DNA of 37,541 nt from Burkholderiales bacterium (GTDB taxonomy: Bacteria > Vulcanimicrobiota > Xenobia > Xenobiales > Xenobiaceae), in the NCBI GenBank assembly GCA_012799975.1, contig JAAZKF010000122.1, positions 1 through 37,541 on the forward strand, read 5' to 3'. Shown here piece after piece: positions 1 through 37,541 of the stretch. The first letter of the stretch is position 1; every line of letters starts with the position of its first letter. Under the pieces are notes generated by a model. The model worked only from the letters and a program-made list of their open reading frames with translations, was not told where the DNA came from and searched no databases. Made by a program: the position numbers and the translations under genes.

Positions 1-175
1 CCTTGAGCAGAAGGTCCTCGGCTGGATAGCCAGTCAAAGCCAGCTCCGGAAAGGCCAGCAGGTCGGTGCCCAGGGCTCGGGCCTCCTGCATGGTCTGGAG
101 GATCCGTTCGGTATTGCCGGACAGATCTCCGACGGTCGGATTCATCTGGGCCAAGGCTACTCGAAAGAAAGACAT
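1..175 (-). CDS. nadE: NAD+ synthase, glutamine-hydrolysing, N-terminal fragment
   Basis: The first 58 codons of a gene that runs off the left edge, read right to left from an ATG at 173-175. The translation starts MSFFRVALAQMNPTVGDLSG and ends in PELALTGYPAEDLLLK. The ALAQ-NPTVGD-GN opening and PELALTGYP-EDLLL match the N-terminal nitrilase-fold glutaminase domain of two-domain NadE, including its first catalytic Glu in the PEL motif. The full enzyme amidates NaAD to NAD+ using glutamine nitrogen. No strong Shine-Dalgarno sits close to this ATG. Another nitrilase-family member cannot be fully excluded from 58 residues, but TGYPAEDLLL is characteristic of NadE. The product of nadD in this window is its substrate. 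Confidence 0.82.
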   Translation of the reverse strand, partial: MSFFRVALAQMNPTVGDLSGNTERILQTMQEARALGTDLLAFPELALTGYPAEDLLLK

Positions 176-357
176 GCCCGGGCCATTCGGGTCACCAGCA
201 GCGGCCCCTCCTGGGAGGGATCCCCTATCGGCAAACGAAGAAGCGGCAGCGAATTTGCAGGTCATGTACAGGACTGAGGAAAGCCCGCTAAAACCGACCT
301 TTTTGTCGCTTCAGGCTCCTACGGGGGGCTGGGGCCTGCGAGACGGAGGAAGAATCG
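176..357. promoter_or_regulatory. Divergent intergenic region, nadE / SLH porin
   Basis: This 182-bp gap must hold the promoters for the leftward nadE and the rightward porin gene. I see no convincing -35/-10 pair. A short palindrome, CCCTCC-TG-GGAGGG, lies at 206-219. The ribosome-binding site of the porin gene, GGAGGA at about 345-350, ends 7 bases before its ATG. Confidence 0.4.
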
Positions 358-2472
358 ATGAACTGGGGACGATTGCTGGTCGGAGCCACGCTGCTGCTGG
401 CCCTGGTTATTCCAGCGGGAGCCGCGCCGCTCTTCCCGGACCTGCCCGAGAACCATTGGGCCATGGATGCCGTGAGGAGTCTGGCTGCCAAGGGCTTGGT
501 GGAAGGCTACCCGGACGGTACCTTCCGAGGCGACCGCGCCGCCACGCGCTATGAGGTGGCCATGGTCGTGGCCCGGCTGCTGGCCCGGATGGAGCAGGAC
601 CATGCCACCTTCGCCAGCAAGGCCGACATGGACGAGGTCCGCCGTCTGGCCGAGGCCTTCCGCGAGGAACTGGCCGCCCTGGGAGTGAGGGTCACCAATC
701 TGGAGGAGGCTTCGGGCCGCTTGGACCAGAGGGTCTCGGAGTTGGAGCGGATCCGCTTCTACGGTCGGCTGCATTCCATCGGTGCCAGCAACCACCTTTA
801 TGGACCCTCCCCGAATATCGGGAGCAACCTGAACCCGGGGATCGACTGGTCTACCGGTCGCCTGCTTCTGGACGGTACAGGCTACACCGTGCTGGGCCTT
901 CTGGGCCTGAACGTGGACGTCACCGACGACTTGATGGCCGGAGCCGAGTTCGCCTCCTACATCAGCCAGGGTGAAATCGGGGTGGACCAGTATTGGGGAG
1001 TCTCGGCGCCTTGGTTGGCCAATCTCTGGACCGGCCGCAACGGCGTCTTTCCGGGCACCCAGCCTGACAACAACCTGCCCCTCACCCGGATGGTGCTGGA
1101 TAACTTCTGGATGATGCACAAGCCGTCCCAGACCCGTCTGGTCGTCGGTTCCTACTTCACGCGCTACCATGCCAACTACGTCTTCAACGGGGCGCGCAAC
1201 CCCAACATCAACGATCCGCGCTGGCTGCCGTTCTACGGAGCCGACATCACAGGAAGCCTGGCCGGCGCCGACTCGGGTTTCAAGTATGAGGCCTTCTATT
1301 CGATAGACCCCGACGCGTCGCTGTACCGGACCAACAGCATGGGAGGCACCCTGCGCTACGAATTCCCCGAAGACCGGGGCGTGATCGCCCTGCACGGAGT
1401 GCAGCATCGCAACGAGCGGATCAGCGACGGCACCACGGTCGGAGCCGCCCTGATCCCGCTGCCGGCCGTCACCTTCACCGGACCGGGGCTGCCGCCCGTG
1501 GCTCCGGGAACCTGGCTGGGTCAGCCACTGGGAGCGGCTGCCGCCGTGCCCCAGTTCTTCGTGGGCCCTCAGTCGGAGTTTACCTTCGGCCTGGATGCCT
1601 CATATCTGATCGAGAAGAAGTACCAGATTCGCCTGTCGGGCGAGTTCGCTACCTCCAGTTACAACCCTGACACCTCCGGGACGGCCTTCAACACCTCCGT
1701 GAGCGGAGACTTCTATCGCTTTGGCATCGGGGCCGAGCCCATCGAGAAGCTCTTCCTGGACCTGGAATACCTGCGCGTGGATCCCACCTACGACCCCTTC
1801 ATCGTGGCCTATCCGGTGGCTCCCGGCATCCCGGTCTTCCTCCCCTATGGGACCTACTACTCGGCCTACTACCAGATGCATGACTACCTGGAGTTCCCGA
1901 ACAACCGTGAAGGCCTGCGCTTCCGCGGTCGCTACACCTTCAACGAGGACGACACCTCGGTCTACGCCCTGTACAGCCACCTCAACCAGGTCAAACCCAC
2001 CACCCCGGCCCAGGTCCAGACCGTGGGCAACATCGAACCCCTTTTCTCGATTCTGCAGGCCGGGGGTGCAGAGAAAGGCTCGCTCGACAGCTACGGGATG
2101 GGTTTCAGCCACCGCTTCGACGGGGGGTTGAAGGCCGACCTGTCCTACTTCAGCTATGATATCCGTCGTGGGGCTCCGGCGGTTGATGATATCCGCCTGA
2201 AGGAGAACGTCTATCGACTGGATCTGTCCTACCCGCTGAGCAAAGACCTGGACATCCGGGGCGCCTGGTGGCTTATGGACTACCGCGGACACATGGGAGT
2301 CCAGGACACCGATTTCAGCCAGAGCATCCCCGGGATCGGCGTGGACTATCGGATGAGTCAGGACTTGAGCTTCTCGGTGGACTACCGCCTCTTCGACCTC
2401 AACCAACGGGTCCTCGCCAACGGTGACTATGCCGGCAGCCAACTGCTGCTGGAGATGAAGCTGGACTTCTAG
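358..2472 (+). CDS. SLH-domain outer-membrane porin-like protein
   Basis: A 704-residue exported protein. Residues 1-23 form a signal peptide ending in PAGAA. Residues 26-80 are one SLH domain (FPDLPENHWA, GLVEGYPDGTF, ATRYEVA). Residues 82-132 are charged and heptad-like (EVRRLAEAFREELAALGV, NLEE, LDQRVSELER), predicting a coiled coil. The rest alternates aromatic and polar residues in long beta stretches and ends in KLDF, a C-terminal Phe typical of outer-membrane barrels. This layout is that of SLH-coiled-coil-barrel porins, in which the SLH domain binds peptidoglycan-linked polymer and tethers the outer membrane. It is probably a general diffusion channel; no substrate can be named. GGAGGA supports the start, and a strong terminator follows. 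It is monocistronic. Confidence 0.85.
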   Translation: MNWGRLLVGATLLLALVIPAGAAPLFPDLPENHWAMDAVRSLAAKGLVEGYPDGTFRGDRAATRYEVAMVVARLLARMEQDHATFASKADMDEVRRLAEAFREELAALGVRVTNLEEASGRLDQRVSELERIRFYGRLHSIGASNHLYGPSPNIGSNLNPGIDWSTGRLLLDGTGYTVLGLLGLNVDVTDDLMAGAEFASYISQGEIGVDQYWGVSAPWLANLWTGRNGVFPGTQPDNNLPLTRMVLDNFWMMHKPSQTRLVVGSYFTRYHANYVFNGARNPNINDPRWLPFYGADITGSLAGADSGFKYEAFYSIDPDASLYRTNSMGGTLRYEFPEDRGVIALHGVQHRNERISDGTTVGAALIPLPAVTFTGPGLPPVAPGTWLGQPLGAAAAVPQFFVGPQSEFTFGLDASYLIEKKYQIRLSGEFATSSYNPDTSGTAFNTSVSGDFYRFGIGAEPIEKLFLDLEYLRVDPTYDPFIVAYPVAPGIPVFLPYGTYYSAYYQMHDYLEFPNNREGLRFRGRYTFNEDDTSVYALYSHLNQVKPTTPAQVQTVGNIEPLFSILQAGGAEKGSLDSYGMGFSHRFDGGLKADLSYFSYDIRRGAPAVDDIRLKENVYRLDLSYPLSKDLDIRGAWWLMDYRGHMGVQDTDFSQSIPGIGVDYRMSQDLSFSVDYRLFDLNQRVLANGDYAGSQLLLEMKLDF

Positions 2473-2485
2473 CGAGCCCCATCGT

Positions 2486-2530
2486 AAAAACAGGCTTGCC
2501 CTGCGCGTTGCGCGGGGCAAGCTTGTTTTT
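2486..2530. terminator. Bidirectional intrinsic terminator
   Basis: A near-perfect inverted repeat flanked by A5 on the left and T5 on the right: arms CAGGCTTGCCCTGCGCG and CGCGGGGCAAGCTTG around a TTG loop. Because both ends carry the tract needed for rho-independent release, it can end the porin transcript and also the leftward DUF971 transcript converging on it. Confidence 0.88.
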
Positions 2531-2589
2531 GTGTCAGTTCAGGAGATGGTCAGCAACACGAGCCGGGTCTGACCTATCCCCACGGCTCA

Positions 2590-2910
2590 TCACTCAAGCC
2601 GGTGTTCTCGGAGGAAAGCGAAGGGGTAGATCCCGGCCGAGTGGCCGTCCTCCCATTCGAAGCGCAGGGCATAGCGACCCACCGGTTCCACCTTCAGCAG
2701 CAGCGGTGCCGCGGGGTGGGGTCTGGTGCCCGAGATGATCCGTAAACCCATTGACTGACGGACCTTGTCGCGCTCGATCTCGCAGTTGGCGCAGGGGCAG
2801 AGCCGGCGCAATTCGGTGTAGTCGTGCCGGGTAACTTCCCCGTCGGTCCAGGTCAGGATCAACTCGCGGGCCTGGGGGGCCAGTTCGAAGCCGGTGGGCA
2901 GGGTGACCAT
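2590..2910 (-). CDS. DUF971 protein (gamma-butyrobetaine hydroxylase-like N-terminal domain)
   Basis: A 106-residue protein consisting only of the GBBH-like N-terminal/DUF971 domain. It has the LCPCANC cysteine cluster (CxCxxC, about residues 37-43) and a downstream WEDGHSAGIYP motif. In the eukaryotic dioxygenases that carry this domain, three such Cys and the His bind zinc. Stand-alone bacterial versions are widespread and often sit near Mrp/ApbC Fe-S carrier genes; their function is not established. I chose the ATG at 2908-2910 because AGGAGG lies just upstream, and an in-frame extension to 2970 would overlap the preceding gene. It starts 22 bp after the stop of the secreted protein upstream, so the two probably share a transcript. 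Confidence 0.8.
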   Translation of the reverse strand: MVTLPTGFELAPQARELILTWTDGEVTRHDYTELRRLCPCANCEIERDKVRQSMGLRIISGTRPHPAAPLLLKVEPVGRYALRFEWEDGHSAGIYPFAFLREHRLE

Positions 2911-2932
2911 TCTTCCTCCTGGTAGGGGGAAA

Positions 2933-3853
2933 TCAGGGAAGAGCCGGCAGCGGCCGGAAAATCCCCCCATAGGCTTCGTCGTCGGTGCCGATGCAGAACT
3001 GCGAGCCCTCCAGGGCAGCGGGGGTGGGGGCCAGGGCCTCGACCTTCAGGCCCTCCAACCACCACAGCACTCGGTTCGGAGCCTTCTGGAAGGTAAAGCT
3101 TCCGCCCCTGGGGACGAAGTGCCCTATCTCCAGGATCGCCGAACGGAAGGGGCCTTGGTCGGAGGGATCCGTCGCGGCCACCGTCAGCACCCGGAAGGCA
3201 TCGCCCTCCGGGACCAGTTGCAGGTCGGCACAGCTCCGACTGGTGGGAACCTCGACATGGGTCGAGAAGTCGCACTGCCCGGACCGGACGAAGGCCTCCT
3301 GCTCCCAGGTTCCCCAGACCAGGCTTCCCGGGCCTTCCGGGCCGCCGCGCAGGCCGAGGACCACGAAGAGGCGTCCCCGGGAATCGAGGATCGCGCCGAT
3401 CCCCTCGACCTGGAGGGGGCTGGGGGTAGAACCTTCAGAAGGAAGCGGAAGGGGCTGGCAGACCGACAGGACCCGGCCAGTCCAGCCGCGATCCGGGTGG
3501 TGGACCAGTTTCACGCGGAAGAGACGCCCCCCCCGGCCCTTCCACCAACCGCTCTCGGCCAGGAGGAACTCGTCGTCGGTTCCCGGCACGGGGCAACAGG
3601 ATTCCAGGTCGCTGGCCCGGCCGTCGCCCCAATCCTCCACCTCGACCGGCAGCATCCGGGGGGACTTCCCGGCCAGGCTCAGGATGCCGAGCCGGGCTTT
3701 AGACGAGTCGGCCTTGGCATCGCTGACCACCAGCAGGCCATGCCGGCCGAAGCGGGCCATCCCGCTGAACTCCACCGGGCCTTGGGCCAGGGCGGGAGCG
3801 GCCGCGAACGCCAACCAGGCGCCCAGGGCCAGGAAGGACAGATATCTGCGCAC
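2933..3853 (-). CDS. Secreted beta-propeller-like protein, phytase-like/SdiA-regulated type
   Basis: A 306-residue protein with a signal peptide (MRRYLSFLALGAWLAFAAAP, then ALAQ as the likely cleavage region). The mature part has repeated short strand patterns (FSGMARFG-GLLVVSDAK, DLESCCPVPG, FLLAESGWWKGRGGRLFRV, GIGAILDSRGRLFVVLGLRG). This resembles the esterase-like phytase or SdiA-regulated periplasmic propellers, in which SGM, DLE and E-x-G/F-RV motifs line the face of the blade ring. It contains several cysteines. I see no definite catalytic set, so enzymatic activity is only a possibility. It is the first gene of a two-gene leftward unit with the DUF971 protein. Confidence 0.5.
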   Translation of the reverse strand: MRRYLSFLALGAWLAFAAAPALAQGPVEFSGMARFGRHGLLVVSDAKADSSKARLGILSLAGKSPRMLPVEVEDWGDGRASDLESCCPVPGTDDEFLLAESGWWKGRGGRLFRVKLVHHPDRGWTGRVLSVCQPLPLPSEGSTPSPLQVEGIGAILDSRGRLFVVLGLRGGPEGPGSLVWGTWEQEAFVRSGQCDFSTHVEVPTSRSCADLQLVPEGDAFRVLTVAATDPSDQGPFRSAILEIGHFVPRGGSFTFQKAPNRVLWWLEGLKVEALAPTPAALEGSQFCIGTDDEAYGGIFRPLPALP

Positions 3854-3966
3854 GGGGCTTCCTCCCGGAATAGATATGTCCCGGTTTTCCCTGCCGGACC
3901 GGACGCTCCTCCCCGCTTACCGACCGGGCAGGAATAGGGCCGGGGGGGTGGGAACCCCGTGCACCC

Positions 3967-5190
3967 ATGAGCGATTTCCCAGACCTGAAGGGAGGCTCAG
4001 GCAGCGTCTCGGTGGAGGGGGTCTCGAAGCGATACCACCTCAGCGGAACCCGGGGCCTCCTGCGTTCCCTGTTCTTCCCGCGGCGCGACGGGGGGGACGA
4101 CGACCTGTGGGCCCTGCAGGACGTCTCGTTTTCCGTCCAACCCGGAGAAGCCTTTGGCATCATCGGCCACAACGGAGCGGGCAAGTCGACCATGCTCAAG
4201 CTGCTGGCAGGCATCATGCCGGTCACTCGCGGGCGGATTGATCTGCGGGGACGCCTGGCCTGCCTGATCGAGGTAGGGGCGGGCTTTCACCCCGAGTTGA
4301 CGGGCCGCGAGAACGCCTTCCTGAACGGCGTAATCCTGGGCATGACCCGGCGAGAGGTACAGCAGCGCCTGGACTCCATCGTCGCCTTCGCCGAACTCGA
4401 ACGCTTCATGGATGTGCCGGTCAAACGCTATTCATCGGGCATGTACATGAGGCTGGGGTTCTCGGTGGCGGTGCACGCCCAGCCCGAGGTCCTGCTGGTG
4501 GATGAGGTCCTGGCTGTAGGAGACCAGGCCTTCCAGCACCGATGCATCGATACCATCGGCCGGTTACGTCGCGAGGGGACGGCCGTGGTGCTGGTTTCGC
4601 ACAGTTTCTTTACCGTGCTGGGTACCTGTTCACGGGCCATGTGGCTGGATCACGGTCGGATCCGGGCCATGGGCTCCGCCGAGGAGGTGGTCAAGGAATA
4701 CGAAAATCAGGTCCAAGGGCTGGAAGTGGGGCAGGACGTGCAACTCGAGGACGGTGAAATAGCCCGCTTCCGCAACGCCGAACTGCTCGGCCCGCAGGCT
4801 CTCCCGGTCGGGGCCTCCCTCTCGGTGGCCGTGGACATCGAACTGAAAGAGGCGATGCACCCCATCCTGGGCTTCGGCCTGGTCCGCAGCGATGGCACCG
4901 CCTGCGGAGCCGCCAACACGCGGATCCAGCAGGTCCTGGTCCCGGAACTCTCGGGTCGGCACCGGGTGGAGTTGGAAATCCCGAATCTGCGCCTGGTCCC
5001 CGGGGCCTATCGGATCCTCTTGGAGGTTACCGACCCCCCCCAGTCCATGACCCTGGCCCGCTGCGGGATCCCCTTCCAGATGACCAGCCCCATCCCGAAC
5101 CTGGACCCCGCTTGTTATGGGGTCTTCCTTCCCGAGCATCACTGGAAGGTGGACGGGAACCCGGTGCAGGAGCCGCGCGTGGGCTTCTGA
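3967..5190 (+). CDS. ABC transporter ATPase for polysaccharide/O-antigen export (Wzt-like)
   Basis: A 407-residue cytoplasmic ATPase. Walker A GHNGAGKST is at 67-75, the ABC signature YSSGM at 155-159, Walker B LLVDE at 176-180 followed by VLAVGD, and the H-loop SHS at 211-213. Its family features are the long segment before Walker A and the EVGAGFHPELTGREN stretch typical of TagH/KpsT/Wzt exporters. Residues ~250-395 form an extra beta-rich C-terminal domain, as in Wzt proteins that recognise the modified end of the O-polysaccharide before export. The partner permease (Wzm) is not adjacent. The gene stands alone between divergent and convergent neighbours, so the permease must be elsewhere. 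The Shine-Dalgarno is weak (GGGTGGG about 14 bases upstream). Confidence 0.85.
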   Translation: MSDFPDLKGGSGSVSVEGVSKRYHLSGTRGLLRSLFFPRRDGGDDDLWALQDVSFSVQPGEAFGIIGHNGAGKSTMLKLLAGIMPVTRGRIDLRGRLACLIEVGAGFHPELTGRENAFLNGVILGMTRREVQQRLDSIVAFAELERFMDVPVKRYSSGMYMRLGFSVAVHAQPEVLLVDEVLAVGDQAFQHRCIDTIGRLRREGTAVVLVSHSFFTVLGTCSRAMWLDHGRIRAMGSAEEVVKEYENQVQGLEVGQDVQLEDGEIARFRNAELLGPQALPVGASLSVAVDIELKEAMHPILGFGLVRSDGTACGAANTRIQQVLVPELSGRHRVELEIPNLRLVPGAYRILLEVTDPPQSMTLARCGIPFQMTSPIPNLDPACYGVFLPEHHWKVDGNPVQEPRVGF

Positions 5191-5229
5191 GCGCGACCCC
5201 GCTACACCGACTTTTTTCCTGTATCACGT

Positions 5230-5304
5230 GCTGTAGGAGGCCTGCCTGGTCCGACAACCGGTCGCCCGGCGCGGACCCCTTCCTCCCAAGCAGCCTCCTG
5301 TAGC
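5230..5304 (+). ncRNA. Candidate structured RNA / long hairpin
   Basis: A multi-tier inverted repeat in the 146-bp space between the Wzt-like gene and the end of clpB. GCTGTAGGAGG (5230-5240) pairs with CCTCCTGTAGC (5294-5304); read as plus-strand RNA this is 11 continuous pairs including one G-U and one U-G. CTGC (5242-5245) pairs with GCAG (5290-5293) after a one-base bulge, and GGTCCG (5248-5253) pairs with CGGACC (5272-5277). On the opposite strand the two wobbles become A-C mismatches, which favours rightward transcription. A T6 run lies just upstream (about 5211-5216). It could be a 3'-UTR structure or a small RNA. No known family was recognised. Confidence 0.35.
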
Positions 5305-5336
5305 CCGAGGGCCATAAGCAGAACCAGGTAGGTCCC

Positions 5337-7922
5337 TCAGGTCATGGGCAGGAAGTCCAGCCCGTCTTCCTGGCGGACTACCCGAACGCGATCTCCCTGA
5401 CGGACCTTCCCCTGCAGCACGGCCATCGCCAGGGCGTCCTGCACGTGCTTCTGCACGGCCCGCTTCAAGGGGCGGGCGCCGAACGCGGGATCGTAGCCGG
5501 CCTCGGCCAGGAAGGCCCGGGCCTCCGGGTCGAGCTCGATCTCGATCCCTCGCTCGGCCAGGCGTCGGCGCAAAAGGCCGATCTGTATCTCGATGATCTT
5601 CTCCAGGGCAGCCCGGTCCAGGGTATGGAAGTGGACGATCTCGTCGATCCGGTTGAGGAATTCGGGCCGGAACTTATCGCGCAGGGCCCGCTCCACCAAA
5701 GCATCCTTCTCCTCCTCGTCCAACCCGGGCTCCAACAGCCACTGCGAGCCGATATTGGAGGTCATCACCAGAATGGCGTTGCGGAAGTCCACGGTGCGCC
5801 CCTGGCCGTCGGTCAGCCGGCCGTCGTCCATCACCTGCAACAGCACATTGAAGACGTCCGAGTGCGCCTTCTCGATCTCGTCCAGGAGGATCACCGAGTA
5901 GGGGCGCCGCCGCACCGCCTCGGTCAACTGGCCTCCCTCGTCAAAACCCACGTAACCGGGAGGTGCCCCGATCATCCGGGCCACCGTATGCTTCTCCTGA
6001 TACTCGGACATGTCCAGCCGGATCATGGCCCGCTCGTCGTCGAAGAGGAACTCGGCCAGGGCACGCCCGAGCTCGGTCTTGCCCACCCCCGTCGGCCCCA
6101 GGAAGAGGAAGACTCCGACGGGACGGTTGGGATCTGCGATCCCCGCCCGCGAGCGGCGCACGGCGTGCGAGACGGCGCGAACTGCCTCGTCCTGGCCCAC
6201 CAGTCGTTCGTGCAGGCGATCCTCCATGTGGATCAGCTTCTCGACCTCGCCCTCCATCAGGCGCGAGACCGGGATTCCCGTCCAGCGCGCCACCACCTCG
6301 GCCACGTCCTCCTCCTCCACCTCCTCCTTGAGGAACTTGCCGTCCTTCTGCAGCTCGGCCAGGCGCGCAGTGGCCTCTTGGAGCTGGCGTTCGATCTGGA
6401 GCAGCGTCCCATAGCGGATCTCCGCCACCCTGGCCAGATCGCCCCGACGTTCGGCCTCCTCCGCGGAAAGGGCGGCCTGTTCCTGATTTTCCTTGAGCTG
6501 ACGGATCTGCTGAATCTGCTCCTTCTCCAGATTCCAGCGGGCCTTCATCTCGGTCGACTTCTCGCGCAACTCGGCCAATTCGGCCTCGATGCGGGCCAGG
6601 CGCTCGCGCGAGGCCTCGTCCTTCTCGCGCTGCATGGCCTGGCGCTCGATCTCGAGCTGCATGATGCGGCGCTCGACCTCGTCGATCTCCAAGGGCATCG
6701 AGTCGATCTCGATGCGCAGGCGCGAGGCAGCCTCATCCACCAGATCCACCGCCTTGTCAGGCAGGAAGCGATCCGAGATGTAGCGGGTGGAGAGCGTGGC
6801 CGCCGCCACCAAGGCCGAGTCGGTGATCCGGACCCCGTGATGGACCTCGTATTTCTCTTTGAGGCCCCGCAGGATGGCGATGGTGTCCTGAAGCGAGGGC
6901 TCGGGCACGTAGACGGGCTGGAAGCGGCGCTCCAGGGCGGCATCCTTCTCGATGTGCTTGCGGTACTCGTCCAGGGTCGTGGCCCCGATGGTGCGCAGTT
7001 CACCCCGCGCCAGGGCCGGCTTGAGCATGTTGGCGGCATCGACAGCGCCCTCGGCGGCCCCCGCTCCCACCAGGGTATGCAGTTCGTCGATGAAGAGGAT
7101 GATCTGGCCTTCCGAGTCGATGATCTCCTTGAGGACGGCCTTGAGACGGTCCTCAAACTCGCCACGGTACTTGGCCCCGGCGATCAGTGAGCCGAGGTCC
7201 AGGGCGAAGAGCTGGCGACCCTTGAGGCCCTCCGGGACGTCTCCAGCCACGATGCGCCGGGCCATGCCCTCGACGATGGCGGTCTTGCCCACACCGGGCT
7301 CGCCGATCAGGACCGGGTTGTTCTTGGTACGGCGGGAGAGGACCTGGATGCAGCGGCGGATCTCCTCGTCACGCCCGATCACGGGGTCCAGCTTGCCCTT
7401 CCGGGCCAGTTCCGTCAGATCCCGACCGTAGCGTTCCAGGGCCTGGTACTTGGCCTCGGGATCCTGGTCGGTGACCCGGTGGGTACCCCGCACCTCGACC
7501 AGGACCTTGTAGATCCGGTCCGGTGTGACGCCAGCCTCCTTGAGCAGCCGGCCGGCCGGATCGTCGGTTCGGGTGGCCAGGGCCAGCAGGACGTGCTCGC
7601 TGGAGAGGTAGTCGTCCTTCAGGCGATCAGCCTCGCTCCAGGCCTGCTCCAGGATCTGTTGGAGGCGACCTCCCAGGCGCGAGCCGGCATCTGCCCCATA
7701 GACCTTGGGCATTCTTTCCAGTTCCGAACGCACCCGCCCGGATAGGACCTGGGGCGAAACACCCAGCTTCTGCAGGACCGGCTCCACCACGCCGTCCTCC
7801 TGGTCCAACAGGGCAGCCAGCATGTGCAATGGTTCCAGGGCCTGGTGGTTGTGCTCCCGGGCCAGGGCCTGAGCTGCCTGCAGGGCTTCCTGAACCTTCA
7901 GGGTGAAGCGATCCATTCGCAT
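5337..7922 (-). CDS. clpB: ATP-dependent disaggregase ClpB
   Basis: An 861-residue Hsp100 chaperone, close to the usual length (E. coli 857). It begins with the Clp N-domain ([20 protein letters not shown]). The first AAA+ module has Walker A GEPGVGKT and Walker B ILFIDE. The middle coiled-coil M-domain is rich in E, R, K and Q (about residues 400-530). The second AAA+ module has GPTGVGKT and VILLDE. The protein lacks the ClpP-docking loop of ClpA/ClpX types and instead has the long M-domain with which ClpB recruits DnaK. With DnaKJ-GrpE it extracts polypeptides from aggregates. GGAAGGAG precedes the ATG at 7920-7922. The gene is monocistronic and its leader contains two palindromes (see 7957-7994). 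No CIRCE operator was seen. Confidence 0.97.
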
Positions 7923-8115
7923 TTAAGAAACTCCTTCCCGGCCGCGCCTGCGGCACCCCGCCGCCTGGGGCGGCATCTTCATCATGAAGCAGGCCGCATC
8001 GGAAGGGCGTTGGGGTTGTGTGAGAATTGCGTTGGAGAAGGGTGCTCTCGTAAAAAATTAATATTCTGTACCTGGATTTCAGGACGCCACGACACAATAC
8101 TTGAAGGCAACAGAT
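7923..8115. promoter_or_regulatory. Divergent clpB / EEP-protein promoter region with palindromes
   Basis: The 193-bp divergent spacer contains a conspicuous AT-rich patch (8050-8066, TAAAAAATTAATATT) where promoters probably lie, though no clean -35/-10 pair was identified. Within the clpB leader are GCCGCC-TGG-GGCGGC (7960-7974) and CTTCAT-C-ATGAAG (about 7977-7989). The latter is nested inside GCGGC...GCCGC, giving an extended imperfect dyad. These could be an operator or a leader hairpin for the heat-shock gene. Confidence 0.4.
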
Positions 8116-9294
8116 ATGAACATCCAGCCGCATCCCCGCCTTTCCCTCTTCTCGTCTCCTCCCGGAACCACGTCGCCTTCCACCCGGGTCCCTGGGAATT
8201 CCTCGGAGGCATCCGTCCCCCAGGACACCTTCCAGGCCTGCACCGCCGAGGCACCCGAGGCACCCAAGGCACCTGGAGCCCGACCTTCCTACGGCTGGAA
8301 GAGCAAGGTCCTCTCCACCGTCCTGGCCGGGCTGGCCCTGGCCGGAGTGGCCGGCGGAGTAGCGGGGACAGTGATGCTCCAGGCCCCGATCTGTCCAGGA
8401 CAGACCGCCCCCATCTCGATCTCGTGCGAGGGAGTCTGCGTCTCGCCTCAGGCCGCCACCGACTCGGCCACCGTCTGGCGTCAGATCCAGGGAACCGCCC
8501 ACACCACGCAGACCGTGCAGGACCTGGTCTCCGACCAGAGCCGGGTGCTCCAGCCCGCCGGGAACTTCAAACCCGCCGAACTCCCCGCGGAGGGCGGGTT
8601 GCGGGTGGTCTCTTGGAACCTCCACCACCTCCAGAGCCCCAACCAGGACGGTTCGCGGGACCAATCCGCACTAATGCTGCAGGAGATCAACGACCAGCAG
8701 GCCCCGGTGGTCCTGCTGCAGGAGGTCCCGCCCTGGCAGGCCCGGAGTCTGGTGGACGGAACCGGGATGGTAGGCTACTACGCCCAGACCACCTCCACCC
8801 AGGGAAACCTGATCCTGGTCCATCCCGACCTGCAGGTAGCCGGCCAGGCCAAGAGCATCCTGAACTCGGAAGTCGACGGACTGGTCGACGCGGTGGGCCA
8901 TCTGGGCCGCTTTGGAGGCCAGGAACCCCGACAGGTCCAGGCGGTGCACCTGGTCCTGCCCGACGGGCGTCAGGTCATGGTCTGGAACACCCATCTGTCG
9001 ACGGGTGCCGCCAAGCCCTCCGACCGGGCCGCCGAACAGGTCCGCCTGGTAGACTTCCTGGAGTCCCAGGCCCGTCCAGGCGAAACCATCCTGGGCGGCG
9101 GGGATCTCAACAACCGTCTCCAGGACCCGGCGCCGCAGCGACTGCTCGAGCGCGGCTTCGACGTGCAGGGGGCCAGCATCGACTTCCTGGCCAGCCGGGG
9201 CGCAGAAGGCCTCCAAACGGGCCACGCCACCCTTCGCGACCAGACCGGTCAACGGCTCTCCGACCATCCCATGGTCTGGGGCGAGCTCCCCTGA
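8116..9294 (+). CDS. Membrane-anchored endonuclease/exonuclease/phosphatase-family protein
   Basis: A 392-residue protein. The N-terminal ~60 residues are Pro/Ser/Ala-rich and probably disordered. Residues 64-88 form one hydrophobic helix (VLSTVLAGLALAGVAGG). From residue ~160 it is an EEP (DNase I-like) domain with every hallmark: SWNLH (166-170), LLQE, NTHLS, GGDLNNR, IDFLAS and SDHPMV near the C-terminus. These supply the metal ligands, the phosphate-binding residues and the catalytic Asp/His. The substrate is unknown; members cleave DNA, phosphoinositides, sphingomyelin or nucleotides. If the helix is a type II anchor, the enzyme faces the periplasm. I chose the ATG at 8116, with GAAGG eight bases before it; a TTG at 8101 overlaps that site. 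Confidence 0.8.
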   Translation: MNIQPHPRLSLFSSPPGTTSPSTRVPGNSSEASVPQDTFQACTAEAPEAPKAPGARPSYGWKSKVLSTVLAGLALAGVAGGVAGTVMLQAPICPGQTAPISISCEGVCVSPQAATDSATVWRQIQGTAHTTQTVQDLVSDQSRVLQPAGNFKPAELPAEGGLRVVSWNLHHLQSPNQDGSRDQSALMLQEINDQQAPVVLLQEVPPWQARSLVDGTGMVGYYAQTTSTQGNLILVHPDLQVAGQAKSILNSEVDGLVDAVGHLGRFGGQEPRQVQAVHLVLPDGRQVMVWNTHLSTGAAKPSDRAAEQVRLVDFLESQARPGETILGGGDLNNRLQDPAPQRLLERGFDVQGASIDFLASRGAEGLQTGHATLRDQTGQRLSDHPMVWGELP

Positions 9295-9379
9295 TCCTGC
9301 CTGGCAGCCTCAAATCTGGTCGGAGGTCGCCGCAGGCCATCGTGATCCAACTCGCGTCCGAAGACGGCGCCGAAAAGCA

Positions 9380-9408
9380 CCAGGGCCCGAGCGGCAGATC
9401 AGCCCTGG
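9380..9408. repeat. Inverted repeat between convergent genes
   Basis: CCAGGGC (9380-9386) and GCCCTGG (9402-9408) form a 7-bp stem that includes the stop codon of the leftward DUF1795-like gene. No T-run follows on either strand, so it is at best a weak terminator for the convergent EEP-family and DUF1795-like transcripts. Confidence 0.3.
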
Positions 9409-9914
9409 CCCGCCGCCGGGGCGGGCTCAAAGAACTCGATCTCCTCCAAAGTCCGGTCCAGGACGGGGAGCAGGCTGGAATAGCGGTCCAGGGGACCGGT
9501 CAAGGTCACCACATATAGCCGACCATCCCGAACCCAGAAGACCTGGGTGGCCTGGAACTCGTGCCCGGCCAGTCCCGCCCGATAACCCAGTCGGTGTGCG
9601 GGCAGGCCCTGGACCTGGGTGGTCCGGCTTCCCAGCAGCTTGAAGCCCTCCAGTCGGGCGGCCAGGGCACGGACCACCTCCAGCGCCAGCGAACGGTCCA
9701 GCTCGGCCTGGGTCTCGCGGGCGTGCACCCACAAACTGGGACGCGGACCCGGCCCCGGGGGGGCGTGGTAGCGGACCAGGACTCGGGGATTGGGGTCTTC
9801 CCGGACTTCCCAACCGGGCGGGTCGGGGACCCGGACACCCAGGTCGGCATTCTCCCAGGCCCCCGCCGGTAGGGCCCCAAAGACCAGGCAGAGCATCAGG
9901 AGCAGACGGCGCAT
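9399..9914 (-). CDS. Secreted PsbP/DUF1795-like protein
   Basis: A 171-residue exported protein. MRRLLLMLCLVFGALPAGAW is a signal peptide with AGA-W as the likely cleavage region. The mature part reads as a PsbP/Mog1-fold domain: VRVPDPPGWEVRED, then LEGFKLLGSRTTQVQGLPAH, YRAGLAGHEFQATQVFWVRDG and RLYVVTLTGPLDRYSSLLPV. This is the pattern of DUF1795/DcrB-like periplasmic proteins, whose roles are mostly unknown. The gene begins 5 bp after the upp stop and is the downstream partner in that transcript. An in-frame extension upstream would lie wholly inside upp, so the ATG at 9912-9914 is preferred. No cysteine follows the signal sequence, so it is not a lipoprotein. Confidence 0.65.
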   Translation of the reverse strand: MRRLLLMLCLVFGALPAGAWENADLGVRVPDPPGWEVREDPNPRVLVRYHAPPGPGPRPSLWVHARETQAELDRSLALEVVRALAARLEGFKLLGSRTTQVQGLPAHRLGYRAGLAGHEFQATQVFWVRDGRLYVVTLTGPLDRYSSLLPVLDRTLEEIEFFEPAPAAGQG

Positions 9915-9919
9915 CCCGA

Positions 9920-10552
9920 TCACATGGTCCCGAAGATGCGGTCGCCCGCATCCCCCAGCCCCGGCAGGATGTAGCCGCGCGAGTTCAGACCCTCGTCCAC
10001 CGCCGCTGTGAAGATCTCCACCTCGGGGTAGGCCTGCTGTAGGGTCTGGATGCCCTGCGGACAACTCACCAAACACAGGAACTTGATGCTTTCAGGACGA
10101 GCATCCCGGCGGAGCAGGAAATGGATAGCCGCCACCGCCGACCCTCCGGTAGCCAGCATGGGGTCCAACAACAGGATGTCGCGCTCGGCCAGGTCCACCG
10201 GCAATTTGCAGAAGTATTCCACGGGACGCAAGGTCGTCTCATCGCGGTAGATCCCGATATGGCCTACCCGCGCAGCCGGGATCAGCCTCTCGATGCCTTG
10301 GACCATACCCAGGCCAGCCCTCAGAATCGGCACGATGGCCAACTTTTTGCCGACGATGGCCCGCCCGGTCGTCTTCTGCAGCGGAGTCGAGACCTCCTGA
10401 TCCTCCAGGGGCAGGTCGCGTGTGGCCTCATAGGCCATCAAAGTGGCCACCTCCTGGACCAACTCGCGGAAGTCCTTCGAGCCGGTAGAAGAATCACGCA
10501 AAAGCGTAAGTTTGTGCTGAATCAGGGGGTGTTCCAGGATGTGAACGGCCAT
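9920..10552 (-). CDS. upp: Uracil phosphoribosyltransferase
   Basis: A 210-residue cytoplasmic enzyme of the usual length. It transfers phosphoribose from PRPP to uracil to give UMP in pyrimidine salvage. Hallmarks are the N-terminal [13 protein letters not shown], the [18 protein letters not shown] segment, the PRPP loop [13 protein letters not shown] (127-139), and the C-terminal uracil-binding [17 protein letters not shown]. The start is the ATG of MAVHILEH, preceded by GGAGG; the frame stays open further upstream but that part has no family similarity. It is followed directly by the DUF1795-like gene. Confidence 0.97.
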
Positions 10553-10768
10553 TATGGCCTCCGTGTGCTTCAGGATGGGTGCCCGGCCCCGGCCCCGAAG
10601 ACGCCGCAAGACCCCTCCGAGACGGCCCTGACCTTTCCCCTGGGAAGCCGGATCCCTGCTTTGCAGTTCCAGGGGCCCAGGAAGGATAGCAGGACCTCGA
10701 GCGCTAATTCGCCTCCCCTGGGCCGAGAAGGTCCCGCCCCCGACCCAGTCAAGTGTAGGAGACACGCG

Positions 10769-11122
10769 ATGAAGAGCCATCTGGAAATCCAGGTCAACAC
10801 TCGCCCGGCAGGCAAGGCCCAGGTCGTGGACGTGAACGGCGAGATCGACCTGTACACCAGCCAGGTGCTCCAGAAATGCCTCCTCAACCTGATGGAGCAA
10901 GGCCAAAAATATCTGGTGGTGGACCTGGAGGATGTCGGTTATCTGGACTCGACCGGCCTGGGCATCCTCATGAACACCTCGGGACAGTTGCAGGACCAAG
11001 GCGGAAGCCTGGCCATCGTATGCACCAACGAGAGGGTCCTGCGCATCTTCGAACTGATCGGGATGCTGGACAGCTTCCGGGTTTTTCCCAGCGAAGCAGA
11101 AGCCCTGGCTTCTTTCGACTGA
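10769..11122 (+). CDS. STAS-domain anti-sigma-factor antagonist (SpoIIAA/RsbV-like)
   Basis: A 117-residue single STAS domain. The sequence has GEIDLYTS near residue 25, then [19 protein letters not shown], where Ser61 is the residue that an anti-sigma kinase phosphorylates in SpoIIAA/RsbV proteins. The rest follows the family fold ([20 protein letters not shown]). When dephosphorylated, such proteins bind the anti-sigma factor and free a sigma factor. No kinase, phosphatase or sigma gene is adjacent, so the target is unknown. AGGAG lies about eight bases before the ATG. It is transcribed divergently from upp across ~215 bp, where I recognise no promoter with confidence. Confidence 0.9.
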
Positions 11123-11129
11123 AGCGACC

Positions 11130-11387
11130 TCAGGGGGTCAGCATCACGTCCAGGGTCCCCGCGCGTTCCAAGGCGTAGAGCTCCGAGCATCCGCCCAGGT
11201 GCCGGCCGTCGATGAAGATCTGCGGCAGGCTGCGCCGCCCACCGGTCCTTCGGCTCATGGCCTCGCGGGCCTCTTCATCCCCGTCGATGACGTACTCGGT
11301 GTAGGTCAGTTCCTTGTCGTCCAGCAGGGCCTTGGCTCGAACGCAGTAGGGACAGAAGGTCCAAGTGTATATTTCGATCTGTGGCAT
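11130..11387 (-). CDS. Glutaredoxin
   Basis: An 85-residue thioredoxin-fold protein with the dithiol active site CPYC (12-15), the cis-proline segment SLPQIFIDG and the glutathione-binding GG-C-EL motif ([12 protein letters not shown]). It is GrxC-like in length and motifs and reduces disulfides or glutathione mixed disulfides in the cytoplasm. It is the last gene of the long minus-strand block, starting 12 bp after the YHS-like gene. Its stop lies 7 bp from the convergent STAS gene stop. Confidence 0.93.
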
Positions 11388-11399
11388 CTTCGTCTGGCC

Positions 11400-12161
11400 T
11401 CAGGGGGCCCTCTCGTCCAGTATGATGTCCTCCCCACCGGGGTCCACGGTCGCGGGGTTATTCGACTCGGGGGAAGGATCAGGCAGACTGGAACCAGGAC
11501 CGGGGAGCCAGCCGGGCTCTCCGTCGGGAATGGCCGGTTCGGGGTCTCCGATCTCATCTGGTGGGGGTGCTTCCCCTGGAAGAGGGGATTCAAACGGCTC
11601 GTTGGCCCCAGGAAGGCCAGCTCGGGAGGTTCCTGGCCGATCCGCCTCGATGGGAGGAGGCGGGCCCTCGGGATCCATCCAGGCGTCGCCTGCTTCCGAC
11701 CCGGGATCTCGCGGAGTCTGCGACCCAGATCCGGGTTCTTCCCCCAGATCCGTCAGGTCGACCCGGATGCGGACCCGGGGCTGGACGTAGCGCAGCGGGT
11801 CCTCGCGGAACCGGTCCAGGGTCTCGCGGCTGGCGAAGTAGAACGTCGTTCCGTACAGGTCCACCTGATAGACGGCGTGGGTCGGGTCCAAAGGCTGGCG
11901 TGTGACCGGGTCCATTACCGTTTCTGCTCCGGAGAGCGGGCTGGGAGCAGGAGATGGAAGGGTGGAAATCGGCTCCAGGCGCGGCGGGAAGAAGCGTTCC
12001 GCCAGCCACAATCCTACCACTCCCGACAAGAGCAGAAGGCCTCCCAGGGCCAAGCCGACCAAGACCAGCCGACGCCGCTTCCGCGAGAAGTGGTCCGGTG
12101 GTTCAGGGTCCAGAGGGACGAGGACGGTTTCTTTATCCAAAGCTCCCCCATCATAACACAA
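11400..12161 (-). CDS. Membrane protein with cysteine-free YHS-like domain
   Basis: About 253 residues. A basic stretch (SRKRRR) precedes one transmembrane helix at 32-54 (LVLVGLALGGLLLLSGVVGL). Residues 83-128 read MDPVTRQPLDPTHAVYQVDL, then YGTTFYFASRETLDRFREDP. This matches the YHS pattern (DPV-G-x-VDP, Y-G-xYYFCS--C, F--DP--Y), but both metal-site cysteine positions are replaced (T/R and A/R-E-T). The C-terminal ~120 residues are Pro/Gly/Asp/Glu-rich and probably disordered. No ATG is available near the natural start. I chose TTG at 12159-12161 with AGGGGAG five bases before it; another TTG lies seven codons downstream. The function is unknown; the retained fold without cysteines suggests structural or binding use rather than metal handling. 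Confidence 0.6.
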   Translation of the reverse strand: MCYDGGALDKETVLVPLDPEPPDHFSRKRRRLVLVGLALGGLLLLSGVVGLWLAERFFPPRLEPISTLPSPAPSPLSGAETVMDPVTRQPLDPTHAVYQVDLYGTTFYFASRETLDRFREDPLRYVQPRVRIRVDLTDLGEEPGSGSQTPRDPGSEAGDAWMDPEGPPPPIEADRPGTSRAGLPGANEPFESPLPGEAPPPDEIGDPEPAIPDGEPGWLPGPGSSLPDPSPESNNPATVDPGGEDIILDERAP

Positions 12162-12204
12162 GTTCTCTCCCCTACCCTGAATCCGCCGGCCCGCCCACAG
12201 GCTG

Positions 12205-13110
12205 CTAGTGGTCCGGGGAGACGACCTCTTCCAGCGGAGCGCCCGCCTCAAAGAGGACGTAGCGGCGAACCCGCAGCGGAGCTCCGGCCTCGGCAGAGCA
12301 CTCCTCGACCAGATCGGCCACGGTGCGCGAGGTCTCACGCACCCAAGGTTGGTCCAGGAGTACGGCGGTGCGGAAGAAACTGTTGCTCATGATCTCGTCC
12401 GCCAGCGCGTCGGGGCTCGAGCCCCGTCCTACATCCCGCTCAAACCGACGCAAGATGGCTTCCCTTTCGAAAGCCAGACGCGGCTCGGGCACATCCTGAC
12501 GGTAGAGATAGGGCGGCCTGTGGAAGCTGACCTGTAAGGTCAACTCGCGGGCCAGACGCCGCGCCGCCAGAGCTTGTGAACCCGAAACCTCCACCAGCGT
12601 CCCCAGGCGGCCGAGCGATCCCGACCCATGCGAATAGGCGGCCACCACACCCGGCAGGCGGGCCTCCATCCGATGGAAGCGGCGAATCCCGAAAGCCTCT
12701 CCGGAACGCAGGATCAAGTCCCCCAAGGCATCCAACACCCGGGTTCCGGGTCCTGGCAAGGGGGCCTCCAGGAGCTCTTCCAAGGAATTCACCGGAGAAC
12801 GCGCGATCTGTCGAGCCAGGGCCAGCACGAACTGGCGAAAGCGCTCTCCCCGCACGACCCGTCGGGTTTCAAAGGAAATCTCCACCAAACTGCCGGCGGA
12901 TCCGTCCTCCAAGGCGTGAACCGCCACCACCCCGTTCGAGCCCATGATCCGAGGTTGGCGAGAAGCCGTGGTCAGGGCCTGCAGCCTCAAGAGCGAGGCC
13001 GCCTTGTGCAAATCTCCAGCACTGGCCTCCAAGGCGCGACGGCAGTCAACCACCGAAGCTCCGGTGAGCCGGCGCAGTTCCTTGATCAGGTCGGGAGGAA
13101 TTCGGGACAT
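12205..13110 (-). CDS. Divergent EF-Ts-like protein lacking the TDFV motif
   Basis: 301 residues, collinear with elongation factor Ts. Residues 7-42 form the UBA-like N-domain (LIKELRRLTGASVVDCRRAL, then GDLHKAASLLR), closely matching EF-Ts. The core follows with GSNGVVAVHA and GSLVEISFETRRVVRGERFR. In canonical EF-Ts this point reads N-QTDFVA, where the Asp-Phe pair disrupts the Mg2+/nucleotide site of EF-Tu; here it is ETRRVV (81-86), so both key residues are Arg. The C-terminal half keeps the EF-Ts order (AAYSHGSGSLGRLGTLVEVS, LALQVSFH-like and QPWVRETSRTVADLV). There is no rpsB neighbour, which normally precedes tsf. It is probably a paralogue with altered or lost exchange activity; alternatively it is the genome's only, very divergent EF-Ts. 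Confidence 0.75.
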   Translation of the reverse strand: MSRIPPDLIKELRRLTGASVVDCRRALEASAGDLHKAASLLRLQALTTASRQPRIMGSNGVVAVHALEDGSAGSLVEISFETRRVVRGERFRQFVLALARQIARSPVNSLEELLEAPLPGPGTRVLDALGDLILRSGEAFGIRRFHRMEARLPGVVAAYSHGSGSLGRLGTLVEVSGSQALAARRLARELTLQVSFHRPPYLYRQDVPEPRLAFEREAILRRFERDVGRGSSPDALADEIMSNSFFRTAVLLDQPWVRETSRTVADLVEECSAEAGAPLRVRRYVLFEAGAPLEEVVSPDH

Positions 13111-13131
13111 CTGTCGGGCAGGTCCCCCCTC

Positions 13132-14007
13132 CTAATCTCCCAGGCTGCGGGCCAAGGCCTCCAGGGACTCTTCCTCGGCTCGCGCCGAATCCTTCTGGAG
13201 CGTGCTGCCGAAGCGCTTGACCCGGGCGCTGGAATCCGGTCCGGGATCGCTGAGCATCAACTCGACCGCCTCAGCCAGGCGCACCAGGCTCTCTCCCTCC
13301 TGATGCACAGCCTTAACGGCTTTCGCCAGGGCCGGATCCCCCTTGAGTCGAGCGACGCGCCCCTGCAATTCCTGCGCCCGGGCCGACAGCCCCGGGGGAC
13401 GGGGGATTCGGCCCGCACCCAACTGGGCCAGGACTTTTTGAATCTGACGGCCCAGGGAAACCTGCTCCAACTGCAAGGGGAGGAGGCTCCGCTGCCAGCG
13501 ATAATAGGCCGCCAGCCGGGCCGACGGATTCATGGTCAGGATGCGATGGGTGGCAGCCTGACGACCCCGGAGCCAGTTCTCCAGACTGCCTGCCGCCAGG
13601 TCCGCCTGGCGCTGGTTGAAAGCCATCAGGTCGGCCCGGGAGGCCCGCCCCTTGGCCAGCAGGGCCACAAGCTGAGCGACCATCTCCACACGTGAGCGGG
13701 CTGCCCGGCGGGCGGGAGCGGCCACCGAAGCTTCCGCCGTAAGGGCCCGCTGGTGGATCTCCTCTTCCAGGTTGCGACAGCGTGACTCGCTGCGACGGGC
13801 TGAAACCAGCGCCTCGTCTCCGGAGATACGCCCGGCCGCCCAATCCTCCAAAGCCTGGGCCGCGACCTGCATCTCCCGCTCCTGACAGACCAGCAGGCGG
13901 GACAGGGCCAGGTCATCCCGAGCCAGGCGCACAGCCGGACTCGGAGCCGCCTGGGTTGCCCAAGGGATCAGCAGGAGCAAAAGCAGGGTCAGCCACCGCA
14001 TCCACAT
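13132..14007 (-). CDS. Secreted helical protein of unknown function
   Basis: A 291-residue protein with a signal peptide (MWMRWLTLLLLLLIPWATQA, then APS). The mature protein is Arg/Ala/Leu/Glu-rich and almost wholly alpha-helical by pattern, with long amphipathic stretches such as LEEEIHQRALTAEASVAAPA and RVEMVAQLVALLAKG. It contains two cysteines in the mature part (VCQER and SRCRNL) that could pair. I recognise no domain. It starts 2 bp after the cvpA-like stop and ends 21 bp before the EF-Ts-like gene, so it is embedded in that transcript. A periplasmic coiled-coil or scaffold role is possible, but no function is assigned. MRW two codons downstream is an alternative start. Confidence 0.6.
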   Translation of the reverse strand: MWMRWLTLLLLLLIPWATQAAPSPAVRLARDDLALSRLLVCQEREMQVAAQALEDWAAGRISGDEALVSARRSESRCRNLEEEIHQRALTAEASVAAPARRAARSRVEMVAQLVALLAKGRASRADLMAFNQRQADLAAGSLENWLRGRQAATHRILTMNPSARLAAYYRWQRSLLPLQLEQVSLGRQIQKVLAQLGAGRIPRPPGLSARAQELQGRVARLKGDPALAKAVKAVHQEGESLVRLAEAVELMLSDPGPDSSARVKRFGSTLQKDSARAEEESLEALARSLGD

Positions 14008-14009
14008 AT

Positions 14010-14546
14010 CTAAAAGCGCCTTTCCAGCTCAGGGATCAGCCATACCGCAGTGTCCTTTGGAATCAAGGCCCGCCCCAGGACCACGAAGGTGGGTTGAAGT
14101 CCCTGCACGGCCTGGGCCACCGGAGCCGTGTGCAAGGCCTTCCGTGTCGAGGGGTCCAGCAAGGGCAGATGGTGCAAGGCCAGCAGGAAGAGCCAGGCCA
14201 TGAACAGGCCCTTCAAAGCCCCCAGGATGGCACCCAGGCCGAACTTGACGGAGCGGGGAGCCGAGGAGTCATGGACGTGCATCTGGTCCAGGTGCATACC
14301 CAGGCTCAGGACGAGAAGAGCGATCAGCAGAAAGATCACCAGGAAGGCGATCATCTTGCAGTTCGGCCCCGGGGCTCCGCTCACACGCTGAAGGGCTGTT
14401 CCCAGCGGCACGAAGAAGCGCAGGGCAAAGCCCAGGCCCAGGCCCAGGAACACCAAGTCGAAGAGTTCCCGGACCAGACCCCTTTGATAGCCGCCGAACC
14501 CGAAGAAGAAAATCAGCAGCAGCAGGAAGATGTCCACCCAGGTCAT
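14010..14546 (-). CDS. CvpA-family membrane protein
   Basis: A 178-residue inner-membrane protein. It opens with MTWVDIFLLLLIFFFGFGGY followed by QRGLVRELFDLVFLGLGLGF, the standard CvpA start. In all there are four hydrophobic segments (about 5-22, 28-48, 66-84 and 103-127). CvpA proteins are linked to colicin V production in E. coli and, more generally, to envelope stress tolerance; the molecular role is unsettled. GGAGG lies seven bases before the ATG. It is 45 bp downstream of pheT in the same direction. CvpA beside pheST is a known conserved neighbourhood (as with zapA and mutS2) in several phyla. Confidence 0.85.
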   Translation of the reverse strand: MTWVDIFLLLLIFFFGFGGYQRGLVRELFDLVFLGLGLGFALRFFVPLGTALQRVSGAPGPNCKMIAFLVIFLLIALLVLSLGMHLDQMHVHDSSAPRSVKFGLGAILGALKGLFMAWLFLLALHHLPLLDPSTRKALHTAPVAQAVQGLQPTFVVLGRALIPKDTAVWLIPELERRF

Positions 14547-14591
14547 TCGGTTCCTCCAGCCAGCGGAATCAGCCCAGGTTTCAGGAAAGGG

Positions 14592-16946
14592 TCAATCCCG
14601 CAGGCGAGCCGAGAATTCCCGCTCGGTCATTTTCAGTATTCTTCGCAAGACGCGCTGGATCTCATCCTCGGTAAGCGTGCGGTCGGGAGCCTGGAGCAAC
14701 ACCCGGAAGGCCAGACTCTTGTGCCCCTCGGGAACCTGGGCTCCGTGGTAGACGTCGAAGCAGACCAGCGCCCGAACCAGGTCCCCCCCGGCCTGGGCCA
14801 TCCGCCCGGCCAGGGTCCCCGCAGGGACCTCTTCGGCGACCAGCAGGGCCAGGTCCCGCTCCACTTCAGGGAACCGCGAGATCGGCCGATACCGCGCGGG
14901 CGAGCGCAGGCCGGAAAGGAGGTCCAGGTCCAACTCGGCCAGGGCCACCGACGTCTCCAGGTCCAATTCGCCGGCCAGGTGGGGATGGATCTCGCCCGCC
15001 CAGCCCAGTATCTGTTCGCCCACCCGGATCCGGGCAGCCCGCCCCGGGTGTAACCAAGCCTGAGGGGCCGACTCGAAAACGAAATCCAACCCGGCCATCA
15101 AAGCCAGTTGTTCGAGGGCCCCCTTCAGGTCCAGGAAACCCATCCCCGGGCGGCACAGAGCCAGGCCCAGGCGCAGGGGTTCCAGGACCTCCTGTCCCTG
15201 GGGGTGGAAGACCCGGCTGATCTCGAAGAAGCACAGGTCGCGATTGCGCACCCGCAGATTCCGCCGCACCACCTCGACCAGCGACGGGAAAAGTGCCGGC
15301 CGCAGGACCCGCTGGTCCTCGCTGAGCGGATTCATCACCGTGGCCGGCTGGGCCTCGAGGCGGTAGCGCTCGAGGAGTTCCGGGTGGTGCAGGGAGGGCG
15401 TCAGAAGCTCGCTCCACCCCAGGCGGGCCAGGGAGTCGCGGACCCACTCCTCCAGTTCATCCTCTGCGGGCATGGCGCCCTGAGGCTCGCCATGGGGCAC
15501 CGTCACCGGAAGGTTGTCGTAGCCGTAGTGCCGGGCCACCTCTTCGATCAGGTCGGCCTCCTCCAGCACGTCCTGCCGGTGCGAGGGGACCCGGACCTTC
15601 AAGCCCGGCTCCTCCGGAGTGCAGGAGAACTCCAGGGCCTCCAGCAGGGCGCGGATGCGATCGACGGGGATCTCGATCCCCAGGACCTGGCGAACCCGGG
15701 CGGGACGCAGCATGATCTCGGTAGGAGGCTGGGGCTGCGCCCCCCGATCCACCAGGCCGGGGACGACTCGGCCAGCCAGGCTCCCCAACAGATGGGCGGC
15801 TCGGGCTGAACCCAAGACCACCCGCTGGGGATCCATACCCTTCTCGAAACGGCGCGAGGACTCGGTTCTCAAACCCAGGTGCAAGGAGGCACGGCGGACA
15901 GTACCGGAATGGAAACATGCCGATTCCAGGAGGATGCGCCGGGTCTCGGGGCCGATCTCGCTGTCCAGACCTCCCATCACACCGGCTATCGCTACCGGTT
16001 TCTCGGCATCGGCGATGACCAGGGTCCCGGCAGGCAGTTCATGCTCGTCTCCGTCCAGGGTGGTCAGGCGCTCGCCGGGTCGCGAGCGGCGCACCACGAC
16101 CCGCCCCTCGGCCAGGCGGTCCAGGTCGAAGGCGTGCAGGGGCTGGCCGGTTTCCAGCATGACGTAGTTGGTGATGTCCACCACATTGTTGACGGACCGC
16201 ATCCCGGCCGACTCCAGGCGACGCACCATCCAGGAAGGGGAAGGGGCTACCTGGACCTCCTCGATCACCCGGGCGATATAGCGGGGGCAACCTTCCAGGT
16301 CCTGGACCTCTACCAGGTTTCCCGAGGGTTCGGGGGCGTCGTCCTGGGGCAGGACCTCCGGCATTTTCAAGGGGTGCCCCAGCCTGGCGGCCAGTTCGCG
16401 GGCCACACCCAGCAGACCCAACTGATCGGAACGATTGGCGAAAGTCTCCAGGACCAGGACTTCCTCAGCCAGGCGGAGCACCTCCTGGATTTCGCGCCCG
16501 GGCAGAACCCCGGGGTCCAGATCCAGGATACCCTCACGCTGCTCGACGGGCAGGTCCTCCGAGTCGATCCCCAGCTCGGCGGCCGAGCAGAACATGCCCT
16601 CTGAGACCACGCCCCGCAACTTGCCCTTCTTGATCTTCAGGCCACCCGCCAGCAGGGCTCCGTGGGTCGCCACGGCCACCACCTGGTCCACGCGCACGTT
16701 GGGGGCGGCGGTGACGATCTGCAAGGGAGTCCCGGAACCGACATCGACCCGGGTCACCTTCAAGCGGTCTGCGTCCGGGTGGGGTTCAACGCTCAGGATC
16801 CGACCGGTGATAACGTGGGTGATCTCGGCGCCTTCGCGCTCGATCAATTCGACCGGGACACCGACCTGTGCCAGCATCTCGGCGACCTGCTCGGCCGTGC
16901 CCTCGAAATCGACGTAGTCCTGAAGCCAGGTGCAGGGAACGCGCAT
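14592..16946 (-). CDS. pheT: Phenylalanine--tRNA ligase beta subunit
   Basis: A 784-residue subunit of the alpha2-beta2 synthetase, typical in length. The order is: N-terminal opening MRVPCTWLQDYVDFEGTAEQ; the EMAP/OB-type tRNA-binding insertion (about 40-150, VEPHPDADRLKVTRVDVG and SEGMFCSAAELG); the B3/B4 editing domain that clears Tyr-tRNA(Phe) (about 210-380, with NNVVDITNYVMLETGQPLHA); B5 (about 400-470); the inactive catalytic-like core; and a C-terminal ferredoxin-fold anticodon-binding domain (RYRPISRFPEVERDLALLV). AGAGG precedes the ATG by nine bases. It lies 18 bp after pheS, clearly in one operon. Confidence 0.97.
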   Translation of the reverse strand: MRVPCTWLQDYVDFEGTAEQVAEMLAQVGVPVELIEREGAEITHVITGRILSVEPHPDADRLKVTRVDVGSGTPLQIVTAAPNVRVDQVVAVATHGALLAGGLKIKKGKLRGVVSEGMFCSAAELGIDSEDLPVEQREGILDLDPGVLPGREIQEVLRLAEEVLVLETFANRSDQLGLLGVARELAARLGHPLKMPEVLPQDDAPEPSGNLVEVQDLEGCPRYIARVIEEVQVAPSPSWMVRRLESAGMRSVNNVVDITNYVMLETGQPLHAFDLDRLAEGRVVVRRSRPGERLTTLDGDEHELPAGTLVIADAEKPVAIAGVMGGLDSEIGPETRRILLESACFHSGTVRRASLHLGLRTESSRRFEKGMDPQRVVLGSARAAHLLGSLAGRVVPGLVDRGAQPQPPTEIMLRPARVRQVLGIEIPVDRIRALLEALEFSCTPEEPGLKVRVPSHRQDVLEEADLIEEVARHYGYDNLPVTVPHGEPQGAMPAEDELEEWVRDSLARLGWSELLTPSLHHPELLERYRLEAQPATVMNPLSEDQRVLRPALFPSLVEVVRRNLRVRNRDLCFFEISRVFHPQGQEVLEPLRLGLALCRPGMGFLDLKGALEQLALMAGLDFVFESAPQAWLHPGRAARIRVGEQILGWAGEIHPHLAGELDLETSVALAELDLDLLSGLRSPARYRPISRFPEVERDLALLVAEEVPAGTLAGRMAQAGGDLVRALVCFDVYHGAQVPEGHKSLAFRVLLQAPDRTLTEDEIQRVLRRILKMTEREFSARLRD

Positions 16947-16964
16947 TGATAGAGCCTCTTTATC

Positions 16965-17993
16965 CTAGAACTGTCGGAGGAAGCGGTCGTCGCCCTCGAA
17001 GAGCAGACGGATGTCGTCGATGCCTCGAGACAGCATCGCGATCCGTTCGACCCCCATCCCGAAGGCGTAGCCGGTGTAGCGCTCGGTGTCGTAGCCGACC
17101 CGAGACAGGACCCGGGGGTGGACCATCCCACAACCCATGATCTCGATCCAGCCGCTATTCTTGCACATCCGGCAGCCGGCTCCCTCGCACAGGAAGCAGT
17201 CCACCATCACCTCGGCTGAAGGCTCGGTGAAGGGAAAGTAGGACGGGTTGAAGCGGGCCCGGCGCCGCTTTCCGAAGAGGGCGCGGGCGAAGACCTCCAA
17301 GGTGCCCTTAAGGTCGGCGAAGGTGACGCCTTCGTCCACCAGCAGGCCTTCGACCTGGTGGAATTCCCAGAAGTGGGTGGCATCCACCGCGTCCCGGCGA
17401 TAGCACTTCCCGGGCACGATGATGCGCACGGGGGGCTCGGAGGCCTCCATGACCCGGACCTGGACCGGAGAGGTGTGGGTCCGCAGCAGCAGGCCCTCCC
17501 GCAGGAAGAAGGAGTCCCACATCTCCCGGCTGGGATGGTCGGCCGGGATGTTCAGGGCTTCGAAGTTGTAGAAATCCGTCTCGACCTCAGGCCCCCGGAT
17601 CACGCCGAAGCCCAGCCCTCGGAAGATATCCTTGATCTGGCGGATCACCTGGTTGATCAGGTGGATGCGTCCCGGCGGGGGCCAGCACCCGGGGAGGGTC
17701 ACGTCGATCCGCTCTTCCAGCATTCGCCCTTCCAGGGCCTCGCCGCGCAGCTCGGCCTGGCGCTCGGCCAGGAGGCCTTCGAGAAACTCCTTGATCTCGT
17801 TGGCCTGCCGGCCTACCTCGGGGCGTTCTTCCGCAGAGAGGGAACCCAGGCCCCTGAGGATGGTGGTCAGGGCTCCACCCTTGCGGCCGAAGACCCGGAT
17901 TTTGGTCTCTTCCAAAACCTCCAGGGTTGAAGCCCCGCGGATCTCGCTGGTCACCTCGTCCTTGAGGCGGGTGAGTTCATCGAAGATGGACAT
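16965..17993 (-). CDS. pheS: Phenylalanine--tRNA ligase alpha subunit
   Basis: A 342-residue class II synthetase subunit. An N-terminal coiled coil (about 1-95) is followed by the catalytic core. Motif 2 is in GKCYRRDAVDATHFWEFHQV and motif 3 in GYAFGMGVERIAMLSRGIDD. Phe-binding and dimerisation elements such as GFGVIRGPEVETDFYNFEAL are present. A CFLC...CRMC pair near residue 270 is a small zinc-knuckle seen in many bacterial PheS proteins. I chose ATG at 17991-17993, preceded by GGAG seven bases upstream; a TTG four codons earlier would place that site inside the coding region. A 93-bp gap separates it from lnt; it may hold a promoter, but no T-box or leader peptide was found. Confidence 0.96.
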   Translation of the reverse strand: MSIFDELTRLKDEVTSEIRGASTLEVLEETKIRVFGRKGGALTTILRGLGSLSAEERPEVGRQANEIKEFLEGLLAERQAELRGEALEGRMLEERIDVTLPGCWPPPGRIHLINQVIRQIKDIFRGLGFGVIRGPEVETDFYNFEALNIPADHPSREMWDSFFLREGLLLRTHTSPVQVRVMEASEPPVRIIVPGKCYRRDAVDATHFWEFHQVEGLLVDEGVTFADLKGTLEVFARALFGKRRRARFNPSYFPFTEPSAEVMVDCFLCEGAGCRMCKNSGWIEIMGCGMVHPRVLSRVGYDTERYTGYAFGMGVERIAMLSRGIDDIRLLFEGDDRFLRQF

Positions 17994-18086
17994 GTTGCAC
18001 TCCAATGGGGTTGCGGTCGGTGAGACCGGCGCCCCGGGATTCTCGCAGCCCCCCCCATCTCCTCTGCGGACCCGCCACAGGACCGG

Positions 18087-19676
18087 TCAGGTGGTCTGAC
18101 CCTCTCCGCTGCGGGGCGAGAGGCTTGCCAGAACGGCCAGAAGGGTCCAAGCCACGCAGGCCCAGGCCAGAAGATCCCCGATACGGGTATAAAGCGTCTC
18201 CCCAGAGATCGGCACCAGCCTGGCCACCCGGACGCCTCGTTCCATCAGCCTGGTCTCGGAGAGGACCTCCCCGGTCGCCGAGACGAAGCCCGAGATCCCG
18301 GTATTACCGGCCTGGATGGTCGGGCATCCCGTCTCCACGGCGCGCAGGATCGCCATGTCGAAATGGTGGGCGGCGGCCGTGGTCTCGCCGAACCATGCAT
18401 CGTTGGTAGGGACGAGCAGGAAACGGGCTCCCTGAGCGGCCAGGTCCGCCGGCAGGTGGCTGATCATTGATTCATAGCATATCAGCACTCCCACGGGAGT
18501 ACCTCCAAGATCCAGCGGATGGGGTCGAGGCCCCGGCTTATAGTTCATGACCAGGTCAAGCTGAGGAAGCGGAGGCAGATAGCGTTTCCACGGAAGGAAC
18601 TCACCGAAGGGGACCAGGCGGTGCTTGTCGTGGCGCCCGACCAGATGCCCTTGAGGGCTGAAGAGGCTGACTGTATTAAAGGTCGCCTGGTGGCCTGCGG
18701 ACTCGATCGAGCCGACCAATAGCCAGATTCCCAGGTCGCGGGCCAGACGGGAGATCCGAAAGGTGAGGGCCGGAGTCTGGAGGAATCCCCGATAGGGGAT
18801 CGAGGTCTCCGGCCACACCACCGCCTGGGCACCCTGAGCGGCGGCCTGCCGGGTCAGGGCTTCCAGCCGATCCATGGTCTGGGCCTGAAAAGCGGGATCC
18901 CACTTGACGTTCTGGGGCATCGAGACCTGCACCACGCCCCAGGCCAGCGGCGGGCCAGATGCGGCCGGAGGATAAGCCAGGCGCAAGGTCCCGAAGAGCA
19001 GTGCCAAGGAGCAGAACCCGGCCGCCCAGGCCAAGGCCGGGCCGGCGCGACGGGTCCCTTCCCGCAGACCCGAGGTCCGCCAATGCACGACCCACGCCGC
19101 CACGGCCGCGTTGGTAAAGGCCAGGATGAAGCTCAACCCCCAGGGCCCGACCAGGGCCCCCACCTGGATCAGCACCGGGACCCGAGCCTGGGTATGCCCC
19201 AGCATCCCCCAGGTGACGCCCAGCGGGCCCAGCGTATGCAAAAACTCCATGGCCACCCAGGCGGAGGCTGCGAAGAAGGCGTCCCCGACCGCCCCCCCAG
19301 GCCGTCGCCGTCCCAGGACAGCACCCAGAAGCGCCGGGGCGATGCTCCTGATGCAGACCGCCCCCACCAGGGCCAGAGGCCCGAAGAGCAAGGTCCAGCT
19401 CAACAGCAAGGTCTGGGAACAGATGCCCAGGACCAGACCCAGGATGGTGCCTCGCAGCAGGCCCTGCCCCCGGCAGGCCAGCAGAAAGGGTATCAGAGCC
19501 AGCCAGGCCAGGGGGTGCAGGCGGGCATGGGGGAAGGAGAGGTGCAAGAGCAGAGCCGAGGCGAGAGCCAACAGCAGGGCCTGCCAGAAAGGCAAGCGGA
19601 AGGAGCCCGAACGCGCGGGAGAGAACCCTCGGCTCACCTCCACCCCTTCGGCGGATTCTCCACCATGCACAGACAT
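18087..19676 (-). CDS. lnt: Apolipoprotein N-acyltransferase
   Basis: A 529-residue integral inner-membrane enzyme that adds the third acyl chain to the N-terminal cysteine of lipoproteins. Residues ~28-230 contain about six or seven transmembrane helices. A nitrilase-fold periplasmic domain follows with the Glu-Lys-Cys triad: E290 (VVWPETSIPY), K351 (HDKHRLVPFGEFLPW) and C400 (LICYESM). A final helix (GDLLAWACVAWTLLAVLASL) closes the protein. I chose ATG at 19674-19676 because AGAGGA lies eight bases upstream. That start overlaps the divergent lipoprotein gene by 12 bp, so a GTG start within the next ~20 codons is an alternative. The divergent neighbour is itself the kind of substrate Lnt modifies. 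Confidence 0.95.
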   Translation of the reverse strand: MSVHGGESAEGVEVSRGFSPARSGSFRLPFWQALLLALASALLLHLSFPHARLHPLAWLALIPFLLACRGQGLLRGTILGLVLGICSQTLLLSWTLLFGPLALVGAVCIRSIAPALLGAVLGRRRPGGAVGDAFFAASAWVAMEFLHTLGPLGVTWGMLGHTQARVPVLIQVGALVGPWGLSFILAFTNAAVAAWVVHWRTSGLREGTRRAGPALAWAAGFCSLALLFGTLRLAYPPAASGPPLAWGVVQVSMPQNVKWDPAFQAQTMDRLEALTRQAAAQGAQAVVWPETSIPYRGFLQTPALTFRISRLARDLGIWLLVGSIESAGHQATFNTVSLFSPQGHLVGRHDKHRLVPFGEFLPWKRYLPPLPQLDLVMNYKPGPRPHPLDLGGTPVGVLICYESMISHLPADLAAQGARFLLVPTNDAWFGETTAAAHHFDMAILRAVETGCPTIQAGNTGISGFVSATGEVLSETRLMERGVRVARLVPISGETLYTRIGDLLAWACVAWTLLAVLASLSPRSGEGQTT

Positions 19677-20411
19677 CGTCGTCTTCCTCTGCTTGCCAGG
19701 CTCGGCGCCGGAATCCGGGGTTGGTTTTCCATCCTGGTCCTCCTGGGCGCCCTGGGAGTTGCCGGATGCGCCTCGGGCCCCTCCGAGAACTCGGTGGCCG
19801 GAGGTAGTTCCGGACCCCGGTTCCTCCACTTTACCGTCACGGTCAACCCCAATGGAGTGATCGACCGGACCGGCCAAGGCTACTACGCCATCCTGATCAA
19901 CGCCCAGGGAGAGCCCATCGAGGTCACCAACCTGGACACGTTCACGGACTTCATCCGCTTCGATGGCAACAACGTAGACTGGTTCCATCGCCAGGCCAAC
20001 ATGCCCAATCCGGGATTCACTTTTACCCAGGCGGGAAGCCTGAACGCCGCCAGCAGCGTCTCGGCCGACCGCCGGCAGTGGCGGCTGGTCCTGGACGTGG
20101 GGGAATCGACGAGCTTCCTCAACCAGTTCGTGGTTGCCAACCGCTTCACCGCGCACCTGGTGACGACCGACAACTACCAGAACTCGATCCTGGGGAGGGT
20201 CCTCGACACCATGGGTCCGGGACCCGGGTTGGCCTCCAACGCCCAGCAGACCCTGCATATCCAGAAAGGGATGGGCGCGGTAAGCCCCTTGCCCTCCTAC
20301 TACCCCGACGACCCCCTCAACGACTGGATCACCCGAGATGATCTGCCTCCCACCTTGCCCTACACCAACTTCGACATCGCCAAATTCGAGGTGGTCAGCC
20401 AATCCGAATAG
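19665..20411 (+). CDS. Lipoprotein of unknown function
   Basis: A 248-residue lipoprotein. A basic n-region (MHRHRRLPLLARLGAGIRGW) is followed by FSILVLLGALGVAGC; VAGC is a good lipobox with Cys35 as the acylated residue. After a Ser/Gly-rich linker, the mature domain (FLHFTVTVNPNGVIDRTGQG, YYAILINAQGEPIEVTN, FTDFIRFDG) is beta-rich and hydrophilic, with no recognised family. The ribosome-binding site is weak (GGCGGA about ten bases upstream). The 5' end overlaps divergent lnt by 12 bp. The lptD-like gene follows 55 bp downstream on the same strand, suggesting a shared transcript and an outer-membrane location. Confidence 0.7.
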   Translation: MHRHRRLPLLARLGAGIRGWFSILVLLGALGVAGCASGPSENSVAGGSSGPRFLHFTVTVNPNGVIDRTGQGYYAILINAQGEPIEVTNLDTFTDFIRFDGNNVDWFHRQANMPNPGFTFTQAGSLNAASSVSADRRQWRLVLDVGESTSFLNQFVVANRFTAHLVTTDNYQNSILGRVLDTMGPGPGLASNAQQTLHIQKGMGAVSPLPSYYPDDPLNDWITRDDLPPTLPYTNFDIAKFEVVSQSE

Positions 20412-20466
20412 GTCCGTCCCCAAGCCACTGACAGCGCAGGTTGAGGCCGTGCGAAAGGGGCGTGCC

Positions 20467-22518
20467 ATGCGCGCCTTCCTCAGCGGGATCTTCTGGCTGG
20501 TCTGCGGGGCGATGGCATGTTTATGCCTGGTCTCCCCCGTCTTGGCTGCTCCCGCCGAACCCGCCCACCTGACCGCAGACCGGGTCCACTCGACCCCCGA
20601 CAAGTTGGTCGCCGAGGGTAACGTGGCCGTCGACATCGAGGGAGCCCGCCTGCTGTGCCAGCGCCTCGAGATGGATCGCACCACCGGCCAGATCACCGCC
20701 ACCCGGAACTGTGTCTTCTACTACAAAGACAGCTTCATCGCGGCCGAGTCCCTGACCTGGGAACCCCAAACCCGAACCGCACATATGCTCAAAGCCGCAG
20801 GCCAGGGTCGAGACTTCAGCATGGAGGGTGGGTCGCTGGACCGCGACGTCTTCTTCTGGGCCGAAAAGGTGAACTGGACCACAGAGAAGGTCGAACTGCT
20901 GGACGCCACCTTCACCACCTGCGACACCCCGCCTGGCGACTGGCACTACAACTTCCACTCCGAGCTCGTGGAGATCTACCCTGGGGACCGTTTGCTGGCC
21001 TCCAACACCAGCTTCACCTGGCACGGGAACCGGATAGCCACGGTGCCGACCCTGAACCTCTCGCTGGATCCCCGCGACCAGCGCCGCCGCAGTCAGATTC
21101 CCCAGGTGGGTTCCAACTCCACCGATGGGATCTTCGTGCGCAGTGCCCTGGACTATGCCTTCGATCGGGACAACAACGGCCGGGTGCTGCTGGACTATTA
21201 CTCCAAGACCGGGATCGGCCGCGGCCTGGAGCACTTCTACACCCTGGGTGGCAAGGGCGAAGGCTCCTTCTATATGTATCACCAGGACGGAGAGACCGAC
21301 CGCGCGCGCTACGAAGTCCGCAACGACCTGTACTATCGCCCCGATGAATACACCCAAATCGCCTGGAACTTCAACTCCAACCGCACTGAGATCCCGGGTT
21401 TCGAATCACCGGACAACCTCAGCTCATATCTCAGCGCCACCCGCTACGCCCCGGGCAGCGCCCTGCAATTCTCCCACAACCTCAACGAGACCGGTCCCGA
21501 CCGGAACACCACCTGGAGGCTCTCCTATAACCAGGAACTCACCCCCGAACTCCTGACCCTCTGGTCCGCCGACCTGGTCACCGCCTCTACCGGGTTCACC
21601 CGCACCGAGAGGTTCCATTATCTGGGAGGACTGCGCCACGTCGGCGAACTTTTCGACAGCGAGCTGATGGTCGAGAACACCTCCGGCCAGCAGACCTTCT
21701 TCATGAACCGGAATCCCGAGCTATCGTTCCGCAGCCGCCCCCTGCACCTGGGGCCCGTGCCTATCCTGGCCGCCGCCTCGTTTGGCCAGGTCCAGGAGAG
21801 TCCCAGCATGTTCCAGACCCAACGCTGCGATCTGCGCGTGCAGGTCCCCGACCAGACGCTGGAATACGCCTCGGGCCGATTCATGGTGGGCGGAGGGCTG
21901 CGCCAACTCTTCTATGGCAGCGGAGAATCGCAATACGTCCTGGCCACCCGAGCGGGCTGGTTACAAAACCTGGGTGAAATGGGCGCTCTGCGTCTGGACT
22001 ACAACTGGCAGCTCCCCGAAGGCTACACCCCCTTCCAACACGACTTCGTCTACCCCTTCGAGAACCTGACCGGGGGGCTGGAGATCAGCCAGGCGGACAA
22101 GTTCAGCGTGTCGATCCTGGGTGGTTACGACCTGCGCCACGACCAGTTCCAGTCCGTGACTCCCCGGGTCGACTTCCGGCCCGGTCCGGACTGGAGAATC
22201 ACCGCTGCCTCCAGCTACGACCCCAACACCTCGACCTGGCGCAATGTGGACGCCGGCCTCAAGATGCAGCTCACCCCGGGGCTATCGCTCAGCCACTGGA
22301 GCGTGTATGACCTGGTCAACAGCCGCCTGACCTATCAGGACTACCAGCTCAACCTCGAGGACCATGACTCGATCACCAGCCTGGTCTACCGGGGTGTGCA
22401 GAACGAATTCTACCTGCAATTCAGCCTGAAGGCATTCCCACTGCAGTCGGTCAGCATCGGGCCCAACACCCAAGACCCGATCCTGCCCCAGTACATGCCC
22501 AACGCCTTCGTTCGCTGA
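20467..22518 (+). CDS. LptD/OstA-like LPS-assembly outer-membrane protein
   Basis: A 683-residue exported protein. A long signal peptide (MRAFLSGIFWLVCGAMACLC, LVSPVLAAPAEP) leads into an OstA/LptA-like jellyroll (about 35-150: LTADRVHSTPDKLVAEGNVA, ITATRNCVFYYKDSFIAAES, FSMEGGS). The rest is a beta-barrel with alternating aromatic and polar strands, and the family-typical WTTEKVELLDATFTTCDT segment carrying a conserved Cys. In LptD, this barrel inserts LPS into the outer leaflet together with LptE. LptDE and lipid carriers are not adjacent here, although the preceding gene encodes a lipoprotein that could be a partner; that link is inference only. AGGGG precedes the ATG. In-frame codons upstream (from 20338) overlap the lipoprotein gene and are unlikely to be used. 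Confidence 0.85.
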   Translation: MRAFLSGIFWLVCGAMACLCLVSPVLAAPAEPAHLTADRVHSTPDKLVAEGNVAVDIEGARLLCQRLEMDRTTGQITATRNCVFYYKDSFIAAESLTWEPQTRTAHMLKAAGQGRDFSMEGGSLDRDVFFWAEKVNWTTEKVELLDATFTTCDTPPGDWHYNFHSELVEIYPGDRLLASNTSFTWHGNRIATVPTLNLSLDPRDQRRRSQIPQVGSNSTDGIFVRSALDYAFDRDNNGRVLLDYYSKTGIGRGLEHFYTLGGKGEGSFYMYHQDGETDRARYEVRNDLYYRPDEYTQIAWNFNSNRTEIPGFESPDNLSSYLSATRYAPGSALQFSHNLNETGPDRNTTWRLSYNQELTPELLTLWSADLVTASTGFTRTERFHYLGGLRHVGELFDSELMVENTSGQQTFFMNRNPELSFRSRPLHLGPVPILAAASFGQVQESPSMFQTQRCDLRVQVPDQTLEYASGRFMVGGGLRQLFYGSGESQYVLATRAGWLQNLGEMGALRLDYNWQLPEGYTPFQHDFVYPFENLTGGLEISQADKFSVSILGGYDLRHDQFQSVTPRVDFRPGPDWRITAASSYDPNTSTWRNVDAGLKMQLTPGLSLSHWSVYDLVNSRLTYQDYQLNLEDHDSITSLVYRGVQNEFYLQFSLKAFPLQSVSIGPNTQDPILPQYMPNAFVR

Positions 22519-22559
22519 GGGGGCAGGGCTTGCGGAGGCGGGTGGAAAACTAGCGACGC

Positions 22560-23252
22560 ATGCCCGGTGTCGGCCTGATGGGGGGAACCTTCAACCCGAT
22601 CCATCTGGGCCACCTCTACGTGGCCGAGGAGGCCCGAGTACGCCTGGAGTTGGACCGGGTGGAATTCATCCCCAACCAGGTCCCCCCGCATCGCCAGGAC
22701 CTGCAGGAGATGGCACCTGCGCGAGACCGCTATGAGATGGTCCGTATGGCCGTCAGCGGGAACCCCCGCTTCACCTGCAGTTCGATCGAGCTGGACCGCC
22801 CGGAGGTCTCCCACACTTTCGACACCATCTCGGCCCTGCGTCAGGAGCAACCGGGGCGAGCCTTCACCTTCCTGGCGGGAGCCGACTCACTGCTGGGAGA
22901 CTGGTACCGCCTGGACGACCTCCTGGACCTTCTGGACTCGTTCGTGGTCCTGGCCCGCCCCGGTTCCACTCATCAGGAACTGGAGGCCCGCTTGGATGGA
23001 CTGGGCCTGAGCAACCGGGGAAAGGTCCGCTGGTTGGAAATACCCGGGCTGCAGATCTCGGCCACCGACATCCGGGCCCGGATTCGCGCGGGGCAGGCCT
23101 TCCGATACCTGGTCAGCGAACCGGTCTACAACTACATCAGCGAGAAGGGACTGTACCTGCCCCTCGGATCCCCGGCATCCGAACCGGCCTTGAGCCCGGC
23201 AGCAGGAATCCAGCCCGCAGGCTGCAACAATGCCCACCCGAGGAGGGTCTGA
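22560..23252 (+). CDS. nadD: Nicotinate-nucleotide adenylyltransferase
   Basis: A 230-residue enzyme that converts nicotinate mononucleotide and ATP to NaAD. GGTFNPIHLGHLYVAEE (8-24) holds the T/HxGH nucleotidyltransferase signature. Other marks are FIPNQVPPHR, FLAGADSLLGDW, LEIPGLQISATDIRARI (ISxTxIR) and the C-terminal LVSEPVYNYISEKGLY. A ~30-residue Pro/Ala-rich tail follows. The ATG at 22560 has no good nearby Shine-Dalgarno (GGAGG lies ~24 bases upstream). The stop TGA is immediately followed by the rsfS ATG, implying coupled translation. nadD-rsfS pairing is very common in bacteria. Confidence 0.97.
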   Translation: MPGVGLMGGTFNPIHLGHLYVAEEARVRLELDRVEFIPNQVPPHRQDLQEMAPARDRYEMVRMAVSGNPRFTCSSIELDRPEVSHTFDTISALRQEQPGRAFTFLAGADSLLGDWYRLDDLLDLLDSFVVLARPGSTHQELEARLDGLGLSNRGKVRWLEIPGLQISATDIRARIRAGQAFRYLVSEPVYNYISEKGLYLPLGSPASEPALSPAAGIQPAGCNNAHPRRV

Positions 23253-23642
23253 ATGGAAAGGAAGAACAGAGTGGAAACACTGGAACTGGCCAGACGCATC
23301 GCCGACCTGTGCGACGAGAAAATGACCAATGACGTGGTGGTCCTGGATCTGCAAAACGTCTCGATCCTCTGCGACTACTTCGTCCTGGCCAGCGCCCCGA
23401 CGCGAATCCAGACCCGAAAGGTGGCGCGCGACATCGACGAGATGCTCTCGGCCGAGGGGCTTCAGCCCAAGAGCATCCAAGGGATGCCAGAGGGCGCCTG
23501 GATCCTGATGGACTATGGCGTGATCGTGGTGCACCTGTTCATGGACCGCGAGCGCGAATTCTACGACCTGGAAGGCCTGTGGCGCGAGGCTGCGGTGGTC
23601 TACCGACCAGCTTCCCAGCCTGCTCCCGACTCCATGGAGTAG
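23253..23642 (+). CDS. rsfS: Ribosomal silencing factor RsfS (Iojap family)
   Basis: A 129-residue protein. It binds uL14 on the large ribosomal subunit and blocks subunit joining under starvation. Family motifs: LELARRIADLCDEKMTNDVV, LDLQNVSILCDYFVLASAPT, ARDIDEMLSAEGL, EGAWILMDYGVIVVHLF, and REFYDLEGLWREA. The start directly abuts the nadD stop, with GGAGGGT overlapping the end of nadD as its ribosome-binding site. The tail beyond the domain (ASQPAPDSME) is short. The 70-bp gap to the htrA-like gene shows no obvious terminator, so the three genes may share a transcript. Confidence 0.96.
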   Translation: MERKNRVETLELARRIADLCDEKMTNDVVVLDLQNVSILCDYFVLASAPTRIQTRKVARDIDEMLSAEGLQPKSIQGMPEGAWILMDYGVIVVHLFMDREREFYDLEGLWREAAVVYRPASQPAPDSME

Positions 23643-23712
23643 CCTTCTCCTCCCGCCATGCACGCTCCATCCCGGCGGTGCGTGGCCGAGCAATGGCCTG
23701 GAGGCCATTCCA

Positions 23713-24897
23713 ATGACCCGTCGCTTCAATATCCGTGGAAACGCTCTCATCGCCCTTCTGGCCGGCCTTCTGGGGGTCCTCGTCGGGGCCGGGCTGATCC
23801 TGCTGGCCGTCTGGTTCCGTCAGCCTCCCCCAGCACGGCCGGGCATCGTGGCCGTACCGACCCCCACGACCACCGCAGTCCCGGTTCGGCCCTCCAGACC
23901 CCAGGAGATACCCCCGGGCAGCGTGGCCTACGCCGTGGCCCAGGTTGAACCGGCCGTGGTGAACATCGATACCACCGTCCGGGTCCGCCGCCGTATCATC
24001 CAGGATGGTCCCTTCGGACCCGGCTATTGGGGGGAGACCCAGGTGGAGGAAATCCCCCAGGGCATGGGCACCGGAGTCCTGGTCAGCCCCGAAGGACTGA
24101 TATTGACCAACAACCACGTGATCCGCCAAGCCCAGGGCATCACCGTGACGCTGACCGATGACCGGCAGTTCCCGGCTCGGGTCCTGGGCACCGATCCCTT
24201 GACCGACCTGGCCATCCTGAAGATCGACGACCCCAAGCCCTTCCCGGTGGCCCACCTGGAGAGTTCAGAGGGGATGCGGACCGGGGACTGGGTAGTCGCC
24301 CTGGGCAACCCCCTGGGAATCGGACAGACCGCCACGGTAGGCGTGCTCTCTGCCCGGGGGCGGCGCCTGGCCGATGCCTCGCAGGCCCTGAGCGATCTCC
24401 TGCAGACCGATGCCGCGATCAACCCGGGGAACTCCGGCGGCCCGCTGGTCAACCTCCAGGGTCAGGTGATCGGCATCAACACCGCTATCATCCGCGGAGC
24501 CCAGGGGATCGGCTTTGCCATCCCTGCCGAGACAGCCCTGCGGATCCTCAATGACCTCCAGGAGCATGGCCGGGTGGTCCGCCCCTTCCTGGGAATCGAG
24601 ATGGGCGACCTCACCCCGGCCCTGCGCCGCTACCTGGAACTGCCCCAGAGCACCAAAGGCGTCGTGGTCGGACGGATCCTCCCGCAGAGTCCCGCCGACC
24701 GCGCGGGGATGAAACCGGGAGACCTGATCACCTCGCTGGAAGGCCAGCCCACCCTGACCGCCGCCGATCTGCAGGCGAGGGTCCGTTCGTTGGCCGTAGG
24801 TCAGAAGGTCAAAGTCTCCCTGCTGCGCCAGAAGAAGCCCCTGGAACTCACGGTCGAACTCCAGGAGATGCCCTCGCGGCTGATCCCCGGGCGCTGA
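23713..24897 (+). CDS. HtrA/DegP-family serine protease, membrane-anchored
   Basis: A 394-residue S1C protease. A single N-terminal transmembrane helix (about 10-34, ALIALLAGLLGVLVGAGLIL) anchors it with the protease in the periplasm. The chymotrypsin-like domain carries His135 (LTNNHVI), Asp165 (DPLTDLAILKID) and Ser241 (INPGNSGGPLVN), so it is catalytically complete. One PDZ domain follows at ~290-385 (FLGIEMGDLTPALRRYLELP, GVVVGRILPQSPADRAGM). One PDZ plus an anchor resembles DegS or cyanobacterial-type HtrA rather than two-PDZ DegP. Its likely work is envelope protein quality control. TGGAGG precedes the ATG by eight bases. A small hairpin, GCCTG-CTGA-CAGGC near 24956, follows the gene without a T-run. 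Confidence 0.93.
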   Translation: MTRRFNIRGNALIALLAGLLGVLVGAGLILLAVWFRQPPPARPGIVAVPTPTTTAVPVRPSRPQEIPPGSVAYAVAQVEPAVVNIDTTVRVRRRIIQDGPFGPGYWGETQVEEIPQGMGTGVLVSPEGLILTNNHVIRQAQGITVTLTDDRQFPARVLGTDPLTDLAILKIDDPKPFPVAHLESSEGMRTGDWVVALGNPLGIGQTATVGVLSARGRRLADASQALSDLLQTDAAINPGNSGGPLVNLQGQVIGINTAIIRGAQGIGFAIPAETALRILNDLQEHGRVVRPFLGIEMGDLTPALRRYLELPQSTKGVVVGRILPQSPADRAGMKPGDLITSLEGQPTLTAADLQARVRSLAVGQKVKVSLLRQKKPLELTVELQEMPSRLIPGR

Positions 24898-24984
24898 GTC
24901 CGCCGGATCTCCACCTGAGGTCTGGGGGTCAGTTTCCCGCGACGATAAGCCGCCTGCTGACAGGCAGGTATGATCAGGGACTTC

Positions 24985-25120
24985 CCCGCCCGAGAGGGCC
25001 CGGGGAGGAGTGCTTTGGAACCGGGGCGAACAGTTCCGACTGGTCGGCCTCTTATCCGGTCGCACCAGATACCATGACAGAGGCCGGCTCTCCTGGAGGC
25101 TCCAGGTCAAGACCGGCCCA
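24985..25120 (+). promoter_or_regulatory. Structured leader of the 3D-domain gene, possible c-di-AMP (ydaO-like) riboswitch
   Basis: The leader contains, in order, a GGAGGA-xx-GCTTT block, GGGGCGAAC, GGTCGGCCTCTTATCCGG, a GACAG element, and a two-tier hairpin. In that hairpin GGCCGG (25082-25087) pairs with CCGGCC (25113-25118), enclosing CCTGGA-GGC-TCCAGG (25092-25106). This order of short blocks recalls the ydaO/yuaA c-di-AMP riboswitch, which often precedes cell-wall hydrolase and 3D-type genes. The highly conserved GCTAACC core that normally follows GACAG is missing, so the assignment is tentative. A different structured leader is equally possible. Confidence 0.3.
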
Positions 25121-25136
25121 CACGAGGAGGAACTCA

Positions 25137-25733
25137 ATGCGCGTGCTGCCAGCCCTGGCGCTGGTGGCGGTGTTATGTTTATCCCCGGGCCTCACCCAGG
25201 CCAGGGAAGACTCCCATGAGGCCCGCAGTCGCGCGGCCCATACCTCCGCCACCGCCTCACACCCGGATCCGGTGCCTACTCCCCAGATCCCAACAGAGTC
25301 TGAAACCCAGGCCCGTGACCAGGCCGGGAGCCTGGTCACCGAGGCCTTCACGGCAGCAGCCAGGTCGGGTGCCGACGAGTCCCGTCCCCGCCCGACCACC
25401 CGGCTCCGGACCATCAACGCCCGAGCCCACGGAAACAACCATCAGGCCCCCCCGCCCCCGCCCGGAGTGGGACGCAAGGTCCGAGTCCAGGCCTACGCCT
25501 ACCACCTTCGCGGCTTCACGGCTCGAGGCACGCGGACCCAGTTGGGTACCGTGGCGGTCGATCCCCGGGTGATCCCGATGGGTTCGAAGCTCTACATCCC
25601 CGGATACGGGTGGGGCCGAGCAGTCGACACCGGCGGCGCCATCCAAGGCCGGAAGATCGACGTCTGGCTGCCGACGCTGTCGCAGTGCCTGCAGTGGGGC
25701 GTCCGCGACGTCACCATCACCGTGGTTCCCTGA
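25137..25733 (+). CDS. Secreted 3D-domain protein, probable cell-wall lytic enzyme
   Basis: A 198-residue exported protein. MRVLPALALVAVLCLSPGLT-QA is the signal peptide. A ~85-residue Thr/Ala/Pro-rich linker leads to a C-terminal 3D domain (about 115-198): VQAYAYHLRGFTARGTRTQLGT-class opening, VAVDPRVIPMGSKLYIPGYG, AVDTGGAIQGRKIDVW. The three Asp residues that name the domain are in VDP, VDTGG and IDVW. The domain has a double-psi beta-barrel fold like the MltA lytic transglycosylase and occurs in YocH/Rpf-type wall enzymes. There is no LysM or other wall-binding module. GAGGAGGAA precedes the ATG. Its stop overlaps the start of the amidase gene (TGATG), giving translational coupling. Confidence 0.85.
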   Translation: MRVLPALALVAVLCLSPGLTQAREDSHEARSRAAHTSATASHPDPVPTPQIPTESETQARDQAGSLVTEAFTAAARSGADESRPRPTTRLRTINARAHGNNHQAPPPPPGVGRKVRVQAYAYHLRGFTARGTRTQLGTVAVDPRVIPMGSKLYIPGYGWGRAVDTGGAIQGRKIDVWLPTLSQCLQWGVRDVTITVVP

Positions 25734-26551
25734 TGCGCGTCGGCCTGGTCCAGTTGACCTCAAACCAGGACCGGGACGCCAACCTGGAACGGGCTGAGAA
25801 GCAGATCCGCCAGGCCTGTTCGGCCGGGGCGGAGCTGGTGGTCCTGCCCGAGATGTTCAATTCGCTGGGCCCGGCCGAGGTGCGCCGGAAGGCCGCCGAA
25901 CCCCTGGACGGCCCTACCGGCACCTGGGCGGCAGGGCTAAGCCGCGAGCTGGGGATCCACCTGCTGGCAGGAAGCCTGCTGGAGTGCATCGCCGACGAAA
26001 CCCGCCACTTCAATACCTCCTGTCTCTTCGATCCGGAGGGGCGTCGGGTGGCGATCTACCGCAAGATCCACCTCTTCGACTGCGATTTTCCCGGGGCCGC
26101 CTTCCACGAATCCGAGACGGCCTGCCCTGGAGAGGGCCCCACCCTGGCCCGACTTGGCCAGGATCTCGGGCTGGGTCTGAGCATCTGTTACGATCTGCGC
26201 TTCCCGGAGCTCTTCCGCATCCTGGCTCTGCAAGGCGCCGATCTGGTGGCCCTGCCGGCGGCCTTCACCGAGAGGACCGGCAGGGACCACTGGGAGGTTC
26301 TGGTGCGTGCTCGGGCCATCGAGAACCAGGTCTTCATGCTGGCGGCGGGGCAGGTGGGCGCCTCGACGAAGAGCCTGCGCTGGTATGGGCGCTCGATGGT
26401 CGTAGACCCCTGGGGCGTGGTCCTGGCCCAGGCCCCCGACTGTGAATGCTTCATCGTGGCCGACCTGGATCTGGAGGCCCAACGCCGGATCCGCCAGACC
26501 ATGCCGGTCCTGGCCAATCGCCGCCCCGCAGCCTACGCCTGGCCTTCCTGA
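25733..26551 (+). CDS. Carbon-nitrogen hydrolase (nitrilase superfamily, Nit1/Nit2-like amidase)
   Basis: A 272-residue cytoplasmic enzyme with the Glu-Lys-Cys triad: E40 (VVLPEMFN), K111 (YRKIHLFDCDFPG) and C152 (SICYDLRFPELFR). The KIHLFD segment, the ES-x-x-C-PGEGP loop and the closing ANRRPAAY resemble the Nit1/deaminated-glutathione-amidase and omega-amidase branch, which repairs or recycles deaminated glutathione or alpha-keto amides. The exact substrate cannot be set by reading. Its ATG overlaps the stop of the 3D-domain gene. It ends 10 bp from the convergent repeat-rich gene. Confidence 0.85.
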   Translation: MRVGLVQLTSNQDRDANLERAEKQIRQACSAGAELVVLPEMFNSLGPAEVRRKAAEPLDGPTGTWAAGLSRELGIHLLAGSLLECIADETRHFNTSCLFDPEGRRVAIYRKIHLFDCDFPGAAFHESETACPGEGPTLARLGQDLGLGLSICYDLRFPELFRILALQGADLVALPAAFTERTGRDHWEVLVRARAIENQVFMLAAGQVGASTKSLRWYGRSMVVDPWGVVLAQAPDCECFIVADLDLEAQRRIRQTMPVLANRRPAAYAWPS

Positions 26552-26561
26552 GACCTCCGGA

Positions 26562-27662
26562 CTACTGGGTGACCTGCACCTGGCGGGCCTCGACGATCCC
26601 CGCCGAGTTGGAGAGCCCGTGCACCACCACGCCTTGTCCCGGGCGGATGGACTCTACGGGAACGGCCTGGCCCGTCCCACCGTGAACGGGATGGATGGCC
26701 GGAGGCAGAGCGACCTGGATGGGATAGGTCGCGCCTGCGGGCACGACCGTCAGGACCCGATTCTGGGGGTCCGCTGACAAGACCCGGGCCTGGAACTGGA
26801 CCACCTGCATGCCCAAGGGCCCGCCAGCGTTGGCACTGAATCCGAAGCTGTTGCCTTCCTCCTCGTCGTCCTCATCGTCGGAGTTGTGTATCATCGAAGC
26901 CACCGAAGGTCCGCTGGCCGACTGTTCCACCCCCAGCATCGCCGAAGGGCTCTGCGCACCATAGGGGTTCTGCGCGCCGTAGGGGTTCTGGACTCCGTAG
27001 GGATTGGCCGCTCCGCCGGGGTTGGGTGCAGCGTAGGGATTGGCCGCTCCGCCAGGATTGGCCACCGCCTGCCCGGTGAAGGGACTGCCCAGTGGAGAAG
27101 GCTGAGCACCGGTATTGGCGCCCGGCGTCATCTGGGGAATCGCCGGGTAGGCCGAATTCTGTACCGGACCGTTGATGCCGGGATTGGTCAGGGAGCCCTG
27201 GAAGTTGCCTCCCATGCCCAGCGGGCCCAGGACGCTGGGACCGCCCAGGGTGGGCAGACCCGGGCTGATCCCGCCGGCCCCGGCCCCGGTGGCGAAGTTG
27301 CCGCTGGGGGTGTGGCTCGGGGCTCCCGCACTGCGGGTTACGTAACGGCCAGAAGAACCGTAGTCGGTCAGGAGATCGGCCTCCAGGGGATCGTCGCCCA
27401 GGGAACCACAGATGCGCACCACTACCCGCATGCCGGGCTTGAAGGTGGTGGGCGCGACCTTGTTGCCGTAGATCTCGTAGGCCGCGTTCTCGCGCAGCAC
27501 CACGTTCTTGACGACACCATCCTCGCGCTGAATCTGCAGACGACCCGCCCCGGGGTTGAAGGCCTTCAAGGTTCCGGACACGGTGGGTCGAGCCTCGGCG
27601 ACGGCTCCCAGAAGAAAGAGGAAAGCCCAGACGAAGACGGTCCAACGAGCTGGTTGATTCAT
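26562..27662 (-). CDS. Secreted Gly/Pro/Asn-repeat protein with flanking beta domains
   Basis: A 366-residue exported protein with a signal peptide (WTVFVWAFLFLLGAVAEARP). Residues ~28-100 form a small beta domain (VSGTLKAFNPGAGRLQIQRE, DGVVKNVVLRENAAYEIYG, FKPGMRVVVRICG), resembling DUF5666-type OB-like domains. The middle (~110-255) is low complexity with tandem short units: NPGGAANPYAA, NPGGAANPYG, VQNPYGAQ, NPYGAQ. A DDEDDEEE acidic tract follows. The C-terminal ~90 residues form a second similar beta domain (FQARVLSADPQNRVLTVVPA, IRPGQGVVVHGLS). Its function is unknown; a surface or matrix role is conceivable. I chose the ATG at 27660-27662 because AAGGGG lies eight bases upstream; a GTG three codons earlier is less well placed. 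Confidence 0.65.
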   Translation of the reverse strand: MNQPARWTVFVWAFLFLLGAVAEARPTVSGTLKAFNPGAGRLQIQREDGVVKNVVLRENAAYEIYGNKVAPTTFKPGMRVVVRICGSLGDDPLEADLLTDYGSSGRYVTRSAGAPSHTPSGNFATGAGAGGISPGLPTLGGPSVLGPLGMGGNFQGSLTNPGINGPVQNSAYPAIPQMTPGANTGAQPSPLGSPFTGQAVANPGGAANPYAAPNPGGAANPYGVQNPYGAQNPYGAQSPSAMLGVEQSASGPSVASMIHNSDDEDDEEEGNSFGFSANAGGPLGMQVVQFQARVLSADPQNRVLTVVPAGATYPIQVALPPAIHPVHGGTGQAVPVESIRPGQGVVVHGLSNSAGIVEARQVQVTQ

Positions 27663-27823
27663 TCCCTGCACCCCTTCCTGCTTGTCTCCATGATGCCGTA
27701 CATCTCCTCCCAGGGGAAGCCCGGACAGGGTAAAATCACATCTAAAGCCAAGGCCAGCCCCCCTGGTTCAACGAAGCCGTGATCTTGGAAAGGCCTTCCG
27801 GCTCCTGCGCATACCCTGGGAGG

Positions 27824-29905
27824 ATGACCGAGCGGCTTCACAGAACCGCAGCCGGGAGCATGACTGCCTCTCCCCCTCCTCCCCGCGAGGCCGAAGGATG
27901 CGGCGGTCCCCTGGGCTGGCGCCGGGGACTCCTTTTCCTGCTGGCCTACATCCTGGCCACCCTGGTGCGACTGCATCCCCTGGTGTTCCGGTTCAATAGC
28001 CACTTCCTGGGCGTCCCGGAGCGGGATCTCTTCGACGAGATGTGGATGCAGAAGGCCGTCCTGGGGACGGTCCTGGAAGGGCGCTGGTTCTGGACCCCGC
28101 TGATGGACTACCCCAGCGGCCTGGATCTGGCCGCCAGTCACCTCTCCTACCTGCACATCCTGTTCACGGCCCCCCTGCCCCTCTGTATGCCCTGGCCCGC
28201 CTGGTGGAACGCCGTCAACGTGGTCGCCCTGGCCTGCAGCGCCCTGGCTGCCGCCTGGGCCACCTGGCGCCTTAGCGGGCATCTGGTCTCCAGCTTCCTG
28301 GCCGGTCTGGTCCTGATCGGGCTGCCCTGGGTGGCCTTCGAGGCCAACGCCGGACACCTCAACCAGTTGTGGATGGCCCCAATGTTCGTGGCCGTGGGTT
28401 ACCTGTACCAAGCCCTGGAGGACCCCCACGACCGCCATGCCTGGTGGCTGTTGGCCTTGTGGACGGTCGTGACCAGCCAGGTCTACTGGATCTACGGCTT
28501 CATGGTGGCCATGCTGGGCGGAGTCCTGGTCCTGTGCCGACTGCCCGTCCTGCACAGGACCACGTTGGCTCGCCTGACCCTGGCCGTGCTGCTGACCCTG
28601 GCCGCCCTGCTCCCCCTGGCCTGGAAGGTCTACGACACCCGAAGTCCGCCCGAGGCCTATCGCCACACCGGCATCAACTCTCGCGCGAATGCCGTCGCCA
28701 GGGCTTTGGAGAATTCCCTGGAGCTGGGCTCTGCGGGGTCACCAAGGCAGTTCTCCCAGAGGCCACTCTGCCTGGCCGCCGCTCCCTGGCTTCCTCCGGG
28801 GCTGGCCCTGCTAGGCCTGGTCCTGCTGGGCCTGGAATGGCGCTACCGCACGGGCTTCCTGCCCTGGTTCCTGGCTGCCGCCCTGCTGCTGACGCTGGCT
28901 TTGGGGCCCCACCTCCTATGGCAAGGCCGGATCCTGGCGGACGGCCAGGGACTCCCCGTGGCCATGCCCTTCCTCCTGCTGCAGGACCAATGCCACCTGC
29001 TTTACCGCTGGTCCCTTCCCCTGAAGACGATTCCCCTGGCCTTCTTCTGCCTGTGCCAGGGAACAGTGCTGCTGGCCCTCAGACTGGCCCGCCTGGGACG
29101 TCCCCGGTCCCTTGTGGCCTGGGGACTGCTGGGTGGACTCCTTCTGGTCGGCCTGGAACTCGGGCCCGAGAAGAACCTGCAAATCGCGCTGACTCCAGCC
29201 AGGATCCCGCATTTCAGCCGATTCCTGGCCCACCAACCCGAGGGGGCCGTGGTGGACCTGCCGCTGGGCTACGTCGAAAACGTCTGGCAACTCCAGATCC
29301 ACCACGACCATCCCAAGATACAGGGGCTGGCCATGGAACCACTCCTGCTGAACCTGAACCCCTTCCTCCAGGAACTGGCTGCCTGGAACCATATGGTCCT
29401 GCCACCTGGAGTCCGGCTGCACCCCAGGTCAGCCGACTCGGAGGCTTTTTTCCTGGACTACGGTACCCGCAGGCTGCCCCGAAAAACCGGCCAGGTCAGT
29501 GGGCCATCCGCCGTCCTCCGCCTCCCTCCCCTGCCCTCGCAGGTCCGCAAGGGCTACCGGGAGGGTTGGGATCTGGGCCTACGCTACGTAGTCCTGCACC
29601 GGGCCAACTGCTTCTGGGTGGATCCCCGTCACGGCCAGGAGGTCTATCAGGGCCTGCGGGATCTGGCCCAGGCCCGTTTCGGCGAACCCGCCTTCGAAGA
29701 CGGAGAAGCCGCGGTCTTCCGCCTGCCTCCCCCACCCCCACTTCCCCAGAAGTCTGGGACCAGGAGCGACCCGAGCAGGACGTCGAAGTTCGGCTTCGGA
29801 CGGCCTTCCTCGGCGAAGCCGGCCCCCTTTCCGGAAAACCGCTCCACTCCCGCGGCCAGGGACGTATCGGATACGTATATACCTCCCGGACGCGGTGGGA
29901 GATAA
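27824..29905 (+). CDS. Multi-pass membrane protein, possible GT-C-type glycosyltransferase
   Basis: About 693 residues with roughly ten to twelve transmembrane helices in the first two thirds (LLFLLAYILATLV, VVALACSALAAAWATW, LVSSFLAGLVLIGLPWVA, LTLAVLLTLAALLPLAWKV, LLALGLVLL-type repeats). The first loop after helix 1 carries an acidic PERDLFDEMWMQ motif, in the place where GT-C enzymes (PMT/YfhO-like) have catalytic acidic residues. The last ~220 residues are soluble, with a proline-rich end. GT-C identity is inferred from architecture, not a firm family match. The start is uncertain: ATG at 27824 has GGGAGG directly against it, and GTG at 27779 and ATG at 27860 are alternatives. It ends 38 bp before the methyltransferase gene. 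Confidence 0.6.
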   Translation: MTERLHRTAAGSMTASPPPPREAEGCGGPLGWRRGLLFLLAYILATLVRLHPLVFRFNSHFLGVPERDLFDEMWMQKAVLGTVLEGRWFWTPLMDYPSGLDLAASHLSYLHILFTAPLPLCMPWPAWWNAVNVVALACSALAAAWATWRLSGHLVSSFLAGLVLIGLPWVAFEANAGHLNQLWMAPMFVAVGYLYQALEDPHDRHAWWLLALWTVVTSQVYWIYGFMVAMLGGVLVLCRLPVLHRTTLARLTLAVLLTLAALLPLAWKVYDTRSPPEAYRHTGINSRANAVARALENSLELGSAGSPRQFSQRPLCLAAAPWLPPGLALLGLVLLGLEWRYRTGFLPWFLAAALLLTLALGPHLLWQGRILADGQGLPVAMPFLLLQDQCHLLYRWSLPLKTIPLAFFCLCQGTVLLALRLARLGRPRSLVAWGLLGGLLLVGLELGPEKNLQIALTPARIPHFSRFLAHQPEGAVVDLPLGYVENVWQLQIHHDHPKIQGLAMEPLLLNLNPFLQELAAWNHMVLPPGVRLHPRSADSEAFFLDYGTRRLPRKTGQVSGPSAVLRLPPLPSQVRKGYREGWDLGLRYVVLHRANCFWVDPRHGQEVYQGLRDLAQARFGEPAFEDGEAAVFRLPPPPPLPQKSGTRSDPSRTSKFGFGRPSSAKPAPFPENRSTPAARDVSDTYIPPGRGGR

Positions 29906-29943
29906 TTCCCTGGGACACATTGTTGCGGAGGTCATGCCCACCT

Positions 29944-31083
29944 TTGAGCCTGCATCTTGTAGCCACCTGTGCCCTGGGCCTGGAGGCCGTCGTATCCAGG
30001 GAACTCGCCAACCTGGGGATTGCGGATTCGCGTTCCGAGAACGGGCAGGTCCATTTCCGGGGAGGCGCCGAGGAATTATGCCGCGCCAACATGTGGCTGC
30101 GCGCAGCCGATCGGGTGTGGTTGAGGCTGGACGAGTTTCCCGCCGCCACCTTTGAAGAGCTTTTCCAGGGGACCAAGGCCCTGCCTTGGGCCGAGATCCT
30201 CCCCCGAAAGGCCCGCTTCCCCGTGGACGCCCACGTCCATGCATCGCTCCTGACCAGCCTGCCGGCGCTGCAGCGCACGGTCAAGAAGGCGGTGGTGGAG
30301 TGCCTGCAGCAGCGCTATCAGACTGCGTGGTTGGAGGAGACGGGTCCCACCTTCCCGATCCGGGCCTTCCTGGTGCGCGATCGCTGCGCCCTAATGCTGG
30401 ACACCAGTGGCTCGGGGTTGCATCGACGCGGCTACCACACCATGAACACCCAGGCTCCCCTGCGCGAGACCCTGGCAGCCGCCTTGGTCCTTCTGTCCTA
30501 CTGGCGGGCGGATCGCCTCCTGGTGGACCCGTTCTGCGGGTCGGGGACCATCCCCATCGAAGCGGCCATGATCGCTTTGAGGCGCGCTCCCGGGTTGCAG
30601 AGGGCCTTTGCTGCCGAGGAGTGGCCCCTGGTCGGGCGCAAGGCCTGGCAGGAAGCTCGTCGGGAGGCGGACGAGGCCTTCGACCGCAAGACCACCTTGC
30701 AGATCCTGGGCTCGGACATCGACCCGGCGGTGCTGGACCTGGCCCGAATCCATCTGAGCCAGTCCGGTCTGGAGGGTCGGGGCATCTACTTCCAGCGTCA
30801 GGACATCAAAGATTTTCGCGAAGATCGGGAGTACGGAGTCCTGGTGACCAATCCGCCCTACGGCGAGAGGATGTTGGAACGTCGACAGGCGGAAGAGCTG
30901 TATGCCACCCTGGGTCGGGTGGTCGCGGATCTCCCCACCTGGTCGGTGTACGTCCTCTCATCCCACCCGGACTTCGCGCGACATTTCCGCCGCTCCATAA
31001 ACCGGCGGCGCAAGCTGTACAACGGGATGATCCCCTGTACGCTCCACCAGGTGCTGGGACCGCCGCCGCCCAGGGAGGAATAG
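29944..31083 (+). CDS. THUMP-domain 23S rRNA guanine-N2-methyltransferase (RlmL N-terminal/YpsC type)
   Basis: A 379-residue class I SAM-dependent methyltransferase. The start TTG at 29944 gives MSLHLVATCALGLEAVVSRE, exactly the family opening; GGAGG lies 12 bases upstream. An N-terminal ferredoxin-like plus THUMP part (to ~residue 160) binds RNA. The catalytic part has RRGYHTMNTQAPLRETLAAA, the SAM motif VDPFCGSGTIPIEAAMIAL, GSDIDPAVLDLAR and the target-base motif NPPYGERM. Members methylate G2445 of 23S rRNA. The second RlmK-like domain of the E. coli fusion is absent, as in Firmicutes YpsC. The open frame extends far upstream, but that part lies inside the membrane-protein gene and has no family similarity. 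Confidence 0.92.
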   Translation: MSLHLVATCALGLEAVVSRELANLGIADSRSENGQVHFRGGAEELCRANMWLRAADRVWLRLDEFPAATFEELFQGTKALPWAEILPRKARFPVDAHVHASLLTSLPALQRTVKKAVVECLQQRYQTAWLEETGPTFPIRAFLVRDRCALMLDTSGSGLHRRGYHTMNTQAPLRETLAAALVLLSYWRADRLLVDPFCGSGTIPIEAAMIALRRAPGLQRAFAAEEWPLVGRKAWQEARREADEAFDRKTTLQILGSDIDPAVLDLARIHLSQSGLEGRGIYFQRQDIKDFREDREYGVLVTNPPYGERMLERRQAEELYATLGRVVADLPTWSVYVLSSHPDFARHFRRSINRRRKLYNGMIPCTLHQVLGPPPPREE

Positions 31084-31143
31084 AATCCCGGACCGCCTGG
31101 GAGGCCGGATAGACCGAGGCCGCACCTTGAGGTCTCAGCTCGC

Positions 31144-31157
31144 GCTCCGGTCGGAGC
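31144..31157. repeat. Small palindrome between convergent genes
   Basis: GCTCC-GGTC-GGAGC, a 5-bp stem with a 4-base loop, lies in the 78-bp space between the convergent methyltransferase and TcdA-like genes. There is no T-run on either side, so termination here is only a guess. Confidence 0.25.
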
Positions 31158-31161
31158 CGGA

Positions 31162-32100
31162 TTACTGGCGGGCCGACGGTGGGGCCTTGCCTTCCAAGAG
31201 CCCCCTCACCACCAGGCTGGCCGCCATCAGCCCGAAAGCCCCGGTCACGAAGCAGGCCGTGCCGTAGACGACCTGCTTCCGCTCCTCCTCCAGTTCCGGA
31301 AGAAGGGCGGATTCTTGGCTGCCCTCATCTCCTGGAGAGCAAGGGAACACCGGCTCCTCCTCTGAAAATACCGCCGGGATTCCGAAAGCCTTCTTGGGAT
31401 GGAAACCATACTTCACTCGCAGGATCTTGCGCACGGCCAGGGCCAGGGGATCTACGCGGGTGCGAGCCAGATCGGCCACTCGCAGGCGGGTGGGGTCCAT
31501 CCGACCGGCAGCGCCCGTGCTGGTCACCACGGGAATCCCCCTCTGGCGACAGGTGGCCAGCAGGTGGCACTTGGCGGTGATCTGGTCGATGGCGTCCAGG
31601 ACGAAGTCGGGACTCTTGTTCAACAACTCCGCGCTGGCCTGGGAACTGTAGGCCCTCTCCAGGCCCTCCACCCGGATCCGGGGATCAACCTGGGCCAGCC
31701 TCTCGGCCATGACCTGGCATTTGGGCCGCCCCAGGGTGCTCTGCAGAGCCGGCAACTGGCGGTTGATGTTGCTGGAGCAGACCCGATCGAAGTCGACCAG
31801 GCTGAGCCGACCCACCCCGCAGCGAGCCAGGGCCTCGGCAGCCCACGAGCCTACCCCGCCCAGACCGAGGACCATCACGTGGGAGTTCTGGAGGGTCTCA
31901 GTGCCCTTCTCGCCGACCAGCAGGGTCAGGCGTTGGAAAGAATCGGGAGTTGGCTCGAGGGATTCGACGGGCACCTTTTCGTCGCTCCGAGGGGGATTTG
32001 TCAACCGGCTCTTCGGGTCGAAGTCGCAGGCCTGCGCCTCTTCGCGCTCGTAGATCAGACCTCCCGGCTCCTCCCCTGAATCCGCCACCAGACGTGGCAT
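31162..32100 (-). CDS. tcdA: tRNA threonylcarbamoyladenosine dehydratase TcdA / ThiF-like E1 enzyme
   Basis: 312 residues. The E1-like core begins near residue 54 (SFQRLTLLVGEKGTETLQNS). It has the nucleotide loop VLGLGGVGSWAAEALARCGV (GLGGVGS at 79-85), VDFDRVCSSNINRQLPAL, VLDAIDQITAK, and TSTGAAGRMDPTRLRVADLA followed by YGFHPKKAFGIPAVFSEEEP. These identify the TcdA/CsdL branch, which uses ATP to cyclise t6A37 of tRNAs to ct6A, rather than ThiF or MoeB. The first ~50 residues are extra, charged and not part of the fold. I chose ATG at 32098-32100 because GGAGAGG lies just upstream; a GTG at the VPVES codon (about residue 43) would give the canonical length. Confidence 0.85.
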   Translation of the reverse strand: MPRLVADSGEEPGGLIYEREEAQACDFDPKSRLTNPPRSDEKVPVESLEPTPDSFQRLTLLVGEKGTETLQNSHVMVLGLGGVGSWAAEALARCGVGRLSLVDFDRVCSSNINRQLPALQSTLGRPKCQVMAERLAQVDPRIRVEGLERAYSSQASAELLNKSPDFVLDAIDQITAKCHLLATCRQRGIPVVTSTGAAGRMDPTRLRVADLARTRVDPLALAVRKILRVKYGFHPKKAFGIPAVFSEEEPVFPCSPGDEGSQESALLPELEEERKQVVYGTACFVTGAFGLMAASLVVRGLLEGKAPPSARQ

Positions 32101-32288
32101 CCGGCCGCCTCTCCAGCGAACCACAGCCACACCTGGTGCGGGTGGGAAGGACCCATCTGCCTCTTCAGGAGCACCTCTACAGTGCCCACGTCTTTCCCGG
32201 CCATGCTCCAGGCCACCCGAACCCGCCTCGAGGAACCCACCTCTCATGCCGGGCGACAGATTCAGGGAGTGTGGGAGTGTGGCGAAGG

Positions 32289-32317
32289 TTGACAGCACCC
32301 GGTCTGACCCGTAGTTT
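32289..32317 (+). promoter_or_regulatory. Putative sigma70 promoter of the molybdenum hydroxylase operon
   Basis: TTGACA (32289-32294), a 17-base spacer, then TAGTTT (32312-32317). The -35 is consensus; the -10 keeps the key first T, second A and last T. It lies ~90 bases before the GTG start of the FAD subunit, leaving a leader that contains a palindrome. Confidence 0.5.
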
Positions 32318-32345
32318 CAAAAAGGCCCGATCCCGGGAAACGCCG

Positions 32346-32369
32346 AAACCAGGCAAACAAACCTGGTTT
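32346..32369 (+). repeat. Leader inverted repeat (operator or attenuator)
   Basis: AAACCAGG (32346-32353) and CCTGGTTT (32362-32369) are perfect 8-bp arms around an 8-base CAAACAAA loop, between the predicted promoter and the ribosome-binding site. An alternative outer pairing, GCCGAAA (from 32343) with TTTCGGC (to ~32385), overlaps it, so the leader could switch between structures. As DNA, it could equally be a repressor or activator site. Confidence 0.45.
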
Positions 32370-32405
32370 GGAACAACTTTTCGGCTCGAGGTGGAGGTCG
32401 ACACA

Positions 32406-33245
32406 GTGTTTCTTGAATTTGACAAACCTGCGACCGTGGCTGAAGCGGTCGAACTGAGGCGCCGATACCCGACCAGCCTGTACCTGGCCGGCGGGGCCGA
32501 GGTAAACTCTCGGGGCGGCCATGCTCGTTGTGCACCCGGGGTGAAGGTGGATAGAGCCATCCAGATCACCCACCTGCCCTTGAGGGGATACCACTCCATG
32601 CCAGACGAGTTCCTCCTGGGCGCCGGCACGACGATCCAGGACCTGATCGAGAACCCCGAGGCCCCCCCCTTGCTGGCCCGGGCAGCCACCCAATTCGCCA
32701 ACCGCAACATCCGCAACGTGGCTACCCTGGGGGGGAATCTGGCCATCAACCGTTCCTGCTCCAACCTGATCCCCTCGCTTCTGGCCCTGGAGGCGGAGAT
32801 CAAGTTGTTGGAACCCGAAGGTGAGAAGGTCATCCCCCTCGAGCAGTACGTGGCCGGGCACGATCCCTCTTCGCTCATCCTGTCGGTGAAGATTCCCAGG
32901 CAGCGCCTGGAGGCCCCCTGGGCCACCCGAAAACACAGCCGCACCGTCAACGACCTCTCGATCGTCTCGGTAGCGGTGGTGCACGAAGGAAACCGGGGTT
33001 CCCTCCGCCGGGTGGCCGTCGCCCTGGGAGGCGTAGCCCCGACCGCCGTGCGCCTGCACGATCTGGAGGAGAGGCTGGAGGGCCAGGCCCTGCCGGATCG
33101 CGACACCCTCGAGGGTTGGGTCAAGGACATGATCCACCCCATCGACGATGTGCGCGGCAGCGCCGCCTACAAGCGACAGGTGGGTGCCGCCCTGGTCGGC
33201 TGGGCCCTCCACCACGCGGCCGCGGGCCGGGGAGACAAGGTATGA
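32406..33245 (+). CDS. ygfM: FAD-binding subunit of a molybdenum hydroxylase (YgfM/XdhB-like)
   Basis: A 279-residue FAD-binding subunit of the xanthine dehydrogenase family. FLEFDKPATVAEAVELRRRY and LAGGAEVNSRG form the first FAD-contact region. NRNIRNVATLGGNLAINRSC supplies the second pyrophosphate-binding motif, followed by SNLIPSLLALEAEIKL and RTVNDLSIVSVAVV. It passes electrons from the Fe-S subunit to NAD+ or another acceptor. The start is GTG at 32406, with GGAGG eight bases before it; no ATG is available. The stop overlaps the next start (ATGA), so the subunits are translated together. The two-gene order, FAD subunit then fused Fe-S/Mo subunit, is that of E. coli ygfM-xdhD. Confidence 0.85.
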   Translation: MFLEFDKPATVAEAVELRRRYPTSLYLAGGAEVNSRGGHARCAPGVKVDRAIQITHLPLRGYHSMPDEFLLGAGTTIQDLIENPEAPPLLARAATQFANRNIRNVATLGGNLAINRSCSNLIPSLLALEAEIKLLEPEGEKVIPLEQYVAGHDPSSLILSVKIPRQRLEAPWATRKHSRTVNDLSIVSVAVVHEGNRGSLRRVAVALGGVAPTAVRLHDLEERLEGQALPDRDTLEGWVKDMIHPIDDVRGSAAYKRQVGAALVGWALHHAAAGRGDKV

Positions 33246-36115
33246 AGATCGCGTTTGAACTCAACGGCTTGAACAGGGAACTCACAGTCGAACCCGGCGA
33301 GCCCGCCGACGCCCTGCTCCGGCGACTCGGAGTATTCTCCATCCGCAACGGTTGCGACGGCGAGGGGATGTGTGGTGCCTGTTCGGTCCTGGTGGACGGC
33401 TGCACGGTCAACTCCTGCCTGCTGGTGGCAGCCCAATTGGACGGCCGTCGGATCCAGACGGTGGAGTATTTCTCGAAGCACCGCACGCTCAGCATCATCC
33501 AGTCCGCCCTGGTGGACACCGGAGTGGTGCAGTGCGGCTACTGCACGCCCGCCATGGTGGTGGCCATCGAGAGCCTTTTCCAGCGCTCGACCCACCCCAC
33601 CCGGGACGAGGTAACCGACGCCCTCTCGGGCATCTTCTGTCGCTGCACGGGCTACGAGCAGTTCTTCCTGGCCGTGGAACTGGCTGCACAGAGGCTGGCC
33701 GACCCGAACTTCGAGTGTCCCCCGGTGGCTCCGTCCTTCTGCGAGGAGATGCGCGTGGTAGGCAAGCCTTCCCGCAAGGTGGACGGCCCGAAGCTGGCCC
33801 GAGGCGAGAAGGCCTTCGTCGAGGACATGGTCGAGCCCGACGCCTGCGTCCTGAAGATGGTACGCTCGCCCCATGCCCACGCCTATATAACCGAGATCGA
33901 CACCTCCGAGGCCGAGAAGGTGCCCGGGATCGTCTATATCCTGACCCACAAGAACTGCCCCGACATCTACTACAACCAGGCCGGCCAGGGCTTCCCCGAG
34001 CCCTCTCCCTACGACCGCAAGATGTTGGGTCAGAAGGTCCGCCACGTCGGCGACCGGGTGGCGGCCATCGTGGCTGAGACCTGGGAGGCCGCAGTCGAGG
34101 CCGAGAAGTTGCTGCGGGTGGAATACGAAGTTCTGCCCCATGTCCTGACGGTGGATGAGGCCTCGGCCCCCGGGGCCCCGATCCTGCACAAAAGTGTCCA
34201 GGAATACGTGGTGGGCGCGCCGGAGGGCCTGGAAGAGCAGAACCGCCAGGCCGATCCTCGGGATGGCCGCATCCTCTACCAGTTCCCCATCCACGCCGAT
34301 CCCCACCGCAACCTGGCGGCCAGCGTGCACGGAGGCATCGGGGATCTGGAGAAGGGTTTCGCCGAGGCCGACGTGATTTTGGACCGCGAGTATGAGAGCT
34401 CCCAGGTCCAGTGCACACCCCTGGAGCCCCACGTGGTCTACACGCGGATGGACGGCGATCGCCTGGTCATCCACGCCTCGACCCAGGTGCCCTGGCACCT
34501 GCGGCGGATCGTGGCGCGCCTGCTCCAGACCGACGAAAACAATATCCGGGTGATCAAGGAGCGCGTCGGCGGAGGATTCGGAGCCAAACAGGACATCGTC
34601 CTGGAAGAGGTGGCGGCCTATCTTACCTGGACCACGGGACGTTCGATCTTCCAGCGCTTCACGCGCGAGGAGGAGTTCATCGCCGCGCGCACGCGGCATG
34701 TGTTCAAGATCCAGGTCAAGCTGGGCGCCAAGAAGGACGGCACCCTGACGGCTGTGTACATGGGGGTCAAGGCGAATACGGGGCCCTATGGCTCGCATTG
34801 CTTGACGGTACCCATGAACGCCTGCTCGAAGGCCCTGCCCTTGTTCCTCTGCCCCAACATGGCCTTCGACGTGCACACCTACTACACCAACATCGCTCCG
34901 ACGGGCGCCTATCAGGGATACGGGGCCCCCAAGGGCTCCTACGCCCTGCAACTGGCCGTGGCCGAGCTGGCCAAGGAACTGGACATTGACCACCTGGACC
35001 TGGTCGAGAAGAACCGGGTGCGCGAGGGGGCCACGCTGGAAATCCTGCGTTGCCTGGGTGAAGGGCGTGCAGGACAGGCCGAGAAGGTCATGAGCTGCGG
35101 CCTGGGCCCGGCCCTGGAGCGGGGGCGCGAGCTGAGCCAGTGGGGTCAGCGCGTCCAGAGCGAAGACCCCGACTGGAAGATCGGCAAGGGCTTCGCCATC
35201 ATCCAACAGGGTTCGGGTCTTCCCGGCCTGGACTCGGCCAACGCCGAGATACGCATGCTCTCGGATGGCACCTTCATCCTGCTCTCCGGAGGCACCGACC
35301 TGGGCACCGGCCTGGACACCGTGGCGGTGAAGTTCGCCGCCGAGATCCTGGCGGTGGACATGAACAAGATCGCGATCCTGGCCGGGGATACCGATGTGAC
35401 CCCCTTCGACGTGGGGGCCTATGCCTCCAGCGGGACCTACTTCTCGGGAGGCGCCGCCCGCAACGCCGCACAGAACATGCGTCAGCTCATCCTGAAGGTG
35501 GCGGCCGATCTTACCGGCGAGAAGGTCGAAGACCTCAAGCTGGTCTACCCGGCCCAGGTCCAAGGTAGGGAAAAGACGATTACCTATCGGGAGATCGCCC
35601 ACTTCGCCGAGACCGGCACCGGATGCGGGCAGTTGATGGCCCCCGGGCACTTCATCGCCGACAAGGCCTCGTTCCCCTACGGGGCCCACTTCTGCCAGGT
35701 GGCGGTGAACCAGCGTACCGGCGAAGTGAAAGTCCAGAAATACTTCGCCCTGGAGGACTGCGGCACGCCGGTAAACCCGGAACTGGCCCTGGGCCAGATG
35801 TACGGCGGGATTCTCAAGACCATCGGGCACTCGTTGTACGAGCAGATGCTCTATGATCCTGATGGGCACTGCCTGAACCCGAACTTCATCGACTACAAGG
35901 TTCCGATGATCCAGGACCTGCCCGAGGAGTTCGTATCCGAATTGATCCTGACCGACGACCCCTACGGCCCCTTCGGCGCCAAGTCGATCTCTGAGATCAC
36001 CTGCAACGGAGCGGCCCCCTGCATCGCCGAGGCCATCCACGACGCGGTAGGGGTCTGGATCCGGACCTGGCCCTTTACCCCCGAGAAGATCCTGGCGGGT
36101 CTGGGCAAACTTTAG
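33242..36115 (+). CDS. xdhD: Fused 2Fe-2S/molybdopterin subunit of a putative selenium-dependent hydroxylase (XdhD-like)
   Basis: 957 residues, essentially the length of E. coli XdhD (956). Residues 1-165 bind two 2Fe-2S clusters: C38, C44, C47 and C59 (NGCDGEGMCGACSVLVDG), then C98/C101 (CGYC) and C133/C135 (FCRCTGY). The molybdopterin part starts near 175 (VVGKPSRKVDGPKLARGEKA). It contains ASTQVPWHLRRIVARLL, RVGGGFGAKQDI, APTGAYQGYGAPKG and the catalytic Glu in FGAKSISEI (about E918). The AYQGYGAPKG version of the FRGFG-PQ loop and the domain fusion suggest the selenate/selenium-dependent branch. That branch usually needs SelD-linked maturation genes, none of which are here. The substrate is probably a purine or N-heterocycle, unproven. 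Confidence 0.88.
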   Translation: MKIAFELNGLNRELTVEPGEPADALLRRLGVFSIRNGCDGEGMCGACSVLVDGCTVNSCLLVAAQLDGRRIQTVEYFSKHRTLSIIQSALVDTGVVQCGYCTPAMVVAIESLFQRSTHPTRDEVTDALSGIFCRCTGYEQFFLAVELAAQRLADPNFECPPVAPSFCEEMRVVGKPSRKVDGPKLARGEKAFVEDMVEPDACVLKMVRSPHAHAYITEIDTSEAEKVPGIVYILTHKNCPDIYYNQAGQGFPEPSPYDRKMLGQKVRHVGDRVAAIVAETWEAAVEAEKLLRVEYEVLPHVLTVDEASAPGAPILHKSVQEYVVGAPEGLEEQNRQADPRDGRILYQFPIHADPHRNLAASVHGGIGDLEKGFAEADVILDREYESSQVQCTPLEPHVVYTRMDGDRLVIHASTQVPWHLRRIVARLLQTDENNIRVIKERVGGGFGAKQDIVLEEVAAYLTWTTGRSIFQRFTREEEFIAARTRHVFKIQVKLGAKKDGTLTAVYMGVKANTGPYGSHCLTVPMNACSKALPLFLCPNMAFDVHTYYTNIAPTGAYQGYGAPKGSYALQLAVAELAKELDIDHLDLVEKNRVREGATLEILRCLGEGRAGQAEKVMSCGLGPALERGRELSQWGQRVQSEDPDWKIGKGFAIIQQGSGLPGLDSANAEIRMLSDGTFILLSGGTDLGTGLDTVAVKFAAEILAVDMNKIAILAGDTDVTPFDVGAYASSGTYFSGGAARNAAQNMRQLILKVAADLTGEKVEDLKLVYPAQVQGREKTITYREIAHFAETGTGCGQLMAPGHFIADKASFPYGAHFCQVAVNQRTGEVKVQKYFALEDCGTPVNPELALGQMYGGILKTIGHSLYEQMLYDPDGHCLNPNFIDYKVPMIQDLPEEFVSELILTDDPYGPFGAKSISEITCNGAAPCIAEAIHDAVGVWIRTWPFTPEKILAGLGKL

Positions 36116-36129
36116 TTCTCAAAAGGCCA

Positions 36130-36171
36130 ATGCCCCCGGCGGATGGCCCGTCCGGGGGCATCGCTGTTTCT
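36130..36171 (+). terminator. Intrinsic terminator of the molybdenum hydroxylase operon
   Basis: ATGCCCCCGG (36130-36139) pairs perfectly with CCGGGGGCAT (36152-36161) around a 12-base loop, followed by CGCTGTTTCT. The 10-bp GC-rich stem directly after the xdhD stop, with a weak U-tract, supports termination. Confidence 0.75.
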
Positions 36172-36348
36172 GAAGGGTGTCCGCCCGGGCAGTAGAGCTC
36201 GGTCTCCCAGCCATTGAATCAGGCATCCGACCGCTTTCCCCTGAGGCCACCCACACCTTCCTCACATCCAGGCCCGTCTCATTCCGAGCGGAGGTTCAAG
36301 GACTTCCCCCGGCGGGAAAAGGGATAAGGAAATCTGTCCGGGCTTCCG

Positions 36349-36377
36349 TTGACGAGCCTTGATGCCTTAAGTATACT
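36349..36377 (+). promoter_or_regulatory. sigma70-type promoter of the tRNA cluster
   Basis: TTGACG (36349-36354), a 17-base spacer, and TATACT (36372-36377): ten of twelve consensus bases at optimal spacing, the best promoter in the window. Transcription would start ~23 bases before tRNA-Pro. The discriminator and initial region are GC-rich, as in stringently controlled stable-RNA promoters. Confidence 0.8.
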
Positions 36378-36406
36378 AGGTCAAGCCCGGGCGGGCTCAG
36401 ACGAGA

Positions 36407-36483
36407 CGGAGCGTAGCGCAGCCTGGTAGCGCACTTGCTTTGGGAGCAAGGGGTCGCCGGTTCGAATCCGGCCGCTCCGACCA
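36407..36483 (+). tRNA. tRNA-Pro (UGG)
   Basis: 77 nt with CCA encoded. The acceptor arms are CGGAGCG and CGCTCCG. The anticodon arm CTTGC-TTTGGGA-GCAAG gives anticodon TGG. The T-arm is GCCGG-TTCGAAT-CCGGC. It is the first of three tRNAs in the cluster. Confidence 0.97.
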
Positions 36484-36518
36484 GCGCCCCCTTCTCGGCT
36501 GACAGGAGAGTTCAATCT

Positions 36519-36594
<76 letters not shown>

Positions 36595-36623
36595 CCAGCC
36601 AGCCCGGCTACAAGTGAAGATTC

Positions 36624-36701
36624 GGTGAGTGTAGCTCAGTCGGTTAGAGCGACGGTCTGTGGAACCGTAGGTCGTGGGTTCAAGTCCCATCACTCACCCC
36701 A
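36624..36701 (+). tRNA. tRNA-His (GUG)
   Basis: The acceptor arms are GTGAGTG and CACTCAC, with an extra 5' G (G-1, base 36624) facing C73, the identity element of tRNA-His. The anticodon arm ACGGT-CTGTGGA-ACCGT gives anticodon GTG. CCA is encoded. A terminator follows at once. Confidence 0.97.
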
Positions 36702-36703
36702 CG

Positions 36704-36732
36704 AAAAGCCCGCCAAATGGCGGGCTTTCTTG
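36704..36732 (+). terminator. Intrinsic terminator of the tRNA cluster
   Basis: AAAGCCCGCCA pairs with TGGCGGGCTTT around an AA loop (stem core 36708-36715 with 36718-36725), followed by TTTCTTGCTTCT. It lies two bases after the tRNA-His CCA. Confidence 0.92.
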
Positions 36733-36794
36733 CTTCTCAGGGTCGGTGCACCAGCAAGCAAATGAAGGCAAAAAGAGGGGTTTACAGGCAAGCA

Positions 36795-36816
36795 ACCGGC
36801 ACCAAAACCGGCACCA
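36795..36816 (+). repeat. Tandem ACCGGCACCA repeat
   Basis: ACCGGCACCA occurs twice, separated by AA, just downstream of the tRNA terminator. Two direct copies with 12-bp period could be arm-type protein-binding sites or simple duplication. Confidence 0.5.
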
Positions 36817-36823
36817 GAATATT

Positions 36824-36889
36824 TTTCAAGTTTTGCCTGGAAGCCCGTGGTTATGGGCTTGGCAGCCCCTTCGACCGGCAAACTTGAAA
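36824..36889. repeat. Long imperfect palindrome with nested hairpin
   Basis: The outer arms TTTCAAGTTTTGCC (36824-36837) and GGCAAACTTGAAA (36877-36889) are reverse complements apart from one extra T. They enclose the perfect hairpin at 36841-36860. Together they predict a 66-nt cruciform or RNA stem-loop. No T-tract follows. Confidence 0.6.
36841..36860. repeat. Hairpin repeat, copy 1
   Basis: AAGCCCGTGGTTATGGGCTT: 6-bp arms AAGCCC/GGGCTT around GTGGTTAT. It is identical in all 20 bases to the copy at 36923-36942. Confidence 0.75.
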
Positions 36890-36922
36890 GAAACTCTATT
36901 TCCCCGTCCTGCAGGATGGCGA

Positions 36923-36942
36923 AAGCCCGTGGTTATGGGCTT
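36923..36942. repeat. Hairpin repeat, copy 2
   Basis: The second exact copy of the 20-bp hairpin, 82 bp downstream in the same orientation. The flanks differ between the copies, so only the hairpin itself is conserved. Confidence 0.75.
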
Positions 36943-37068
36943 CCTCGCTTCTCTGCTGCTTCGCGCTGGTCGTCATTAGTCGTCATGCTGCTTTCAGGGG
37001 TCCAGGCCACCGGGCTTCGCCTCCAGGCGGGCCTGTGTGGGCCAGAAGGGCTCCCAGGAACAGCAGAA

Positions 37069-37100
37069 CGCCCCGCAGGTCGGAGCGGACCGACGGGGCG
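37069..37100. repeat. GC-rich hairpin downstream of the RHH gene
   Basis: CGCCCCG (37069-37075) pairs with CGGGGCG (37094-37100), with an inner GGTC/GACC pairing. It lies beyond the 3' end of the leftward ribbon-helix-helix-like gene and may act as a factor-assisted terminator; no T-run is present. Confidence 0.4.
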
Positions 37101-37217
37101 GGTTGGTGGCTGTTCTGGTGGCTGTTAAGTGGACGCCGGGCCCGATTCAGTCGACCTGGAGGGCCAGGGCTTCGGCGGCGCGGGCCACCTTCAGAAGCTC
37201 AGCGACGGCCTGGTCAG

Positions 37218-37523
37218 CTAGGGTGTTTGGCCCTGGGTCTGGTCGGAGGGCTCCTCTGCGGCCTTCTGGGCGGCAAGGCGGGCCCTTCGGGCGCGCTGAT
37301 AGGCGGCATGTTCGGGGTTCTTCTCGCCCCATTCGGGAGGCTGCTCGATGCCGAGAAACTCGTAGACAAGGCGGCGAACCAGTTTACTGGCCCCGCCTGC
37401 CCTGGCGCCTCCTGCAGTCTTGACCGGACCGAATTCCTCCTCGGCCCGGGCCTTCAGCAGGTCAATCACCTCTTGTGGCATCCGAACCAGCAAAGCCGGA
37501 CTTCCCACCTTGCGCTTTGCCAC
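37218..37523 (-). CDS. Ribbon-helix-helix-like DNA-binding protein
   Basis: A 101-residue basic protein. The N-terminal half fits a ribbon-helix-helix fold: a short strand (PALLVRMPQEV), helix A (IDLLKARAEEEFG), a Gly/Ala-rich turn (TAGGARAGGA), and helix B (SKLVRRLVYEFLGI). The C-terminal ~45 residues are Arg/Ala/Glu-rich and probably helical or disordered. Such small proteins act as repressors of plasmid, phage or toxin-antitoxin genes. The start is GTG at 37521-37523 with GGAGG six bases upstream; an ATG overlapping it is out of frame. There is no toxin gene downstream on this side; the upstream side lies outside the window. The location beyond a tRNA cluster suggests an accessory element. 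Confidence 0.55.
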   Translation of the reverse strand: MAKRKVGSPALLVRMPQEVIDLLKARAEEEFGPVKTAGGARAGGASKLVRRLVYEFLGIEQPPEWGEKNPEHAAYQRARRARLAAQKAAEEPSDQTQGQTP

Positions 37524-37541
37524 ATGCCACCTCCGACCAAA

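Follow-up and report, generated by a model that had tools for sequence, protein, structure and literature searches.

EF-Ts is the helper protein that recharges the translation factor EF-Tu. Its most conserved functional element is the TDFV motif, in which Asp and Phe are the two residues that matter most; in textbooks the release of GDP from EF-Tu rests on this motif, and much of the exchange is owed to contact between the EF-Ts N-domain and helix D. The contacts that are vital in Escherichia coli EF-Ts include K51, D80, F81, I125 and G126 (PMC9529903). Of all EF-Ts residues, Phe81 has the most extensive contact with EF-Tu, and when it intrudes beside His84 the coordination of Mg2+ is destabilised (PMC5770160).

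The closest described relatives of the protein considered here, which is given the working name A and is encoded in a window of 37,541 nucleotides (the whole stretch of DNA that was analysed), are the long-form EF-Ts proteins, such as those of E. coli (1EFU) and Mycobacterium tuberculosis (7VMX). A shares with them a UBA-like N-domain, two core subdomains and a C-terminal module, is 24-30% identical to them over its full length, and has the same predicted fold; it differs in that TDFV is replaced by TRRV, TRRA or SRRA, that K51 and I125 are changed, and that its gene lies away from rpsB and coexists with a canonical tsf. The short EF-Ts proteins, represented by that of Thermus (1AIP) and by the resident tsf of the same genome, are homologous to A in the N-domain and core (33% identity to the resident copy), but the resident copy is short and has TDFV, while A is long and lacks it. 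Like A, gp247 of phage Colossus is an additional EF-Ts-like protein; it is truncated to 98 amino acids, with parts missing, and keeps Phe81 (PMC3556154), whereas A is full length and lacks this residue. A literature search covering sources outside the subscription journals found no papers on EF-Ts paralogues without TDFV.

The gene and its predicted fold

The genome of the window, G000, is a 3.65-Mb bin that is 96% complete with 5% contamination. A matches the tsf profile TIGR00116 over residues 1-291 with 125.3 bits (cut-off 104.05), and PF00889 with 102.6 bits (cut-off 27; E = 2.9e-29). An AlphaFold2 model, for which eight EF-Ts sequences served as input, has a mean pLDDT of 76 and a pTM of 0.70, and its best matches in the PDB are all EF-Ts over the full length, the E. 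coli and M. tuberculosis structures among them, with E down to 7e-22. The profile matches and the predicted fold, with its UBA-like N-domain and core, make A a member of the EF-Ts family. The original prediction had claimed homology to EF-Ts along the entire protein and a UBA-like N-domain, and both parts of the claim are borne out, the first by the TIGR00116 match together with alignments that run through the motif without a gap, and the second by the N-domain itself, where A keeps 11 of 16 highly conserved positions, K9, R12, T15, A17, C22 and L26 among them. A is also basic, with a pI of 9.2-10.2 as against 6.6 for the canonical copy.

Table 1. Features of the window and related genes elsewhere. 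Plain positions refer to the window; those of other genes are given with genome and contig.
Feature	Position	Strand	Basis or remark
pheS	16965..18005	-	NCBI profile match
pheT	14592..16946	-	NCBI profile match
cvpA-like (Colicin_V PF02674)	14010..14546	-	Pfam match
orf291, predicted exported protein, immediately upstream of A	13132..14007	-	conserved across family
CDS of EF-Ts paralogue A, 301 aa	12205..13110	-	ORF and profile matches; orthologues in G001-G003
UBA-like N-terminal domain of A, residues 1-50	12961..13110	-	TGAS-V-DC-RAL motif retained
Codons of T82-R83-R84-V85 in A, replacing TDFV	12856..12867	-	ACC CGA CGG GTC; four genomes; 52 canonical rows
EF-Ts core of A, residues 83-291	12238..12864	-	two subdomains, long-form layout
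Membrane YHS-domain protein, immediately downstream of A	11400..12146	-	PF04945, 8e-9; probable start near 12137-12146
Glutaredoxin (grx)	11130..11387	-	Pfam match
B, EF-Ts core without UBA domain or TDFV, 153 aa	G000:C441:17401-17859 (L004:1324-1782)		
C, EF-Ts-derived, without UBA domain or TDFV, 139 aa	G000:C140 (L125:5316-5732)		
EF-Ts core without UBA domain, CETEET for CETDFV	G010:C374 (L126:2799-3251)		other family, same order

TRRV in place of TDFV

The central claim of the original prediction, that T-R-R-V stands at residues 82-85 where EF-Ts has TDFV, depends on the correctness of both the alignment and the sequence. When A is compared by phmmer with the solved EF-Ts proteins of M. 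tuberculosis, Thermus thermophilus and E. coli, the alignments cross the motif without a gap (LVEISFETRRVVRGERF against LIELNCETDFVAKNAEF), so that no better alignment brings back the Asp-Phe pair, and the escape that had been foreseen, an improved alignment restoring it, is closed. Each of T79, D80, F81 and V82 (E. coli numbering) is present in all 52 of the 52 canonical EF-Ts rows (100%). In the four orthologues of A the corresponding residues are ETRRV, ETRRA, ETRRA and ESRRA.

A frameshift or sequencing error at the motif is ruled out as well. The two arginines are present in four genomes with different synonymous codons (CGA/CGT/CGA/CGG for R83 and CGG/CGG/CGG/CGC for R84), which indicates that they are due neither to chance nor to misassembly. 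The same synonymous changes, an open reading frame in all four genomes, dN/dS well below 1 and a conserved operon make it highly improbable that A is decaying or results from an assembly or frameshift artefact, even though it diverges faster than the canonical copy (86% as against 92% identity when G000 and G002 are compared). Since the defining TDFV motif was checked and is absent, A is not a canonical EF-Ts.

The canonical tsf and the host EF-Tu

A search of the genome for a canonical tsf beside rpsB found one (G000:C75): a short gene, flanked by rpsB and pyrH, which encodes NCETDFVAKNE. The resident canonical EF-Ts is 200-204 amino acids long with ETDFV, a counterpart of the G000 gene occurs in G002, and in the tree the G000 gene clusters with the tsf genes of its own family, which argues that it is native to the organism and is not contamination. 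These observations uphold the proposal that A is a paralogue which has lost TDFV, and they refute the other option offered at the time, that A is a very unusual sole EF-Ts of the organism; with an ETDFV copy at the rpsB-pyrH locus of G000, there is next to no probability left for that option. A is a real, if unusual, EF-Ts paralogue.

The EF-Tu of the host retains the pocket that receives Phe81 (H19, H84, Q114, H118 and L121). The sole second tuf in the G000 bin is a foreign-looking fragment of 130 amino acids at a contig edge (G000:C147:6-389, L069), and since the only second copy is of this kind, there is no support for a dedicated second EF-Tu as the partner of A. A further second tuf gene or fragment, in G003 (C161, L065), likewise appears foreign to the genus, and both are probably bin contamination.

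Distribution, operon and origin

All four genomes of the genus contain A, and none of the other 145 in the phylum does; the profile search of these 149 genomes at E <= 1e-22 yielded no further orthologue, the other matches being three ordinary long-form EF-Ts proteins. The orthologues in the other three members of the genus (G001-G003) are 83-91% identical to A, and the public records that match the A-bearing relatives are bacterium UBP9_UBA1432, UBP9_UBA6111 and a third MAG, JALHDH01. The pairwise dN/dS of the orthologues is 0.09-0.22; A is maintained by selection in the genus.

As the original prediction had it, A has no rpsB neighbour and lies within a pheST-cvpA block beside a membrane YHS protein: the genes around it are pheS, pheT, cvpA, orf291, the YHS gene and the glutaredoxin gene. 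In the window the gaps between genes are 2-60 bases, which suggests co-transcription. The row is retained in G001, G002 and G003 as far as the contigs extend. The product of orf291, which lies downstream of pheT and is conserved family-wide, carries an apparent signal peptide and matches nothing in Pfam or NCBIfam. In a sister genus (G004 and G007; L137 and L138) the order pheT-orf291-YHS-grx-upp is the same and the interval between orf291 and YHS is empty. Most likely, therefore, A joined a pre-existing operon in the ancestor of its genus, the alternative being loss in the sister genus.

In layout A resembles E. coli EF-Ts, being long with two subdomains, while the resident tsf is of the short Thermus type. 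In the EF-Ts phylogeny which the original prediction had proposed, and which was built with further long forms, A is placed on the side of the long forms, apart from the resident tsf, and a clade of the two is rejected (p-AU 0.022, with a long-branch caveat). The placement is indicative only, because A sits on a branch of about 2 changes per site and is unusual in composition; subject to that caveat, layout and tree disfavour a recent duplication of the resident short tsf. Among the matches listed from phage and plasmid collections there is no close donor, all being about 24-30% identical, and the eight that were read at the motif are ordinary EF-Ts with TDF; no donor was found in viral contigs. 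In the tree, the long-form canonical EF-Ts proteins L009-L011 (family f11) branch within short forms from their own phylum, hinting at switches between long and short EF-Ts within the phylum.

EF-Tu contacts and function

Beyond the motif, the residues through which EF-Ts contacts EF-Tu are partly retained and partly altered in A, which keeps 26 of the 46 conserved EF-Ts columns overall; most of those in the N-domain are retained. K9, R12, G16, D21 (as D/E), G126, H147 and most of the TGA..DC..AL loop are retained. The changes are M19/M20 to V/V (V/L in one orthologue), K51 to Q/R, D80 and F81 to R-R, and I125 to S, and the conserved lysines of the coiled coil are altered as well.

The favoured reading, to which a probability of about 0.45 is assigned, is that A is an extra, operon-acquired homologue of long-form EF-Ts which docks on EF-Tu, exchanges little or no GDP, and acts as a regulator or chaperone beside the normal tsf. 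Docking would take place through the N-domain, on the helix D side, and the core. Because A has no Asp-Phe wedge to push in beside His84 of EF-Tu, it would be unable to intrude there, and exchange would be poor or nil. The non-exchanging, EF-Tu-binding role suggested in the original prediction is thus a plausible one. The presence of a canonical tsf elsewhere in the genome, the dN/dS values, the conservation of R-R and of the N-domain, the fold and the normal pocket of the host EF-Tu all support this reading, while the changes at K51, I125 and the coiled-coil lysines, the basic character of A and its great divergence weaken it, since they would also fit a new partner.

A new partner, bound by an arginine-rich face, is the main rival on account of the K51 and I125 changes and the basic surface, and is the less likely of the two. 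The partner could be an RNA, a GTPase other than EF-Tu, or a protein encoded in the operon, for instance PheRS. Several EF-Tu contacts are gone besides Asp-Phe, the motif loop reads TRRVVRGERFR in a protein of pI 9-10, the pheST operon is retained in four of four genomes, and the branch is very long; however, the UBA-like EF-Tu-binding domain retains most of its conserved residues, dependence on EF-Ts is not known for other translational GTPases, and the link to the operon is possibly one of mere position.

It is doubtful, though conceivable from the retained residues, that A still exchanges GDP through the contact of the N-domain with helix D and through its arginines, which might displace Mg2+ electrostatically, perhaps under special conditions. 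Since the helix D contact gives much of the exchange, the loss of Asp-Phe need not abolish activity, and the N-domain is largely kept, R-R is fixed in the genus and the entire fold is kept; against this, D80, F81 and V82 are invariant in the canonical rows, and the genome already has a canonical tsf.

Further EF-Ts derivatives without the motif

A is not alone in its lineage. B reads CRQAETLRRPEF at the position of CETDFVAKNEAF in the canonical copy. It has orthologues in G001 and G002 (L056 and L057) and distant ones, designated D, in G004, G006 and G007 (L050-L052); D thus occurs in sister genera, and the B/D gene adjoins aroC, in divergent orientation, in G000, G004 and G006. In G000, B has an apparent CTG start after a GGAGG site, with no in-frame ATG, GTG or TTG nearby. 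C, which reads CASAEIAISSAF in the motif region, occurs in all four genomes of the genus. G010 holds a canonical tsf besides its CETEET copy.

When profiles are compared, B reaches a probability of 99.6 against canonical EF-Ts, C one of 98.1 and D one of 95.2, and B and C are under purifying selection too. The model of B (pLDDT 91) superimposes on 1TFE, the dimerisation domain of T. thermophilus EF-Ts, with TM 0.83/0.89 and rmsd 1.7; unlike that domain, B, C and D are stand-alone genes, with neither a UBA domain nor TDFV. The D80-F81 pair is missing in every EF-Ts paralogue found (A, B, C, D and the G010 copy). In this lineage, then, several forms without the motif have arisen from EF-Ts, and A, being one of several such altered copies, has probably ceased to be an ordinary recharging factor.

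The likeness of B, C and D to the C-subdomain of the long form, which itself has no UBA domain and no motif, makes it an attractive idea that they pair with the short, presumably dimeric canonical EF-Ts. A broader and rather speculative scheme is that EF-Ts radiated into motif-less subunits, with A as a full-length, non-exchanging EF-Tu binder and with B, C and D pairing with the short EF-Ts, so that exchange would be tuned by subunit swapping.

Implications

A passes the equivalog cut-off of TIGR00116 and would be labelled automatically as an unqualified "elongation factor Ts", probably in error. The occurrence in one lineage of a normal EF-Ts together with several motif-less derivatives is a natural way to separate the binding of EF-Tu from exchange, and these derivatives may bring to light an EF-Tu regulator or chaperone.
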